From contig JAAFKA010000016.1 in NCBI GenBank assembly GCA_013299115.1, positions 1-64,000 on the forward strand: 64,000 nucleotides of DNA, given 5' to 3'. Source of the stretch: Cytophagales bacterium. Lineage in GTDB: Bacteria > Bacteroidota > Bacteroidia > Cytophagales > Thermoflexibacteraceae. Under the pieces are notes generated by a model. That model was not told where the DNA came from and made no database searches. It worked only from the letters and a program-made list of their open reading frames with translations. This document shows positions 1-64,000 of the stretch, in pieces. Within the stretch, counting starts at the first letter, position 1; each line of letters opens with the position of its first letter. The position numbers were made by a program, and so were the translations under genes.

Positions 1-1
1 C

Positions 2-139
2 AAAAAACTAATCAAAAGAGGACATTTTAGCTCCAAAGAAGACCTCAAAGAAAAGCTAAACAAATTTATTGACTACTTCAATCAAACTATGGCAAAGCCT
101 TTTAAATGGACATATGGGGGAAAGCCTTGCAAGGTATAA
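2..139 (+). mobile_element. 3' end of an IS630-type transposase gene (partial, enters from the left edge)
   Basis: An open frame runs from the first bases to a TAA at 137-139. Its 45 residues end in FIDYFNQTMAKPFKWTY, the typical C-terminus of IS630-family DDE transposases. The catalytic part lies outside the window. The element seems to end near the TA at 169-170, where the neighbouring methylase frame loses its family-like sequence. IS630 elements insert at TA dinucleotides, which fits. Family assignment is good; the exact terminus is inferred. Confidence 0.75.
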
Positions 140-1285
140 AGTAAACGGTTATTTATGAGATGTAACACTAGCACCAGTAAGGATGCCATATTTTAAAGTT
201 ACAGGAAAATCTTTTAGTTTGGAAAACTTTCGTTCCACTTTTCCTTTTATTACAATTTGTTCTTGAGTGATTATATTCCAATTACTATCTAAGTCGTAAT
301 TTACATATACAAAGTTCTTATTGAGATTGAATATTAAATCTTCAAGAGTTAGATAGTTACTTGCGTTAATTGCTTGTAACTTTTTTAAGTATTCAGCTTT
401 CTGCCAAATTAAAATATTTGTGTCTACTGAGGCACTACCAAATATTTTATTGCTATTCAAGTCTATTATTTTCAGGGGGTTACAGTTTTGTAAAAAATAA
501 TTTCTCAAGCATTTACCATAATCTGCTTTTAGCCACTTGTTAGAGGTAATAAAACAACCAATTCCATTATATTTCAACAAGGTTGTTGCCTTTTCATAAA
601 ACAGACAATATAAATCACTTGATTTAGAAAACACTTTATAGTCTTGCTTTTCTAAATCAAGTTTATTTTTCACCCATTTTATTTGCACATACGGCGGATT
701 TCCAATTACTACATCAAACCTATCTTTCACGCCAAACATCCAGTCTGCATCAAAAAATGGTGCTGTTTGGTTTTGGTCGTAGGGATTAAAGAGTGCAGCT
801 TTTTCTATGTCTTGCAGCACAGGCAGTTGATTTATCCATTTTAGCTGTTCTGCTTCTAAGGCTGTTATTTTTGTTTGTAAGTCATCTCTTTCTTTTTTTA
901 CTATTGTTTTGTGGTCAGCACTTACCGTTTTCAAAGTTGCATTAAGTTGTTGTATTTTTATTTTCAGTTTTTCTATTTCTTTTGGCAAGTTTGCAATATA
1001 TTTTTGCACTTCTTCCGAGTTTTTAAACTGTTCTTTGGTGTCATTTTCTTGCCACAATAATTGCTTAATTGCTTGTTGCAATTCGACATCTTTTTTCTCT
1101 AATTTTTGTTTTTCTTTTCTTTCTTTTACGTGCAAGTGTTGCAATCTGTTTGTCCTAAGTTTTGTTTTGAGTTCGTTAATTTGCCCCACAAATAAATTTG
1201 ATTCCAAGCCTTGTGGTGCTATCAGCGTATTGGCAGCCACAATTTTTGTGTCCAAATTTGGCAGTGGCAGAATACCAAAAATTTT

Positions 1286-1342
1286 GTAGTCCGTAGCTCC
1301 TGCTACGGACATGGTTTGTATGGCGTAGGAACTCCGTACTAC
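1286..1342. repeat. In-frame palindromic element in the Eco57I-type methylase
   Basis: GTCCGTAGC at 1289-1297 pairs with GCTACGGAC at 1302-1310 around TCCT. The outer GTAGT...ACTAC ends also pair. On the minus strand it encodes about 20 residues (VVRSSYAIQTMSVAGATDYK) just before FGILPLPNLDTK. In relatives an equivalent of that block normally follows the preceding helix directly, so this looks like an in-frame insertion. Confidence 0.6.
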
Positions 1343-3197
1343 ATTTTCGGTTGGTTTTTGCTCAATGATGAGGGACAAGAAAAACCGCAATTTTGTGATG
1401 TGAATAGCCACAGGTTGAATATCCAAGCCAAAAATACAATATTGTATCAAATAGAGTTTTCGGGCATAATCCAATTCGTTTTCCGACGGATTAAAGTTTT
1501 TTTCTATCTCCTTTCTTTCGTCCTCAAACTGCTGTTTGATTTTATTTTTCTCTATTTCCAACGCATTTTTGGCAGTTTCTTTCACATTTTCAGACAATAG
1601 TTGTTCTATGGTTTCTATGTCTTGCTGATTTTTATTGAGTTGAATTTCATAGCGTTGTGCTAAGGCAAGTAAGGCTTTGCGTTGTTTTTCGTTTTCATTT
1701 TCAAACACCAACTGTTTCGTAATTTCATTGTCTTTGTCTAATTTTTGCAACATGAGCAGCATTTTTTGCAGCACACCCATCGGAAAAGCCCCCGACCCGC
1801 AAGCAGGGTCAAGAATTTTGCAACTAAACAAGGTTTCTATGAGTAATTTGGTTTCAGGTTTCGTAAATTCATTTTTCTCGTTGCCATAGTCTATTAGCCT
1901 TCGTAATTTGCTTTCTATGGCTGCAATTTGGCTTTCTGTTATCTTTTTTCTGTCCACCAATACCGTTTGCACAGGCTTTGTTTGCCCAAATATATTGGTT
2001 TCTGCGGGAGGGATTACGCCCACAAAACCACGCCCTTCGTTGGCATATTCCACCAATTTATGTTTAAGATAAGCCACCAAACTCTCGTCAATCATATAGC
2101 CTACAATTTCTCTTGGCGTATAGAAAGAACCTGTGCCTTTTCGGGCAGTAGTTCCTGTTTCGGGGTTGTAGTAAGCCAGCAGATTTTCAAATACATTGCC
2201 CAATAATTCAGGGTCAAGGGCAATTTCCTCGTCGAGTGGCGTATTTTCAGTAACCGTAAATTTATAGTTATTCAAAATAGCAATCAATCCCCTTACTTTA
2301 TAGGTTTTGCTTGTCGTTTCATAAATGTTGTTAAGGTCGCAGGTGGTTTCTTGCCCAAAAAACAGAAAATCTGGCACAGTTGGTTGGTTTTTTGGGTTTC
2401 GTGAAAAACCATCAACTACCACATTTTTTTTCTTGTCTGTTTCGGTTTCTATGTCTAAACAATCAAACAAACCACCATTCAGAAAAGGAATAGTAGCAAA
2501 TTGTGCTAAGGCTTCTTGTGTTGTGGTTGCAAATTCCTCGTGATAACGGTAGAGGTTTTTGATGCCATAATTTTTATCACCATATTTTTTGTTGTCCGTA
2601 GCAAAACCTCTGTATGCTACGCTATTTCCCTTGTCGTCTTTGCCTTCAATGGGCATATTGAGTGTGGCAAAAAACAAATTTTGCAAAATAGCTTTGTAGA
2701 AAGAACTTTGCTTGCCTTCTGTTTCAAAGTTTTTTAGCAATTCTTTCAGTTTCTCCACCTCAAACAAGTTAGGATTGATTAAACCTTGTTCTTTCAAAAA
2801 CCAAACAAAAACCAATCTTGTCGCAAAACGAATTAAAGCAGTTTCATTTGCCATTCTTTGCAATTCCACATCAGTTTTGCCCTGATTTTCAGTTTGCTTT
2901 TTCAAATATTGGTAAGGGAACTTCACATGTTGCAAAGCCCAAAAATACCAATTTGCCAACTCTCTATAAAATCTCTTGTTCAGCAGATTGGTGCTAAACA
3001 CCTCCAACCACTGCAAATACAGTTCTTCAAACGCAGCTACTTCCTTGCGGGGTTTCAAATCTGCTAAGGTGTCTAAATGTCCTCTGTGCGGATTTGCCAC
3101 ATTTACATCTTTCAAAACATAAACTTTTTCTACGACTTCGCCCAAATACTGCGAATTTTTTATCCTCTCTCTGCGAAAACTCGATGCAATGGAAATA

Positions 3198-3232
3198 AAT
3201 TTATCAGGTGGCTGCGAGCCACCCGATAAATT
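3198..3232. repeat. In-frame palindromic element in the Eco57I-type methylase
   Basis: Two 16-nt arms (3198-3213 and 3217-3232) pair at 15 of 16 positions around GCG. The element is translated on the minus strand as part of NLSGGSQPPDKF without breaking the frame. Confidence 0.65.
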
Positions 3233-3663
3233 GGTTTTATTGTATCTCATCACCAAAATCATAGGTGAGGCTTCAAAATTTCGGTTAAACATACGTACCA
3301 ATGCCACCAAATCTACCTTTTTTGGCTCAAAATCCAAATCAAGAGCCACCACGCCCAGCCCATTTCTGCCGTTTTCTCCTTCTTCGTTGTACTTCCCTTT
3401 TTGTGCAGCCTCCCTATCAAATAAATGCTCTATTTTGCTGTTTAGTGTATCTTCATTGACCACACCCACAAAATAGACCTTGATATTTTCATTTGCCAGC
3501 AGTTTTTTGTGCAAATCTGGAATATTGTCGGGCAAATTTGCAAGTACATCAGCCAAATTAATTGCTTCTGTATTTCCGAGCAAGGCAAAACCGAAGTCCG
3601 CAAAAAGTTGTTTTGTGGCTTGGTATAGCTGGGCTGTGTCGTTAAAAAGAAGGAGGTTCATTG

Positions 3664-3761
3664 TAGGATTTTGATTTATCAAAACCAAATTTAGGTAGGA
3701 TTTTGATTTATCAAAATCTTTTTTCGTTAAAACCTGAATTTGATAAATCAAATTCCTACAT
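3664..3761. repeat. GATTTATCAAA hairpin repeats upstream of the methylase start
   Basis: Two direct copies of TAGGATTTTGATTTATCAAAA, and an inverted copy ending TTTGATAAATCAAATTCCTA, lie between the preferred methylase start and the preceding terminator. The same GATTTATCAAA core recurs at about 37,085 and inside the nested hairpin at 46,990-47,109. Confidence 0.6.
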
Positions 3762-3791
3762 GAAAAAGAATTTGATAAAACGAATTTAATA

Positions 3792-3823
3792 AAATGAGGC
3801 TGTCTGGAAAGGCAGCCTCATTT
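3792..3823 (-). terminator. Terminator of the acyl-ACP desaturase gene
   Basis: AAATGAGGCTG and CAGCCTCATTT form a perfect 11-bp stem with a 10-nt loop, 29 nt downstream of the desaturase stop codon. The T-rich tail is weak. Confidence 0.65.
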
Positions 3824-3851
3824 GTGATTAAATTTTTCAGATTTAGTTTTA

Positions 3852-4841
3852 TTACACCGCAATCCACTTAAATTGATACTGCAATTCAGGGATTTTGATA
3901 CGTTCTGCTATTTTGGTCAGTCTTTCAGGAAGTTTAACCAAATAGGCTTGAGCTTTTTCGGCTGCATCGGAGAGGTTGGTTTTTTGGTCTATTTTCCAAC
4001 GGCGAAGTAAAGTATTGAGAATATCTATGTAGTCGTGGGTGGTATAAACGCCAATTCTTTGGGCAGCATCTGTAAAATGCCCAAAAGTTTGCCCTGCCAT
4101 ACAGCCTGTTTCACGCAAGAAATGGGCAGGCATCACTATTTTTTTACGCATCATGTCCTCAAAAGCTAACATAGCTTCGCTTGCATCTACTTCAAATATT
4201 TTTTCGATAAAGGTGCTGTACGCCGCCGCATGACGACCTTCGTCGGAGGCTACTGTACCGCAGATTTTTGCCAATAAATTGTCGCCAATTTCCTTAGCCA
4301 ATGTTGCCACTCTGCGGTGAGAAATTTGCGTTGCTAATTCCTGAAAACTTGTATAGACAAAATTGCGGTAAGGGTCGTTGCCTGTTTGAATATCAAAACC
4401 ATCGGCAATGAGGTATTGCGTAGAGGTTTCCATTTCACGCATATTGACTCTGCCCGAAAGATAAAGATACTTGTTTAAGATGTCGCCATGCCTTTTTTCT
4501 TCGGCAGTCCAGCTTTTCAGCCATTGCAACCAATTATTTTGCATACCGTTTTGGTGAGGATTGATGCCCTCTACGACATAAAGCCAAGACTCGTAAGTAG
4601 GCAAAGCCTCTTCGGTAATGGTATCGCCGATGAGTACCGCCAACAAATCATAAGGCAGAGCCTTTGATGTTTCTTGTAATTGTTTGACCTCTGCAAAAAA
4701 GGTTTCTTTGCTGGAGTCGGGCAACAAATCAGAAGGTTGCCAGTTGGTATCGACAGGACGCAAGAAAGTTGGCGATAATTCTCCAACAGTCTGTTCGAGA
4801 TGCTGCATCACTTCTTGACGCGTAGGTGTTGAAAAGCCCAT
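3852..4841 (-). CDS. Acyl-[acyl-carrier-protein] desaturase (diiron, soluble)
   Basis: A 329-aa soluble fatty acyl-ACP desaturase, which puts a double bond in acyl-ACP using a diiron centre, O2 and reduced ferredoxin; the products feed membrane lipids. Both iron-binding signatures are present: EEKRHG at 114-119 and DEGRHA at 200-205, with an extra candidate ligand in FQELATQ near 168. Length and helical composition match the stearoyl-ACP desaturase family seen in Bacteroidota and Actinobacteria. It stands alone, followed by its own terminator. The start ATG is preceded by A-rich sequence without a clear Shine-Dalgarno. Regiospecificity cannot be read from the sequence. Confidence 0.88.
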   Translation of the reverse strand: MGFSTPTRQEVMQHLEQTVGELSPTFLRPVDTNWQPSDLLPDSSKETFFAEVKQLQETSKALPYDLLAVLIGDTITEEALPTYESWLYVVEGINPHQNGMQNNWLQWLKSWTAEEKRHGDILNKYLYLSGRVNMREMETSTQYLIADGFDIQTGNDPYRNFVYTSFQELATQISHRRVATLAKEIGDNLLAKICGTVASDEGRHAAAYSTFIEKIFEVDASEAMLAFEDMMRKKIVMPAHFLRETGCMAGQTFGHFTDAAQRIGVYTTHDYIDILNTLLRRWKIDQKTNLSDAAEKAQAYLVKLPERLTKIAERIKIPELQYQFKWIAV

Positions 4842-5044
4842 AAATACTGTTTGTGTTTAGAATATAAAGTAGGTAGGTGTGGTTAAAGAACAGAAACAAA
4901 GTTTCTTATTGCAAAGCTATAAATATTTTGGAAAAAAACAGCCAAGTTGCTAAAAATATAAAAATAAGAAACTATTGGGGGAAAGCAAATTTTGGAATAT
5001 AACATTTATTTTGAAAATATGAAGGATTTTGGGGCTCTTTGCTT

Positions 5045-6106
5045 TTATCCTTTCAACCTCACTCTTGGGTCGACAACGGCATACAAAATATCTACGGCTA
5101 TGCTAATGAGAATGAAAAAAATAGCCACAATCAGCGTAGAACCCATGACGACAGGAAAATCTAATTGTTCTACGGATTTAATGGTAATGTAGCCCAGTCC
5201 TTTCCACTGAAAGATGTACTCAATAAAAAAAGCCCCGCCCACTAAGGTTGCCAGCCAACCTGAAACAGCCGTAATGACAGGGTTCATTGCATTTTTTAAG
5301 GCGTGTTTGGCTATGATTTGGTATCTGTTCAGCCCTTTTGCTTTGGCTGTGCGGATATAATCTTGGGTCAAAACCTCTAACATAGAACTTCGGGTAAGCT
5401 GGACAATGATAGCCAAAGGTCGCAAACCTAATGTAAAAGCAGGCAAAATAATGTTTTTCAGTGCCAATTCTCTACCTTGCTCGTTGATAACCCAGAGGGG
5501 ACCTCGCATCTCTAAACCTGTGTAGTCGTGCAAATAATAGCCAAAAAGCAGTGAAATCAGAATAGCAGCCACAAAAGAAGGGGCAGAAATTCCGATGACC
5601 GAAGCCGTAACCAACAAATGGTCTATCCATTTGTTTTGGTTGAGGGCGGCTATGATACCAAACAAAACCCCAAAAGCAGTAGCAAAAAGCATAGAGGCAA
5701 AAGCCAACCACAACGTACCAATTAGGTTTTCTATCAAAATATCATCTACCCTTTTGCCTGTTTGGTAAGACCTCCGCAGGTAAGGTGCTTTGAGTACCAG
5801 CACTTTGCTACCAATCCCCAAAGAAAGCAAATAACTATATTTTTTTTCATTGGCAATGGTATTGTCGTGCAAAGCAATAGGCGAAAAATCTTGCAAATAT
5901 TGCCCTAATTGTTCGGAGAGGGGCAAATCTAAGCCCAAATCCTTAGCCATTTCACGCCGCGTCATTGCACTGGTATCACGACCAGCCAGCATATTGATAG
6001 GGTCACCGGGCAAGATGTGGAAGATGAAAAAAACCACCACCAGCACCCCGAAAATGACCATCACGCCATACAACAAACGTCTTGCAATGAATTGAAACAT
6101 AAGCAA
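5045..6106 (-). CDS. DppB-type ABC transporter permease (peptide/nickel family)
   Basis: A 353-aa inner-membrane permease of the dipeptide/oligopeptide importer family. The N-terminus (FIARRLLYGVMVIFGVLVVVFFIFHILPGDP) is the diagnostic first helix followed by the LPGDP motif. The inner-membrane loop that docks on the ATPase has the EAA-like segment RTAKAKGLNRYQIIAKHALKNA. Five or six membrane segments can be traced. No partner permease (DppC) or ATPase is adjacent; a peptide-binding lipoprotein of the same transporter class lies 29 kb away (35,058-36,824), so the transporter genes appear scattered. Substrate is unknown. Confidence 0.88.
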   Translation of the reverse strand: MLMFQFIARRLLYGVMVIFGVLVVVFFIFHILPGDPINMLAGRDTSAMTRREMAKDLGLDLPLSEQLGQYLQDFSPIALHDNTIANEKKYSYLLSLGIGSKVLVLKAPYLRRSYQTGKRVDDILIENLIGTLWLAFASMLFATAFGVLFGIIAALNQNKWIDHLLVTASVIGISAPSFVAAILISLLFGYYLHDYTGLEMRGPLWVINEQGRELALKNIILPAFTLGLRPLAIIVQLTRSSMLEVLTQDYIRTAKAKGLNRYQIIAKHALKNAMNPVITAVSGWLATLVGGAFFIEYIFQWKGLGYITIKSVEQLDFPVVMGSTLIVAIFFILISIAVDILYAVVDPRVRLKG

Positions 6107-6141
6107 TAAACAAGATAGGCTTTGAATTCTTAAATTATCAC

Positions 6142-6225
6142 TTGCAAAAGTTTGTCGTTAAAGATGACATCTTTTAATGGTGCGACAACTCGCAAGATGT
6201 CATCTTTAACGACAAACTTTTGCAA
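6142..6225. repeat. Perfect 32-bp inverted repeat with a conserved 20-nt loop
   Basis: Arms 6142-6173 and 6194-6225 are exactly complementary over 32 nt. The loop TTAATGGTGCGACAACTCGC recurs with one change (AATGGTGTGACAACTCGC) in the IS1 relic at about 61,313-61,330, where the flanking arms are different. It lies between the divergent permease and capA-like genes. Confidence 0.85.
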
Positions 6226-6396
6226 CTACCCTCAAATTTATAGTTTTTTTGATGTTTGCAATAAAGTTTGTGAATAAATCTTTCCTTATTTGTTATCTTA
6301 GTTAATTTTCTTACAAAAATGCTTAGTGTTGTATCTATTACACACTTCAAAGATGTCTGAAAAATGTATTTTTTTTTATGTTTACTAATTTTTTTG

Positions 6397-6404
6397 TATT
6401 TTTG
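6397..6404 (+). promoter_or_regulatory. Candidate -7 box for the capA-like gene
   Basis: TATTTTTG matches the Bacteroidota -7 consensus TAnnTTTG, 66 nt before the ATG. The expected -33 TTTG at 19-21 nt upstream is poor (T-run only). Confidence 0.35.
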
Positions 6405-6470
6405 GGGGTAACTCTAAAATTTAAGCAAACAACACCTTGTTACAACTATCGAAAATAACACTCAAACAAA

Positions 6471-7649
6471 ATGACCTTTATCTTTATCCTTTTTTTCCTT
6501 GTTCTCCGTTGGTTAGTGCCTTCGCATGACGTAGCCAAAACACCAAAGGCTACAAAACCTCCTGCCGACTCGTTGGTTACAATCAGAATAACGGCAGTTG
6601 GCGACCTGATGTGCCACTCCTCGCAGTACCAATACGCCAAAAAAGCAGATGGCACTTACGATTTTGCTCCTGTGTATGCAGGCGTAAAAAACTATTTGAC
6701 CTCTGCCGACTTTGCCATTGGCAATTTAGAAACTGTTTTGGCTGCTGACACCAAAGATTTTTCGGGCTACCCCGCCTTTAACACACCCAACGAATATGCA
6801 GATGCCCTGAAAGAAGTAGGTTTCGATTTGCTATTTACTGCCAATAACCACTCTTACGACAGGCACGAAAAAGGCGTATTGCGAACCATAGACGAATTGA
6901 CCCAACGTGGTTTGCCCTCGATTGGCACTTTCAAAGACACCTTAGACCGTGATTCTATTCGAATACAAAACATTAAAGGTATCAAAATTGCTTTTTTGGG
7001 CTATACCGAATTTTCCAATATCCCTGTGCCTCTTGCCAAACAATATTTGGTCAATCCGATAGATACTACGCTGATAAAGAAGGACATAGCCCAAGCCCGC
7101 AGCAAAGGTGCAGAGTTGGTACTCATCAATTTTCATTGGGGCAACGAATACAAACAGCCTAACGATTACCAAAAAAGCATAGCACTTTTTGCCCAACAAG
7201 CAGGAGCAGACCTCATCATTGGCGAACACCCTCACGTGTTGCAGCCTGTAGAGTGGTTTGCAAACAAAGGAAAATCTGCCCTCGATTCGGGAATTGTAGC
7301 CTATTCTTTGGGCAATTTCTTTTCCTCCCAGCAGTGGCGTTATTCAGATGCGGGCGTGTTATTGAGTATTGGCATCACCAAAAACTTCACGACTAACAAA
7401 TTGCGTATCAACCAATTAAGTTATTTGCCTACTTGGGTTTTCAAAGGACAAATGGCAAAAGAAAAGAAATTTTTTATCTTCCCTGCCGAAGTTGCTTTGC
7501 TGAAAGACTCGGTTAGTCAAAAAAGCAGACTGCCCGAAGCTCACCAATATTTGCAACCTATTCATTGGACTAAAATGAAACAGGCAAACGAAGATACCAA
7601 AAAAGTATTGCATAATTTTGGGGCTACCTTGATACAAGATAGTTTTTAA
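6471..7649 (+). CDS. CapA-family protein (calcineurin-like phosphoesterase fold)
   Basis: A 392-aa protein of the CapA/PgsA group. It has a short N-terminal hydrophobic anchor (residues 2-17), then the metallophosphoesterase-like landmarks AVGDLMCH, GNLETVL, FTANNHSYD and GEHPHVLQPVEWF. Members take part in poly-gamma-glutamate or capsule production, but many are of unknown role. No PgsB/C-like synthase genes are adjacent, so a role in capsule assembly is not supported by context. It ends at a strong hairpin (7658-7691). It is probably located on the periplasmic side of the inner membrane. Confidence 0.82.
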   Translation: MTFIFILFFLVLRWLVPSHDVAKTPKATKPPADSLVTIRITAVGDLMCHSSQYQYAKKADGTYDFAPVYAGVKNYLTSADFAIGNLETVLAADTKDFSGYPAFNTPNEYADALKEVGFDLLFTANNHSYDRHEKGVLRTIDELTQRGLPSIGTFKDTLDRDSIRIQNIKGIKIAFLGYTEFSNIPVPLAKQYLVNPIDTTLIKKDIAQARSKGAELVLINFHWGNEYKQPNDYQKSIALFAQQAGADLIIGEHPHVLQPVEWFANKGKSALDSGIVAYSLGNFFSSQQWRYSDAGVLLSIGITKNFTTNKLRINQLSYLPTWVFKGQMAKEKKFFIFPAEVALLKDSVSQKSRLPEAHQYLQPIHWTKMKQANEDTKKVLHNFGATLIQDSF

Positions 7650-7657
7650 GGTTATAC

Positions 7658-7691
7658 AAAGTTGTCATCTTTTTCGAAAGATGACAACTTT
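7658..7691 (+). terminator. Terminator hairpin after the capA-like gene
   Basis: AAAGTTGTCATCTTT and AAAGATGACAACTTT form a perfect 15-bp stem closed by a TTCG tetraloop, 9 nt after the stop codon. Confidence 0.75.
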
Positions 7692-7698
7692 AAAAAAC

Positions 7699-7727
7699 TC
7701 ACACGCTAAAGCGTATGCTACATTCTA
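7699..7727. repeat. Single copy of the CACACGCTAAAGCGTATG repeat
   Basis: One unit (CACACGCTAAAGCGTATGCTACATT) of the family that is tandem at 9,439-9,575 and recurs at 9,157 and 34,919-35,032. Confidence 0.7.
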
Positions 7728-7745
7728 ACTGATAACTGAAAAAAA

Positions 7746-8819
7746 ATGGCTTTATACACTTACCTCCAACTCAAAACATTTACCGAACAAGTATTTGTTA
7801 AAATAGGCTGCCCTGCCGAAGACGCAACCTTAGCAGCCGATGCCTTAGTTGCAGCCGACTTGCGGGGCATAGATTCGCATGGCGTTGCTCGTTTGTCGGG
7901 CTACCTACGCCTGTGGGAAGCAGGGCGTATCAATCCCAAACCCCAAATCAAAATTTTGCACCAAACGCCAAGCACTGCCAGCATAGACGGCGATGGTGGG
8001 CTGGGTTTGGTAGTAGCCCCAAAAGCTATGAAAATAGCCTTAGAAAAATCCGAATTGGTGGGTAGTGGTTGGGTGGCAATCCAAAATTCCAATCATTTTG
8101 GAATTGCGGGTTATCACGCAATGATGGCACTGCCCAAAGACATGATAGGTTTTGCCATGACTAACGCAAGTCCGTTGGTTGCCCCTACGTTCTCCACCGA
8201 AAGGCTGCTGGGAACTAATCCGATTGCCGTAGCCATTCCTGCCGACAAGCAGCCTGCCTTTGTTGCTGATTTTGCGACCACCACCGCAGCCAATGGCAAA
8301 CTCGAAATCTTGCAACGCAAACAACAAGATGCACCGCTGGGCTGGATACAAGACTCTACAGGCAACGCCTCCACTAACCCAAATGAACTGAAACAAGGCG
8401 GTGCTTTGTTGCCTTTGGGTGGCGACAGAGAACATGGAAGTCATAAAGGTTATTGTTTGGGTGCTATGGTAGATATTTTGTCGGCTGTGTTGTCAGGGGC
8501 AAATTATGCTTCGTGGGCGCCGCCTTTTGTGCATTTTCTGCCCTTAGCAGCCAATCCTGTGGGCAAAGGTTTAGGGCATTTTTTGGGTGCTATGCGAATA
8601 GACGGTTTCCGCCCTGCCGAAGAGTTTAAGCAACACATGGACACGTGGATTCTCCGTTTTAGAAACGCAAAACCCATAGAAGGACAGCCCAAAGTCTATA
8701 TACCCGGCGACATAGAAAGAGAAACAGCCCACGAAAGACAAACCAAAGGCTGGGAATTGTTAGCCCCTGTGGAGGAAGATTTAAAAAACATTGCCCTTAA
8801 ATTTCAGTTAAGTTTGTAG
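7746..8819 (+). CDS. Ldh-family (malate/L-lactate/ureidoglycolate) NAD(P)-dependent dehydrogenase
   Basis: A 357-aa enzyme of the YlbC/AllD/MdhA type, structurally unrelated to Rossmann lactate dehydrogenases. Family landmarks include ADLRGIDSHGVARL (residues 38-51), IDGDGGLG, the NSNHFG segment near 120, MTNASPLVAP, and GGDREHGSHKGYCLG, in which HKGY is the usual nucleotide-binding signature. It reduces or oxidises a 2-hydroxy/2-keto acid; the sequence does not identify which one. It is followed after 15 nt by a small DUF2805-type gene and is likely cotranscribed with it. The start ATG has an A-rich upstream tract. Confidence 0.87.
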   Translation: MALYTYLQLKTFTEQVFVKIGCPAEDATLAADALVAADLRGIDSHGVARLSGYLRLWEAGRINPKPQIKILHQTPSTASIDGDGGLGLVVAPKAMKIALEKSELVGSGWVAIQNSNHFGIAGYHAMMALPKDMIGFAMTNASPLVAPTFSTERLLGTNPIAVAIPADKQPAFVADFATTTAANGKLEILQRKQQDAPLGWIQDSTGNASTNPNELKQGGALLPLGGDREHGSHKGYCLGAMVDILSAVLSGANYASWAPPFVHFLPLAANPVGKGLGHFLGAMRIDGFRPAEEFKQHMDTWILRFRNAKPIEGQPKVYIPGDIERETAHERQTKGWELLAPVEEDLKNIALKFQLSL

Positions 8820-8834
8820 AAAAATACCAAAAAC

Positions 8835-9110
8835 ATGAGCAACTTAACACCCGAAGACATAGACCGTATTGTGGGCATGGCTTGGGAAGACCGTACACCT
8901 TTTGATGCCATAGAAAGGCAATTTGGGGTTTCCGAATCCGCAGTTATTGCCCTGATGCGACAAAATATGAAACCGACAAGTTTCAAAATGTGGAGAGAAA
9001 GGGTACAGGGCAGAGCCACCAAACACGAAAAAAAGAGTGGAAAATTGGGCAAATTTAAGTGTAATTTGCAAAGAAATATTACCTTGCACAAAATAAGTAA
9101 ACGAAAATAA
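8835..9110 (+). CDS. DUF2805 / TIGR03643-type small basic protein
   Basis: A 91-aa protein with the hallmark beginning LTPEDIDRIVGMAWEDRTPF, followed by FDAIERQFGVSESAVIALMRQNMKPTSFKMWRERVQGR. This is a short helix-turn-helix-like family common in Bacteroidota and Proteobacteria, with no known function. The basic C-terminus could bind nucleic acid. Its ATG lies 15 nt after the dehydrogenase stop, so the two are probably one transcript. Confidence 0.8.
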   Translation: MSNLTPEDIDRIVGMAWEDRTPFDAIERQFGVSESAVIALMRQNMKPTSFKMWRERVQGRATKHEKKSGKLGKFKCNLQRNITLHKISKRK

Positions 9111-9156
9111 AAGTTGCAAAATTACCAAAAGCTGTTATTTTTGTTCGGCTATTTTA

Positions 9157-9180
9157 TACATACGCTTTAGCGTGTGATTT
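9157..9180. repeat. Inverted single copy of the CACACGCTAAAGCGTATG repeat
   Basis: CATACGCTTTAGCGTGTGATTT is the reverse complement of the unit that is tandem at 9,439-9,575. Confidence 0.65.
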
Positions 9181-9282
9181 TAGATAAGACAGGTTAAAAC
9201 CCAATGCTGTTAAACTAAGAAAAGCCTTTTTTAGTGCCATAGGCACGAAATATTTATAGCAAACCATATTTCCTCTGTTTCA

Positions 9283-9322
9283 AAGTGCCGTAGGCACGAA
9301 ATATGTCGTGCCTACGGCACTT
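9283..9322. repeat. Perfect 17-bp hairpin, GTGCCGTAGGCACGA family
   Basis: AAGTGCCGTAGGCACGA and its exact complement (9306-9322) flank a 6-nt loop. A partial copy AGTGCCATAGGCACGAAATAT lies about 50 nt upstream (from about 9232). Confidence 0.8.
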
Positions 9323-9438
9323 AGGGAAGTGGGGCTACTTTCACTATAAATATTTCAGTTCTACGGACTTAAAAAAATATTTTAGTGTATTGATAATCAA
9401 TTAATTATAAATTTGCTTATTTTGTTTTCTTAGCTTAA

Positions 9439-9575
9439 CATCACACGCTAAAGCGTATGTTACATTCATCACACGCTAAAGCGTATGTTACATTCATCAC
9501 ACGCTAAAGCGTATGCTACATTCATCACACAAAGCGTATGCTACATTCATCACACGCTAAAGCGTATGTTACATT
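9439..9575. repeat. Tandem array of five 28-bp palindromic repeats
   Basis: Units beginning CATCACACGCTAAAGCGTAT start at 9439, 9467, 9495, 9523 and 9548. The fourth lacks 3 nt. Each unit contains the self-complementary ACGCTAAAGCGTA. There are no spacers, so this is not a CRISPR array. It fills the space upstream of the 9,609 gene. The rest of 9,111-9,608 holds only the two repeat types listed just above. Confidence 0.85.
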
Positions 9576-9608
9576 TTCTATAATTAAAAAATAAAAACTC
9601 AAAATTAT

Positions 9609-10064
9609 ATGACAAACAGAAAACTACTCGACAATTACACCAAAGTCTATGATGGTAAATTTGCAGAAATTTATGACATGAGCAACGAAATTCCTTTTGT
9701 GGCTTTTGCCTATTGGAAGGGTTTTTACAGACTTTCTGATGCTGATTTTGTCAAAGACATGACTTTTTCTACGGAGTATATTCACGACCAACGAATCAAG
9801 GTCTATATTTCAGACCACAGTATGCTGCAAGTGGTCAGCGAAGACGTATTGGCGTGGCTCCACCAAAATTGGTATCCCAAAGCTACCCAATATGGCTTGT
9901 TGGTAGAGGCTGCTCTCGATGCAAACAATGTATTTGGGCAACTCAGCCTACAAAAAATGCTTGATGACTCTAAAACAGGCAAAATTCTTACACCAAAGTT
10001 TACAGACTTTCTAACCGCCAAAAAATTTGTGCAAGAGTTTTTAAACTCCAAAACAAATAGTTGA
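9609..10064 (+). CDS. Conserved hypothetical protein (151 aa), not recognised
   Basis: A soluble 151-aa protein without signal or membrane segments. It begins KLLDNYTKVYDGKFAEIYDMSNEIPFVAFAYW and is mixed alpha/beta. The size and pattern (a strand-rich first half with a short helix near EDVLAWLHQNWYPKA and a C-terminal helix) are compatible with a STAS/SpoIIAA-like fold, but this is a guess. An A-rich leader precedes the ATG. It is flanked by repeat arrays and probably monocistronic. Confidence 0.55.
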   Translation: MTNRKLLDNYTKVYDGKFAEIYDMSNEIPFVAFAYWKGFYRLSDADFVKDMTFSTEYIHDQRIKVYISDHSMLQVVSEDVLAWLHQNWYPKATQYGLLVEAALDANNVFGQLSLQKMLDDSKTGKILTPKFTDFLTAKKFVQEFLNSKTNS

Positions 10065-10216
10065 ATGATAATATTTCTTACATACGTGCTATTTGTTGCT
10101 TAAAATAAACGAGTTTTATAGTATTTATCAAAAAAATTATAATACTTTTGCAACGTGAAAGGTACAAAATTGCAGTGAAATAGCAAAAAATAAACCACAG
10201 ACGAAAGTTATTAAAA

Positions 10217-10240
10217 CACAGACTGAAGTCTATGCTACAT
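10217..10240. repeat. Variant palindrome CACAGACTGAAGTCTATGCTACAT
   Basis: It has the same frame as CACACGCTAAAGCGTATGCTACAT, but both stem arms are changed (CGCT to GACT, AGCG to AGTC) so that pairing is kept. This is a covarying relative of the 9,439 family. The rest of 10,065-10,304 shows only a possible -7 box TACTTTTG at 10,143. Confidence 0.55.
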
Positions 10241-10328
10241 CTATTTCAATAGTACAACGGCAATAAACAACAGCCGTTTCAGGCTTTACGAAGTCCAAAA
10301 ATAGTTGTTTACACTCAATAACTCTTTT

Positions 10329-11357
10329 ATGAGCTTTTTATTCCTATTATTTAGGGACAAATTTAACCTAATTATTATTATCGCAACTTGTTTGCTTGTC
10401 TATTCAACCAGTTCTTGCGACAAACAGCACAACCAACCCGATAAAACTCTTGAAGTCAAAGTAGAAATCAAACGCATAGAGAGGGCTATCCAACAAATTA
10501 ACAACCCCCAAGAAGTCAAGACTTTTTTGCAGGCAAATGATTTATTTGCTCGAAATTTTTTGCAAAAAGGCGTAATGCCCGACTCCGTTGTAGAAAACAG
10601 CATCTTGCGAATAGCCCAAAGCCCCTACATAGATACCCTTACCCAACAAACTGACGAATATTTTGGCGAAATGCAAGACATAGCCAAAGAATTTGAACAG
10701 GCTTTTCAAATTGTCAAATCTCACTACCCTGAATTTGTGCCACCTACTATTTATACAGTGGTTACAGGTTTCGAAAGTGATGTCTATGTTTCAGACAGTT
10801 TGATTATTGTGGGTCTTGATGTTTTTTTGGGCGACAAAGCCAAGTATCGTATGCGTGATGTACCCCATTACATTTTTCGCCGTTATCGCAAAGAGGCTAT
10901 TGTGCCTACGGTGGTGATGTTTCTCTCCAATAAATACAACGAAACGGAAACAGACTTTCGCAAGAAAAATATGTTGAGTGAAATGATTTATTTCGGCAAG
11001 ACCTATTATTTTATGGAAAAAACTTTGCAAAACGTAGCCGACAGCACTATCATTGGTTATACAGGCGAAGAAATCCAAAATTGTGAGGTAAATCAATCCA
11101 TTGTTTGGGGACATTTCGTAGAAAATAACCTTTTCTTTGAAACCTTACACGAGAAAATTAACCGTTATGTAGGCGAAAGACCAACCACAGGTGAAATAGG
11201 AGATGAATGTCCTGGTCGTATTGGGCGTTGGTTGGGCTGGCAAATCGTACGCAGCTACATGGAAAGCAACCCCGAAATTACCTTAGACTCCTTGATGAAA
11301 GACAAAGATGCAAAAAAGATTTTTGAACAATCTCGATACAAACCTAAATTGAGTTAA
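10329..11357 (+). CDS. gldB: Gliding motility lipoprotein GldB
   Basis: A 342-aa lipoprotein starting MSFLFLLFRDKFN, with a hydrophobic segment and a lipobox ending TSSC. I chose the ATG at 10,329; a TTG 24 nt upstream would only lengthen the signal region. The mature part matches GldB: a helical N-terminal third, the FQIVKSHYPEFVPPTIYTVVTGF block, LIIVGLDVFLGDKAKYR, and a C-terminal GEECPGRIGRWLGWQIVRSYM-like block (here DECPGRIGRWLGWQ). GldB is needed for gliding in Flavobacterium and occurs widely in Bacteroidota, including non-gliders, where its role is not settled. The fold resembles DUF2268-type zinc proteases. Confidence 0.78.
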   Translation: MSFLFLLFRDKFNLIIIIATCLLVYSTSSCDKQHNQPDKTLEVKVEIKRIERAIQQINNPQEVKTFLQANDLFARNFLQKGVMPDSVVENSILRIAQSPYIDTLTQQTDEYFGEMQDIAKEFEQAFQIVKSHYPEFVPPTIYTVVTGFESDVYVSDSLIIVGLDVFLGDKAKYRMRDVPHYIFRRYRKEAIVPTVVMFLSNKYNETETDFRKKNMLSEMIYFGKTYYFMEKTLQNVADSTIIGYTGEEIQNCEVNQSIVWGHFVENNLFFETLHEKINRYVGERPTTGEIGDECPGRIGRWLGWQIVRSYMESNPEITLDSLMKDKDAKKIFEQSRYKPKLS

Positions 11358-11372
11358 ATAAGAAAATGTGGA

Positions 11373-12434
11373 ATGAAATTAGGTTTTTTCAAAATTAATC
11401 AACTGAATAGCAAGTTGTTAGCATACGTTTGTCAAGGTCTGCGACCATTGCCAATGTATGCTAACAACCTGCCAACGTATTTTCGACTTGTTGTTCTTTT
11501 GCTATTTTTCCTTTTTTTACTTCCCTTTGGCAGTTTTGCTCAACGCCCCGATACTGTAAAAGTGGGTTGCTACCTTATCAGTCTGCACGATTTTAATTTT
11601 AGGGACAAGGAATATACTGCACGTTTCTGGATTTGGCTTTTGTATAACAACAATATCAAGAAATTTAATTTGGAGCAACAAATAGAAATACCCAATGCCA
11701 AAAGTATAGAAAAACCCGATGTGTTGATAGACCAATTAGACAGTTTGGATTGGTTGCAAATCAAGATGAAATGCGTAATGAAACAGGCTTGGCAGGTGGG
11801 AGATTATCCTTTCGACGAGCAACAACTGAAAATCTATGTAGAAAACTCCAAATTTGACAGTCGAGATTTGGTTTTTGTGGCAGATACCGCAGGCAAATCT
11901 TATGACCCAGAGCTAACCATAGACGGCTGGCGAATAGAAAAGTTTGCCGTAAAAACAGATGAAAGTGTGTACGAAACTTCTTTTGGCGACCCCAAACTAA
12001 GCAATGCAAGTACCAGATATTCGAGGTTTGTCATAGCTTTAGACCTCAAACGTGATGCGTGGGGGCTGTTTATCAAAGTTTTTTTGGGAATGTATGTAGC
12101 TTTTTGTATCTCTTTTATCAGCTTTTTTATAGAAAATGAAAATGTTGACCCTCGTTTTGGTTTGCCTGTAGGTGGCGTATTTGCTTCGGTAGGCAATAAA
12201 TATGTGATAGACTCTATTTTGCCTGAAACTTCGCAACTCACTTTGGTAGATATTTTGCACGGTTTTACCTTAGTTTGTATCTTTTTTATCATTGCTTTGG
12301 CTGCTATTTCGTTGTATTATTTCAAACACGAAAAATTTGAGAAAGCACATAAAATAGATAAATACGGAGGAATTGCTATTTTTAGTTGTTTTTTACTATT
12401 TAATTTGGTGTTTATTTTATTAGCCATTTTCTAA
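11373..12434 (+). CDS. Putative pentameric ligand-gated ion channel homologue
   Basis: A 353-aa protein with a signal-like hydrophobic stretch (about 40-57), a beta-rich extracellular domain of about 180 residues, and four C-terminal membrane helices (about 230-250, 262-280, 290-312, 333-352). The block MKQAWQVGDYPFDEQQLKIYV carries the (W/Y)-P-F-D-x-Q landmark of the Cys-loop receptor ligand domain, without the cysteines, as in prokaryotic channels. The first 27 residues are encoded largely by a hairpin repeat (11,414-11,468). An ATG at 11,454, inside that repeat, would give a cleaner signal peptide (MYANNLPTYFRLVVLL). It follows gldB by 15 nt. The family call rests on pattern, not on alignment. 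Confidence 0.55.
   Translation: MKLGFFKINQLNSKLLAYVCQGLRPLPMYANNLPTYFRLVVLLLFFLFLLPFGSFAQRPDTVKVGCYLISLHDFNFRDKEYTARFWIWLLYNNNIKKFNLEQQIEIPNAKSIEKPDVLIDQLDSLDWLQIKMKCVMKQAWQVGDYPFDEQQLKIYVENSKFDSRDLVFVADTAGKSYDPELTIDGWRIEKFAVKTDESVYETSFGDPKLSNASTRYSRFVIALDLKRDAWGLFIKVFLGMYVAFCISFISFFIENENVDPRFGLPVGGVFASVGNKYVIDSILPETSQLTLVDILHGFTLVCIFFIIALAAISLYYFKHEKFEKAHKIDKYGGIAIFSCFLLFNLVFILLAIF
11414..11468. repeat. GGCAATGGTCGCAGACC-core hairpin, copy 1
   Basis: Arms GTTGTTAGCATAC (11,414-11,426) and its exact complement (11,456-11,468) enclose a core that is the reverse complement of the loop at 30,371-30,397 and 31,093-31,119. It lies 57 nt after the gldB stop and within the reading frame of the next gene. 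Confidence 0.85.
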
Positions 12435-12435
12435 A

Positions 12436-13488
12436 ATGATTGAAAGTCAGCTATTTATAAAACTGCACGATACGCCAAGACACGAAACTGCGGTAGTAAT
12501 TTTGAACTACAATGGTGAAAAACTATTAGCCGAATTTTTACCTTCGGTCATTCAACATACGCCTCATACAGCCCTCATCATAGCTGATAATGGGTCGACT
12601 GATAATTCAGTGGAGTTTATACAGCAAAATTTCCCAAACATACACCTGCTTAGGGCGAAGCAAAACTGGGGTTTTGCCGAAGGTTACAACAGAGCATTGG
12701 CGTTATTGAAAAAAAATTACAATTTTCGGTATTATATTTTGCTCAATTCTGATGTAGAGGTTACACCTAATTGGTTGCCACCTTTGATAGAAACTTTGAA
12801 AAAACAACCGCAAGCCGTAGCTTGCCAGCCCAAAATCAAAGCCTACCAACGCAAAACTCACTTCGAATATGCAGGGGCAGGCGGAGGTTTCATAGATTAT
12901 TTGGGCTACCCTTATTGCAGAGGACGAATTTTTGATACCACCGAAGAGGACAAAGGGCAGTATGACGATACCTTGCCTGTTTTTTGGGCTTCGGGGGCTT
13001 GTTTGGCAGTGCAGGCAAAGATTTTTCACGAAGTTGGCGGTTTCGATGGAGATTTTTTTGCACACATGGAGGAGATAGACCTTTGCTGGCGGTTAAAAAA
13101 CCAAAACCACCAAATTTATTATTGTGGCGAAAGTACAGTTTACCATTTAGGCGGCGGCACATTGCAAACCGACAATCCTAAAAAAATGTTGCTCAATTTT
13201 CGCAATGGATTGGTAATGTTGCTAAAAAACTTACCAGAAAAAAACTTGTTCAGCACCTTGTTTATCCGAATGGTTTTAGACGGATTGGCAGCTTTGCACT
13301 TGGTTTCAAAAGGCAAATTTTGGGGTATTGGCGTGGTTTTGCAAGCTCATTTTTATCTCTATGCCAATTTTTCTACTTTGTGGGCAAAACGCAAAGCCGA
13401 ACAAGCCAAAGTTATGCAACCTCATCACCCTGAAATCAAGCAGCAAAGTGTGGTGTGGAGTTATTTTGTGAAGGGCAAAAAAATTTAA
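12436..13488 (+). CDS. Family 2 glycosyltransferase (rhamnosyltransferase-like)
   Basis: A 350-aa GT-A glycosyltransferase. The N-terminal fold shows VVILNYNGEKLL (residues 21-32), IIADNGSTDNS, the acidic motif LNSDVEVTPNW (DxD equivalent), and GGFDGDFFAHMEEIDLCWRLK, the acceptor-site block of dTDP-rhamnosyl transferase-like enzymes. Such enzymes add sugars to cell-surface polysaccharides at the cytoplasmic membrane. A C-terminal basic amphipathic region (residues 275-350) could contact the membrane. It begins 2 nt after the channel-like gene stop, so it is translationally linked to it. No other polysaccharide genes are adjacent. Confidence 0.86.
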   Translation: MIESQLFIKLHDTPRHETAVVILNYNGEKLLAEFLPSVIQHTPHTALIIADNGSTDNSVEFIQQNFPNIHLLRAKQNWGFAEGYNRALALLKKNYNFRYYILLNSDVEVTPNWLPPLIETLKKQPQAVACQPKIKAYQRKTHFEYAGAGGGFIDYLGYPYCRGRIFDTTEEDKGQYDDTLPVFWASGACLAVQAKIFHEVGGFDGDFFAHMEEIDLCWRLKNQNHQIYYCGESTVYHLGGGTLQTDNPKKMLLNFRNGLVMLLKNLPEKNLFSTLFIRMVLDGLAALHLVSKGKFWGIGVVLQAHFYLYANFSTLWAKRKAEQAKVMQPHHPEIKQQSVVWSYFVKGKKI

Positions 13489-13538
13489 TTTTTCTTTCCT
13501 AAATCATAATTTTTTTTTAGATTGAAATGTATTTTGTT

Positions 13539-13546
13539 TACTTTTG
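13539..13546 (+). promoter_or_regulatory. Candidate -7 box for the DUF1573 gene
   Basis: TACTTTTG fits TAnnTTTG exactly, 33 nt before the ATG at 13,580. The -33 element is not clear. Confidence 0.35.
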
Positions 13547-13579
13547 TGTGTTACAGCATTTTATTTCTATAAGATAATC

Positions 13580-14653
13580 ATGAAATTACAACTCACTTTC
13601 TTTGTAGTGTGGCTCGTTGCTGCCTTTTCTGCCGTTGCTCAAGATAGCAATAGCTTAGTTTTTCATACAGAAACCTACAATTTTGGGAGATTGCCAAAGC
13701 CCAAGCAAGCTATTCAGTATGAGTTTGTCTTTCAAAACACCAGCAACAAACCTGTTTTGCTACATGATGTAGAGGTAGATTGTGCTTGTATGACCACAAA
13801 TTTCCCAAAAACTCCCATAGAACCTAACGAGGAGGGTATCATTGCAGTTAGTTTTTCACCCTACCGTGCAGGGGCTTTTGACAAAGAATTTCATGTTACG
13901 GTTTTAGGCAGTTCAGAAGCACATAACTTGCGGATAAAAGGTTTTATTATGCCTTACAATGCAGAGCATACAGAAAACGACTTTGTTCACCAAAACGGCA
14001 GTTTACGGTTTCGCCAAAAAAACCTAAATTTAGGTACTTTGACTACGCACATTGCAGTTACTAAGAAATTTCATTTCCACAACAGCACCAACAAAAATGT
14101 TACTTTTACTCAAAAAATAGTAGCCCCTCCACATATCAAAGTATTTTTTGATTCGTCTATGACTGTAAAGGCAAATCAAATTGGAGCTGTGGTTTTGACT
14201 TACGAACCCAAACTAAAAAATAGTTTTGGTTATTTGTTAGACGAAATTGTATTGGAAACGCAAACCAAAGAGAAAATAAAACTAACAGTAGCTGCTGATA
14301 TTCAGCCAGATACTTACATTACAACCAATGCTTCGGAAGATATGCCCAATATTTGCATCAGCGAAGCAGTGCGAACTTTGGAAAATGTATCACCCGACAA
14401 AGACCTTGTAACAGAGTTTGTAGTCCGCAATGTGGGCAAGATAGACCTCAAAATCCACAAAATAGCTGCCTCCGAAGGTTGCGAGGTCATTTCAGATGTA
14501 GATGCCATAGCCCCAAATGAAAGCCGAATTATCAAAGTAAAACTCATGCACAACGGCAAACATGGCAACCACGACAGATTTTTTACTATCTACTCCAACG
14601 ACCCTTTTAAGTCTAAACAGGTCATTGCATTGCGAGCAAATGTCAAAGAATAG
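13580..14653 (+). CDS. DUF1573 domain protein, exported
   Basis: A 357-aa exported protein with a signal peptide MKLQLTFFVVWLVAAFSAVAQ. I chose the ATG at 13,580 because it starts this signal directly. Three immunoglobulin-like DUF1573/ASH-type domains follow. The first shows the standard TYNFGRLPKPKQAIQYEFVFQNTSNKPVLLHDVEVDCACMT pattern (Cys-x-Cys), the second begins NLNLGTLTTH and the third lies near EFVVRNVGKIDLKIHKI. These proteins are abundant in Bacteroidota; the role is probably structural or adhesive in the periplasm or on the surface. It is likely monocistronic or followed by the WG-repeat gene. Confidence 0.8.
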   Translation: MKLQLTFFVVWLVAAFSAVAQDSNSLVFHTETYNFGRLPKPKQAIQYEFVFQNTSNKPVLLHDVEVDCACMTTNFPKTPIEPNEEGIIAVSFSPYRAGAFDKEFHVTVLGSSEAHNLRIKGFIMPYNAEHTENDFVHQNGSLRFRQKNLNLGTLTTHIAVTKKFHFHNSTNKNVTFTQKIVAPPHIKVFFDSSMTVKANQIGAVVLTYEPKLKNSFGYLLDEIVLETQTKEKIKLTVAADIQPDTYITTNASEDMPNICISEAVRTLENVSPDKDLVTEFVVRNVGKIDLKIHKIAASEGCEVISDVDAIAPNESRIIKVKLMHNGKHGNHDRFFTIYSNDPFKSKQVIALRANVKE

Positions 14654-14755
14654 AACTTTTGAAAAATTTTTGAATAGGCTTATTAAATTGCATCTCCAAA
14701 ATTTACTAGTTGTCAAGGCTTGCAACCTCAAAAGGGTAAAAATGTGTCAATAAGT

Positions 14756-15640
14756 ATGAAAAAAATAATCACTTATTTTGTTATTGGTGTTTTGCTTTTC
14801 TTGTTGCCTTTTTTGGCATTTTCACAAGACAACAGAGAACTTTCTTCGTGGAAAGCCGAAAACGGTAAATATGGTTTCAGAACTTGGCAGGGACTCTGGG
14901 CAGTGAAACCTATCTACGACCAAGTGCTGGAGTTTTACGACCAACGCCATACGTGGGTGCGTATGGGAGGCTTGTGGGGACTTATCAACCGCAAAGGAGT
15001 CTATATTATACATTGCAAGTACCATAAACTGATGGACACTTTCGATACAGAAAACTTCGTTTGTGTGCAAAAGGATAGCAAATATGGTTGCGTAAATATG
15101 GTTACGGGCAAAGAAATTATCCCTTGTTTGTATGATGTGCCGTTTAGTTTTGAGAAAGTATATGGTGTAGGTTTTGTAGCAAGGTTGGTACAAAACAAAA
15201 AAGTAGGCTTGTTAGACAGCACAGGTAGGGCAGTTATTGCTTGTTTGTATGACAACCGTTGGGACAATACCTTTGAGTTTCACCCTGAAACGAATTGTTT
15301 TTTAGTGGAGCAAAACAAAAAAAAGGGCATCATTACTATAGAGGGTGCGGTGGTAGTGCCTTGCGAATTTAGTGTAATAGAAATTGTGATGAACAAAGAT
15401 AATACTTTTTTTGCCTACACCCAAAAAGGTAAAAAACATGGGGCTTATCACTCCAAAAAGCAAGAAATAGTACCTTGCGTGTATGATACCTACTTTGAAT
15501 TTGACAAAAAAGGTTTGGCTGTGGTGCAAAAAAATAAAAAATATCTCATCATTGACTCAAAAGGGCAAGAACTAACCATTCCTACCAAAGATAGCTATGA
15601 AGTTGATAGTTTGTTGGAGGAAATAAGCAAAGACAAGTAA
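14756..15640 (+). CDS. WG-repeat protein, exported
   Basis: A 294-aa exported protein. The signal peptide MKKIITYFVIGVLLFLLPFLAFSQ supports the ATG at 14,756 over an upstream one. At least five WG-type repeats follow (for example GKYGFRTWQGLWAVKPIYD, GGLWGLINRKGVYII, DSKYGCVNMVTGKEIIPCLYD, KKVGLLDSTGRAVIACLYD, KKKGIITIEGAVVVPCEFS), each ending in a V/I-P-C/I-x-Y/F-D strand. WG repeats build beta-rich scaffolds; function is unknown. A degenerate relative (TTGTCAAGGCTTGCAACC) of the conserved hairpin core lies just upstream, at 14,710-14,727. Confidence 0.82.
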   Translation: MKKIITYFVIGVLLFLLPFLAFSQDNRELSSWKAENGKYGFRTWQGLWAVKPIYDQVLEFYDQRHTWVRMGGLWGLINRKGVYIIHCKYHKLMDTFDTENFVCVQKDSKYGCVNMVTGKEIIPCLYDVPFSFEKVYGVGFVARLVQNKKVGLLDSTGRAVIACLYDNRWDNTFEFHPETNCFLVEQNKKKGIITIEGAVVVPCEFSVIEIVMNKDNTFFAYTQKGKKHGAYHSKKQEIVPCVYDTYFEFDKKGLAVVQKNKKYLIIDSKGQELTIPTKDSYEVDSLLEEISKDK

Positions 15641-15653
15641 AGGTTTGCAATTA

Positions 15654-16436
15654 CTAAACAGTTTTGACAAACTTAATTACCTCCTCATTAAAAATTTCAG
15701 GAGATTCCACATTGCATACGTGTCCGCAACTTTCTATAATTTTGAGTAAGGCATGTTGGTGAAATTTCACAATTCTATCTTTGATATGGGGCAAAAACAT
15801 AAAATCATCTTCACCCATGATGTATAGCGTGGGTATAGGCAATTCTTTTTTGAAAAAATCACGCAACGTGGGCATCACATGTAGTGTAAGAGCAAACCAA
15901 CGCAAAAATTCGGGCTGTTCTAATTTTTGGGCTTCTTTTACAAAGTGCATTCTTGCCTCTTTGTGTCTGCCACCAGGCATCAAAATATAGGCACAGAGCA
16001 AATACAACCAATAAAACGGCACAAGGTAACGACATATTTTGGCAAAAAAGACCATAAACTGCCCAAACCAGTTGAGATTGGTAATAGCACCGCCCAAAAT
16101 CATACTTTTTATTTTAGACGAGTCTATGTCGCCTATGCTGCGAATAATCAACGTGCCTAATGAAATGCCAACAAAGTGTGCTGACTGAATTTTGAGGTGA
16201 TTCAAAACCTCTACCACATCTTTGCTGACGACCTCGAAAGTGTAGTTTTTTCGCAAACTTCGTTCAGGATAGTCTTTCGACTTGCCGTGCCCTCGCAAAT
16301 CTACTGTCAAGACGTTGAAGTGCTTAACAAATTCTTTGAGTTGTTTGAACCAGATAGACGAATTGCTACCTGCCCCGTGTACCAAAACTAACCATTCTTG
16401 CGAGGTTTGATGGGTATATGTTTTGTGAAAAAGCAT
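15654..16436 (-). CDS. Alpha/beta hydrolase
   Basis: A 260-aa alpha/beta-hydrolase-fold protein starting MLFHKTYTHQ at 16,436; an upstream ATG gives a longer, unlikely N-terminus. Landmarks are LVLVHGAGSNSSIW (oxyanion loop), VDLRGHGKS, the nucleophile elbow FVGISLGTLI (Ser in GxSxG), the acid near YIMGEDDFMFLP and the catalytic His in ESCGHVCNVE. The substrate cannot be inferred. It is convergent with the WG-repeat gene, 13 nt apart with no strong terminator between. Confidence 0.85.
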   Translation of the reverse strand: MLFHKTYTHQTSQEWLVLVHGAGSNSSIWFKQLKEFVKHFNVLTVDLRGHGKSKDYPERSLRKNYTFEVVSKDVVEVLNHLKIQSAHFVGISLGTLIIRSIGDIDSSKIKSMILGGAITNLNWFGQFMVFFAKICRYLVPFYWLYLLCAYILMPGGRHKEARMHFVKEAQKLEQPEFLRWFALTLHVMPTLRDFFKKELPIPTLYIMGEDDFMFLPHIKDRIVKFHQHALLKIIESCGHVCNVESPEIFNEEVIKFVKTV

Positions 16437-16557
16437 GATGAAGTATCTAATATGTGTTTTTTTTGTAACTTGCAACAAATATAGTTTTGTTAAACTAACT
16501 TTAAAAACAATTTTCAGAACTTATCTTTTCTATTCAAAAAAGAGTAATCAATAACCA

Positions 16558-19056
16558 ATGAAACAAAATTTACATAAACTAAGAGAAGAAGAATTAAAAA
16601 ACAAAATAGCCCAAAATTATTTTGGTGAGTTTGATTGCACGCAGATTATTGGCAATGTGGATTTTTGTGTGAGTAGCCAAGCCCCCCTGCCCCCCAAAGG
16701 GGGAGTTTTTGACGCATTTACTCCCCCTTTGGGGGGCAGGGGGGCTACTCCCCCTTTGGGGGCTGGGGGGCTTTGGGCTGAAGCCAAAAAAGGCGTATCA
16801 GACGTTTACAAATCTGTGGTGCAGTTGATTTTGACCATTGGCAAGGCGAGGACTTTTGACAAGGTGCTGCCTCCGCCTTTTTTGGGTGCTTTTGATGCCG
16901 AAAAAATTGCTTTTTTGCCTTATAATGCTATTCAGGAAGTTTTTTACCAAAATGATTTTAATTGGAATGTTGCCCCTTCTAACCACGAAACCAAAGAGTT
17001 TAAGCAAGTTTATGACAAAGTAAAAACCACGATTGAGAACGAAACTTTGCTGTTTTTTTATGAAAAAGACGACCAAGAACTGCGTGAATTTATCAAGACA
17101 AATTTTGTGGTTGGCAATGCTGCAACTTCAAAAGTTAGGATTGACAAAAACAATTTTATTACCATTTATACTAAGTGGTTGGCTGCTGTCAAGCCCACAA
17201 TCGTATTGAATTGGGAAGTTGCTAAGAAAAATAATATCATAGACGGAGATTTTTATTTGGCTGATTTGCTTTCGCAAGAGAATGAAAGTTTAAAAGATAA
17301 TTTGTATGTGTTGCTCAAAAAAGATTACTACGAATTAGACAAAATTCTTGACGAAATGGGAATGTTTCAAAGTAGAAAAACATTTTTCAACGACAAGCAA
17401 AAAGCACACACCCAATTTTGGAACAAATATGAAAGACCTCCAAAGGAACAATATTGGGATTATATTGTAGAAAGACGAGATTTGTTAGTTCCCCAAGACA
17501 TAAGAGAAAGAAAAGGTAGTTTTTTTACTCCGCAGATTTGGGTGGAGTTGTCGCAAGAATATTTGGCAAAGGTGCTGGGCGAAGATTGGCAAGATGAATA
17601 CTATATCTGGGATTGTGCATCAGGCACAGGCAATTTGCTAACAGGGCTGACAAATAAATTGAAAATATTTGTTTCTACTTTGGACAGACAAGATGTAGAT
17701 GTAATCAAAGACCGTATTCAAAACGGGGCAAACCTGATGGAAGACAATGTTTTTCAGTTTGATTTTTTGAATGATAGTTTTGAGAAGTTGCCAAAAAAAT
17801 TACAAGAAATTATAAATAGCCCTGAAAAACGCAAGAAATTGGTAATTTATATCAATCCGCCTTATGCAGAGCATACAAACAAACGAAACTTGATTAAAAC
17901 TTCGTTTAAAGATGACTTTGCAAAAAATCAAACTCGTGATAGATACAGCGAAGTTTTAAAGAAGGCAAAATATGAACTGTTTGCACAATTTATGGCAAGG
18001 GTTTATCAAGAACTTTCGGGTGCATGGCTTGCCGAATTTTCTAAACTAAAACTGTTGCAATCTCCTAATTTTGCTGATTTTAGAAATTTTTTCAATGCCA
18101 AGTTAGAAAAATGTTTTGTTGTGCCTGCCAATAGTTTTGACAATGTGAAAGGACAATTTCCTATTGGTTTTAAAATTTGGAACACAGCCCAAAAAGAGAA
18201 ATTTACAGCTATTTCGGTCGATGTTTATGAAAAAAATAAATTGCTTGCAGGTCAGCATACTATCTATGCTTATGATAGCAACCAATATATCAATGAATGG
18301 ATAAAACAATTTGCCAATACACAAAATAGTTACATTGGTTTTTTGAATTACAGGGGCAATGATTTTCAACACCAGAATATGGTTTTTATTGAAAACTCGG
18401 GCAATACAAGTATGACACAATTAGCCATCAACAGGCACAATTTACTGGCTTGTTGTGTGTATTTTGCAGTTCGCCATTGCATTGCTGCCACTTGGCTAAA
18501 TGACAGAGAACAGTTTTTATATCCCCACGAAGGTTGGCAAACAGACACAAATTTTCAACACAACTGTTTGGCTTATACCTTGTTTATCAACAACATACAA
18601 GTTAAATATGGCACAAACCATTGGCTACCTTTTACAGAAAAAGAGGTCAATGCAAGGCAGGAATTTGAGAGTAGCCTGATGACAGATTTTATATTAGGCA
18701 AACTCAAAAAGGGAAATTCTAACAATATTTTTGAAAAAGTAGAAAAAACCAAGCAAAAACCTTTGCAGTTTTCACCCGAAGCCACCGCAGTTTTTTCGGC
18801 AGGCAGAGCTTTGTGGGCATATTATCACGAGAGTATCAATAAAATTGCCCTTGCCAACTTGCCCGCTAAGGCAGTGGACGCAGCTTTTTATGATATTCGG
18901 GAATATTTTCAGGGCAGAAATACAACAGGCAAGATGAACAACAAAAGTGCAGATGAAAAATATAATGAACTATTGGCTAATTTAAGAGAAAGTTTGGACA
19001 TTTTGGCAAAGAAAATTGAGCCAAAAATTTATGAATATGAGTTTTTGAAAAGATAA
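16558..19056 (+). CDS. N6-adenine DNA methyltransferase, type IIG-like
   Basis: An 832-aa methylase. Motif I is DCASGTGNLL (D352) and the catalytic motif is NPPYAEH (433-436), preceded by the SFFTPQIWVELS block typical of N6_Mtase/Eco57I-like enzymes. The C-terminal 300 residues are probably target recognition. Residues 42-79 (APLPPKGG...PPLGGRG...) are translated from a 25-bp perfect palindrome and do not belong to the family. No separate restriction subunit is adjacent, and I do not see a convincing PD-(D/E)XK motif, so it may be a lone methylase or a divergent type IIG enzyme. A WD40 gene follows after 4 nt. Confidence 0.82.
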   Translation: MKQNLHKLREEELKNKIAQNYFGEFDCTQIIGNVDFCVSSQAPLPPKGGVFDAFTPPLGGRGATPPLGAGGLWAEAKKGVSDVYKSVVQLILTIGKARTFDKVLPPPFLGAFDAEKIAFLPYNAIQEVFYQNDFNWNVAPSNHETKEFKQVYDKVKTTIENETLLFFYEKDDQELREFIKTNFVVGNAATSKVRIDKNNFITIYTKWLAAVKPTIVLNWEVAKKNNIIDGDFYLADLLSQENESLKDNLYVLLKKDYYELDKILDEMGMFQSRKTFFNDKQKAHTQFWNKYERPPKEQYWDYIVERRDLLVPQDIRERKGSFFTPQIWVELSQEYLAKVLGEDWQDEYYIWDCASGTGNLLTGLTNKLKIFVSTLDRQDVDVIKDRIQNGANLMEDNVFQFDFLNDSFEKLPKKLQEIINSPEKRKKLVIYINPPYAEHTNKRNLIKTSFKDDFAKNQTRDRYSEVLKKAKYELFAQFMARVYQELSGAWLAEFSKLKLLQSPNFADFRNFFNAKLEKCFVVPANSFDNVKGQFPIGFKIWNTAQKEKFTAISVDVYEKNKLLAGQHTIYAYDSNQYINEWIKQFANTQNSYIGFLNYRGNDFQHQNMVFIENSGNTSMTQLAINRHNLLACCVYFAVRHCIAATWLNDREQFLYPHEGWQTDTNFQHNCLAYTLFINNIQVKYGTNHWLPFTEKEVNARQEFESSLMTDFILGKLKKGNSNNIFEKVEKTKQKPLQFSPEATAVFSAGRALWAYYHESINKIALANLPAKAVDAAFYDIREYFQGRNTTGKMNNKSADEKYNELLANLRESLDILAKKIEPKIYEYEFLKR
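16681..16782. repeat. In-frame palindromic CCCCCTTTGGGGG element in a methylase gene
   Basis: Arms 16,681-16,705 and 16,721-16,745 are exactly complementary over 25 nt with a 15-nt loop. A further CTCCCCCTTTGGGGG copy follows to about 16,782. The reading frame passes through, giving a Pro/Gly-rich insert. The same element family is in the MTase-nuclease gene at 22,256-22,320. Confidence 0.85.
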
Positions 19057-19060
19057 ACAA

Positions 19061-20080
19061 ATGGACAAACTAAATCTTTGGAACTATATTGCAGACGAAT
19101 ACCTTACAGCAGGGGGTTGGTCTGCCGATGGCAATTTGGCTTTTGGAGGCACAGCCTCAGGCACTTTGTTTGCGTTTCACGCCTATACAGGCGAATTGCT
19201 GTACCAAAAAGCAGCCCACAAAGGCAGTTTAACAGCCATTGGCACGTCAAGCACAGCCTTTCGAGTGGCTACGGCAGGGCATGATGGCAAAGTAAATCTC
19301 TACCACGCCCAAACAGGAGAACTGATAAAAAGCCATAGCTTAGGAAAATTTTGGATAGAACATTTGCAATTTGCACCCAACGGCAAACATTTTATAGCAG
19401 CAGGGGGCAAAACAGTAGCCTTGTTTGACACAGAGGGCAAACTCCTTTGGCAACACGACCAGCACCAAAATACAGTGGCAGCCATAGATTGGTCGGCACA
19501 TAGCCACCATTTTATTACCGCCAACTACGGACAAATCCAATTTTTTAACCTCAAAACCTCAACGCCTTACGACCAACTCCAATATGCAACTTCTTTGGTG
19601 GCAGTGCAGTGGAGTCCCGATGGCAAATACATAGGGGCAGGTACGCAAGACCTCAAAATTCATTTTTGGGAGTTGCCCTATGAGCCTGAAACAGACTTAC
19701 AAATGTCGGGCTACCCCACCAAAGTCAAGCACCTTGCTTGGAGTGCCGACAGTGTATATTTGGCAAGCAACTGCGACAAAATGATAGTGATTTGGAATGT
19801 ATCGGGCAAAGGTCCCGCAGGTACAAAACCTATTCAACTCAACCGCCACCTAAGCAAAGTAACGCAACTTTGCTACCAAAAAAGCAACAACCTTTTGCTC
19901 TCTGGCGGAGAAGATGGTTTGGTTGTGCTTTGGCAACCTTCCAAAACTATTCAACCTCTCTACGTAGGCATGGCACAAGGCGAAGTTAGCCTACTTCGCT
20001 GGGCAGCAGACGACAGCAAAGCCCTCATAGGAACTGCACAAGGAGATATAGCCGTTTGGGATTTTAGTGAATGGAGATAA
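19061..20080 (+). CDS. WD40 repeat beta-propeller protein
   Basis: A 339-aa cytoplasmic protein of about seven WD40 blades, for example GHDGKVNLYHAQTG, QWSPDGKYIGAGTQDLKIHFWELP, AWSADSVYLASNCDKMIVIWNVSG, LLSGGEDGLVVLWQPSK and the closing ALIGTAQGDIAVWDFSEW. There is no signal peptide. Such propellers act as protein-binding platforms. Its start codon is 4 nt after the methylase stop codon, so the two are cotranscribed, which is an unusual pairing; whether the propeller serves the methylase is unknown. Confidence 0.85.
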   Translation: MDKLNLWNYIADEYLTAGGWSADGNLAFGGTASGTLFAFHAYTGELLYQKAAHKGSLTAIGTSSTAFRVATAGHDGKVNLYHAQTGELIKSHSLGKFWIEHLQFAPNGKHFIAAGGKTVALFDTEGKLLWQHDQHQNTVAAIDWSAHSHHFITANYGQIQFFNLKTSTPYDQLQYATSLVAVQWSPDGKYIGAGTQDLKIHFWELPYEPETDLQMSGYPTKVKHLAWSADSVYLASNCDKMIVIWNVSGKGPAGTKPIQLNRHLSKVTQLCYQKSNNLLLSGGEDGLVVLWQPSKTIQPLYVGMAQGEVSLLRWAADDSKALIGTAQGDIAVWDFSEWR

Positions 20081-20146
20081 TTTTGAATGTTTAGCTTTAA
20101 ATGTTGAATCTGCGTATTTTGAAGCAAGAGGTAGAAAACAGAAATA

Positions 20147-20920
20147 CTAAATATTTTTCAAAGCCCTTGCCAAATTGTCGCAAACAATACCTGTGGCAAT
20201 GCCTGCATTCAAAGACTCCGCCTTGCCAAAACGTGGAATAGTGATTTGGTGGGTCAAAAGTGGCAAAATATCAACGGCAATTCCGTTGGATTCGTTGCCA
20301 ATAACCACAATGCCTTGCGATTCAAATTGGGTTTGGTGCAAATTTTCTCCCTCCAATGTAGTGCCATAAATAGGTAAGTTAGTTTGTTGCCTAATTTCTT
20401 GTAAGTAAGTTACCAAGTCGCAATAATAAGGTTTTACACGCAAAAAAGACCCCATCGAGGCTATAATCACTTTGGGATTGTACCAATCTACAGTGGTGGC
20501 AGAGCAAAGTAACTGAGAAATTCCATACCAATCTGCTATCCTAATAATAGTTCCCAAATTGCCAGGGTCTCTGATGTCAGAAAGTGCCAAAACATAGCCA
20601 TTAGCAAAGTTTGCTACCAAATTATTTGGAATTTTTACTATCGCCAATGCCCCATCATTGCTTTGCAACGTGCCACTTGCCTCTAACAAAGTTGCCGTTG
20701 TTTGCTGCAAAATTACCTTTGTTTGGTCTTGTGCAGCTAACAAAGTCTGATAACTTTCGTAAAATTCAGGCGTATAAAAAACAGCCTTCACTTCAAACTG
20801 CTGCGTATATTGCAACAATTCGGCTACACTTTTTGCCCCTTCTACCAAAAAAAGCTGCTCTTCTTGCCTATATTTTTTTTGGTGCAAAGATTTGATTAGT
20901 TTTTGCCAATTTTTGTGCAT
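20147..20920 (-). CDS. TrmH/SpoU-family RNA 2'-O-methyltransferase
   Basis: A 257-aa SPOUT-class methylase that would transfer a methyl group from SAM to a ribose in rRNA or tRNA. The N-terminal substrate-binding domain (FLVEGAKSVAELL) is followed by the trefoil-knot motifs: motif 1 LSDIRDPGNLGTIIRIADW, motif 2 GIVVIGNESNGI, motif 3 IPRFGKAESLNAGIATGIV. This arrangement is like RlmB/TsnR-type enzymes. The exact target nucleotide cannot be told. It starts 1 nt after the mltG stop codon and is clearly in an operon with it. Confidence 0.87.
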   Translation of the reverse strand: MHKNWQKLIKSLHQKKYRQEEQLFLVEGAKSVAELLQYTQQFEVKAVFYTPEFYESYQTLLAAQDQTKVILQQTTATLLEASGTLQSNDGALAIVKIPNNLVANFANGYVLALSDIRDPGNLGTIIRIADWYGISQLLCSATTVDWYNPKVIIASMGSFLRVKPYYCDLVTYLQEIRQQTNLPIYGTTLEGENLHQTQFESQGIVVIGNESNGIAVDILPLLTHQITIPRFGKAESLNAGIATGIVCDNLARALKNI

Positions 20921-20921
20921 T

Positions 20922-21968
20922 TTATTTCTTTATGTTCATCTTATCCAAAGCCCTGCGATAACGGTTAGCATTTTCGTTGTGTTCTGATAAAGTTACAGCA
21001 AAATTGTGTGAGCCAGAAAAATCTTCTTTGGCACAAAAGAATAGATATTTGTGCTTTTCATAGTTCAATACCGCATCTATGGTTTGAATAGAAGGCAAAT
21101 TAATGGGACCTGGTGGCAAACCCGAATATTTGTACGTATTGTAAGGCGAATCTACTTGCAAATGCGAATTTAAAACCCTTTTGAGAGAAAAATCACCAAC
21201 AGCAAAGACCACCGTAGGGTCGGCTTGCAAAGGTGTGTTGCTATTCAATCTGTTTATATAAACCCCTGCTATGGTTGGTTGTTCTTTGGCTACTTTAGAC
21301 TCTGCCTCCACAATGGAAGCCAAAACCGAAACTTGCGAAGGAGTTAAATTGATTTGTTGGGCTTTGTCTTTGCGTGCCTTTGTCCAAAATTTTTGGTATT
21401 CTTTGCTCATTCTCTCAAATACTTCTTCTTCTGTAATAGTCCAATAGACTTCATAAGTATTGGGCAAAAACATGGTCATAATAGTAGTGGTATCGAGGTT
21501 GTATTTTTTGGCAAGGCTTGTATTGCTCAATAATTTGAGAAATTTAACCGAATCCATCGGGAAACTCCTGCAAATTTTGCCCGCTAAGTCGGCTTTGGTT
21601 CTCACCGAGTTAAAGGTTAGCGTAACAGGCTGTTGAGGTCCCCGCAAAGTGCGAATAGCCTCTACGTTGCTCATGTTGCCACGCAAAATATAACGACCAG
21701 CCTTTACTCTCTCTCTGTATTTCATATAACGAGCCACAAAAGCAAACGACATCACGTCATTCAGGCATTGGGCAGCTTTGAGTTGCTGCACCAACTGGTC
21801 GAAGTCCGTATCGGGATAGATAAATATTTCGGCATCTTCTTTGCCAACCAAAATATTTTTTGAAAAAAAGATTTGATAAAAATAAACCGAAAAAGATGTA
21901 GTTAGCAAAGTAAAAGCCAAAAAGGCTATCAACAATACTTTTCGTTTTTTTTCTGACGTTGGCAACAT
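20922..21968 (-). CDS. mltG: Endolytic murein transglycosylase MltG
   Basis: A 348-aa single-pass membrane protein (hydrophobic helix about residues 10-32) with a periplasmic YceG domain. Landmarks are the LysM-like N-terminal part and the catalytic region ASIVEAESKVAKEQPTIAGVYINRLNSNTPLQADPTVVFAVG, containing the conserved catalytic Glu, then SPYNTYKYSGLPPGPINLPS. MltG cuts nascent peptidoglycan strands to set glycan length. It is in an operon with the downstream RNA methylase. Confidence 0.92.
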   Translation of the reverse strand: MLPTSEKKRKVLLIAFLAFTLLTTSFSVYFYQIFFSKNILVGKEDAEIFIYPDTDFDQLVQQLKAAQCLNDVMSFAFVARYMKYRERVKAGRYILRGNMSNVEAIRTLRGPQQPVTLTFNSVRTKADLAGKICRSFPMDSVKFLKLLSNTSLAKKYNLDTTTIMTMFLPNTYEVYWTITEEEVFERMSKEYQKFWTKARKDKAQQINLTPSQVSVLASIVEAESKVAKEQPTIAGVYINRLNSNTPLQADPTVVFAVGDFSLKRVLNSHLQVDSPYNTYKYSGLPPGPINLPSIQTIDAVLNYEKHKYLFFCAKEDFSGSHNFAVTLSEHNENANRYRRALDKMNIKK

Positions 21969-21983
21969 AAGGTAATGATTGGT

Positions 21984-23831
21984 TTAGTTACGTTTTACTT
22001 CTCCGTTTACTTTCAATTTGATAACTTCTATACTTTCCAGCCCCTCATTATCAACCACTTTTACTGCAATTTTGTGTTCGCCAGCTTTAAATTGGTGGCT
22101 TTGTTTGCCTGTTCTATCTAACAAAATTTCAGGAGTAAAAAGCACCTCACTCCCTGCCCCTCTCCTACTGAGAGGGGAATCGTAGGCAAAATCCCAAGCA
22201 AAAAATTCAATACCTACTTCACTTTCGGCAGTTGCTGTAAAATTTATTACAGTAACTCCCCCTTTGGGGGGCTGGGGGGCTTCTCCTCCTTTGGGGGCTT
22301 CTCCCCCTTTGGGCTGGGCTACTTGCATCTCTATTTTCAAACTTGGTTTTTTGGCAATAGGCACAATTTCCTCTACCGTTACCAATTTTATCAACACATT
22401 TTCCTCGTTTCGCAACCTTGCAACTTCCTCTATTGCCCCTTTGCCAAACGAAAAAGCTATGATAAAACCTACGGGGGCGTGGGCTGCTTTGTGTTTTTCA
22501 AAATTTGCTTTGTCAAATCTTTCGCAAGCCGACTTAAAATTGTCTATCACATTTCTGCCCACATTATCACTTCGTTTGACCTGAATAGGAATAGCCAACC
22601 CTTCAAGGTTTTCAAAACCTTGAAGGGTTTTAGCGTTTTGAAGGTTTATGGTTTTGGTGTAGCCGTCTATTCCTGCATCTCCACGTTGTTTTGTGTTGGG
22701 AACTCCGCCAAACTGCCCTACTATCCAACTCTCAAACTCAAAAGCATCTTTGTAACGCAAGGTATCATAGTCGTATTTGTGCAGTTGCAACGAAAAAGGG
22801 TTAGAAAACAGACTTTGTTGTCTGTTCAACCTAAATTCGGTAACTTTTACCGCATTGACAGATTGGTCTATGCCTATCCACTTTCTATTAAGCTTGTCGG
22901 CAACGGCAATAGTTGTGCCACCACCCATAAAACAGTCTAAAACAGTGTCCCCTTCGTTGCTTGCCATTTTGATAATTCTTTCCAATAATTTTTCAGGCTT
23001 TTGGGTGGGATAGCCGATTCTTTCTTTGGATTTGGATTGTACGTTGTTGATGTCAGTCCAAGAATTACCGACTAAGGTTCCTTGTGAAGTGCTTAAATAC
23101 CTTTTAAAACTTGGTACATTATTTTTGCTAATTTCTATAAAATTATTTTCATACAATAAATCCAATTTTTGGATTGTTGTTAGTTCTTTTGCTTTTTCTT
23201 CGCCAACCAACTTAAATACTGTTTCTTTGGGAACAGACCAACTTCGCCCTGCATTTTTTGGATGATAACCTCGCCATTCCATGTCGTTGGGATTTATTCT
23301 TGCACCTGTCAAATTATCCAATCTATAAATTCCTTTTTCGTCTTCGTGTCTGTATGTGCTGTTTTTATATTCGTCTGAAAGTTCTACATAAATTGGATTA
23401 TATGTGCAAATTTCAGATTTTGAAAAATACCAAATTGTATCAGTCAAAACAGCTAATTTTTTCTTAGCATCATTGTGTGCATTGGTTCTTTTCCAAACAA
23501 TATCACCTCTAAAATTTTCTGAACCAAATAGTTTATCCAAAACCGACACCCGAATATAGGCATCTGCGTGCCAATCGCAATGGACAAAAATGCTTCCTGT
23601 TGGTTTCAAAACTCGGTGGAGTTCTTGCACCCTTTCTCTTAGCCAGCCTATGTAATGTTCTATGCCTCCTGCAAACCTGTCTTCAAAGCTACGCACTTCG
23701 CCCTTATCTCCCCAGATGACCTCATAAGTTCGGTTGGAGAAAAACGGCGGGTCTATATACACAAGGTCTATGGTTTCGGAGTCTATTTTTTTGAGGACTT
23801 CGAGGCAGTCGCCAAGAATGAGTTTGTTCAT
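21984..23831 (-). CDS. Type II-like DNA methyltransferase fused to an Mrr-like nuclease
   Basis: A 615-aa fusion. The N-terminal part is a beta-class methylase (catalytic DPPF at 27-30 first, SAM motif DCFMGGGTT about residue 300). Next comes a PD-(D/E)XK nuclease of the Mrr type (GDAGIDGY near 385 and IPIQVKR near 418; D...QxK). The C-terminal tail is beta-sandwich-like. Three palindromic elements are translated within it: 22,597-22,629 (LQGFENLEGL, inside the nuclease), 22,256-22,320 (KGGEAPKGGEAPQPPKGG) and 22,157-22,177 (SPLSRRGA). Its first 95 bp are duplicated exactly at 27,799-27,893. It is probably a self-contained modification-restriction enzyme. Confidence 0.82.
   Translation of the reverse strand: MNKLILGDCLEVLKKIDSETIDLVYIDPPFFSNRTYEVIWGDKGEVRSFEDRFAGGIEHYIGWLRERVQELHRVLKPTGSIFVHCDWHADAYIRVSVLDKLFGSENFRGDIVWKRTNAHNDAKKKLAVLTDTIWYFSKSEICTYNPIYVELSDEYKNSTYRHEDEKGIYRLDNLTGARINPNDMEWRGYHPKNAGRSWSVPKETVFKLVGEEKAKELTTIQKLDLLYENNFIEISKNNVPSFKRYLSTSQGTLVGNSWTDINNVQSKSKERIGYPTQKPEKLLERIIKMASNEGDTVLDCFMGGGTTIAVADKLNRKWIGIDQSVNAVKVTEFRLNRQQSLFSNPFSLQLHKYDYDTLRYKDAFEFESWIVGQFGGVPNTKQRGDAGIDGYTKTINLQNAKTLQGFENLEGLAIPIQVKRSDNVGRNVIDNFKSACERFDKANFEKHKAAHAPVGFIIAFSFGKGAIEEVARLRNEENVLIKLVTVEEIVPIAKKPSLKIEMQVAQPKGGEAPKGGEAPQPPKGGVTVINFTATAESEVGIEFFAWDFAYDSPLSRRGAGSEVLFTPEILLDRTGKQSHQFKAGEHKIAVKVVDNEGLESIEVIKLKVNGEVKRN
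22157..22177. repeat. In-frame palindrome CCCCTCTC...GAGAGGGG
   Basis: An 8-bp perfect stem with a CTACT loop, translated on the minus strand as SPLSRRG. This peptide is often met where such GC-rich palindromes fall in genes. Confidence 0.6.
22256..22320. repeat. In-frame CCCCCTTTGGGGG repeats
   Basis: Three units of CTCCCCCTTTGGGGGcTT type in a row, translated on the minus strand as repeated PKGGEAP. This is the same family as 16,681-16,782, read there in the opposite orientation as PPLGG/PPKGG. Confidence 0.75.
22597..22629. repeat. In-frame perfect 16-bp palindrome inside the nuclease domain
   Basis: AACCCTTCAAGGTTTT and AAAACCTTGAAGGGTT flank a single C. The minus-strand reading gives LQGFENLEGL between the two catalytic motifs of the Mrr-like nuclease. 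Confidence 0.8.
23737..23831. repeat. 95-bp segment identical to 27,799-27,893
   Basis: The 5' end of the methylase gene, from its start codon, is repeated base for base 4 kb away at the start of the chimeric gene at 26,949-27,893. Identity stops exactly at the start codon on one side and after the DPPF codons on the other. Confidence 0.9.
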
Positions 23832-23879
23832 GGGGTTTAGTTAAGTTTTAACCTTTCTGTTATAAATTCATCACCTCTT

Positions 23880-24137
23880 TTAGTATGAATATCTTTCTTG
23901 TAGCTTTTGTTTTAGGCTATCCCAGGTCATTTGCTTGTCGGGGTTTTCTTTCATGTCCTTTTCTCTTTGCAGCAAAAGTTGTTGCTGCAAAGGTGAGATA
24001 GTTGGTGTAACTGTTTCCTCCGTTAAATCAATCATTGTCTTATACTTCAAAAAAGTAACAAAGAGCCAAACTTCTTGTAGTTGCTGTGCCGACAAGGTTT
24101 GCATTTCACTTAAAATAGAGGTTTGTAAGGAAATCAT
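23880..24137 (-). CDS. Small antitoxin-like protein (orphan)
   Basis: An 85-aa protein starting MISLQTSILSEMQTLSAQQLQEVWLFVTFLKYK. I chose the start at 24,137 because an upstream ATG at 24,182 would lie within the promoter. The helical N-terminus followed by a polar tail (SPLQQQLLLQREKDMKENPDKQMTWDSLKQKLQERY) resembles DUF2281-type antitoxins of PIN pairs. No toxin gene is adjacent. It shares its promoter sequence with the two PIN modules at 28.7 and 29.4 kb, which supports a toxin-antitoxin origin. Confidence 0.6.
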   Translation of the reverse strand: MISLQTSILSEMQTLSAQQLQEVWLFVTFLKYKTMIDLTEETVTPTISPLQQQLLLQREKDMKENPDKQMTWDSLKQKLQERYSY

Positions 24138-24152
24138 AGCTGTTTTTTTTAG

Positions 24153-24182
24153 CAAGTTAATCCGTTTTTTTGAGTTTTGCAA
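24153..24182 (-). promoter_or_regulatory. Promoter shared by toxin-antitoxin modules, copy 1
   Basis: On the minus strand TTG at 24,182-24,180, a 20-nt spacer containing CAAAACTCAAAAAAA, then TAACTTG at 24,159-24,153, followed by CTAAAAAAA up to the ATG 16 nt on. This fits TTG-N19..21-TAnnTTTG with a very short leader. It is nearly identical to 28,672-28,701 and 29,399-29,429. Confidence 0.65.
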
Positions 24183-24202
24183 GGGGAAATAATAAACAAG
24201 AA

Positions 24203-24230
24203 AAAAGATTACAGAGGAGTGTAATCTTTT
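24203..24230 (-). terminator. Terminator of the CBASS operon
   Basis: AAAAGATTAC and GTAATCTTTT form a perfect 10-bp stem with an 8-nt loop and A/T tails on both sides, 8 nt past the E2-like gene stop. It could work in either direction. Confidence 0.8.
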
Positions 24231-24237
24231 TGGAGAA

Positions 24238-24648
24238 CTAAATATTATGTTCTATGCCTTCTCCAGACCATACACCTGTTATATGCCAGCTTTCATAAAA
24301 ATATAGCCATAAAGATAACCAAACTACAACTGTATTAGCGAGGTATTTGTTTGGTGTCCATTCTTTATATTTGGGATAATATAAACAGGGTTTTTTATCT
24401 GAATAAATGTGTGGTATTTTATCATTCTTAAAATTCCTACATAATGGTGGCGAGATAATATAAACAACAGGTTGTTTTTTAAACGTATAAACTATTTTTA
24501 CCTCATAAATAGACATTTTTAAAGAAGGTTGAATAGTACCAATCGCAGTTAATTTATTATCCTTTTCATTAACAAATTTCCAATTAGGGAACTTCTTTTT
24601 GAAGTGGATGTATTGTTCAGAAATAGTTAAATTTTTTTCTTTATTCAT
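24238..24648 (-). CDS. CBASS E2-like protein (type II-short)
   Basis: A 136-aa protein with the layout of prokaryotic E2-fold proteins: a central beta-sheet (MSIYEVKIVYTFKKQPVVYIISPPL), then IPHIYSDKKPCLYYPKYKEW and the C-terminal helix WLSLWLYFYESWHITGVWSGEGIEH. C88 in KKPCLYY is the likely catalytic cysteine and H80 is nearby. In short type II CBASS an E2-like protein without E1 or JAB acts on the CD-NTase. Its ATG follows the CD-NTase stop codon directly (0 nt gap). It is the last gene of the operon. Confidence 0.78.
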   Translation of the reverse strand: MNKEKNLTISEQYIHFKKKFPNWKFVNEKDNKLTAIGTIQPSLKMSIYEVKIVYTFKKQPVVYIISPPLCRNFKNDKIPHIYSDKKPCLYYPKYKEWTPNKYLANTVVVWLSLWLYFYESWHITGVWSGEGIEHNI

Positions 24649-25878
24649 TTAAGTTCCGTAGAAATTATTTTTAGGTATTATTATGTTATTAGCTTTATTT
24701 TCAGTTCCAATAATGCCAGATGCTGCAACATAAAGATTAGCATTTTTCCTTTGTTGTTGTATGTAATCAACTTCTACTTGATGTGATTGACCTACAATGT
24801 CTTCGCCAAGCATTTCTTTTAGTAAGCTAAAATTAGATTTAGTTCCTGTATTGTTATCAATTAGATAGCATTTAGTAGAAAAATTACGAATGAACATTAC
24901 AAAAGCCTCGTTATATTGAGGGCTTTCTGCCCATTTATCAGTAAATTTTTCATCATTATTTAAAGGATTTGCAATACTAAAATTCATTCCCTCCGTTGAG
25001 AGTTTATTTAGAGTATATCTTAAAAAGTCTTTAATAATCTCAAATTCTGAAACTTCATTCACATAAGAGTTAGCCGTCAAAGTTGTTAAGATAATGCTTG
25101 AAGTCTTAAAATTTTCCAGTTCATGATTATAAAAATAGACATCTCTATGTCTTTTGATAAGCTGTATTGCTCTTAATAGTGGCAATTTATATTGATAAGG
25201 CACAGATTGCGGCAAGGGGGCTTGGGCAAGAATGGTATCTGTATAATATTTAGTTGCCCATTTTTTATCTTGTTGTTTGGCTTTCTCCAATAACTTTGTT
25301 CTATCTACTTGTTTGGCTTTATTTTCTACATGCGAAGCGAAAGGCACAGGACTACTATATTTCCATGCTTGTTGTTCTTTATCTGGCACTCGTAAATTAA
25401 GATTTTCACCCCAATAATTAGAATTTGTATTATCAGGACAAGCAGGCTGTATATCAATATGAAACTTATTATTAGGATTTGTCTCATCTTCATAATTTAG
25501 CCTTACACAACGATTTTTACGTTCTATTTTCTCTTTATATGTACCATGTTCTTTAAGCCTTTTTTCCAATTCGTCTAAAACTTCTTTTGGTAGATACGAA
25601 TTGTAATCAAATTGTAAAAAGTTGATAAAGTCCAAATCAAATTCATTTTTACCTTCTTTTTCTTTGTTGTAGGGTTTAATTGTTGTTCCCAGTAAAAAAG
25701 AACCATGTGGAAATATAGAAGGTTTAAATTTCTTAAAAAAAGCCTCGTCTTGTTCCAGCCAATTTGCTACATTGTTGTAGGCTGTTTCCACTCTGTTAAA
25801 TTGAGTGGTTGTAAGTTGCAATTTTTCGCCTATGATATTTAATAGGTCGTCTAATTCAAATAAAAGTTCTCTTTGCAT
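24649..25878 (-). CDS. CD-NTase (cGAS/DncV-like nucleotidyltransferase) of CBASS
   Basis: A 409-aa nucleotidyltransferase. The GS motif is FPHGSFLLGT (G59-S60), the metal-binding pair is FDLDF (D81, D83), and the third acid lies in FHIDIQPA (D142). This is the Pol-beta arrangement of CD-NTases, which make cyclic di- or trinucleotides when phage infect. The helical C-terminal half includes KLPLLRAIQLIKRHRDVYF, the usual second-domain segment. The C-terminus ends NNFYGT; a terminal glycine-type tail is what E2/Cap2 systems act on in known cases, but that is inference here. It lies 14 nt after the effector gene. Confidence 0.88.
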   Translation of the reverse strand: MQRELLFELDDLLNIIGEKLQLTTTQFNRVETAYNNVANWLEQDEAFFKKFKPSIFPHGSFLLGTTIKPYNKEKEGKNEFDLDFINFLQFDYNSYLPKEVLDELEKRLKEHGTYKEKIERKNRCVRLNYEDETNPNNKFHIDIQPACPDNTNSNYWGENLNLRVPDKEQQAWKYSSPVPFASHVENKAKQVDRTKLLEKAKQQDKKWATKYYTDTILAQAPLPQSVPYQYKLPLLRAIQLIKRHRDVYFYNHELENFKTSSIILTTLTANSYVNEVSEFEIIKDFLRYTLNKLSTEGMNFSIANPLNNDEKFTDKWAESPQYNEAFVMFIRNFSTKCYLIDNNTGTKSNFSLLKEMLGEDIVGQSHQVEVDYIQQQRKNANLYVAASGIIGTENKANNIIIPKNNFYGT

Positions 25879-25892
25879 AGTTTAAAATAAAT

Positions 25893-26702
25893 TTAGTTTA
25901 GAAGAAGAAAAGGGGTATGATTGGCAAATTCAATTTCTGAATTATCAGCCTGAAGATTATCTATTTCCTTTGATGTTGCCCAGTAAATTTCATCATTAGG
26001 ATTTTCAAATAGAGTTTTTAAGAATTGTGATTGTACTTCATTTAAAACCAATTCGTAAACTTCATGAATTTTTAATTCAGGCTTGTTGTGATGATTTATT
26101 GTAATTTCTAATGGATTTGTGGATATAAATTTGCAATCAACAAAAGGGAATAAATCAAGAGGAAATATTTTTGTTTTTACTACCTCGTCATAAAACTCTC
26201 GCCAAACACAAATTTCTCTATCTTTACGTGATTTAAACCAAGTAAAAAACATAGGAATATCCTTTTTATCTATCACTTTTGCTAAGTCATTATTACGCTG
26301 TTCTGTTTCCTTAAACAGATAATCATCTTTTATATTTATTTTTAATTTGCCCCATTCTGCAAATGCTGTTTCATAGAATTTGAATTTCCCACCAATAGGG
26401 AAATATTTTTTCTTATTTTTAATTAAAAGGTATTTACCATTATATTTAATCTTAAAAATATACGCAGTAGTAACTCTAATTTGTTCATTTCTATTAACTA
26501 ATTGAGTTTTGATTAGAAATAAAAAATTATCATATCCTCTTATATCTACTATTAAATTGATAATTGTAGGAATTAAAAGTCCAATAAAGAACTTTTCATC
26601 AAGCTCCAAAGGAAATGAATACGACCAAGCTATTATTGTTGAAATAAATAATAAAAATACTGCAAACAATCCTGTTTCTATTTTTTGGAAATCATTTTTC
26701 AT
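25893..26702 (-). CDS. CBASS effector: two membrane helices plus SMODS-associated NUDIX domain
   Basis: About 269 aa from the ATG at 26,702 (an in-frame ATG at 26,735 adds 11 hydrophobic residues). Two membrane helices (LFAVFLLFISTIIAWSY and FFIGLLIPTIINLIV) precede a soluble domain starting RVTTAYIFKIKYNGKYLLI with YFPIGGKFKFYE, the degenerate Nudix-like core of the S-NUDIX family. The Nudix catalytic GX5EX7REUXEE pattern is not intact, so it is a likely sensor and not a hydrolase. Effectors of this layout are thought to permeabilise the inner membrane when the cyclic nucleotide binds. It is the first gene of the operon. Confidence 0.78.
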   Translation of the reverse strand: MKNDFQKIETGLFAVFLLFISTIIAWSYSFPLELDEKFFIGLLIPTIINLIVDIRGYDNFLFLIKTQLVNRNEQIRVTTAYIFKIKYNGKYLLIKNKKKYFPIGGKFKFYETAFAEWGKLKINIKDDYLFKETEQRNNDLAKVIDKKDIPMFFTWFKSRKDREICVWREFYDEVVKTKIFPLDLFPFVDCKFISTNPLEITINHHNKPELKIHEVYELVLNEVQSQFLKTLFENPNDEIYWATSKEIDNLQADNSEIEFANHTPFLLLN

Positions 26703-26858
26703 AAAAGAAATATTAAGGCAAAATAAACATAGCACTCCGTAACCTATTTACGTACTTCTAAATAAATTTTGCTATTTTTTTACCTTACGTAAAAAAGGAA
26801 AAATAGTTTTAAAATGATAAAAAATTTTTAATTATTTTTTTGTAGTTGGCTTTTTTTG

Positions 26859-26882
26859 GTTTCGGTTTCTCAAAACCGAAAC
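26859..26882. repeat. Covarying TTTCTCAAAA hairpin
   Basis: GTTTCGGTTTCTCAAAACCGAAAC keeps the loop of the CTTTGGGTTTCTCAAAACCCAAAG units at 56,201 and 60,600, but with C-G in place of the G-C stem pair, so pairing is preserved. It lies in the 246-bp gap upstream of the CBASS effector, which otherwise holds AT-rich sequence. Confidence 0.6.
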
Positions 26883-26948
26883 TAAAACTTAAAACTTTCG
26901 GTTTTGCGAACAGTAACGACTGCCTACCGAAGGCACAAGTAAAAACTA

Positions 26949-27893
26949 CTAAAACGCAAACAAAATATTTTCGGGATACTCTTTTTTTAGCTTTTTTCTT
27001 GCCATTTCTATTTCAGGAATGTCTATTGTGGTGTTAAAAAGCTGGGTCAAATACAATTTTGTTTCTGTATAAGTGGCGGTGGTTTCATTCTCAAATTCTA
27101 CCCAAAAATCAATATCACTGTCCTCACGTTGGGTATTGGCAGCGAAAGAGCCAAATAAACCAATTTTTTGAATGTGTAATTGCTGTACCAAAAACAGCTT
27201 TTCTTCTTTTAATTTATTGATTATCAATGCCTTGTCTAATATTTTTGAATTGTCTATACAATCTACAATAATTTTTTTCTGTTCCAATCCATTTTTGCAA
27301 TCCTCAAAAGCCTGTTTGTGTAAGGCAACAACCGTATAAGGCAATTTGCTTTTGTTGGCAACAGTCAAGAAAGGCAAGGGGCTTGCACTCATCGCCAATA
27401 GACGAGCAAGTTTTTTTGTATGGAGTTTGATTATTTTTTGCAAGGCTTCTTGTTGGGGGGCTTTGGTTTTGGCTTGCAAATTTTTTCTGTACCCTCTTTT
27501 TTGTGGCAAATTAGAGAACCAAACATACTCTTGCCTTTTCAACTCCTCTTTTTCTTTCCAATTCCAGTTTAAAGAGCCATAAGAATAGCTAAAAAAATTC
27601 CTGATTAAATCTTCTACAAATAACAAAAAATTATCTCCAACACTAACTAATAAAATCCCTTTTATAGACAAAACCCTTTTTATTTCAGGCAACATTTTAT
27701 TGAGCCACTGCTTCATTTTCTCTTCTTCGGTTACAAATCTTCCTGAAATCCCCAAAAATTCCCCATCTGCTCCCCAACTTACTTTATAATCTCTGGTAGA
27801 GAAAAACGGCGGGTCTATATACACAAGGTCTATGGTTTCGGAGTCTATTTTTTTGAGGACTTCGAGGCAGTCGCCAAGAATGAGTTTGTTCAT
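26949..27893 (-). CDS. Chimeric protein: DNA methylase N-terminus joined to an MNT-type nucleotidyltransferase
   Basis: About 314 aa from the ATG at 27,893. Residues 1-32 are identical, at DNA level too, to the start of the 21,984-23,831 methylase including DPPF. A further 110 residues are methylase-like, but the SAM motif never follows. The C-terminal 100 residues form a minimal nucleotidyltransferase (KIGLFGSFAANTQREDSDIDFWVEF; GSF and DxD), as in MntA-type antitoxins or CD-independent NTases. No HEPN partner is adjacent. The methylase part cannot work alone; the NTase may. It looks like a recombination product. A second, broken copy of its last 25 codons lies at 30,265-30,343. Confidence 0.7.
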   Translation of the reverse strand: MNKLILGDCLEVLKKIDSETIDLVYIDPPFFSTRDYKVSWGADGEFLGISGRFVTEEEKMKQWLNKMLPEIKRVLSIKGILLVSVGDNFLLFVEDLIRNFFSYSYGSLNWNWKEKEELKRQEYVWFSNLPQKRGYRKNLQAKTKAPQQEALQKIIKLHTKKLARLLAMSASPLPFLTVANKSKLPYTVVALHKQAFEDCKNGLEQKKIIVDCIDNSKILDKALIINKLKEEKLFLVQQLHIQKIGLFGSFAANTQREDSDIDFWVEFENETTATYTETKLYLTQLFNTTIDIPEIEMARKKLKKEYPENILFAF

Positions 27894-27910
27894 GAAGATT
27901 TGGCAAAAAA

Positions 27911-28321
27911 TTAACAATAAATAGGAATACCACGCAGTTGGCAGACATCGGCAAAATCTCGGTTGTTAAACGTAATAAAGGCGTGGATAGACAAATTTAC
28001 ATCTAAAATCATCATTCGCAGCACCATATCCACCAAGCTGTATTGATAATTTGACATTTTTAGTGTTGCTTCTAAGGCTTTGTCCGAATATTTTGCATCA
28101 TCAATCCTAATAATATGATGAGTTTTCAGGAAACTATCAAAGTTTACTTTATAATTTTTGACAAAATTTGTATTCAATGTTTCATACAAAGTTGGGAATG
28201 GCAACACAAAATAATGCTGTTGGGCTATAAACTCTGCTATTTCAGTAGCTTTTTTGTGATATTGGTCTTGCTTATCAAACAAAGCATACCAAAAACCTGT
28301 GTCTATCAAAACATATTGCAT
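27911..28321 (-). CDS. PIN-domain toxin (VapC-like)
   Basis: A 136-aa PIN-fold ribonuclease candidate. The first acid is in LIDTGFWYALF (D7), the Glu in PTLYETLNTNF, and the C-terminal acids in YSLVDMVLRMM and TFNNRDFADV. It starts 4 nt after the preceding small gene, with which it forms a toxin-antitoxin-like pair, though that partner does not resemble common VapB proteins. PIN toxins cleave RNA. Confidence 0.75.
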   Translation of the reverse strand: MQYVLIDTGFWYALFDKQDQYHKKATEIAEFIAQQHYFVLPFPTLYETLNTNFVKNYKVNFDSFLKTHHIIRIDDAKYSDKALEATLKMSNYQYSLVDMVLRMMILDVNLSIHAFITFNNRDFADVCQLRGIPIYC

Positions 28322-28325
28322 AGGC

Positions 28326-28655
28326 TTAGCTATCTACTTCTTCTGATTTGGGTGTAGAATAACCCTGCCAAATAGCCCTTTTTCTGCCACCAAACAAAAA
28401 TTCTCCCTTCATTTTTCCTGTACTTGCTTGCAAATAAATAACATATAACCTGTTATTTTTTTCTATTTTCACTCGTTGCCCTATGCTCTCTCGTAAGTAG
28501 TCCACAAGATTTTCTTCGGCTATCTCCAATTCAAAAGTAGCTACATTTAAACCACATTCTTTGGCATTTTGCTCGTCAAGCCACTGATAAAAATTTTCAT
28601 AATCTCCTATGATTCCCAAATCATAGGAAATCCAAATTCTCTTTTTGCTATTCAT
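28326..28655 (-). CDS. Partner gene of the PIN toxin (probable antitoxin)
   Basis: A 109-aa soluble protein starting MNSKKRIWISYDLGIIGDYENFYQWLDEQNAKECGLNVATF. I do not recognise a classic DNA-binding antitoxin fold; the N-terminal strand-helix pattern is a small alpha/beta domain found next to PIN genes in other genomes. Its position directly upstream of the PIN gene and the shared toxin-antitoxin promoter (28,672-28,701) support an antitoxin or immunity role. Confidence 0.6.
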   Translation of the reverse strand: MNSKKRIWISYDLGIIGDYENFYQWLDEQNAKECGLNVATFELEIAEENLVDYLRESIGQRVKIEKNNRLYVIYLQASTGKMKGEFLFGGRKRAIWQGYSTPKSEEVDS

Positions 28656-28671
28656 TTTTTTATTTTTTTAG

Positions 28672-28701
28672 CAAGTTACTATGTTTTTTTGAGTTTTGCA
28701 A
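28672..28701 (-). promoter_or_regulatory. Promoter shared by toxin-antitoxin modules, copy 2
   Basis: Minus strand: TTG (28,701-28,699), 20-nt spacer with CAAAACTCAAAAAAA, TAACTTG (28,678-28,672), CTAAAAAAA and the ATG 17 nt later. Confidence 0.65.
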
Positions 28702-28744
28702 GAGAGAAATAATAGGCATTTCTATAAATCCAACCTTAAAGCAA

Positions 28745-29182
28745 CTAATTCAACTTAGCAAATAATTCTTCGGTAGAAATACATCGCTGAAAATCCTTAT
28801 TTCTTAATCCATTGATTAGTTTTTTATCACCTGTCCACAAAAAACTTTCTGGAATAGCCAAGACAAGAGCCACAAAAGGTGTATCTTTTGCGTCTATATC
28901 TTTTGTAAGGTCGTATGCTTGCTGTTTATGAATAGGTTGTAACTGGCTTTCATTGATAAACGAAATTTTATTGAAAAAGCCATACATGATTTGCCCAATG
29001 TCTTCGGGCTTTTGCTTACTCAGTTCTACAATTTTATTGTGATATTTGAACAATTCAACCATTGTATAATGGCAGCAATATTTTTCAAAATTGTATTTGG
29101 GATTTGTTAGCAAATCTGCAATTTTACCAAAAGGTGTAAGCAAACCACTAAATAGAATATTCGTATCAACAACTATTTTCAT
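28745..29182 (-). CDS. PIN-domain toxin of a toxin-antitoxin pair
   Basis: A 145-aa PIN-domain protein. MKIVVDTNILFSGLL opens with the conserved D6 and N8, followed by the Glu in YTMVELFKY, then DIDAKDTPFVALVLAI and LWTGDKKLINGLRNK, which supply the remaining acids. It resembles putative PilT-type toxins. It overlaps the upstream antitoxin-like gene by 4 nt (ATGA type), so translation is coupled. It ends near the start region of the next module. Confidence 0.8.
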   Translation of the reverse strand: MKIVVDTNILFSGLLTPFGKIADLLTNPKYNFEKYCCHYTMVELFKYHNKIVELSKQKPEDIGQIMYGFFNKISFINESQLQPIHKQQAYDLTKDIDAKDTPFVALVLAIPESFLWTGDKKLINGLRNKDFQRCISTEELFAKLN

Positions 29183-29382
29183 GATAGAAATTGTTGTTTG
29201 TTAAGTTCCCACCAATTTTCTTTTACTTCTTCCGCCACTTGCATAGCCTGTTCTTCTGTTCCTCTGTTCTGAGATAGCAACTCAACGATACGCAAATATT
29301 GGATAAAACTTTCCAATAATTTCATATCAATAGTAGTTGCAATGCTAATAACAAGGTTGTTCTCTTGACGTTGTATGACCAT
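29179..29382 (-). CDS. Small antitoxin of the PIN pair
   Basis: A 67-aa protein: MVIQRQENNLVISIATTIDMKLLESFIQYLRIVELLSQ followed by a charged helix. The beta-strand then helix layout and length suit a small PIN antitoxin. It overlaps the toxin gene by 4 nt and sits right after the shared toxin-antitoxin promoter. Confidence 0.68.
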   Translation of the reverse strand: MVIQRQENNLVISIATTIDMKLLESFIQYLRIVELLSQNRGTEEQAMQVAEEVKENWWELNKQQFLS

Positions 29383-29398
29383 GTTGTTGTTTTTTTAG

Positions 29399-29429
29399 CA
29401 ATTTACCACTTTTTTTTTGAGTTTTGCAA
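29399..29429 (-). promoter_or_regulatory. Promoter shared by toxin-antitoxin modules, copy 3
   Basis: Minus strand: TTG (29,429-29,427), 21-nt spacer with CAAAACTCAAAAAAA, TAAATTG (29,405-29,399), CTAAAAAAA and the ATG at 29,382. Confidence 0.62.
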
Positions 29430-29462
29430 GGATTTTTAGCCTATTTAGCAAGGCAGCTACGC

Positions 29463-30197
29463 CTATTTCAACGTAGCTGTTTTGCTGTCAAAAAAGAAAT
29501 TTTTGTCTTTAAAGTCTGCTTTGCTATACTTTTTCAAATCACTTTGTGAAATGAAATTGTCTTTTATTTCTCCCAAAGGTACGATAAATACCTCGTCTGG
29601 ATTTTCGGGTGTGCCACCCACCCCAATAGCCACAAAGACAGGAATATTCCTTTCTTTTGCAAAGTTATTGTAGTTTTTGAGTTGGTATTCTTTTGCCCAT
29701 TCTACCCCGTTTTTGTAGTAGTTTTTTCGCCATTTACACTCTATTGCAAACACACTTTTCGTATCTCGCAAGGTAAATTCAAATTCCAAATCAGGATATT
29801 TATTAGCTTCGGGATACACACCATTCTCGTATTTATCACTTCGCCACTCTTTGAGTTTGAAATATTTTTTATCAAACTTGCTGATAATCAACTTCGTAAA
29901 CTCTCTACCTTTTTCCTCTGCGGTTTCTTTTGTTGTTGCAACAGTTTCTTTGGGTGGAGTTTGCACCGTTGTCGTTGCAGTTTCTGTGGGTGGTGTTTGC
30001 GTTGTTGCAACGACTTCTGTGGGCAGAGTCGGCTCAGTTGTTGAGGTTTCAACAATAGTTTTTTCAGTAGTGGCAAGTGCTGTTGCGTTAGTTGCAGCAA
30101 AAGACTTTTCACTTTTCAGCACAATAATTCCTGCCACAATCAGCAGCAAGCCTACGCCAATTAATAGTATTCCTGACATTTTTTTAGTCGTTTTCAT
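29463..30197 (-). CDS. Membrane-anchored PD-(D/E)XK nuclease-like protein
   Basis: A 244-aa protein with one N-terminal helix (GILLIGVGLLLIVAGIIVL, 9-27), a Thr/Pro-rich linker of about 65 residues (three TxTPPxETxAT-like units), and a nuclease-like domain. The domain has KGREFTKLIISKF, then YPDLEFEFTL and FAIECKWRKNYY, which fit the D-x(n)-(E)xK active site (D in PDLE, E and K in ECK). Related domains occur in restriction endonucleases. The topology, basic or acidic side inside, decides whether it faces the cytoplasm. Its stop codon lies inside a CAGCTACG hairpin (29,453-29,480). No methylase is paired with it. Confidence 0.6.
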   Translation of the reverse strand: MKTTKKMSGILLIGVGLLLIVAGIIVLKSEKSFAATNATALATTEKTIVETSTTEPTLPTEVVATTQTPPTETATTTVQTPPKETVATTKETAEEKGREFTKLIISKFDKKYFKLKEWRSDKYENGVYPEANKYPDLEFEFTLRDTKSVFAIECKWRKNYYKNGVEWAKEYQLKNYNNFAKERNIPVFVAIGVGGTPENPDEVFIVPLGEIKDNFISQSDLKKYSKADFKDKNFFFDSKTATLK

Positions 30198-30264
30198 GGG
30201 TGTAAAAGTAAGAAATTTTTTATTTTGTATTGATTTTTAAGGTTGCAAAAATAGCATTATTTTT

Positions 30265-30343
30265 CTACTAAAACGCAAACAAAATATTTTCGGGATACTC
30301 TTTTTTTAGTTTTTTCTTGCCATTTCTATTTCAGGAATGTCCA
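30265..30343 (-). pseudogene. Remnant of the MNT-type nucleotidyltransferase 3' end
   Basis: This stretch matches 26,946-27,023 almost base for base (ending ...KKEYPENILFAF) but has a one-base deletion in the poly-A/T tract and no upstream coding part. It stops where the hairpin at 30,351 begins. Confidence 0.75.
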
Positions 30344-30350
30344 TCTGCGT

Positions 30351-30417
30351 ATAAAAAACTTTTTCATACGTTGGCAATGGTCGCAGACCTTGACAAGCGT
30401 ATGAAAAAGTTTTTTAT
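30351..30417. repeat. GGCAATGGTCGCAGACC-core hairpin, copy 2
   Basis: 20-nt arms (30,351-30,370 and 30,398-30,417) are exactly complementary. The loop 30,371-30,397 shares its 26-nt core with the other two copies, while the arms are unrelated to theirs. The right arm overlaps the stop codon of the 75-aa gene (30,414). Confidence 0.9.
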
Positions 30418-30641
30418 TCCTCATCTGCAATATTGTATTGCTGTTTGAGTTTAGCAAGTTTGGCTTGAATTTCTGCATCTTCTTCAGGGTCACGGCTAAA
30501 AGAGTCAGTATAAAAATCGTTATGACCATATTTAGCTATATTGGCTGCCTTGCGTTTTTCTCTGTGCTTTTTGCCTATCTTTACAAATAGTTCTTTGCAA
30601 GCAACAACAAATTCAGGTGGTAAGTCTTTGGTGTCTTTCAT
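30414..30641 (-). CDS. Small charged hypothetical protein
   Basis: A 75-aa protein (MKDTKDLPPEFVVACKELFVKIGKKHREKRKAANIAKYG...). It is strongly charged and helical with an acidic end; no family is recognised. The stop codon lies in a conserved-core hairpin, which would act as its 3' end. Confidence 0.4.
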   Translation of the reverse strand: MKDTKDLPPEFVVACKELFVKIGKKHREKRKAANIAKYGHNDFYTDSFSRDPEEDAEIQAKLAKLKQQYNIADEE

Positions 30642-30719
30642 TATTTCGCAACTTTTCCAAACTATTTTCCAAGCAATTTACAACTTGTCAATTTCATTTT
30701 CCAATTCCTTTTTAATTTT

Positions 30720-30814
30720 TTGGTAGTGCCACACAAGTAATGCAACAAACACCTTAGAACTAACATTTCTCAAAGAAATGTTAGTTCTGAGCATTATAGC
30801 TGTGGCACTACCAA
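30720..30814. repeat. Nested hairpin, GGTAGTGCC / ACTAACATTTCT family, copy 1
   Basis: Outer arms TTGGTAGTGCCACA (30,720-30,733) and TGTGGCACTACCAA (30,801-30,814) pair perfectly. Inside, TTAGAACTAACATTTCT pairs with AGAAATGTTAGTTCTGA. Relatives are at 51,949-52,036, 53,974-54,064 and 59,735-59,771. Confidence 0.85.
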
Positions 30815-30819
30815 TTCAT

Positions 30820-30955
30820 TTAATCCCAAATTGTCTTTGACCTTTTTTTATCAAATCCAAAATCTTCTAAACATTCAAAAAGGTCAGGCAATAAGTCGTC
30901 TGTGGCTGGCTCAATATTTCTCCAATCGAGCAAGAAATCACACGCTGAAACTATG
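30820..30955 (-). pseudogene. C-terminal fragment of an unidentified small protein
   Basis: The minus-strand frame reads ...ACDFLLDWRNIEPATDDL..., ending KRSKTIWD and a stop. It has no start codon, and an upstream in-frame stop falls in a degenerate CACACGCT-type repeat. It looks like a gene tail cut by repeat insertion. Confidence 0.35.
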
Positions 30956-30991
30956 TTATATTACTCAAAATAACAACATGAGAACAAAAAA

Positions 30992-31028
30992 TAACTCCGC
31001 AAGGATTTTGTGAATCCCTACGGAGTTA
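30992..31028. terminator. Hairpin downstream of the ribosomal protein block
   Basis: TAACTCCG pairs with CGGAGTTA and an inner GGATT with AATCC. It could terminate the rpsC transcript after the larger hairpin at 31,065; there is no U-run. Confidence 0.4.
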
Positions 31029-31064
31029 ATTATCAATAAATTGCGTGAAACAACTTATCTTTTA

Positions 31065-31148
31065 TAGTTATTCAGTTACCAATTTTTATACGTTGGCAAT
31101 GGTCGCAGACCTTGACAATCGTATAAAAATTGGTAACTAAAATAACTA
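31065..31148. repeat. GGCAATGGTCGCAGACC-core hairpin, copy 3, at the end of rpsC
   Basis: Arms pair perfectly over 18 nt (31,075-31,092 with 31,120-31,137) and imperfectly out to 28 nt. The loop 31,093-31,119 has the same 26-nt core as the other copies. The right arm reaches into the rpsC stop codon at 31,146. Confidence 0.9.
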
Positions 31149-32000
31149 TCTTTTTTTGTTATTGCCACCAGCACCGCCGCCACTTTTATTTCCACCTTTG
31201 TTACCTCCTCCACCTTTTTTGTTATTGTTGTTGCGGTTGTTGTTGTTGCCACGTTTGTCATTTCCTCCGCCTCTGTTAAACTTGTCGTTGTACGGTCTGT
31301 CGTTTCCGCCACCGCCGCCACCTGTGCCAGCTTCGCGTTTAGGAGCAGAACCCGCCATCGGTGTCAAATCACGTTTACCATAAACTTCGCCTCTGAAAAT
31401 CCAAACTTTGATACCAATTTTGCCATAGACTGTCAAAGCCTCTGATATAGCATAGTCGATATCTGCACGCAAGGTGTGCAAAGGTACTCTACCTTCTTTG
31501 TATTGTTCTGTACGTGCCATCTCTGCACCACCCAAACGACCCGAAACTTTTACTTTGATACCATAAGCACCCACACGCATTGCATTGCTGATGGCTTGTT
31601 TCATGGCACGACGGTAAGAAATACGAGCTTCTAATTGTTGAGCTATTTGCTCACCTACTAATTTTGCGTCTATTTCTGGACGTTTAATTTCGTAGATGTT
31701 GATTTGCACGTCTTTGCCTGTCAATTTTTGCAATTCGCCTTTGATTTTGTCCACTTCCTGACCACCTTTGCCAATCACCACACCCGGACGGGCAGTGTTG
31801 ATTGTTACAGTAACTCTTTTTAGTGTACGTTCAATGACGATTTTAGAAATAGCACCTTTTTGAACCCTTGCAGTCAAGTATTCTCTTATTTTTTGGTCTT
31901 CTACCAATTTTTCAGAGAAATCTTTTGCTCCATACCAGTTGGAATCCCACCCTCTGATAACACCGAGTCTAAACCCGATTGGATTAATCTTTTGTCCCAT
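31146..32000 (-). CDS. rpsC: 30S ribosomal protein uS3
   Basis: A 284-aa uS3 (usual length 210-280). [23 protein letters not shown] opens it; the KH domain carries [18 protein letters not shown], and the C-terminal domain includes [37 protein letters not shown]. After residue 225 comes a long Gly/Asn/Lys-rich tail (GGGGGGND...[15 protein letters not shown]). Asn/Arg-rich S3 tails are known in Bacteroidota, but this one is long and glycine-rich. It is last of a four-gene block; rplP, which normally follows, is absent. A conserved-core hairpin overlaps the stop codon. Confidence 0.95.
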
Positions 32001-32012
32001 AGTCTTTGTGGT

Positions 32013-32429
32013 TTAGCTGTTTTGTGTTTCTGTGTTTGCGTTTTCTTGTGTTACAATAGGCTCCAACGCATCAGCAGAAACAGGAGATTGCAACGCATCT
32101 ACAACCAATGTAACATGATGTGACCTTTTACGTATTCTATAACCTCTACCTTGTGGGGCTGTACGCATTCTTTTCATACTGGCGCCACCATCGACAAATA
32201 TTGTCTTTACATAGAGTTCTACACTCTCGAAATTTATTTCAGGATTTTTTGCTTGCCAATTTGCAATGGCAGAGAGTAAAAGTTTTTCTATGCCTTCTGC
32301 TCCGCTTCTCCTTTCAAACTTTAAGATACCCAATGCCTTTACAACCTTCTGCCCTCTAATCATATCGGCAACCAAACGTGCTTTACGAGGGGAAGTAGGC
32401 ACATTATTTAGTTTTGCTACTGCTTCCAT
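32013..32429 (-). CDS. rplV: 50S ribosomal protein uL22
   Basis: A 138-aa uL22. [26 protein letters not shown] and the tunnel-lining hairpin region [28 protein letters not shown] are typical; a short acidic C-terminal extension follows. It sits in the block rplB-rpsS-rplV-rpsC with gaps of 2 and 12 nt to its neighbours. Confidence 0.95.
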
Positions 32430-32431
32430 GA

Positions 32432-32707
32432 TTATTTACCTTTATCTTTTTTAGCTGTGTGTCCTTTGAAAGTGCGTGTTGGGGCAAATTCGCCCAACTT
32501 ATGTCCTACCATGTTTTCTGTTACATAAACAGGTATGAACTTGTTGCCGTTGTGTACGGCAAATGTATGACCAACAAAATCAGGAGAAATAGTAGAACGT
32601 CTTGCCCATGTTTTGATGACAGACTTCTTGCCTGATTTGTTCATTGCCTCGATTTTGTTTTCTAAACGAAAATCTATATAAGGTCCTTTTTTAATTGAAC
32701 GTGCCAT
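32432..32707 (-). CDS. rpsS: 30S ribosomal protein uS19
   Basis: A 91-aa uS19 with [68 protein letters not shown] (quoted in part), all family hallmarks. It lies 2 nt from rplB and 2 nt from rplV; cotranscribed. Confidence 0.95.
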
Positions 32708-32709
32708 GC

Positions 32710-33534
32710 TTATTTTTTCCTTCTGCTGATGATTAATGAATTAGAATACTTCTTCACTGGACGAGTCTTCTTGCCTTTTGCATACAAGCCTTTGCGAGAA
32801 CGTGGATGTCCACCTGAAGCACGACCTTCGCCACCGCCCATAGGGTGGTCTACTGGGTTCATGGCTACGCCTCTCACGCGAGGTCTTCTGCCCAACCAAC
32901 GAGTACGACCTGCCTTGCCACCTGTGGTGTTCATGTGGTCAGGGTTAGATACTGTACCTACGGTTGCGTAGCAAGTTGCCAAAATCATACGAGTTTCGCT
33001 AGAAGGTAGTTTGATAATCACATATTTGCCTTCACGACCTAAGATTTGGGCATAAGCACCTGCACTGCGTACAAGGGCTGCTCCTTGTCCAGGACGCATC
33101 TCAATATTGTGAACTATTGTACCCAAAGGCATGATACCGAGAGGCAACGCATTGCCTAATTCGGGAGCTACGTTAGGTCCAGATACTATTTTTTGCCCTA
33201 CTTTGATACCAGAAGGGGCAATGATGTATCTTTTTTCGCCATCAGCATAAAAAACGAGGGCGATGCGAGCAGAACGACATGGGTCGTATTCTACTGTTTT
33301 TACGGTGCCAGGCACACCATACTTATCACGTTTGAAGTCTATCAAACGGTAGCGTTGCTTATGACCACCGCCTATGTAGCGCATGGTCATTTTTCCTACG
33401 TGGTTACGACCACCTGATTTCTTTAACGAAGTCGTCAAAGATTTTTCAGGTTTTGCTGCCGTAATTTCCTCAAACATAGGGGCAATCCTGTGTCTTGTAC
33501 CAGGTGTTACTGGTTTTAGCTTTTTAACTGCCAT
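32710..33534 (-). CDS. rplB: 50S ribosomal protein uL2
   Basis: A 274-aa uL2 starting [19 protein letters not shown] at 33,534; an upstream in-frame ATG at 33,585 would add an unrelated N-terminus. Conserved blocks include [39 protein letters not shown]-like [22 protein letters not shown], and the peptidyl-transferase loop [16 protein letters not shown]. It is first of the four-gene block. rplW, which normally precedes it, is missing; a promoter (33,670-33,700) and a leader of about 130 nt lie there instead. Confidence 0.95.
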
Positions 33535-33669
33535 TGTTCTAAGAGTGTATTTAGCAAAATAGGTTATCCTGTGTTGGGCGTACATTTCGCAACGATGCTT
33601 TCACACAGCTAAAGGACTATTTTGCAACGGTTTACTACATTACACCGTTGGGTTATAATAATTGGACTG

Positions 33670-33700
33670 CAAACTTAGTAATTTTTTTGGTAATAACAAA
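33670..33700 (-). promoter_or_regulatory. Promoter of the rplB-rpsS-rplV-rpsC block
   Basis: On the minus strand TTTG (33,700-33,697), 19-nt spacer, TAAGTTTG (33,677-33,670): a near-perfect Bacteroidota promoter. The leader to the rplB start is about 130 nt and contains CAACGGT...ACCGTTG and another pairing segment, possibly a regulatory structure. Confidence 0.7.
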
Positions 33701-33796
33701 GGTTGCCACGTTTTTTTATTAAGCTGTTTGCAAAAAGAAGAGAAACAAAAATTTTCTAAGCCTTTAAGAGTAGCTATGTGTTGTTTGCCTTTACAC

Positions 33797-34914
33797 CTAC
33801 GGTATGTACACATCTTTTGTTATCTTTGTTTGTTTTTTACTCTTCTATCTTCTTTTATGTTTTCTACTGTTTCCAGCGTCGACAAAAGATTAGTTCCTGT
33901 GCATCAGGCTCTTGTTGAGCGTATTGTAGCCCATCAAGCTATCTGCCTTCGTTGTATTAGTAAGCACTACAATGAGGAAGTTCAATTTGGTCGTTTTATT
34001 GGCAATAGCCGTGTAGGTGTTGCTGTTTTACAAGACAGTCTTTATGAGCAAAGTGTTAGTTCTTGTCCTGTTGCAGCCCATTTGTTGCTTATCGAGGACA
34101 CGACGCAGGTATCTTTTAGCCTTGCCCGCAAAATAACAGGTTTAGGCTCAGTGGATAAAGGACAAGTAAAAGGTTTTTATGTTCACCCTGTTTTGTGTAT
34201 TGATGCCGTTGATGGGGCTTGCTATGGGGTGTGTGAGTTGTCTATTTACCAACGAGATTTTGAGCAGGTGGTTGCAGTTCCCCTTAGTCGTGCAGAGAAA
34301 CAAAGCCAACGGAACAAAGAACTTTTCGAAAATAAAGAGAGTTTTCGGTGGCTTTTCAGGAACTTGCCACTTGGGCTACTTTTAGCCATACCATAGACTT
34401 GCCTGCTACCGATAAACGGACGGCACACCAGGCAAAGGTTGCCATTAGTTTTGGGCAAGTAACCCTTAAAAAAGGCGAATCAGCCAACAAATTGCATACG
34501 CCCGCCACGCACCAGACTTGGGTAGTTTATGCAAAAGAGTTGCCTGAAACGGTGGTGGGGAATGAAGAACCAATAGAATGGATTTTATACACTTCGCACC
34601 CTGTTTTGACTTTGGCAGATGCCCTACAAATTATTGGTTGGTACAAAGAAAGGTGGAACATAGAGCAGTTATTTAGAACTTTACTCAACCCAACAGTGGA
34701 GGGCAAGACAGAGAAGTCAAAAAATCCGTATAACAAAGACAGTTTGGCTTTTGCCGTCTGGGTAGTGGCACGATTGGCGGGGTGGTCAGGCTGTCAAAAG
34801 CAAAGACCACCAGGACCAATAGATTGCTTGAATGGAATGAAAATTTTAAATCAACAATACAAAGGATACCAACTAGCAAAGGACAAACTTACAAAAGATG
34901 TGTACATACCGTAG
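33797..34914 (+). mobile_element. IS4-family element, defective
   Basis: 24-bp perfect inverted repeats (33,797-33,820 and 34,891-34,914, CTACGGTATGTACACATC...) bound a 1,118-bp element. The transposase begins about 33,857 (MFSTVSSVDKRLVP), shows LLLIEDTTQVSF (first acid) and, in another frame from about 34,348, LPATDKR and YKERWNIEQLFRTL (the Y-R-E signature). Between ESFRW and the second part the frame shifts, and the usual DREADIY segment with the second catalytic Asp is missing, so an internal deletion is likely. The stop codon lies in the right repeat. I found no matching target duplication. Confidence 0.8.
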
Positions 34915-34918
34915 AGAA

Positions 34919-35032
34919 TGTAACATACGCTTTAGCGTGTGATTTTTCACTGAATTTACTTTGCAAATCCAGTGAAAAATCACACGATAAAGCGTATGTT
35001 ACAAAAATCACACGCTAAAGTGTATGTTATAT
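34919..35032. repeat. Long hairpin built from CACACGCTAAAGCGTATG units
   Basis: Arms 34,919-34,952 and 34,970-35,003 pair at 33 of 34 positions, each containing one unit plus TTTTTCACTG. A third unit follows to 35,032. It abuts the IS4 right end. Confidence 0.85.
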
Positions 35033-35057
35033 TCATACTACGTAACTTACATACTAA

Positions 35058-36824
35058 CTACTTTTGCCCATTCGCATTTTCAGGCTCAAAATAAACTTCG
35101 CTGAAATCTCTATATTGCATGGGGTTGTTTGGGAAGTTTTTAACCTTCGATTGCAATAACCTATAACCTTCATCATACCAAAGAGCCAAAATAGGTGCTT
35201 CTCTCATGGCTGCTGTTTCAGCTTGCATAAAGGCTTTGTTTGCCTCCACATCACTTATGGCATTCAAACCTCTGTCGTAGAGTTCATCAAACTTCTTGTT
35301 AATGAAACGAGGAATGTTAGGGTATGAAGTGCCGCCTTCTGCTGGTGGTACATCTTTGCTCACCCACATCCACAAGAAGTTTTCAGGGCTTGGATAGTCT
35401 GCCACCCACGACATACGCAAGAGTTGGAAATTGCCACTTACACCTTTTTCTGCTATTTGGGCTGCGGGTATCATGTTAAAATCCAAATCGACATTCAAGT
35501 TGTCTTTCAACTGTTTTTGCACCTCTACGGCTACGTTGGTGTGTCTGTCGCCCTCTGCATTAAAGTCTAAGGTTACTTTGGGGAAACCTTTACCACCTGC
35601 ATACCCTGCTTTTTTCAAGAAATAACGAGCCGAATCAGGATTGAAACTATACCCTGGCACTTTGCTGATGTCGTAATCTGAAAAAGAAGGTGGAGTCAAA
35701 CCGTGCAAGCCTGCTGCATAACCTTCGCCATTGAGTACAAAATCCAATATTTTTTCTCTATCTATGGCGTAGCTGAAAGCCTTGCGAACATCGGCATTGG
35801 CAAAAATTCCTTTTTGGGTATTGAACACAAAAAGTTGAGTTTGCATTTCTGGCTCACGTTGCAGTTCGTATTTGCTGTATTTGCCTTCGGTGTCGGTAGT
35901 TGTTTCTTCCAATATTTCTATGATGTAGTCTGTTGGTAGTCTATACATCATATCCAAATTGCCTTTTTTAAATTCAAACAATTCGGTTTTTTTATCTCTG
36001 ATAAATTGAATATTAATGGCATCGAGAAAAGGCAACTTGTTGTTAAATTTATCAACCCCATGATAAGTAGGGTTTTTCTTTAAAATAATTGCAATGTCGT
36101 CATCTACCTGTGCCAAACGGAATGCCCCTGTGCCTACGGCTTTGATACGCATTTCCATTCCATATTTTTCATACGCCTCTTTGGGGAACACAAAAGTTTG
36201 AGGACGTGCCAAGTGCATTAAAAACAAAGAATTTGGTTTGTTCAGGGTAAGCTGCACTGTGTAGTCATCTACTACTTTTACGCCTTCTAACTCAAAAGCA
36301 GGTTGATTGCCGCCTTTGCTGGCATCATAGTAGGCTTTTGCACCTTTTAAAATATCGTAAAACACGCCAAAGCCCAAATTATCTCTGTTTTGGGTGCAGA
36401 GTCTTGTGAAACAATATTTTACATCAGTGGCTTTGAGTTCCCTGCCTTTGCCTCCCGAAAAACATTCGTCATCGTGAAAAAACACACCTTTTTTGAGTTT
36501 AATTGTATAAACGGTGTGGCTATCGTCTATGGTATAGCTTTCTGCCAAGTTATTGACAGGTTTTAGTGAGGTGTGGTCAAATTTAAACAACCCCTCGTAG
36601 ATTTGCGAAGCCACTCGGTAGGAATAGACATCTACAATGGCGTGAGGGAACAGATTGCGGATATACTCCGTTTCGTTCAGGCGAAACGTGCCACCGTAAT
36701 AACGTCCTCCTGCACCTGCCGTAGTAGTTGCATTTGAGTTGTCGACTGGCTTTTCTTTGGGTCCACAACTTTGTTGTGCTACCAATGCACCCACAAGCAA
36801 CAGACCAGTAAGGAGCTTTTTCAT
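35058..36824 (-). CDS. Peptide-type ABC transporter substrate-binding lipoprotein
   Basis: About 588 aa from MKKLLTGLLLVGALVAQQSC, a lipoprotein signal with Cys at the cleavage site; the ATG at 36,824 is chosen over an upstream one because it starts the signal. The mature protein is an SBP_bac_5 family member: GGTFRLNETEYIRNLFPHAIVDVYSYRVASQIYEGL, a LNKPNSLFLMHLARP block, VGTGAFRL, and FSYAIDREKILDFVLNG. It would capture oligopeptides or similar ligands for a DppB/C-type importer. The only permease in view is at 5,045-6,106. Confidence 0.9.
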   Translation of the reverse strand: MKKLLTGLLLVGALVAQQSCGPKEKPVDNSNATTTAGAGGRYYGGTFRLNETEYIRNLFPHAIVDVYSYRVASQIYEGLFKFDHTSLKPVNNLAESYTIDDSHTVYTIKLKKGVFFHDDECFSGGKGRELKATDVKYCFTRLCTQNRDNLGFGVFYDILKGAKAYYDASKGGNQPAFELEGVKVVDDYTVQLTLNKPNSLFLMHLARPQTFVFPKEAYEKYGMEMRIKAVGTGAFRLAQVDDDIAIILKKNPTYHGVDKFNNKLPFLDAINIQFIRDKKTELFEFKKGNLDMMYRLPTDYIIEILEETTTDTEGKYSKYELQREPEMQTQLFVFNTQKGIFANADVRKAFSYAIDREKILDFVLNGEGYAAGLHGLTPPSFSDYDISKVPGYSFNPDSARYFLKKAGYAGGKGFPKVTLDFNAEGDRHTNVAVEVQKQLKDNLNVDLDFNMIPAAQIAEKGVSGNFQLLRMSWVADYPSPENFLWMWVSKDVPPAEGGTSYPNIPRFINKKFDELYDRGLNAISDVEANKAFMQAETAAMREAPILALWYDEGYRLLQSKVKNFPNNPMQYRDFSEVYFEPENANGQK

Positions 36825-36929
36825 CGGACTTTTATATTTTGGGGTTTTGGTAAGGTCTTCAGATAACATATCTATATGGTTTATGAAATGCAAAAATAAT
36901 ACAAGTAAAGTATAAACCTTCGCTTGCAA

Positions 36930-37404
36930 TGATAAGTTTTTTTTAATTCTTTTTCAAATTTTATGTAGAAAACTTATTTTTTTAATGTCTATAAGTAACA
37001 TTTCCTAAAGAGATATTATTTATACCAAACTTATTAGACTTATTTTTTATGGTTGTCTGACAGTTTTTATGTAAATGTAGATATTTGATTTATCAAATAC
37101 CCTTACAAAAGCACTTTTTTGATAAGTTATTCACAATCATAATTTTTTTTATGGTACTTTCAAAATTTTGAAAATAAAATTTGTTGGAAAACATAAGAAC
37201 GAAATCTATACAGATTATTAAAGAAATTTGTCATACGACTATAGTGTTCTCCATACAACTCTAATTATTCGTCCTACGACTTGAAGTTGTAGGACGAATG
37301 AAATAGAAAACAAAGAATTGATAGTTGCTTTCAACAAACATTAAGATACGCATTAATTTGTGATTTTTTACAATTCACACGTTAATGTGTATATTCAATG
37401 CAAC
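36930..37404. other. 475-bp AT-rich intergenic region with repeat remnants
   Basis: No gene is seen. It holds a TTGTCTGACA...GATTTATCAAA segment (about 37,053-37,100, a relative of the nested hairpin at 46,990-47,109), the hairpin at 37,267-37,299 and a decayed CACACGTTAATGTGTAT element near 37,345-37,395. Confidence 0.6.
37267..37299. repeat. ATTCGTCCTACGAC hairpin
   Basis: 16-nt arms pair at 15 positions around a single G (ATTCGTCCTACGACTT/AAGTTGTAGGACGAAT). The same family is found twice at 48,082-48,178. Confidence 0.8.
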
Positions 37405-37677
37405 CTATCTGAACTGAAAATCGAATTTTTTTGGCTTTTGTAAACGACTATTTCTATACCACAAATAAGCCAAAGAGGCAATGAGCAAATAAGGTAAGGA
37501 AAGAAGGTACAAAATTCCTGAATTTAGTCCTAAACCTACTTTGCTGTTGGCATTGGTGATGTTGCTCTCCACCGAAGACCGACACATGGCACACTGGGCT
37601 TCTGCATCATTTATGCCGAAGACCAGAAAAGTGACAAGAAAAACAAAGCATACAAGATAATAATGTTTGGTAATCAT
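37405..37677 (-). CDS. Small exported membrane protein with a CxxC motif
   Basis: A 90-aa protein: signal peptide (YYLVCFVFLVTFLVFGINDAEA), then QCAMCRSSVESNITNANSKVGLGLNSGILYLLSLPYLLIASLAYLWYR with one membrane helix and a basic tail. The AQCAMC pair right after the signal and the single helix are conserved in a Bacteroidota family of unknown function. The CxxC could bind metal or be redox-active. Monocistronic. Confidence 0.7.
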   Translation of the reverse strand: MITKHYYLVCFVFLVTFLVFGINDAEAQCAMCRSSVESNITNANSKVGLGLNSGILYLLSLPYLLIASLAYLWYRNSRLQKPKKFDFQFR

Positions 37678-37760
37678 GGCTGTACAGTTTTTAGTAATAC
37701 AAAGGTATCAGATTGTTATGCTATTAGCAACAAGTTTATGATAAATAGTCAGTATTAACC

Positions 37761-38726
37761 TTATAACCAAATTTCTCCCGTTACAAAACTAAGCAAAAAA
37801 GCTATGCCTATTGCCAAAACCCAAGCCACTAAGGTTTTTGGGAGTGCTTTTGCTATTGGCTCTTCAAAAAATTGACCGTAGGCAAGGCTGATGTATCGCA
37901 AAACAAAACCAGCCATACTAATTATTAAAAGTAAACGGAACAAAATCACAAAGGTATCTAAATCTATTTTGGTGCTTTGTTCTGCCCAACGCAACAGAAA
38001 TTCTACGCCAAATCCTACGACATAAACTCCACAAACATAAAAAATTACCTGCCCTGTCATAAACAAATGGGCAATTAAATGTTCGGAAAAATAATAGCCT
38101 TTGCTACCAAACAAAATGAAACAAGCAGCAGTCAAATACAAAGGGAAAAAATAAAAGCCTAAATAAGTAAAAACTTGTAGGAATTGAGCCTGTTTTTCAG
38201 CTCTTTGTTTTTCGTCATTTTCCAAATACCTTGTGTCGTGCAGTTGGCGGGCTGTTTGTTTGATTTTCATTCGCAAGGTGTCTATATTTTTCTCATTTTC
38301 GAGGCTATCTTGCAAATAGTTACCTATATTTTTGTAGTTTTGGTTATAAACTTTGTGATAATAGGCAGCTTCTTGTTCAGCTTGTTTGCTATTGTTAATG
38401 CCCATAAATTGGGTAAAATGTGCTAAAACGAGGAAAAATAGCAAACCACAAGCCACCGAAAAAAATTGCCAAGGCTGATAAAAAAGTTTGGTATTACCCG
38501 CCAAATATGCCCTTAAGGTATTGCCTGTATTAGCAGAAAGTGCTTTGAGATTATACAAAATGCCTTTCTCAAAACTAAAAGATTGCAACAATTCATTCAC
38601 TACGTATGCCCACGTAAACCGACTTTCGTACTTTTTTTGCCCACAGACAGCACAATAAGCCGTTTCTAAGGTAGCTTTGCCGCAGGCACATCGGCGAGGC
38701 GGAGAAATGTTGCTGCTTTCCTTCAT
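37761..38726 (-). CDS. DUF3667-type zinc-ribbon membrane protein
   Basis: A 321-aa protein with an N-terminal zinc ribbon (CACGKATLETAYCAVCGQKK, residues 13-32), the linker FTWAYVVNELLQSFSFEKGILYNLKAL common in the family, and about five membrane helices. A polar helical insert (residues 125-180) lies between helices 1 and 2. Function is unknown. Confidence 0.82.
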   Translation of the reverse strand: MKESSNISPPRRCACGKATLETAYCAVCGQKKYESRFTWAYVVNELLQSFSFEKGILYNLKALSANTGNTLRAYLAGNTKLFYQPWQFFSVACGLLFFLVLAHFTQFMGINNSKQAEQEAAYYHKVYNQNYKNIGNYLQDSLENEKNIDTLRMKIKQTARQLHDTRYLENDEKQRAEKQAQFLQVFTYLGFYFFPLYLTAACFILFGSKGYYFSEHLIAHLFMTGQVIFYVCGVYVVGFGVEFLLRWAEQSTKIDLDTFVILFRLLLIISMAGFVLRYISLAYGQFFEEPIAKALPKTLVAWVLAIGIAFLLSFVTGEIWL

Positions 38727-38756
38727 TTTACAAAAAAGTAGGTGTAATTTTTAATG

Positions 38757-38801
38757 TAATTGCTTAGAATAGCTGTCTAAGGCAACTATTCTAAGCAATT
38801 A
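38757..38801. repeat. Perfect 16-bp hairpin upstream of the DUF3667 gene
   Basis: TAATTGCTTAGAATAG (38,757-38,772) and its exact complement (38,786-38,801) around a 13-nt loop CTGTCTAAGGCAA. The sequence was not seen elsewhere in the window. Confidence 0.75.
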
Positions 38802-38873
38802 CAAAACAACTGTAAAGATAAACAACTTGTAATTAACTTAAAAGAGGTTGATAGAAAATCGTATGATTATTAG

Positions 38874-38906
38874 AATTATCCGACACCTCAAAGGTGTCGG
38901 ATAATT
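38874..38906 (-). terminator. Terminator hairpin of the subtilase gene
   Basis: AATTATCCGACACCT and AGGTGTCGGATAATT form a perfect 15-bp stem around CAA, 12 nt after the stop codon; no U-run. Confidence 0.6.
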
Positions 38907-38918
38907 GGGTTTAACTAC

Positions 38919-41900
38919 TTACCTCACCACCACCATTTTTTTTGCAGCCCTCACGTTGCCGTTTTTCAGGTGTACTTGATAAACACCTGCGGGAAGTTGG
39001 GGCAGAGAAATTTCTTTGGTAAGTAGTTGCAAATCAAGATTTTGTTCCCAAACCAATACGCCCAAGAGGTTATAAATTTTGACTTGCAAAGGAGTAGTCA
39101 AAGGCTGGGCAAAGGTCAAGTTGAAATTGCCGTTGTTCGGATTAGGAAACAGCGTAGTCTGTGCAGCAAACAGTTCATCTTCTATGCCTGTTACCACAAA
39201 AGGTTTGGTTAGCGTAGCCGTACAACCATCGGCAGAGGTTACAGTCAGCGTAACAACAAAATCACCAAATTTGGTATAGGTTACAGTTGGATTTTTTTCT
39301 GTGCTTGTTTTGCCATCGCCAAAATTCCAATTCCATTTTACGGCATTGGTGCTTTGGTCTGTGAAGGAAATAGCTTTGTTGTCTTTCAAATCTACTGTGC
39401 TTAGGGTCGATGTGAAATTTGCCGTTGGGCTGGGCTTTTCTGTGATAACAATAGGCTGCGAATTGCTTACACAAGTCGGATTGGTGCTGGAAGTCCTTAC
39501 GCTATACGTAGCCGCCGCATCTACGATAATGCTGCGTGAAGTTGCACCATTAGACCACAAATAGGTTTGCCCTCTTTGGGCTGTGAGCCTTATTTTTTCG
39601 CCTTTGCAAATGGTCGTATTGCCTGTAATGCTTACATCGGGCAAAGTTGCCAATCTTGCAGCAGCCGAAGTGCGGATACTTTCAAAAGGCTGTTCGGCAT
39701 TGGAAACGTAAAATGTGGAGTCGGTTGTCAAGGCAGTAGTTGTATAACTGTTGCCTGTGGCTATGAGTTTTCCGCCGGTGATGCTGTTGTACCAATTCAA
39801 TCGAGTAGCACCTGTGGCGGAGAGAGTGGCTCTGCTGTTGTAGCAAATGGTAGCCCCTGTGGTTGTTGGTTGCCTTGCTTTCATTGTTTGGTTGTAAAGT
39901 GCAGCTGCTGCTCTGGCGGAGTTTCTAAGGTCTTGAAGATTGTCGCCTGCAAGAAAAGCAAAAGCCACTTTTACAGAGTCATTTCTACCCAAATTAATGC
40001 CGTTGGCAGCTACCACGTGGCTCACGTCTTGCCCTTTGGGTTCTTTTTCGCCTGCGGTGATTTTTGTCAAGCCACTCGACAAAGTTCTGTATTTTTCGGC
40101 ATCAGTAAAACCTTTGTCTGTATTACTGGTATATACGCCTACGTTCACGTTGTCGTCATTGTCTATGGCGTAGTAGTTGGGTCTAAGGTTGGTGTTGAGC
40201 AACTGCATACCGCCATATTGTCCTGTGGCTGCGGTGTGGTAGATGTAGCCCATTCGGTTGTCGTTGTCCCAATTTGCTTTGTCTTCACCACCATTTTCGC
40301 TAAGGTCCCAGTCTGCAAATAAGCCAACCGAAAGGTTGCGAACACTGTCTGCACTTGTATTGCGGACTGTGTATTCGACTATAAAAAACTTGTCGTTGGG
40401 TACTCCACTCCACACAAAAGACTTGTAATTGACTGTCAAACCTATGCGTTTGTTGCCACCACCAGCATCACTAAAAATTCCTTGCAAATCGTAAGCAGAT
40501 ACTTTGCTTGGCAAGACTTCTGAAACAAAATCAACAGGAGAAAAATCATTGGCAATGTTGTTACTGCCTACCCCTCGCACTGTGTTAGGGACTTTGGTAG
40601 CCGAAGTTCCCATCATTAAGCCTAATTCATAAAGTATAGGATTGCCGTTATAGACAAAACCCACGCCCCCTGTTTGTTTGCCTGTGTCCTCATAACCAAT
40701 ACGCCCAATGCTGCCAATGGAAGTAGTCATACTATTTTTGTTGATAACGTAGTAACTTGGGTTAATGACCAACGAAATAAATTGCCTGTCCGTTTTGCCG
40801 TTGTCCTCATAATCTAAACGCAAAACGACTTCGGTATCTTTGGCAACATTGCGTTGCAAAGCCACCCGAAATGGAAAACTGCGGTTGTTTACTTTTTGTA
40901 ACATGGCTATTGCCCCTAAATTGACATCAGGCTGCAAAACCTCTATGGCGGAGTTGGTAGAACTCAACCTCACTTTGCAGTTGGGTGAAGTGGGAAACAA
41001 ATAATTGACAAATTCGCCTGTCAAAGTAGCCGTATCGCCAGCTTGGGCGTTGCTGCCTCTGTCGTTTAATATTTCGTAAGTGGTGAGTTTGACTGCAAAA
41101 GGTTTTTCGGTGGCTGCCCGTTGAATGTTGAGTCTGCCGTTGCCCATTTCTTCTTTTTTGGCTGTGCCTACGGTTGCAATGTTGTCATCTGCCGTAGTCC
41201 GCAACAATTCGCCAATTTGCAAACCCGAAAAGTTAGGATAGATAGATTTCAACAGCCCTGCTGCCCCTGCCGTAATAGGCGAGGAGAAAGAAGTACCTTG
41301 CGTATTTTCATATTTGCTGTCGAAATGTGTGGTATAAATGCCTGAACCCGGTGCAGACAAATCTACTGTGAAATGGTAAGTAGAAAAATCTGTTTTTTTG
41401 TCGTCTTTGTCCGTAGCCCCTATGGACAATACGTATTGGTAAGAGGCGGGGTAGTTTGCTTCTTTTTCACCACTGTTGCCTGCTGCTGCCACTACCAAAC
41501 AACCTTTGTCTATGGTGGCGTAATTAATCACGTCTTGCTCGGTTTGGCTGTAATCATCACTACCATACGAACAGTTGATAATGCTTGCCCCGTGATTGGC
41601 AGCATACAAAATACCCAAAAAAGTGCCATACAACCCTTGATTAGAGCCACCAGGTCCCCGCGTGTCGTTATCTGCTGCGTGTTTTACAGGTAAAATTTTG
41701 CAATTAAAACCCAAACCAGCCACACCTACACTATTGTCCGTATCAGCAGCTGCACAACCTGCCACGGCAGAGCCATGTGTATTGTTTCTACCAAAAATAG
41801 TGGGGTTATTGTCCCCACTTAGGTTGTTGAAATCTGCCCCTGCATAATCCCAACCTCTGGTGTTGTCTATAAAACCATCATTGTCATCGTCTATGCCGTT

Positions 41901-42539
41901 GATAGTTTCACGACTGTTGTATTTGATTTTGTTGCGAAGGTCGGGGTGGTTTAACTGCACACCTGAATCGACTATGGCAATGACCACCGAAGAATCTCCC
42001 TTAGAAACGTCCCATGCTTGCTCTGCCTTTACTCTGCCGAGCCAATATTGGTTGGTTAGTTGCGGGTCGTTAGGCTTGTAAGTAGTCTGCCGAATGAAAG
42101 AAGGTTCTGCATATTCTATCAAGTTGGTGGCATACAAATTGCCAATAGCCTGCTCTATGTCTATCTGGGCGGGGTTGTAATGTGCCTGATAAAAAAGTTG
42201 GAGATTAACTCCCGAAGTGGCTTGGGCAAGTTTGCCACCTGTGGCTGCTGCTTGCTGTTGCGAGTCTTGCTCTTTGAATAATTTACCACAAGTTGTATTG
42301 CCGTTTTTAGACAAAGCCTGTTGCCAACGGGCTGCTATGGTGCTGGGCTGTTGCAACAAAGTTTGGTATTCGGGCTTAAATTTAACCAAAATTTTGCCTT
42401 GTTCGTAATCCGTAGGCTTTACAGTGGCAGCCAAGTGATACGTTTTTTTAGGTTTCGAAGTCTGTGCTTGCAAAAATAGATTGGGAGTTAAACAAAAAAC
42501 AGCCAATAAAGCAGCAGTGAGTAATTTGAAGTAGCTCAT
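38919..42539 (-). CDS. Secreted S8 subtilase with PKD and type IX secretion domain
   Basis: A 1,206-aa exported protease. Signal peptide to about residue 26, then an inhibitor-like propeptide (PTDYEQGKILVKFKPEY). Catalytic Asp in VIAIVDSGV (about 190), His in NTHGSAVAG (about 255), Ser in GTSFSSPITAGA (about 416). Large beta-rich middle regions follow, then a PKD domain (FTDQSTNAVKWNWNFGDGKTSTEKNP) and a C-terminal type A sorting domain (LFPNPNNGNFNLTF...KIYNLLG...LPAGVYQVHLKNG), which directs export through the T9SS and surface attachment. A role in protein degradation or adhesion is likely. Confidence 0.92.
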   Translation of the reverse strand: MSYFKLLTAALLAVFCLTPNLFLQAQTSKPKKTYHLAATVKPTDYEQGKILVKFKPEYQTLLQQPSTIAARWQQALSKNGNTTCGKLFKEQDSQQQAAATGGKLAQATSGVNLQLFYQAHYNPAQIDIEQAIGNLYATNLIEYAEPSFIRQTTYKPNDPQLTNQYWLGRVKAEQAWDVSKGDSSVVIAIVDSGVQLNHPDLRNKIKYNSRETINGIDDDNDGFIDNTRGWDYAGADFNNLSGDNNPTIFGRNNTHGSAVAGCAAADTDNSVGVAGLGFNCKILPVKHAADNDTRGPGGSNQGLYGTFLGILYAANHGASIINCSYGSDDYSQTEQDVINYATIDKGCLVVAAAGNSGEKEANYPASYQYVLSIGATDKDDKKTDFSTYHFTVDLSAPGSGIYTTHFDSKYENTQGTSFSSPITAGAAGLLKSIYPNFSGLQIGELLRTTADDNIATVGTAKKEEMGNGRLNIQRAATEKPFAVKLTTYEILNDRGSNAQAGDTATLTGEFVNYLFPTSPNCKVRLSSTNSAIEVLQPDVNLGAIAMLQKVNNRSFPFRVALQRNVAKDTEVVLRLDYEDNGKTDRQFISLVINPSYYVINKNSMTTSIGSIGRIGYEDTGKQTGGVGFVYNGNPILYELGLMMGTSATKVPNTVRGVGSNNIANDFSPVDFVSEVLPSKVSAYDLQGIFSDAGGGNKRIGLTVNYKSFVWSGVPNDKFFIVEYTVRNTSADSVRNLSVGLFADWDLSENGGEDKANWDNDNRMGYIYHTAATGQYGGMQLLNTNLRPNYYAIDNDDNVNVGVYTSNTDKGFTDAEKYRTLSSGLTKITAGEKEPKGQDVSHVVAANGINLGRNDSVKVAFAFLAGDNLQDLRNSARAAAALYNQTMKARQPTTTGATICYNSRATLSATGATRLNWYNSITGGKLIATGNSYTTTALTTDSTFYVSNAEQPFESIRTSAAARLATLPDVSITGNTTICKGEKIRLTAQRGQTYLWSNGATSRSIIVDAAATYSVRTSSTNPTCVSNSQPIVITEKPSPTANFTSTLSTVDLKDNKAISFTDQSTNAVKWNWNFGDGKTSTEKNPTVTYTKFGDFVVTLTVTSADGCTATLTKPFVVTGIEDELFAAQTTLFPNPNNGNFNLTFAQPLTTPLQVKIYNLLGVLVWEQNLDLQLLTKEISLPQLPAGVYQVHLKNGNVRAAKKMVVVR

Positions 42540-42633
42540 GTTGTTAGATAGATTGAAGTAAAACGTACAAATTTACATTTTTTTGGGTTACTTTTGCAAA
42601 GTAAGGCTTAATTTTTGGTGCTAACTTTTCAAA

Positions 42634-44283
42634 ATGACTCGTTTTATGCAAACCAAGAAAACAAACAAAGGAGTAGGTAAACAAACCAATGAAACAGAGG
42701 GCAAAGGAAAGCAAATAGAAAATAAAGATGCCTATTTAGCAAACTTTATCAACTATATGAAAAATCCTTATCACCCCGATTTTCATGCCCCTATTTTGCA
42801 GGCTATAAAAAAAAGTAATTTTAATCAAAACCTTACACCAATACAATTAAAACCTGTTAAGGTGCAAGTTACTGGTATAACACATTTGGTTGAACTTTCA
42901 GAATTAAATTCTCTATTTTTGGGAAAGGAGGGGCAAGAAGTTGATAGTAATTCTATGCTCACAATAGAAACAGACGATAGCATTTGGTCAAGACGTGGAC
43001 CTAATCAAGAAATAGACAAAAATAGACAACAAGATGCAACAGGAATAACAAGGTATTTATGGTATGGAGTTAAAAATATACAGGGTAAAAAAATGTATTT
43101 GAGAGATGAAACCTTTCGCCCCTTGCAAGACCAAAGCCTATTTAGTGATATACACATAGACCCTGCACGTAGAACTCGCAATCCAAATCCTGACCCTGCC
43201 AATCAAACAGAAACACAAAAGTTAGCCAAAAGGCAAACCAAAGCAGCAAGAAATCTAATGTATAACCCTAATGAAACTTTGAATGAGCAATTACGAGCTG
43301 CTGCGATAACTCTAATTGAAAAAATAGAAAATTTAGGAGCAAACAATATGGAGCAAGAGGGGGAACTTGGGAAAACAAAATTACAAACAGCCCTATTTGG
43401 ACGTATTTTGGGTAAAGAAGGTATCATGGCGAAAAAACAACCAGAAGAAGTTATTGCCATTATAAGAAAAATAGCAGAAAAACCAGCCGAAGCTAATGCT
43501 AATGAAAGAATGTTATTGATTGCCTTGATGGGTGACATTGGTGCATTGTATGCAGATACAGGGGCAACAACTGGTGTGGAAAATAGGTCGGAGGAGCAAG
43601 CAAAAACTCTACGTAACTCCTTATTGCCTGAGCATATGAGTGGTGGGCAAGTGAAAGGAAATGGACAAATAGACAAAATCCAAAAATTAGCTGGTTCCAA
43701 AGTTGTTGGACCTAAAAAGAAGGAAGAAAGAAGCCGACCTTGGGAGGAGTTAGTGAGAATTATGGGTACAAATAAGACCAAAAAACTATCATTAATTCCA
43801 CGTACGGGTATTCACAATACAGGTAATGAGATAGATAACGAATTGGGTATTGGCTTAAATCATAGAATCAAACCGACCAAATGGCAAATAGCCCACATGA
43901 ATAAAAACAGAGTTAATGGTATGCAAGAACCACTGGCAGGGCATATGTCGGGTTCTCCTGCCGAAATTTTGCAAGTTTGGGATGCATTGGTTGGAATGCC
44001 CGAAAATGAACAGTATTCTTTGTATGACGACAAGGCAAAAGATGGTCAAGCAATTGACCAGCAATCTCAAGAATACACAGCAAGAGAGGCAAGAGCAGCA
44101 GGGGCAAGTGCTTTTTTGATAGCTGGTGGGTATCATAGTGCAGTGGAGGTGTTGGAAGGAACAAAAACCTATATGGGAGAAAATCCTCGTAAAGGCAAAG
44201 ACTGGGATGCTGGCATGGACTATGGCAATGGAAATGCGACAGACTATACGGAAGAACTGCATAGTAAGTTTACAAAAAAATAA
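42634..44283 (+). CDS. Large orphan hypothetical protein (549 aa)
   Basis: A 549-aa soluble protein with no signal peptide; an ATG 12 nt downstream (MQTKKTNKG) is an equally good start. The N-terminus is polar, lysine-rich and probably disordered. The middle is helical (residues 190-290), and two copies of a HMSG motif (EHMSGGQ and GHMSGSPAEILQVWDAL) frame the C-terminal third. The polar N-terminus and HMSGSP region recall proteins encoded near contractile-injection (eCIS) loci, but none is here. A candidate -7 box TACTTTTG is at 42,589. Function is unknown. Confidence 0.5.
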   Translation: MTRFMQTKKTNKGVGKQTNETEGKGKQIENKDAYLANFINYMKNPYHPDFHAPILQAIKKSNFNQNLTPIQLKPVKVQVTGITHLVELSELNSLFLGKEGQEVDSNSMLTIETDDSIWSRRGPNQEIDKNRQQDATGITRYLWYGVKNIQGKKMYLRDETFRPLQDQSLFSDIHIDPARRTRNPNPDPANQTETQKLAKRQTKAARNLMYNPNETLNEQLRAAAITLIEKIENLGANNMEQEGELGKTKLQTALFGRILGKEGIMAKKQPEEVIAIIRKIAEKPAEANANERMLLIALMGDIGALYADTGATTGVENRSEEQAKTLRNSLLPEHMSGGQVKGNGQIDKIQKLAGSKVVGPKKKEERSRPWEELVRIMGTNKTKKLSLIPRTGIHNTGNEIDNELGIGLNHRIKPTKWQIAHMNKNRVNGMQEPLAGHMSGSPAEILQVWDALVGMPENEQYSLYDDKAKDGQAIDQQSQEYTAREARAAGASAFLIAGGYHSAVEVLEGTKTYMGENPRKGKDWDAGMDYGNGNATDYTEELHSKFTKK

Positions 44284-44309
44284 GAAATTTTGGCAACTTA
44301 CTTCATAAC

Positions 44310-46451
44310 TTAAACAGCTATGCCTATCAGCAACACATCATCAATTTGCTTTAAATCTCCCTGCCAATCGTCAAAAGTTTTGGCAATAATTTCTTTCTGC
44401 TCTTGCATAGGCAAATAAGCTATTTCTACTAATAATTTGCGTAGTCTTGACGACATAAATTTCTTTTTTTGCTCCCCACCAAATTGGTCTTGAAAACCAT
44501 CAGAAAAAAGATACAGCATATAACGATAAGTGGTTGGCAAATCGAGAGATTGATAGCTTTCCATCGTTGTTGGCATTAAGCCTACATTGCCAAAACCATT
44601 GAGTTTATAGTGAAAATTAGCTTTTTTTAGCCCACCAATAGGCACTTTATCTGCCTTAATTTCGGTAAGCAAGGGAAGTTCTGCGGTAGCTTGCTCGTGA
44701 ATAGGTATAATATAAATAGGGTTCATTGCCCCTGCATAAAGAATAATAGGCTTAAAATTTATACTTTCCGACAAATCAGGGTAAACAATAGAAATAATTG
44801 CAATGTCCATACCGTCTGCCAAAGCCTGTTCGGTCTGTAAAAAAGTCTTTTGAAGGGTGTCTTGCAGCTCATTCAAAATCAGATGTGGCTCGTGAATTTC
44901 TCTGTCATGCACAATTTGGTTCAGTATATCGTTGCCTATCATAGTCATAAAAGCACCCGAAACACCATGCCCCGTACAGTCTGCCACCGCTAATATTCTT
45001 TTGTTTCCTTTTTCTGCAAACCAATAAAAATCTCCTGAAACTATATCTCTTGGGCGAAAAAACACAAAACAATCTAAATAGCTACTCAATTTTCTCTCAC
45101 TCGGAATAATAGCTTTTTGTATCCGCAAGGCATAGCTGATAGAACCCACAATGTTTTGGTTTTTCTCCTCTATTTCTTTTTTCTGCTGCTCCACCATGCT
45201 CAGAGTTTGTGCTAATTCTTCTCTTTGTTGAGTAATCTCCTCGTTTTGTGTCGTTATTTCCTCATTTGCATCTTGTAAATGCAAATTAGCCAACTGTATT
45301 TTTTCCCTATTCCTCCAAATCATCACGCCAAAAAATAGACTTAGCAACAATAAAGACAATACCAAATAATTTATCCTTTGTTGAAATTCTTTGCTCTCTT
45401 TTTCTTGGCTAAGGGCTGCATCTTTGAGTGCCATTTCTGCCTTCGTTTCCAAATTATTGATTATCTGCGATTTTTCTACACTAAACAGCGTATCTTCCAA
45501 TAACTCAAATTTTTCGTGATAAAACAATGCCGTATCAAATCCTCCTTTCTGTCTATACGTTTCGTACAAGGTGTGGTATAATTCTTTTTGTTCTGCCAAA
45601 TTTTTCAAATGATTTGCATAAACCAATCCCTCCTGTGCATAGGCAATAGCCTTGTGATACTGCCCTTGTTTGCGATAAACCCTTGCCAAACCATTCAACG
45701 GAAACGACAAACCTCTTTTGTTATTTATCTTTTTACCCAGCGTATAGGCTTGCAAATAATAATCAACAGCCAATTTATAGTTTTTGAGTTCCTCATAAAC
45801 TTTGCCCATATTAGTCAGACTGATGGTCTGCCCTCTTTCATCTTTTATTTCTTTTCTTAGATTTAGGGCTTTTTCTATATAAGACAAGGCTATGCTATCT
45901 TTGTGTTGCGTCAAATAGGTATTGCCTATATTATTTAGGCAAGTTGCAATACCTTGTTTGTCTTGCAGTTGCTCACGAAGAGCCAAACTTTTTTGAAAAT
46001 ATGCCAACGCCTTGTCATATTCAGTTTCATTGTGATAAACATTTGCAATACTGTTCAGATTGGCAGCCACTCCTTCTTTGTAGCCCAGCTGTTCTTGCAC
46101 TGCTATACTTTCTTGAAAAAACACCAAAGCCTGCGGATAATTACCCGTAACATAATAATACAAACCTTTTGCTCTTTTGCCCTCTGCTATACCTTTTTTG
46201 TATTTCAGTTGGGTACTATAGCTAATTGCCAACTCAGCATATTTCAGCGTAGTATCAGGCTTGTTGTTATAAACCAGATAAGCCAATTGGTTCATGGCAT
46301 TGAGGCAAGCCGTATCTTTTTGATACGATTTTTTTTGCATCAACTTTTCAAGTTTCACCACTAAACTATCAACCTCCTTATTTTGCGAATAAGCTCCATT
46401 AGCAACAAAAAAGTATAGACAGAAAACCAACACAGCGAAAATCTTATACAT
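44310..46451 (-). CDS. TPR-repeat protein with SpoIIE-type PP2C phosphatase domain
   Basis: A 713-aa sensor-type protein. Signal peptide to about residue 22, six or seven tetratricopeptide repeats (residues 60-340, for example EYDKALAYFQKSLALREQLQDKQGIATCLNNIGN quoted in part), a membrane helix (YLVLSLLLLSLFFGVMIW), a coiled coil (LHLQDANEEITTQNEEITQQREEL) and a cytoplasmic SpoIIE domain: FFRPRDIVSGDFYWFAEKG, VADCTGHGVSGAFMTMIG and YLFSDGFQDQFGG carry the metal-binding acids. The likely role is dephosphorylation of an anti-anti-sigma-type partner in response to a periplasmic signal. Confidence 0.88.
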   Translation of the reverse strand: MYKIFAVLVFCLYFFVANGAYSQNKEVDSLVVKLEKLMQKKSYQKDTACLNAMNQLAYLVYNNKPDTTLKYAELAISYSTQLKYKKGIAEGKRAKGLYYYVTGNYPQALVFFQESIAVQEQLGYKEGVAANLNSIANVYHNETEYDKALAYFQKSLALREQLQDKQGIATCLNNIGNTYLTQHKDSIALSYIEKALNLRKEIKDERGQTISLTNMGKVYEELKNYKLAVDYYLQAYTLGKKINNKRGLSFPLNGLARVYRKQGQYHKAIAYAQEGLVYANHLKNLAEQKELYHTLYETYRQKGGFDTALFYHEKFELLEDTLFSVEKSQIINNLETKAEMALKDAALSQEKESKEFQQRINYLVLSLLLLSLFFGVMIWRNREKIQLANLHLQDANEEITTQNEEITQQREELAQTLSMVEQQKKEIEEKNQNIVGSISYALRIQKAIIPSERKLSSYLDCFVFFRPRDIVSGDFYWFAEKGNKRILAVADCTGHGVSGAFMTMIGNDILNQIVHDREIHEPHLILNELQDTLQKTFLQTEQALADGMDIAIISIVYPDLSESINFKPIILYAGAMNPIYIIPIHEQATAELPLLTEIKADKVPIGGLKKANFHYKLNGFGNVGLMPTTMESYQSLDLPTTYRYMLYLFSDGFQDQFGGEQKKKFMSSRLRKLLVEIAYLPMQEQKEIIAKTFDDWQGDLKQIDDVLLIGIAV

Positions 46452-46599
46452 AACAGATTTTTGGGGTTACTTGGAAAGTTGAGAGTAAAAACACACAAAA
46501 TATTTATAACACCAAAAGTAATAAAATTTAACAAAAATCATTCTATATATAGAAAACTTAAATTTTTGTATTAATTTTTTCTTTCTCATTAATTTTTTG

Positions 46600-46958
46600 T
46601 ATCTTTGTAATGGTCAGCAAAGACCATAAAAATCCGTGTTAGCTACGAGAGTGCAATGCGACCAACGGCAAGACAGCGGCGTGATTAGCTGCGGAAAGCA
46701 ATGCAACCAACGGCATACAGTGGCGTGATTAGCTGCGGAAAGCAATGCAACCAACGGCAGACAGTGGCGTGATTAGCTACGGAAAGCAATGCAACCAACG
46801 GCATACAGTGGCGTGATTAGCTGCGGAAAGCAATGCAACCAACGGCATACAGTGGCGTGATTAGCTGCGGAAAGCAATGCAACCAACGGCATACAGTGGC
46901 GTATTCTCTACGTACAGAGGAAGAAAGCATTTGCAGCAATGTAAATGCTTTTCTTTTT
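46600..46958 (+). ncRNA. Candidate noncoding RNA with six 44-nt tandem repeats
   Basis: TATCTTTG at 46,600-46,607 fits the -7 box. A small GGTCAGCAAAGACC hairpin follows, then six repeat units: the GCAATGC landmark starts at 46,653, 46,698, 46,742, 46,786, 46,830 and 46,874, spaced 45, 44, 44, 44, 44. The unit reads GATTAGCTGCGGAAAGCAAT, then GCAACCAACGGCATACAGTG and GCGT. The array ends at a terminator (AAGCATTT, 46,925-46,932, with AAATGCTT, 46,943-46,950, plus a T-run). A period of 44 is not a multiple of 3, so it cannot encode a repeating peptide. Each unit can form ATGC-aaccaacg-GCAT. Function is unknown. Confidence 0.55.
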
Positions 46959-46989
46959 GGCTTTGCAAAGCTAATTCTTTATTGTTTTA

Positions 46990-47109
46990 GTTGTCCGACA
47001 ATTTTTGTGGAAACGTAGGGCTTTGATTTATCAAAGTTCCTTTGTGGGTAGAGCATTTGATAAATCATAAGCCTACATTATTCTCATTCCACAAAAATTG
47101 TCGGACAAC
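46990..47109. repeat. Nested double hairpin, 21-bp perfect outer arms
   Basis: GTTGTCCGACAATTTTTGTGG (46,990-47,010) and its exact complement (47,089-47,109) enclose a second hairpin with GTAGG...GATTTATCAAA and its inverted copy ending CCTAC. It sits between the tandem-repeat RNA and rimM. Confidence 0.85.
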
Positions 47110-47174
47110 CATTGTTTTTTACTTAAAATAGTAGAAAAGTAGCAAAAAAATCTCTTCTTTTTCAATTTTCTGTT

Positions 47175-47182
47175 TACTTTTG
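47175..47182 (+). promoter_or_regulatory. Candidate -7 box for rimM
   Basis: TACTTTTG matches TAnnTTTG 20 nt before the ATG; the -33 region is only T-rich. Confidence 0.4.
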
Positions 47183-47201
47183 CAAAATTTATAGATACAA
47201 A

Positions 47202-47747
47202 ATGACAAAAGACGAATGTTATGAAGTGGGCAAAGTAGTAAAGCCACATGGTTTGAAAGGCGAAATACAACTCTTGCTCGATGTAGATTATCCAGAAGAC
47301 TACGAGGATATGGAGTCGGTATTTGTAGAAATCAAAGGCGAATTAGTGCCTTATTTCGTGGAGCAAATCAAAATTACAACCAACATGGTCATCGTTAAGT
47401 TTGAAGGTATAGGTAATGTGGAGGCTGCCCTCAAACTCAAAAATGCTAAACTCTACTTGCCCGAAGACCAACTGCCAGAAACCGAAGAAGATAGCTATTA
47501 TTTTCACGAATTGATAGGCTTTGAGGTGAAAGACCACCAACAAGGCATATTAGGCAAAGTAATCAATGTGTTTAGTTTTCCTGCTCAAAGTCTGTTGGCA
47601 ATAGCCTACAAAGGCAAAGAGGTTCTAATACCGATGGCAGACCAGATAATGAAAAAAGTGGACAAAGAAAAGAAAACCATAGCCGTAGAACTCCCCGAAG
47701 GGCTGTTGGAAATTTATACAGAGGAGGAAAAAGATACGGCATTGTAA
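47202..47747 (+). CDS. rimM: Ribosome maturation factor RimM
   Basis: A 181-aa RimM, which helps assemble the head of the 30S subunit through S19. The N-terminal RimM domain starts YEVGKVVKPHGLKGEIQLLLD, and the C-terminal PRC-barrel has YYFHELIGFEV, LGKVINVFSFPAQSLLAIAYKGKEVLIPMADQI and VELPEGLLEIY. In many genomes rimM lies between rpsP and trmD; here rpsP is not upstream and an L31 gene follows. Confidence 0.93.
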   Translation: MTKDECYEVGKVVKPHGLKGEIQLLLDVDYPEDYEDMESVFVEIKGELVPYFVEQIKITTNMVIVKFEGIGNVEAALKLKNAKLYLPEDQLPETEEDSYYFHELIGFEVKDHQQGILGKVINVFSFPAQSLLAIAYKGKEVLIPMADQIMKKVDKEKKTIAVELPEGLLEIYTEEEKDTAL

Positions 47748-47829
47748 AACGAAAAAAATAGCAGTTCAAAAGTTTGTATCTTTACAAAGAAGTACCTAAA
47801 TTTGCAGCCACTAAAAAAAGTTGGAACAA

Positions 47830-48075
47830 ATGAAAAAAGATATTCACCCAAATTACCGCGAAGTTGTGTTTTTAGACACCACCAGCAATACGCATTTTGT
47901 GACTCGTTCGACCATTAACAGTAGAGAAACAATGGAAATAGACGGCGTAACCTATCCATTAGTGAAAATAGAAATTTCTTCTGCTTCACACCCTTTTTAC
48001 ACAGGTAAAAAGATATTTTTGGATACAGCAGGCAGAGTGGAGAAATTCAACAAAAAATACCAAAAAGCCAAGTAG
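47830..48075 (+). CDS. rpmE: 50S ribosomal protein bL31, type B
   Basis: An 81-aa zinc-free type B L31: [29 protein letters not shown] and the C-terminal [27 protein letters not shown] are diagnostic; the CxxC zinc ligands of type A are absent. The ATG at 47,830 is chosen over a TTG 9 nt upstream. It is followed by two direct copies of the ATTCGTCTTAC hairpin. Confidence 0.93.
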
Positions 48076-48081
48076 TTATTT

Positions 48082-48178
48082 TATTCGTCTTACAACGCAA
48101 AGTTGTGAAACAAATTTTATTGGTACTTGTTCTATTCGTCTTACAATTCAAAGTTGTAAGACGAATTTTATTGGTAGT
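48082..48178. repeat. Two direct 51-nt copies of the ATTCGTCTTAC hairpin
   Basis: Copies start at 48,082 and 48,133 and both end ATTTTATTGGTA. The second has a perfect 13-bp stem (48,134-48,146 with 48,154-48,166); the first is decayed. They lie just 3' of rpmE. Confidence 0.8.
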
Positions 48179-48250
48179 TACTTTCCTCTTATATCAACAT
48201 AATCACTAAAAAACACTATCTTTGCCCTATAACCAACTTCAAACAAAATT

Positions 48251-48790
48251 TTGCAAGCACCCACTTATTATACAACCTATTCAGGCAAGTTGCCTGTGTT
48301 TCGGCACCCAAAATTTGTTATCAAACAATCTATTGATTTTGAGGGAGTTAGCTATTCACATTATTACGATTGGCTGAGGCAAAGTGAAACCTCTTTGGCA
48401 TTTTCGCCACTTACACACACCCATACCTTACGCCTGACGAGTAAGCACCTCATCATGCAAGACCCCCATAAAAAATTGGCATTTCCGTTGCAAAAAGTTC
48501 AAAAAGTGAGCATAGCTTTCAAAAGATTGCTTTTTCCATTGATTAGCGGTGGCATTTCCACGCCTCTGTTTGGTGTAGCCCTCTGGAACCAATTAATTAG
48601 TTTTTGGTTTGGTATTGGCGTAGTATTTATTGGTTTGTCTTTGTTATATTATGGTTGGTTAGGCACACACCAAGTAAGCATAGATTTGTCGCAAGAAACT
48701 ATCAATTATTTTACAGACCATAAAACCCCCGAATTAGAAAGTTTAGTCAAGCAAACCAATGAGTTGGTAAAGCAAAGAAAAGAACATTAG
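48251..48790 (+). CDS. Small membrane protein, unknown, TTG start
   Basis: A 179-aa protein whose frame opens at a TTG (48,251), 21 nt after a TATCTTTG -7 box (48,223-48,230); the first ATG would remove half of the protein, so the TTG is likely real. The N-terminal half is soluble and beta-rich (YYDWLRQSETSLAFSPLTHTHTLRL). Two hydrophobic helices (residues 95-140) are followed by a charged C-terminal tail. No family recognised. Confidence 0.5.
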   Translation: MQAPTYYTTYSGKLPVFRHPKFVIKQSIDFEGVSYSHYYDWLRQSETSLAFSPLTHTHTLRLTSKHLIMQDPHKKLAFPLQKVQKVSIAFKRLLFPLISGGISTPLFGVALWNQLISFWFGIGVVFIGLSLLYYGWLGTHQVSIDLSQETINYFTDHKTPELESLVKQTNELVKQRKEH

Positions 48791-48928
48791 AAATTTTGGG
48801 TATTTTGGTAGAGGCTTACGAAAAAGTTTTTCCCTTTTCCAAAAGCAAATCTTATTGAAACAGTAATGTTTAGAATGGAACAATTGGGAATTAGCCAGCA
48901 AGAGATGCTGACTATCTTAGCAGCCTAA
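48784..48928 (+). pseudogene. Remnant of a HigA-like (COG5499-type) antitoxin
   Basis: Two frames together read EILGILVEAYEKVFPFSK and, after a frameshift, KANLIETVMFRMEQLGISQQEMLTILAA. This matches the pattern of HigA-type antitoxins just before the helix-turn-helix (IEAIKFRMEQLGLSQ). There is no start codon and no toxin. Confidence 0.6.
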
Positions 48929-48990
48929 TTGTGTTTTTGGCACATTGTTTTAAAAGAAATTACCACATTTAATTTTACCTTAAACCAAAA

Positions 48991-50895
48991 CTATTGCAAC
49001 AACTCAAACATTTTTTCTATGCTCAAGACCACAAAAGTTTTTTTGCCATCGGGCGTATAATTTGCATTTTGGCAAGCAAACAATTCGGCAATGAGGGCAG
49101 ACAATTCGGCAGCTACCAACAAAGTGCCTCGCCTGATAGCCCCTTGTTTTGCCATTGCCGTTGCTATCAGTTCACGTTTGGGCAGTTCCAATTCGGTTTT
49201 TTGCATTTTGTACTGCTCTATCAGCCCTTCGAGCAAAGATTTTTCGTTGGTGTGGCGTATGTCGGCAGGCACACCTTTGAGTTTGATTGTGTTTTTGTCT
49301 ATAATTTCAATAGAAAACCCCAAAGCAGGCAATTCACTTTCGAGTTCGGTCAAAACCATGAGGTCGGCAGTATTCAGGTGGAGGAGTTGAGGAAAAAGCA
49401 ACTGCTGCGATACGCCATGCCTTTGGTCTAATTCGGCTATAAATCTTTCGTACAAAATTCTTTCTGAAGCTGCCTGTTGGTCTATGAGCAAGACTCCTGA
49501 TTTAATTTGACTGACAATAAAACATTTGTGCAGTTGCAATACATTTCTTTCATTGGCTGGCTCTACGGCAAGGTTGGACAGCTGTTGGTTGGGTTGGTCT
49601 TGCGAAAAAGCACTTGCCACTGTAACCGAAGTGAACAAATCGTCTTCGTTAGTCGGTTCTTCGTCGGTTTGGAGATACAAATTCTCCCAATTTTTCAGGT
49701 AACTTTGGTAGGCGTGGCTGCGTGTGAAGTTGGCATAGTCTTTTTGCTGTCCGTAGTTACTTTTTTGCGTATTTTTTTGCTCAACTGCCTGTGTATAAGC
49801 TATGGGTTGGTCTATTGCGTTGCCAAAATTTTGATTTTCTTCTGTTTGCAACTTGCCCGAAAACATATAATTGGCATCTAAATCGAAGTCAATCGGGGCT
49901 ATGACGTGGCTCTTGCCCAAAGATTTTTTGACCGCAGCCTGTATCACTGCATACACCACTCTTTCGTCTTCGAACTTGATTTCGGTTTTGGTTGGGTGTA
50001 CGTTGATGTCTATCCGTTGCGGGTCTATGGTGATGTAGAGAGCATAAAACGGAAAGGTATCGGCAGGCAACAGTCCCTCGAAACCCGTCATGACGGCGTG
50101 GTGCAGGTAAGGGTGCTTGATAAAACGGTTGTTAGCGAAAAAAAACTGTTCTCCTCTGGTTTTTTTGGCTAATTCAGGCTTGCCTATGTAGCCTTTGATT
50201 TGAAGGCTGGGCAGTTCTTCGCTGCAAGGAATAATCAATTCTTTGTAGTTTTTACCCATCATTGCCACTATTCTGTGGGCAATATTGCCACTTTTCAAAT
50301 TATAAATTTCCTCCTCATCTACATACAAAGCAAAAGCTATTTCAGGATAAGCCAACGCCGCCCTTGTCCACTCGTCTATGATGTGGCGAAGTTCTACAGA
50401 GTTGGTTTTCAGGAAGTTACGTCTTGCAGGTATGTTATAAAACAAATTTTTGACTATAATATTTGTGCCGTTGGCAGTGAGGCAAGGCTCTTGTTTGGTG
50501 ATTTTGGAGGCTTCTATCACAATGCAATTTCCCATTTCGGCATCGGCAGTCTTGGTTTTCATTTCCACCTGTGCCACCGCAGCAATGGAAGCCATAGCCT
50601 CGCCTCGAAAACCCAAAGTTTGGATATTAAACAAGTCTTCTGTGGTGCGGAGTTTGGAGGTGGCGTGCCTTTCAAAACACATTCTTGCGTCTATTTCCGA
50701 CATTCCTTTGCCATCGTCTATCACTTGCAACCACGTTTTGCCAGCTTCTTTTACCACCAATCGTATGTTTTTGCTCCCCGCATCTATCGAGTTTTCCAAT
50801 AGTTCTTTGACTACGGAGGCAGGACGTTGCACCACTTCGCCCGCCGCAATTTGGTTGGCAAGAAAGTCGGGCAACAAACGAATAAGGTCTTGCAT
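48991..50895 (-). CDS. mutL: DNA mismatch repair protein MutL
   Basis: A 634-aa GHKL ATPase. The N-terminal ATPase motifs are LPDFLANQIAAGEVVQRPASVVKELLENSIDAGS, DDGKGMSEIDARM, TLGFRGEAMASIAAVA and the KNLFYNIPARRNFLK block. The C-terminal dimerisation domain holds FIVSQIKSGVLLIDQQAASERILYERF (DQHA-type motif as DQQA). An endonuclease motif DQHAx2Ex4E is present only in altered form (DQQAASERILYE), with both Glu kept. It links MutS recognition to repair. Monocistronic. Confidence 0.95.
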   Translation of the reverse strand: MQDLIRLLPDFLANQIAAGEVVQRPASVVKELLENSIDAGSKNIRLVVKEAGKTWLQVIDDGKGMSEIDARMCFERHATSKLRTTEDLFNIQTLGFRGEAMASIAAVAQVEMKTKTADAEMGNCIVIEASKITKQEPCLTANGTNIIVKNLFYNIPARRNFLKTNSVELRHIIDEWTRAALAYPEIAFALYVDEEEIYNLKSGNIAHRIVAMMGKNYKELIIPCSEELPSLQIKGYIGKPELAKKTRGEQFFFANNRFIKHPYLHHAVMTGFEGLLPADTFPFYALYITIDPQRIDINVHPTKTEIKFEDERVVYAVIQAAVKKSLGKSHVIAPIDFDLDANYMFSGKLQTEENQNFGNAIDQPIAYTQAVEQKNTQKSNYGQQKDYANFTRSHAYQSYLKNWENLYLQTDEEPTNEDDLFTSVTVASAFSQDQPNQQLSNLAVEPANERNVLQLHKCFIVSQIKSGVLLIDQQAASERILYERFIAELDQRHGVSQQLLFPQLLHLNTADLMVLTELESELPALGFSIEIIDKNTIKLKGVPADIRHTNEKSLLEGLIEQYKMQKTELELPKRELIATAMAKQGAIRRGTLLVAAELSALIAELFACQNANYTPDGKKTFVVLSIEKMFELLQ

Positions 50896-50980
50896 GAAAA
50901 TTTTAGTGTTAAGAACTATGCAAAGTTAGTCTTTTTTTGTTAATTTCATAGCTCTTACCTAATATTTCGTAGTTCCTAAC

Positions 50981-51841
50981 TTATCTGCTCCGATAAACAA
51001 AATCTGCTGTAAATAGCAAAAAGGTAGTACCAAAATACAATACTTTTTTCACTTTATTAGCCAGATGTTTAGGTAGTTTGATGGTTTGACGTTGTGAATT
51101 GTATAGATTTTCTATCATAATTTCTTGTGTAGTAACCCAGTAAATTATTTCATTGTCAAAATTAAAATAATCTATGTTGGATTGATTTATTTTTCTCAAA
51201 AAGTTGCCCATGTTATCAAAAACCAAAATCCCCGAATTTTTGTCTATCAAAAACACTTGATTTTGGTATTCAGTCAGAAAAATTATATCGTAATTGGTAG
51301 TGCTAAAAAGCAAATCCAAAGGGGTTTTAAACAGCACTTCGCCAGTTTGTTGTTGGTATTTTTTGAGGCTAAAATCTCCGTCATCAAGCACCCAAAGCAG
51401 TTGGTCTGCCGAAGGAGCAGCCAACCGTACAAAACCCAATGCAGGGCTTTGTAAAGAAGTTGTTTTGATTAAGGTCATAAAACGGTCGAGCAAAATATAT
51501 TCCTGAAATTCTCTATAAAAAATGAAAATACGCAGAGGATTACGTGCTTCAATGAGTGTACAAGCCGCATTTTTTTCAGGCGAAAACAGCAAAAAATTAG
51601 GCGAGGTGGCGGCAAAAGAAGTAGAATCTAAACGCAAAACTGCCCCTTGTGTTTGCGAAAGATAAAAATTTTTGTAACTATCTATGCTTACCTGGTCGTG
51701 GATAATAGCAAGAGAATCTGTAATTTGCAATGTTTTAGAAGATACTTGCCCGTAAACTAAATAAGGCAAAACATTGAAAACAGAACCTATGACAATGGAA
51801 AAAAAAATCCGTATCATTTTTATATACATTTTGGTGGACAT
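50981..51841 (-). CDS. Exported beta-propeller-like protein, unknown
   Basis: A 286-aa protein with a signal peptide (IRIFFSIVIGSVFNVLPYLVYG). The mature part is beta-rich, with repeated strands such as NFYLSQTQGAVLRLDSTS, QLLWVLDDGDFSLKKYQQQTG and QVFLIDKNSGILVFDNMGNFLRKI, which suggests a propeller. Similar proteins follow mutL or DNA-repair genes in some Bacteroidota, with no known role. It is 85 nt downstream from the mutL start, on the same strand, so probably a separate transcript ahead of mutL. Confidence 0.6.
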   Translation of the reverse strand: MSTKMYIKMIRIFFSIVIGSVFNVLPYLVYGQVSSKTLQITDSLAIIHDQVSIDSYKNFYLSQTQGAVLRLDSTSFAATSPNFLLFSPEKNAACTLIEARNPLRIFIFYREFQEYILLDRFMTLIKTTSLQSPALGFVRLAAPSADQLLWVLDDGDFSLKKYQQQTGEVLFKTPLDLLFSTTNYDIIFLTEYQNQVFLIDKNSGILVFDNMGNFLRKINQSNIDYFNFDNEIIYWVTTQEIMIENLYNSQRQTIKLPKHLANKVKKVLYFGTTFLLFTADFVYRSR

Positions 51842-51948
51842 GAGATAATATTATGAATAAAAACAAAACAAAGTAAAAAGCACCAACCTATTTTTTTATT
51901 TTAATTTTTTTCAGAACTTTGCAGCCTTGAATGGCAATAAGCAATTTT

Positions 51949-52036
51949 TGGTAGTACCACCTGAATAATGCTAGATTGATTAGAACTAACATTTCTTAAA
52001 GAAATGTTAGTTCTGAATATTAACTCTGCGGCACTA
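51949..52036. repeat. GGTAGTGCC / ACTAACATTTCT nested hairpin, copy 2
   Basis: GGTAGTaCC...GGCACTAC outer arms and a perfect TTAGAACTAACATTTCTT/AAGAAATGTTAGTTCTGA inner stem. It lies in the leader of yidC. Confidence 0.8.
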
Positions 52037-52085
52037 CACAATTTTTTGGCTTACATACTTCAAAATCTTTACTTATCATTTAGCA

Positions 52086-53948
52086 ATGGACAAAAATCAA
52101 ACCATCGGCTTAGTGCTGATTTCTGCTTTATTAATGGCTTATTTGGCTTATTTTAGCATCAATCCACCACCCGAAACCACTGAAAATCAGCCTATTACGG
52201 CTGTTGCAGACAGTATAAAAAAATTGCAAATAGAACAGAAAAAACAAGCTGATGCGGCTACTATTCAACTACCCGACTCGGTATTGCAAGCCCAAAAAGG
52301 TGTTTTTGCAGTCGGTATGAAAGGCGAAGCCCAAGACGTGGTAATAGAAAACAAAGACCTCAAAGTTACGTTAAGCACTTTTGGGGGCAAATTAAAAGTT
52401 GTAGAGTTGAAAAACTACAAAACTTTTGACCAAAAGCCTCTGTTTTTGTACGATAACGAAAGCAAAACAAGTCTGGAAGTAGAAACTTCTATTGGTAAAG
52501 TAGATTTGTTGGGGCTATATTACAAAGTTGTGGAAGCCACACCACAAAAAGTGGTGTTCAGAATGGCTACCCAAGCCGACCAATTCATAGAGCAGACTTA
52601 TGAAATAGGCAAAGAAGGTTTTACGGTGGCTTACAACCTGCGTCAGCAAGGTATGGAAAGCAGCATTAGGTCGCAAAACGGCATTTTTTCGTGGGAAAAT
52701 CATCTGAAACGGACAGAAAAAAGCCTTGAAATGTGCCGTACTCAAAGTACAGTCAATTTTTATACTACTGAAGGAGATTTGGAATCTATCAACGAAACTT
52801 CTACGGATTTTGAGGAGTTGAAAGCCGAGCAGTCGGTAAAATGGTTGGCACACAAACAAAAATTCTTTAATGCAGGGATTATTACCGAAAAATCTTTTGC
52901 CAACGTCTATACAGCTACGGACACAGACGATAAAAACCCTTTGGCAGTCAAGCAGTTAAATTTTTCGTTTGCTGTTCCTTTGGCAGATTTGGCAGACAGC
53001 AAGGCAAATATTCGTTTTGCTTTTGCCCCTAACGACTACGACATAGCCGAAAATATAACTGCGGGTTACGAAAAAAATGTGTATTTGGGTTGGAAGTTTT
53101 TTGCCCCTATCAACATTTACGTAATGAAACCTGTTTTTTCTCTATTTGAAAAAGTTACTACCAATTACGGCATTGTCATTTTCTTGTTGGTCTTGTTTAT
53201 CAAAACAATGCTTTTCCCTTTGGTTTACAAAGCCTATCTTTCTATGGCAAAAACAAGGGTTTTGAAACCAGAAATGGACGAAATCAGAGAAAGATGCGGT
53301 GAGGATATGATGAAAATACAGCAAGAGCAAATGGCTTTATACGGCAAAGTAGGCGTAAATCCTTTGAGTGGTTGCGTGCCTATGTTAGCCCAAATGCCTA
53401 TCTTGTTGGCAATGTTTAACTTCTTCCCCAACTTGATAGACCTTCGCCAAAAAGGTTTTTTGTGGGCAGACGACCTTTCGTCTTACGATTCTATTGTCAA
53501 TTTGCCTTTTATGGTGCCGTTTTATGGTGACCACGTGAGTTTATTCACTATCCTGATGACCATTTCGACTTTGGTTTATACCTATTACAACAACCAAATG
53601 ACCATGAGTGCCTCCAATCCGCAGCAAGCCCCTATGATTTTTATGTCTTATGCTATGCCTGTTGTGTTTTTGTTTGTACTTAATTCGTTTTCTTCTGGTT
53701 TGACTTACTATTATTTCTTGTCAAACATCATTACCATAGCCCAACAGTTGGGTATTCGGTCTTTTGTAGATGACAAAAAAATAAGGGCAGCCTTAGATGC
53801 CAACCAAAAGAAAAATGCCACCAAACCCGCAGCCGAAAGTGGCGGCTTAATGGGCAGAATCAACAACATGATGAAAGCCCAAGCAGAATTGGCAAAACAG
53901 CAGCAAGAAGATAGAAACAAAGACAAAGATAAAAATAACAAAAAGTAA
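52086..53948 (+). CDS. yidC: Membrane protein insertase YidC
   Basis: A 620-aa YidC/Oxa1 insertase that places and folds inner-membrane proteins. It opens with the N-terminal helix (TIGLVLISALLMAYLAYF), then the large periplasmic beta-supersandwich domain (residues 80-340), then the conserved five-helix core: NYGIVIFLLVLFIKTMLFPL, PLSGCVPMLAQMPILLAMFNFFPNLIDLRQKGFLWADDLSSYD (quoted in part) and PMIFMSYAMPVVFLFVLNSFSSGLTYYYF. The C-terminal tail is Lys/Asp-rich. It is flanked on both sides by GGTAGTGCC-type hairpins. Confidence 0.95.
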   Translation: MDKNQTIGLVLISALLMAYLAYFSINPPPETTENQPITAVADSIKKLQIEQKKQADAATIQLPDSVLQAQKGVFAVGMKGEAQDVVIENKDLKVTLSTFGGKLKVVELKNYKTFDQKPLFLYDNESKTSLEVETSIGKVDLLGLYYKVVEATPQKVVFRMATQADQFIEQTYEIGKEGFTVAYNLRQQGMESSIRSQNGIFSWENHLKRTEKSLEMCRTQSTVNFYTTEGDLESINETSTDFEELKAEQSVKWLAHKQKFFNAGIITEKSFANVYTATDTDDKNPLAVKQLNFSFAVPLADLADSKANIRFAFAPNDYDIAENITAGYEKNVYLGWKFFAPINIYVMKPVFSLFEKVTTNYGIVIFLLVLFIKTMLFPLVYKAYLSMAKTRVLKPEMDEIRERCGEDMMKIQQEQMALYGKVGVNPLSGCVPMLAQMPILLAMFNFFPNLIDLRQKGFLWADDLSSYDSIVNLPFMVPFYGDHVSLFTILMTISTLVYTYYNNQMTMSASNPQQAPMIFMSYAMPVVFLFVLNSFSSGLTYYYFLSNIITIAQQLGIRSFVDDKKIRAALDANQKKNATKPAAESGGLMGRINNMMKAQAELAKQQQEDRNKDKDKNNKK

Positions 53949-53973
53949 CAAAGAAAAAAGCTCAAGAGCTTTT

Positions 53974-54064
53974 GGTAGTGCCGCAGAACTAATGTAGCAA
54001 CCTTGTTTAGTACTACGTTTCTTAAAGAAGTGTTAGTGTAGAGCATTGTGTCTGAGGTACTGCC
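53974..54064. repeat. GGTAGTGCC / ACTAACATTTCT nested hairpin, copy 3
   Basis: TTTGGTAGTGCCGCAGA...TCTGAGGTACTGCC outer arms with a degenerate TTTCTTAAAGAA inner stem; 25 nt after the yidC stop codon. Confidence 0.75.
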
Positions 54065-54090
54065 TTTTTTAAAAACCATAACTAAAATAA

Positions 54091-56187
<2,097 letters not shown>

Positions 56188-56200
56188 AACAATATGAGAT

Positions 56201-56310
56201 TGTGCTTTGGGTTTCTCAAAACCCGAAGTGTTTTTACGCTGTGCTTTGGGTTTCTCAAAACCCAAAGTGTTTTTACACTGTGCTTTGGGTTTCTCAAAAC
56301 CCAAAGTATT
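56201..56310. repeat. Three 39-nt tandem GGGTTTCTCAAAACCC hairpin units after gyrB
   Basis: Units start at 56,201, 56,240 and 56,279, each with CTTTGGGTTTCTCAAAACCC and a GAAGTGTTTTTAC-type spacer. The second half of the stem is CCCGAAG in the first unit and CCCAAAG in the others. They lie 13 nt past the gyrB stop codon and may act as its terminator. Confidence 0.85.
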
Positions 56311-56351
56311 GTTGTTGATAAATTAAAACCTACTCATTTCATCTCTGCACC

Positions 56352-56870
56352 ATGCCAACAGTTTATTTATACAGGTCTGTTCGTGCTACTTACAAATTAA
56401 TTGGTTTAGGTCTATTAATGACCTCAATGTCGGTTTTCGTTGTGTATATAAAACCAATGGAGTGGATAAGTTGGGCAAGTTTAGTATTTTTTGGGGCAGG
56501 TTTGGCAGTAGGCATTTATCAATTTTTTGATAAAAAACCAATGATTACCCTCAACGAAGTGGGCATTGGTAGCAGAAGTTTGGGTAAACAGTGGGTAAAT
56601 TGGGAGGTTATTCAAGATGCGTATATTTTGGAAACCAACAACTTAAAATACATCTGTTTGCATATAGACGAAAATTTTACAATCCAACAATTCAAAAGTT
56701 TTTGGTATAAAACAATAGTCAAATTGAATAAGGCTTTGGGTTTTCAAGAACTTAATTTGTTGATAGATGGATTGGATTATGACAACGAAAAACTTTTATT
56801 GCTAATTTTATTGCTTTCAAAAGCAAACCAACAAGAAAAAGAAACTTTATTGCTAACGAATAATACTTAA
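56352..56870 (+). CDS. Small membrane protein, possibly STM3941-like
   Basis: A 172-aa protein with two N-terminal helices (IGLGLLMTSMSVFVVYI and ISWASLVFFGAGLAVGIYQF) and a cytoplasmic part (FDKKPMITLNEVGIGSRSLGKQWVNWEVIQDAYI) of the PH-like kind found in STM3941-type families. The pattern is short strands around residues 60-105 and helices in the C-terminal half. Function is unknown. Confidence 0.5.
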   Translation: MPTVYLYRSVRATYKLIGLGLLMTSMSVFVVYIKPMEWISWASLVFFGAGLAVGIYQFFDKKPMITLNEVGIGSRSLGKQWVNWEVIQDAYILETNNLKYICLHIDENFTIQQFKSFWYKTIVKLNKALGFQELNLLIDGLDYDNEKLLLLILLLSKANQQEKETLLLTNNT

Positions 56871-56923
56871 TGTAAGTTGCGTAGTACTAAGGTCTATTCT
56901 ACAAATACTACGCAATTTACATT
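56869..56923. terminator. Long hairpin between convergent genes
   Basis: AATGTAAGTTGCGTAGTA (56,869-56,886) pairs at 17 of 18 positions with 56,906-56,923. It begins at the stop codon of the membrane gene and probably terminates both it and the convergent thioesterase gene. Confidence 0.6.
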
Positions 56924-56957
56924 CAATAAGATAATTTTACAAAAAATCTATTGACCT

Positions 56958-57440
56958 TCAACGCCCAAAGCTCAGCACCAATTCTTTTGCCCTCTCTTGC
57001 AAACTAATTTCGGCATTGATAGCAGTATTTTCAACACTTTTTGCCCATACAGTAAACTCCTCGTTGTGTTGTATTTTTTTGCCCGTTTTTATATTTATCG
57101 GAATGAGTTTTGACCGCAGAATGGCTTTCAAATGATTTTGCTTCTCGTTGAGCATCAATATCTCGACAAAAAGGAGTTCTTCCGTTACCATCAATAGAGA
57201 AGATTGCAGACAAACCATTTCATTGTAAACCGCAGGTCGCAGATAGGCAATTTCGTGGTTACCAATCACCCAACCCAATCCGTTTTGATAGTAGCTTGTC
57301 ATATCAAAATCATAATACTGTTTGAGGTGGTCTTCGCGGGCATCAATCATATAATCCAGATAACGAGAATTATTCAAATGCCCAAACATATCGCAGTCTG
57401 CGAAACGAATTTTGTGGGTGGAACTTGCTGTTTTGTTCAT
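56958..57440 (-). CDS. Hotdog-fold acyl-CoA thioesterase
   Basis: A 160-aa 4-hydroxybenzoyl-CoA thioesterase/YbgC-type protein. IRFADCDMFGHLNNSRYLDYMIDAREDHL contains the D/GHxNN signature near residues 15-22; the helix-sheet layout GNHEIAYLRPAVYNEMVCLQSSL continues the hotdog fold. It hydrolyses acyl-CoA or acyl-ACP; substrate unknown. Confidence 0.85.
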   Translation of the reverse strand: MNKTASSTHKIRFADCDMFGHLNNSRYLDYMIDAREDHLKQYYDFDMTSYYQNGLGWVIGNHEIAYLRPAVYNEMVCLQSSLLMVTEELLFVEILMLNEKQNHLKAILRSKLIPINIKTGKKIQHNEEFTVWAKSVENTAINAEISLQERAKELVLSFGR

Positions 57441-57523
57441 GTTTTTATTTAAGTTTTAAGAGTTAATCTAAGTTTTTGGGTTTGGTAGCAACTATTAAGA
57501 TTTGTAGATTTGTACCGTACCCT

Positions 57524-58555
57524 TTAGGGTGCGAGGTTAATTACCCCACCTAAAAAGTTGTCGGATAAGGCTTGCAAGGCAGCAGGATAATGAATAAAAT
57601 TTAAGCCCATTGCCTGCCCTTCCTGCACCACGTAAAGAACCAAAGCATTGATTTCTGAGGTGGTTTGATTTTCTAAATCCAACTGAAACGAGGATCTTGT
57701 GCCAATGGGGAAGTTGCCCAACAGTTTTAGGTTGTCAGTTATTGTATTTTCGGCTACCTCAATATGCTTTGCTTTGGCTAAGGCTAACAATTCTGCCACT
57801 AAATTGCAATACAAGTTTTTGCTTACCTCGTGTTGCAAAATTTCTGGAAACGAAACCCGATGCAAAACTGTAACAATGGCTGCGGGAGAAACAAAAATAA
57901 ATTTTTTCCACAACACAGCCTCGATAGCAGTCGTAAAAATAGCCTCCACACCTGCCTCGTTTAGCAAGTTGGCAATATATCTGCCTCTGGAGTTTTCATT
58001 TGAACTTTCATTTGAACTTTCATTTGAACTTTCATTTGAACTTTCATTTGAGTTTCCAATAGCATTAGTTCCAAAAAGTAGCCTCGAAAATGTACTATTA
58101 TTGTGTTGCACCCTGCCCAAACCTGCCACCATAGACGAAATATACATACAACCTTCCAAAAGCATAGCTCCTTTGGGCAAAAAAGGACTGATAAGTTCTC
58201 TGCCATTTACCATATTTTGGGTCGTAACAATGGTGGTTTGGGCAGAAAAACAAGCCTTGTACTGCATAAAAAAATCTTGCAAACCATATTGTTTCGTGCA
58301 AACAATGCACACATCTACCAAACCAACTTCTGTAGCTTCAGAAGTTACTAAGTCGGGTTTACAAATCAAGGTTTCACCACGCAAGACAAGTTCTAAACCT
58401 CTGTTTTTAATAGCTTCGGCATGCTTTCCCCTGCATATAAAAATAATTTTTACATTCGCATTATTTTGATAGTAAGCAGCCAATTTGCCACCAATATATC
58501 CGCCAATGCCGCCAATACCTGCAATGGCAATGGTTATTTTTTGTTGATTTTGCAT
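57524..58555 (-). CDS. 2-dehydropantoate 2-reductase family protein
   Basis: A 343-aa Rossmann-fold reductase of the PanE/ApbA family. ITIAIAGIGGIGGYIGGKLA (residues 7-26) is the NADP-binding motif; CIVCTKQYGLQDF, TTQNMVNGRELI and the catalytic Lys region AVLWKKFIFVSPAAIVTVL follow, with the helical C-terminal domain (GTRSSFQLDLENQTTSEINAL). It would make pantoate in CoA synthesis or act on another 2-keto acid. A five-unit SNES tandem (57,994-58,053) is inserted in frame at about residues 168-187. Confidence 0.85.
   Translation of the reverse strand: MQNQQKITIAIAGIGGIGGYIGGKLAAYYQNNANVKIIFICRGKHAEAIKNRGLELVLRGETLICKPDLVTSEATEVGLVDVCIVCTKQYGLQDFFMQYKACFSAQTTIVTTQNMVNGRELISPFLPKGAMLLEGCMYISSMVAGLGRVQHNNSTFSRLLFGTNAIGNSNESSNESSNESSNESSNENSRGRYIANLLNEAGVEAIFTTAIEAVLWKKFIFVSPAAIVTVLHRVSFPEILQHEVSKNLYCNLVAELLALAKAKHIEVAENTITDNLKLLGNFPIGTRSSFQLDLENQTTSEINALVLYVVQEGQAMGLNFIHYPAALQALSDNFLGGVINLAP
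57994..58053. repeat. In-frame 12-bp tandem repeat, five units, in the PanE-like gene
   Basis: TTTCATTTGAAC units begin at 57,994, 58,006, 58,018, 58,030 and 58,042 and encode SNES SNES SNES SNES SNEN. Unit-number change would alter length without shifting the frame. Confidence 0.9.
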
Positions 58556-58579
58556 AAAAAAGTGCTGTTGATTTTGCGT

Positions 58580-59143
58580 TTATTTTATTAGGCTGTCATC
58601 TGTAAAATGTTCCTTGTGTGGTGGTTTTGCAAATTTCTCGGCATTGTATTGCATAGAATTTCCTTTGGGAATAGAAAGAGAAACCCACTTTTCATTGCAT
58701 ATCATCTTGCCAATAAATACAATTTGACCTACATGATAAGGATAATGAGCTAATTGGCGGTTAAGAGCCTCCAAGACCGTATGTCCTTGATTGCGGATAT
58801 AAATTATTTTTGTCAAGTCTTGTTCCTCCAAACTATCGAAAGCCTTAAAAAAACAAGCCCATCCTTGATACCACAGTCTTAAAACCATTTCTTTTGAATG
58901 AAAATCATTTTCAAATTCTGCCTCCCGATTTCGCCATTCTTTTTCGCCATCGGTGGTCAAAAAATCTGTCCACCGAGAAAGCATATTGCCATGCAGGTGT
59001 TTGACAATAGTTGCAATGCTGTTGCTTTCTTCATTATACTGCCAAAACAAAGTTTCTTCGGGCAGTAGGGCTAAGGTTTTGTCGCCCAACAATTTGTAAT
59101 ATTCAAATTGTTTTTTTGCACTTTCTAAATAATTACTTTGCAT
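58580..59143 (-). CDS. DUF1572 family protein (DinB-like fold)
   Basis: A 187-aa protein of the DUF1572/YfiT-like four-helix bundle superfamily. Pattern: YLESAKKQFEYYKLLGDKTLALLPEETLFW, IATIVKHLHGNMLSRWTDFLTTDGEKEWRNRE and LNRQLAHYPYHVGQIVFIGKM, with the metal-binding type His residues (H in KHLHGN, H in AHYPYHVGQ). It lies 16 nt downstream of the DinB gene on the same strand, so it belongs to the TetR-controlled operon. Confidence 0.8.
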   Translation of the reverse strand: MQSNYLESAKKQFEYYKLLGDKTLALLPEETLFWQYNEESNSIATIVKHLHGNMLSRWTDFLTTDGEKEWRNREAEFENDFHSKEMVLRLWYQGWACFFKAFDSLEEQDLTKIIYIRNQGHTVLEALNRQLAHYPYHVGQIVFIGKMICNEKWVSLSIPKGNSMQYNAEKFAKPPHKEHFTDDSLIK

Positions 59144-59159
59144 AGTTTTAGGTTTTTGT

Positions 59160-59657
59160 TTATTTGCTTAGTTGAATTACCTGTTCGGCTGTCAAATTCA
59201 TTATTGGTGGGGTTGCTACGCCCAATAAATTCAGATAAATACACAAAGCTCCTCGATGATGAACTTCATGAATAACCAAAGCCCTCAAAAAAATTGCAAT
59301 ACTTACCTCTTGTTGGTTCAAAGATTTTATCTTTTTTGCCAAATCTTCGTTGCTCAAAGCCCCAAAAATTTGCATACTTTGGCGGTGCATTTCCTCAAAA
59401 TAAGCCATGACATTTTCATAGCCATCTGCCAATTCTTTGCCACAGCCCTTGTAAGTAGGCGAATTGCCGACCACAAGCTGGGCAAAAACATTTCGTTCTA
59501 TGGCTGCAATGTGTCTAACCAAATCGCCAACCGTAAACTTGCCCGTTTTGTAGCTAAAATCTAAGGCATCATGCGGAATAACTTGCAAAATTTTGTGTGT
59601 TCCTTCTCTGGTTTTTTCGTAATAAGATAAAAAACCTGCTGTTGTTTTTATTTCCAT
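59160..59657 (-). CDS. DinB family protein
   Basis: A 165-aa DinB-type four-helix bundle: FLSYYEKTREGTHKILQVIPHDALDFSYKTGKFTVGDLVRHIAAIERNVF and LRALVIHEVHHRGALCIYLNLLG (quoted in part), with the three-His metal site (H in RHIAAIER, HEVHH). Such proteins are often thiol-dependent metal enzymes or stress proteins. It is first of a two-gene operon; a palindromic operator lies 20 nt upstream of its ATG. Confidence 0.85.
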   Translation of the reverse strand: MEIKTTAGFLSYYEKTREGTHKILQVIPHDALDFSYKTGKFTVGDLVRHIAAIERNVFAQLVVGNSPTYKGCGKELADGYENVMAYFEEMHRQSMQIFGALSNEDLAKKIKSLNQQEVSIAIFLRALVIHEVHHRGALCIYLNLLGVATPPIMNLTAEQVIQLSK

Positions 59658-59676
59658 TGTAGTTGGTGGTTTAAAT

Positions 59677-59700
59677 AAAATATACCGTTTGGTATATTTT
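59677..59700. promoter_or_regulatory. Operator palindrome upstream of the DinB operon
   Basis: AAAATATACC-GTTT-GGTATATTTT is a perfect 10-bp inverted repeat. Its centre ATACCGTTTGGTAT differs by one base from the one upstream of tetR (ATACCGATTGGTAT on the minus strand). Confidence 0.75.
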
Positions 59701-59734
59701 TAGATAAAAAAAATAATTTTAATAACCAGATTGC

Positions 59735-59771
59735 CTATAACTAATATTTCTTTAAGAAATGTTAGTTATAA
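59735..59771. repeat. ACTAACATTTCT hairpin, copy 4 (partial)
   Basis: TTATAACTAATATTTCTT pairs with AAGAAATGTTAGTTATAA; the GGTAGTGCC outer arms of the other copies are absent. Confidence 0.7.
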
Positions 59772-59781
59772 TGATTTACTT

Positions 59782-60375
59782 CTACTGCCTCAACTCATTG
59801 ATTAAATTTTCCAAAAAATCCATTGTAACATACAACACAGTTTTACTATTCGTAACTTTTGCCTGCATCACTGCCCCTTCTATCAAGGACATGAGAATAA
59901 AAGCAAAATCTGTAGCTTGCGTTTCGGGCTTAATTTCTCCTTTTTCTATTCCCAACTGGATAAATTTTTCTATCGAGTTTCGCCACATTTTCAAGGCTTT
60001 GGCAGCTTTTTCTCTTAGTAAAGGGTGTGTATCATCGGCTTCGGTAGAGGTATTGAGCAAGGGGCAGCCATTTTGGAGGAAAGGAATAGTCAAAAAATTT
60101 CTGTATGTTTCAGGATACACCAATAATTTATCTACATAGTTTGTTTTTTCGTCTATCTTGGCTCTCAAATAAGTTACTACTTTTCCGAAATTATAATCAA
60201 AAACCTCCAAAGCTACTTCATCTTTGTTTTCAAAGTTGCCATAAATACTTCCCTTCGTCAGCCCTGTTGCACCCATAATGTCTTGAATAGATGTACCAGC
60301 ATAGCCTTTTGCATTAAACAAAGGAGCTGCTTGCTCTATAATAAATTGTTTTGTCCGTTCAGATTTTGAAAGCAT
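59782..60375 (-). CDS. TetR/AcrR-family repressor
   Basis: A 197-aa regulator. The N-terminal helix-turn-helix is FIIEQAAPLFNAKGYAGTSIQDIMGATGLTKGSIYGNFENKDEVALEVFDY (residues 12-62, in part); the C-terminal ligand domain has a TetR_C-like NGCPLLNTSTEADDTHPLLREKAAKALKMW. A matching palindrome sits 46 nt upstream of its own start and another before the divergently arranged neighbouring DinB operon, so it probably represses both. Confidence 0.88.
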   Translation of the reverse strand: MLSKSERTKQFIIEQAAPLFNAKGYAGTSIQDIMGATGLTKGSIYGNFENKDEVALEVFDYNFGKVVTYLRAKIDEKTNYVDKLLVYPETYRNFLTIPFLQNGCPLLNTSTEADDTHPLLREKAAKALKMWRNSIEKFIQLGIEKGEIKPETQATDFAFILMSLIEGAVMQAKVTNSKTVLYVTMDFLENLINELRQ

Positions 60376-60420
60376 TTTTGAAAGTATTTTGCAATAATTT
60401 TTACAAAGTTAAGTAAAATA

Positions 60421-60440
60421 AAAATACCAATCGGTATTTT
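60421..60440. promoter_or_regulatory. Operator palindrome upstream of the TetR gene
   Basis: AAAATACC-AATC-GGTATTTT, an 8-bp perfect arm pair (9 with flanking A/T). It is the same site as that at 59,677-59,700 apart from one central base and flanks. Confidence 0.72.
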
Positions 60441-60564
60441 TATGAAATATATTTTCAAAAAAATTAAATATTATTAAGATTTTGTACCGCAGGCTTTAGT
60501 CCAATGCTATTAAGCTAAGGAAATTCTAAATAAGCTCATTGGGGCTGTTGGCTGAGTGGACAGT

Positions 60565-60632
60565 GACTGGGTTATCAAAACCCGAAGTATTGTTACACTG
60601 TGCTTTGGGTTTCTCAAAACCCGAAGTATTAT
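60565..60632. repeat. One and a half units of the 39-nt GGGTTTCTCAAAACCC repeat
   Basis: CAAAACCCGAAGTATT occurs at 60,576 and 60,615, 39 nt apart, the same period as the array after gyrB. Confidence 0.7.
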
Positions 60633-60656
60633 GAAAGTCAGTTTATTAAAATTACT

Positions 60657-61427
60657 GGTAGTGGTAAAAAATGTATGATAGTTTAACAAATTGACAATGA
60701 GTTAGTCGGGAGGCGTACTCTATCTTTGTAAAACCGTCTAAAATTATACTGGGTGGCACTCCACAATTATGCTAACTTGTCCTCATTGTCAAGGTACAAA
60801 AGTCCAATTCCATTGCGGAATAAAAATGGCAAAAAACAACTGGTATTCAAAACTTTTTATGCCGTACTTGTAAAAAACAGTTTCAATTAACATACAAAAA
60901 AATGGTGCAAATCCTGTCATTAAAAAATTAGTTACAAAAGCACTTTGCCGTAATTCAGGCATCACAGATATAGAAAATATCTTTGAAGGGGGCTGCCACC
61001 AGCTTAGTAAACCTTACATTTTACATACACTGGTTGATTATGCAGAAACTTTAGATATTAAACCACAAAAACAGCATTATAAAAGTTTACAAATTGCGGA
61101 TTGCCGCCCAGATGAATTTTGTACAGATAATTGGAAGGCTTTTGCGAAAATATTACCTAAAAATAAACATAAAATGGGGGGACGCCTAGTCAAAAGAGTA
61201 CACAAAAAACAAAGAGTACACAAAAAACATAGAAGGAAATAACAGAGGTACGCCTCCCGACTATATTCGGTCAAGAAACAGAAGAACAGTTAGAAAAACT
61301 TGTGGTTTCTCCAATGGTGTGACAACTCGCAAATTAGATAACCACGAGGCTGCTATGAAAATATGTATTTATTGTAAAAATTACAATTATTGTTGAAAAA
61401 AAGTATCATACATTTTTTACCACTACC
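60657..61427 (+). mobile_element. IS1-family element, degenerate
   Basis: 24-bp perfect inverted repeats (60,657-60,680 and 61,404-61,427, GGTAGTGGTAAAAAATGT...) bound 771 bp, the size of IS1. InsA begins at 60,769 (MLTCPHCQGTKVQFHC) but breaks soon after; InsB-like pieces (TKALCRNSGITDIENIF, SLQIADCRPDEFCTDNWKAFAKILPKNKH, and NHEAAMKICIYCKNYNYC at the end) lie in different frames. The copy also contains a 16-bp inverted pair TAGTCGGGAGGCGTAC (60,703-60,718 and 61,248-61,263), a duplicated AGAGTACACAAAAAAC, and the AATGGTGTGACAACTCGC core. No target duplication is visible. Inactive. Confidence 0.78.
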
Positions 61428-61517
61428 CGTAAAAGATTTATTTTCAACCAATTATTTTTATGTGGAGGAGATAAGGGCAGGCAAAAAACAAGTCAATTTG
61501 CAAACTCTGTATAAAAG

Positions 61518-61550
61518 AAAAGTCCGCAAATGATAGTTTACGGACTTTTT
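61518..61550 (+). terminator. Terminator-like hairpin
   Basis: AAAAGTCCG (61,518-61,526) and CGGACTTTT (61,541-61,549) with a T-run. No gene directly ends at it; perhaps left from a lost gene. 61,428-61,715 holds nothing else that I can identify. Confidence 0.6.
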
Positions 61551-61715
61551 GATATTTCATAGTGCCACATGCTATTCCTTTGCAGGTGCGTTGCGCATAC
61601 GTCTGTTACGTTCTATCATATATCTATTACAAAGTTACACAAAAAAATCAAATTTCCACCCAAAAAACTACAATATTTCACTTTGTTTTTTAACTTTACT
61701 GTAAATCATTGTCTT

Positions 61716-61853
61716 ATGCAAATAGCCATTACCAACAGAGGAAACAACCAAATACAGCCTGAGATTATTAAACAAATGAACAATGCCCAACGCAGTATTT
61801 GGATAGCGGTGGCGTGGTTTACAGACAGCGGAGTGCCGCCCAGAGAAATTTAA
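61716..61853 (+). pseudogene. N-terminal fragment of a phospholipase D-like protein
   Basis: 45 codons reading MQIAITNRGNNQIQPEIIKQ...SIWIAVAWFTD, the standard start of PLD-like proteins of defence loci, then eight unrelated codons and a stop. The catalytic HKD motifs are missing. Confidence 0.6.
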
Positions 61854-61912
61854 AACATTTCTTTACTTATTGCTTTTTCCCAAAAAATTACGTACTTGCA
61901 ATAAAAATTTTT

Positions 61913-64000
61913 ATGGCAAAGCTATTTTCAACTTTTGATTTTGCTCAACTTTCTTCACCCGATTTTAAGGAAGATAGCGTAAGAGAAGTTTTAATTATGC
62001 CAATTTTGCAGCAATTAGGCTGGCAACAACCGCAAATTATTAGGAGTAAAAGCCTCGAAAATCCTTTTATAAAAATTGGCTCTAAGAAACGTCAAATCAA
62101 ACAAATTCCCGATTATTTGTTTAAAATTGAGGACAGTTATGCGTGGGTGCTTGACGCAAAAGCACCTGATGAATTGATAGTAAATAGCGACAATGTTGAG
62201 CAAGTGTATAGCTATGCTATTCACCCTGAAGTCCGCACAAAGTTTTTTGCTCTGTGCAATGGAAAAGAATTTGCTTTATACCGAGTAGATGAAGCCAAAC
62301 CTATTTTGTTTTTTCCACTTTCTGAAATTGACTATTACTGGGAAAATTTAGCTACTTTTTTGTCGCCAAGTTCTTTTCAAAGTGGCAAAAAATTAAATTA
62401 CACAACCTTATCTAAACCTACCATACAAAATAAAGCTAATTTTGATTATTTAGCTGCTACTTTGTTGCGAGAAATTCCTGTAAAAAAACAAGCTGTAAAA
62501 CGTCATTTTGGGGTGCATGGCTATTTTACTAAGCAAAGTTGGAATGTGGTACAAGAATATATCAAAAATTTTTCACAGGTTGGTGATGTAGTGCTTGACC
62601 CTTTTGGTGGCAGTGGCGTAACAGCTATTGAAACACTAATGACAGACCGCAAGGCTATACACATTGACCTCAATCCAATGTCGGTTTTTATGGTTGATGC
62701 TCTCATTGCACCTGTGAACAATGGAGATTTGAAACACGCATTGGAGAGGATTAAGAAAGCTTATAACAAATCTGATTACCCAAATTTTGAAACCTTAGAC
62801 AATGCCAAACAAAAAGAATTATTAGCAAAATATCCATATCCTAAAAATATAAAACTGCCCAAAGGCTCTGATGTGCAAACTATTGAAGAACTTTTTACAA
62901 CAAAACAATTAGCCCAGTTAGCTTTTTTAAAATCTTTGATAAAAAAAGAGAAGAATAAAAATGTAAAAAAATCGTTGTTATTGGCTTTTTCAAGTACACT
63001 CAATAAATTCAATTTAACTTTTCATTATACACCCAAAAAAACAAGGAATGAAAATGGAGAAGTTATTGCGATAAACAATGAGCAAGCTGGTGGTGGTGGT
63101 GATAGTGCAGTTTTCCGTTATTATCGTTATAGGATAGCCAAAGAAGACGCAAATTTAGATTTAATGGAGATTTTTGAGAAAAAAATAGACAATCTTTATA
63201 AGGCTAAGAATGAAATTAGCCTTAAAACAGGTTTTAGTACAATAAGCAAAGATTTTGATATTACACCTAACATTATCAAAGGTACAGCAACTAATTTAAG
63301 TTTCTTAGAAAATGAAACTGTGGACTATATCTATACTGACCCTCCCTATGGCAAAAAAATTCCTTATTTAGATTTGTCTGTCATGTGGAATGGCTGGTTA
63401 GATTTGGAAGTTAGCGAGGCAGATTATGAATTGGAGGCAATAGAAGGCGGAGAACACCACAAAAGCAAAGAAAATTACAACGAATTGATGACAAAATCTA
63501 TAAAAGAAATGTATAGGGTTTTGAAGTTTGACCGTTGGATGTCTTTTGTTTTTGCGCACAAAGACCCCGAATTTTGGCATTTGATTATAGAAACTGCCGA
63601 GAAATGCGGTTTTGAGTATGCAGGTGCAGTGCCACAAAAAAACGGACAAACAAGTTTCAAAAAACGACAAAATCCATTTACAGTTTTATCGGGGCAACTG
63701 ATAATCAATTTTAGGAAAGTTCGCAAACCTAAATTTATTATGAAGGCTGCTTTGGGTATGAATATTGGCGAAATTGTGCAACAAACCGTAGAAGGAATTA
63801 TTGCCAAAGAAAACGGTGCAACTCTTGAACAAATCAATGATGAGTTGATTATCAAGGGTTTAGAACTTGGATTTTTAGATTTACTGAAAAAAGAATATTC
63901 AGATTTAACGCCATTTCTCTTAACAGAATTTGATTATAACGAAAAAACAGAAATTTTTTCAATACGCAAAAATGTCAAATTCAAATCACATTTAGATGTA
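61913..64000 (+). CDS. Nuclease-methylase fusion (type II-like), runs off the right edge
   Basis: 696 codons are present without a stop. An N-terminal HsdR_N-like PD-(D/E)XK domain (KEDSVREVLIMPILQQLGW, IPDYLF with D67, VLDAKAP with D81 and K83, then a VEQVYSYAIHPEVRTKFFALCNG helix) precedes a DNA methylase with motif I DPFGGSGVTAIETL (D229) and catalytic TDPPYGKKI (D476-P-P-Y). The order (SAM motif first) is alpha-like. It is a probable self-sufficient modification system, or the methylase of one whose partner lies beyond the window. Confidence 0.8.
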   Translation, partial: MAKLFSTFDFAQLSSPDFKEDSVREVLIMPILQQLGWQQPQIIRSKSLENPFIKIGSKKRQIKQIPDYLFKIEDSYAWVLDAKAPDELIVNSDNVEQVYSYAIHPEVRTKFFALCNGKEFALYRVDEAKPILFFPLSEIDYYWENLATFLSPSSFQSGKKLNYTTLSKPTIQNKANFDYLAATLLREIPVKKQAVKRHFGVHGYFTKQSWNVVQEYIKNFSQVGDVVLDPFGGSGVTAIETLMTDRKAIHIDLNPMSVFMVDALIAPVNNGDLKHALERIKKAYNKSDYPNFETLDNAKQKELLAKYPYPKNIKLPKGSDVQTIEELFTTKQLAQLAFLKSLIKKEKNKNVKKSLLLAFSSTLNKFNLTFHYTPKKTRNENGEVIAINNEQAGGGGDSAVFRYYRYRIAKEDANLDLMEIFEKKIDNLYKAKNEISLKTGFSTISKDFDITPNIIKGTATNLSFLENETVDYIYTDPPYGKKIPYLDLSVMWNGWLDLEVSEADYELEAIEGGEHHKSKENYNELMTKSIKEMYRVLKFDRWMSFVFAHKDPEFWHLIIETAEKCGFEYAGAVPQKNGQTSFKKRQNPFTVLSGQLIINFRKVRKPKFIMKAALGMNIGEIVQQTVEGIIAKENGATLEQINDELIIKGLELGFLDLLKKEYSDLTPFLLTEFDYNEKTEIFSIRKNVKFKSHLDV

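Follow-up and report, generated by a model that had tools for sequence, protein, structure and literature searches.

We identified a tandem array of six 44-nt units in the interval between rimM and a divergently oriented gene of this Cytophagales genome. With modest confidence, we regard the locus as an sRNA-like transcription unit restricted to its lineage, with a body that expanded recently and repeats that are probably near-neutral. Coordinates refer to the window, the whole stretch of 64,000 nt that was analysed, and the features of the locus are as follows.

44310-46451, minus strand: divergent upstream gene for a TPR and SpoIIE-phosphatase-like protein (ORF list, Pfam)
46600-46607, plus strand: -7 box TATCTTTG, which fits TAnnTTTG, with a predicted +1 near 46612
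46610-46627, plus strand: 5' hairpin from the fold, with a 6-bp stem (2 bp shorter if +1 is 46612)
46639-46902, plus strand: tandem array of six 44-nt units (TRF, CAATGC spacing, alignment)
46639-46682, plus strand: unit 1, a divergent copy with 78-80% identity to the other units
46683-46902, plus strand: units 2-6, five near-identical units of exactly 44 nt
46904-46921, plus strand: short hairpin after the array (minimum-energy fold)
about 46922-46958, plus strand: intrinsic terminator, 13-bp stem and T-rich tail (fold, consensus scan)
46990-47109, no strand assigned: MITE-like palindrome whose inverted ends match perfectly over 23 bp, a dispersed repeat outside the array unit
47175-47182, plus strand: separate -7-like box TACTTTTG before rimM (sequence)
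47202-47747, plus strand: downstream gene rimM (ORF list, Pfam)

TRF reported the array at 46653-46902 with a period of 44, 5.7 copies, 96% matches and a score of 456. A first-pass annotation had described six near-identical units with a first spacing of 45. The spacing was correct: CAATGC recurs at intervals of 45, 44, 44, 44 and 44 nt, because in unit 1 the shared CAATGC is followed by one additional base. Near-identity holds for units 2-6, of which 2, 5 and 6 are the same and 3 and 4 each differ by one substitution, but not for unit 1. Unit 1 is nevertheless clearly homologous to the others, since its alignment score was reached by none of 5000 letter shuffles. The units are contiguous and head-to-tail without spacers, as in a minisatellite or VNTR (units of 10-100 nt); the absence of unique spacers ruled out a CRISPR array. 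A diverged edge copy next to homogeneous inner copies is a product of slippage or unequal recombination. This arrangement fits a young minisatellite and led us to propose an sRNA-like unit with a recently expanded body. A 44-nt segment inside the transcript would have multiplied recently via replication slippage or unequal recombination; unit 1 would be an older copy, diverged but still in place, and the inner copies would be young or homogenised. Recent expansion or strong constraint had been offered as the two explanations of the uniform units, and the pattern agrees with expansion, while constraint is unsupported, with no convincing homologue.

The G+C content of the array is 0.52-0.54, against 0.38 for the window, a level reached by 0.2% of 290-nt segments, the array's own among them. 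Such richness is odd for neutral intergenic DNA here and could reflect foreign origin or constraint. Inverted repeats of at least 10 nt were absent from the units, and no long perfect inverted pair enclosing the array was found. Imperfect A+T-rich inverted pairs do span it (e.g., 24 nt at 71%, 16 nt at 75%, 14 nt at 79% and 11 nt at 91%), and these are probably due to chance. It was also observed that 16 nt of every unit from 2 to 6 (46684-46875) are 81% complementary to 46960-46975, directly past the terminator tail.

The signals around the array point to transcription. In Flavobacterium psychrophilum, according to excerpts of PMC9723704, the TAnnTTTG -7 box lies at -12 to -5, and the +1 was therefore predicted near 46612. 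The -7 box proposed in the first-pass annotation fits this consensus but lacks a -33 TTG at the usual distance; the only TTGs in 46556-46600 lie 31 and 0 nt from the box. A sigma-70 scan, which has no model of the Bacteroidota box, found no promoter before the array and three sites elsewhere in 46400-47210 against 2.5 expected. The genome appears to use the TAnnTTTG box, because it is enriched before ORFs: the 100 nt upstream contain it on the coding strand in 75 of 219 cases and on the opposite strand in 36 of 219. The 5' hairpin folds with a z of -6.05 and the terminator with a z of -4.2, and in both cases none of 200 shuffles was as good. The terminator, also proposed earlier, is thus borne out by its fold, although a consensus scan of the array stretch was less remarkable (one found against 0.4 expected in shuffles). 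Its T-run is on the right side only, so that it is directional. Box, 5' hairpin, array and terminator are collinear and rightward, in line with the single direction claimed for them. Plus-strand ORFs opposite the TPR gene were taken as spurious, and the nearest other upstream plus-strand ORF ends at 44283. The simplest role for the terminator is therefore to end a transcript that passes through the array. Judged from sequence, with collinear signals and a low chance rate, an independent rightward noncoding transcript of about 345 nt (predicted 46612-46958) with its own promoter and terminator is likely, as had been suggested. A small stand-alone unit from about 46612 to 46958 would then produce an sRNA-like RNA of roughly that length.

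The interval between the two flanking ORFs is indeed 750 bp, but part of it is taken up by the MITE-like palindrome. The palindrome gave 90 match rows in its own genome, many of them both strands of one place, and has at least 19 further places that are 79-93% identical (best 40 of 202 candidates scored); we accepted it as a dispersed mobile element. The array itself is present at a single place in its own genome, which ruled it out as a dispersed mobile element. The best named relative of the RimM protein is from a Microscillaceae bacterium (54% identity). Farther out, the ORFs 42634-44283 (549 aa) and 48251-48790 (179 aa) had no Pfam match at E 0.001.

The foremost alternative, which we consider unlikely, is that the array is an untranscribed neutral minisatellite and that the box and terminator are accidental or drive weak background transcription. 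We compared the locus with a 464-kb genome sample consisting of the window and 400 kb more, with gene lists that are simple ORF calls and not annotation. Tandem arrays are frequent, in keeping with this alternative: TRF gave 26 rows with a period of at least 18 and at least 2.5 copies, some of them coding or overlapping. Box-to-terminator pairs are not rare in this genome either, as 27 further candidate rows were found in noncoding DNA of the sample, some of which overlap and some of which may be gene leaders or ends. The missing -33 element and the terminator scan point the same way. On the other hand, 60 nt of noncoding strand would contain 0.097 boxes on average, and the expected number of terminators of -15 kcal/mol or better is 0.037; the joint chance is about 0.004 per strand if the two are independent, and the folds of the terminator and the 5' hairpin (z of -4.2 and about -6) also speak against accident. 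Thirteen arrays, corresponding to 15 of the 26 TRF rows and chosen by eye as probably noncoding, were compared in a post hoc test for a box within 60 nt before and a terminator within 80 nt after. The other 11 rows were excluded as coding-looking (L228, two rows; L231:499; L231:3745; L234:10741; L240:13001, two rows; L242:10370) or A+T-rich (L235:712, L235:718, L239:4826). A box on some strand was present at three of the 13, and a box with a strong terminator on one strand only at the array described here and at none of the other 12, where the next best hairpin was -12.5 kcal/mol.

Several other repeats were noted in the sample. L240:14350-15474 holds a 422-nt unit in 2.7 copies, with box-to-terminator candidates on both strands (two plus, three minus). 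Window 9439-9575 and 34975-35029, together with L237:14658-14749, are tandem arrays on near-copies of the palindrome-like CACACGCTAAAGCGTATGTTAC. Window 56201-56307, L234:2425-2605 and L234:3608-3803 carry tandem hairpins of the type GGTTTCTCAAAACC, which recur in the genome.

The position of the array between the divergent gene and rimM raises another explanation, namely a DNA-level element in which tandem protein sites control the TPR/SpoIIE gene or rimM. Direct repeats can be operator arrays. The DNA helix has 10.5 bp per turn, so that a 44-nt period does not correspond to an integral number of turns, which argues weakly against such an element. The lack of an inverted repeat of 10 nt or more within a unit is a similarly weak objection, as is distance: about 188 bp separate the divergent start codon from the beginning of the array, and about 300 bp lie between the array's end and rimM, a gene that carries a box of its own. 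We give this explanation little credence.

The first-pass annotation had also supposed that six equal modules might bind several copies of a protein or small RNA, or act as a sponge. CsrB and RsmZ are protein-titrating RNAs with repeated GGA motifs in stable hairpin loops, and a functional multivalent RNA would likewise bind one protein or small RNA per unit and titrate its partner as a whole. The array resembles them in that one RNA has several copies of a short module; the near-identity of the inner units, the G+C-rich body and the anatomy of a discrete transcription unit are also consistent with such a function. GGA occurs once in each of units 2-6; when folded, units 2 and 3 place it in a small weak loop, whereas unit 4 does not. 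However, it is absent from unit 1, and the modules, unlike those of CsrB and RsmZ, form no strong hairpins and repeat directly every 44 nt. Folding one unit, as had been recommended, gave nothing better than shuffles, and the same was true of the units and the whole array on either strand. In the genome, whose completeness is estimated at 99.99%, there was no match to CsrA (PF02599; control positive in 3 of 14 named genomes) and none to RRM, Hfq or ProQ (controls positive in 2, 5 and 1 of the 14, respectively).

Pairing with RNA did not favour the multivalent model either. One unit plus 20 nt of the next was used as a query against 301 translation-start regions, with 30 shuffled versions for comparison. 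The best pairing was -36.8 (mean of shuffled best -35.0, sd 3.6) and the mean -14.5 (shuffled -14.2, sd 0.5), so that neither was above shuffles. The TPR gene ranked 11th and rimM 251st among the 301, and the TPR gene was not singled out by any control. A search for complementary sequences elsewhere in the genome, another recommendation, was equally negative: antisense BLAST matches to the repeat were at best at E 0.9-1.7. Two of the three matches that were checked (L002, L005, L006) would pair with the strand opposite an ORF, and the third would pair with an ORF near its 3' end. With no homologue to show conservation in addition, a binding or sponge function is not upheld, and we think a multivalent RNA of the CsrB/RsmZ kind rather improbable. 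A lineage-specific six-module RNA that titrates a novel RNA-binding protein or small RNA, its modules having just been multiplied, seems to us more improbable again. No test gave evidence that the repeats as such are functional. In the sRNA-like unit that we favour, the repeats would most likely be near-neutral passengers or a transcript length polymorphism, not six evolved binding modules.

Short reading frames in the repeats were also considered. It had been argued that a 44-nt period excludes a repeating peptide, and this is true of one continuous frame, but 23-aa frames recur in units 2-4. Units 2, 3 and 4 share an ATG position (46701, 46745 and 46789), and from each of these ATGs runs a 23-aa frame that starts with MQPTA; the three frames are almost alike in sequence. 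One transcript might thus yield several copies of a short peptide. This is the least credible of the explanations: a 44-nt repeat that has one ATG in each unit will always contain such frames, the substitutions among units 2-4 alter residues, and the DNA has no homologue. In addition, the ATGs of the remaining units open different frames, of 10 aa in unit 1 and of 42 and 28 aa to the end of the translated stretch in units 5 and 6 (the unit 5 frame is 61 aa in the ORF list).

The array appears to be restricted to its own lineage. We searched 98 genomes (its own and 97 relatives) with a cut-off of E 0.01 and at most the seven best candidates scored. The sole match among the relatives was in G050, 28 nt at 89% and E 0.003 for one genome with 98 searched; it is intergenic, and its surroundings are unlike the array. 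Used as a query, the G050 segment gave short matches in eight other genomes of 79, all to query positions 115-164, and the shared 28 nt (query positions 22-49) was matched in none of the 79. The G050 match is plausibly due to chance. In a sample of 296 genomes of the phylum, the own genome alone matched at E 0.001 (at most the two best candidates scored per genome). An 18-nt core pattern had one match each in eight genomes besides the own (G050 included) among 390 of the order, and its reversed control matched in three of the 390; the three genome samples (98, 296 and 390) overlap in part. Among the matches listed, the flanks of the core do not extend the unit, and a conserved core shared with other genomes was rejected on these flanks and the isolation of the G050 match. 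No second strain of the species was found. The one same-genus genome, G001, had no array match and no detected rimM match, and its ribosomal L31 gene region is only 76% identical. The rimM loci of 26 relatives, covered with about 1.5 kb of flank, had no comparable array upstream of the gene outside ORFs.

In viral_contigs, the 22-nt unit pattern had no match, and flanks of the other matches (first rows and best 8 of at least 129) do not extend the unit. Phages gave no match to the array, and the plasmid search gave only 21-nt matches at E 4, found in two E. coli records, so that a plasmid or phage origin was rejected. Rfam had no match in the window at the gathering threshold and eight sub-threshold matches in 46400-47210, all to the right of the repeat units. 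Absence from relatives fits a functional RNA of recent origin as well as a neutral one. Taking the locus together, we infer transcription, expansion by slippage and near-neutrality.

Neither the array nor its unit was found described in the portion of the open-licence PMC literature that was covered. The closest published analogue found appears to be BrickBuilt of Porphyromonas gingivalis, which in excerpts of PMC4596501 has a 23-nt unit, 19 copies in ATCC 33277 and small inverted-repeat ends, and whose segments showed promoter activity measured in E. coli. Both are intergenic tandem repeats of Bacteroidota without spacers and with leader and tail segments. According to the same excerpts, BrickBuilt is multi-copy, whereas the array is at one place with a 44-nt unit; unlike BrickBuilt, it has no clear inverted ends, and the adjoining MITE at 46990-47109 does not enclose it. 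With canonical Bacteroidota sRNAs, as presented in parts of PMC7366714 and PMC9723704, the locus shares the TAnnTTTG box, a separate intergenic unit and an intrinsic terminator; in contrast to them, its expression is predicted. The parts of these two papers make no mention of a tandem-repeat sRNA, and 'tandem' occurs 0 times in PMC7366714.

At present, the locus stands as a clearly bounded sRNA candidate whose repeats have an ordinary explanation. If it is transcribed, it would be a clean natural example of tandem repeat expansion within a small RNA gene, and it would allow repeat number to be tested against RNA stability or activity in an organism whose genome yielded no match to the usual RNA chaperones.
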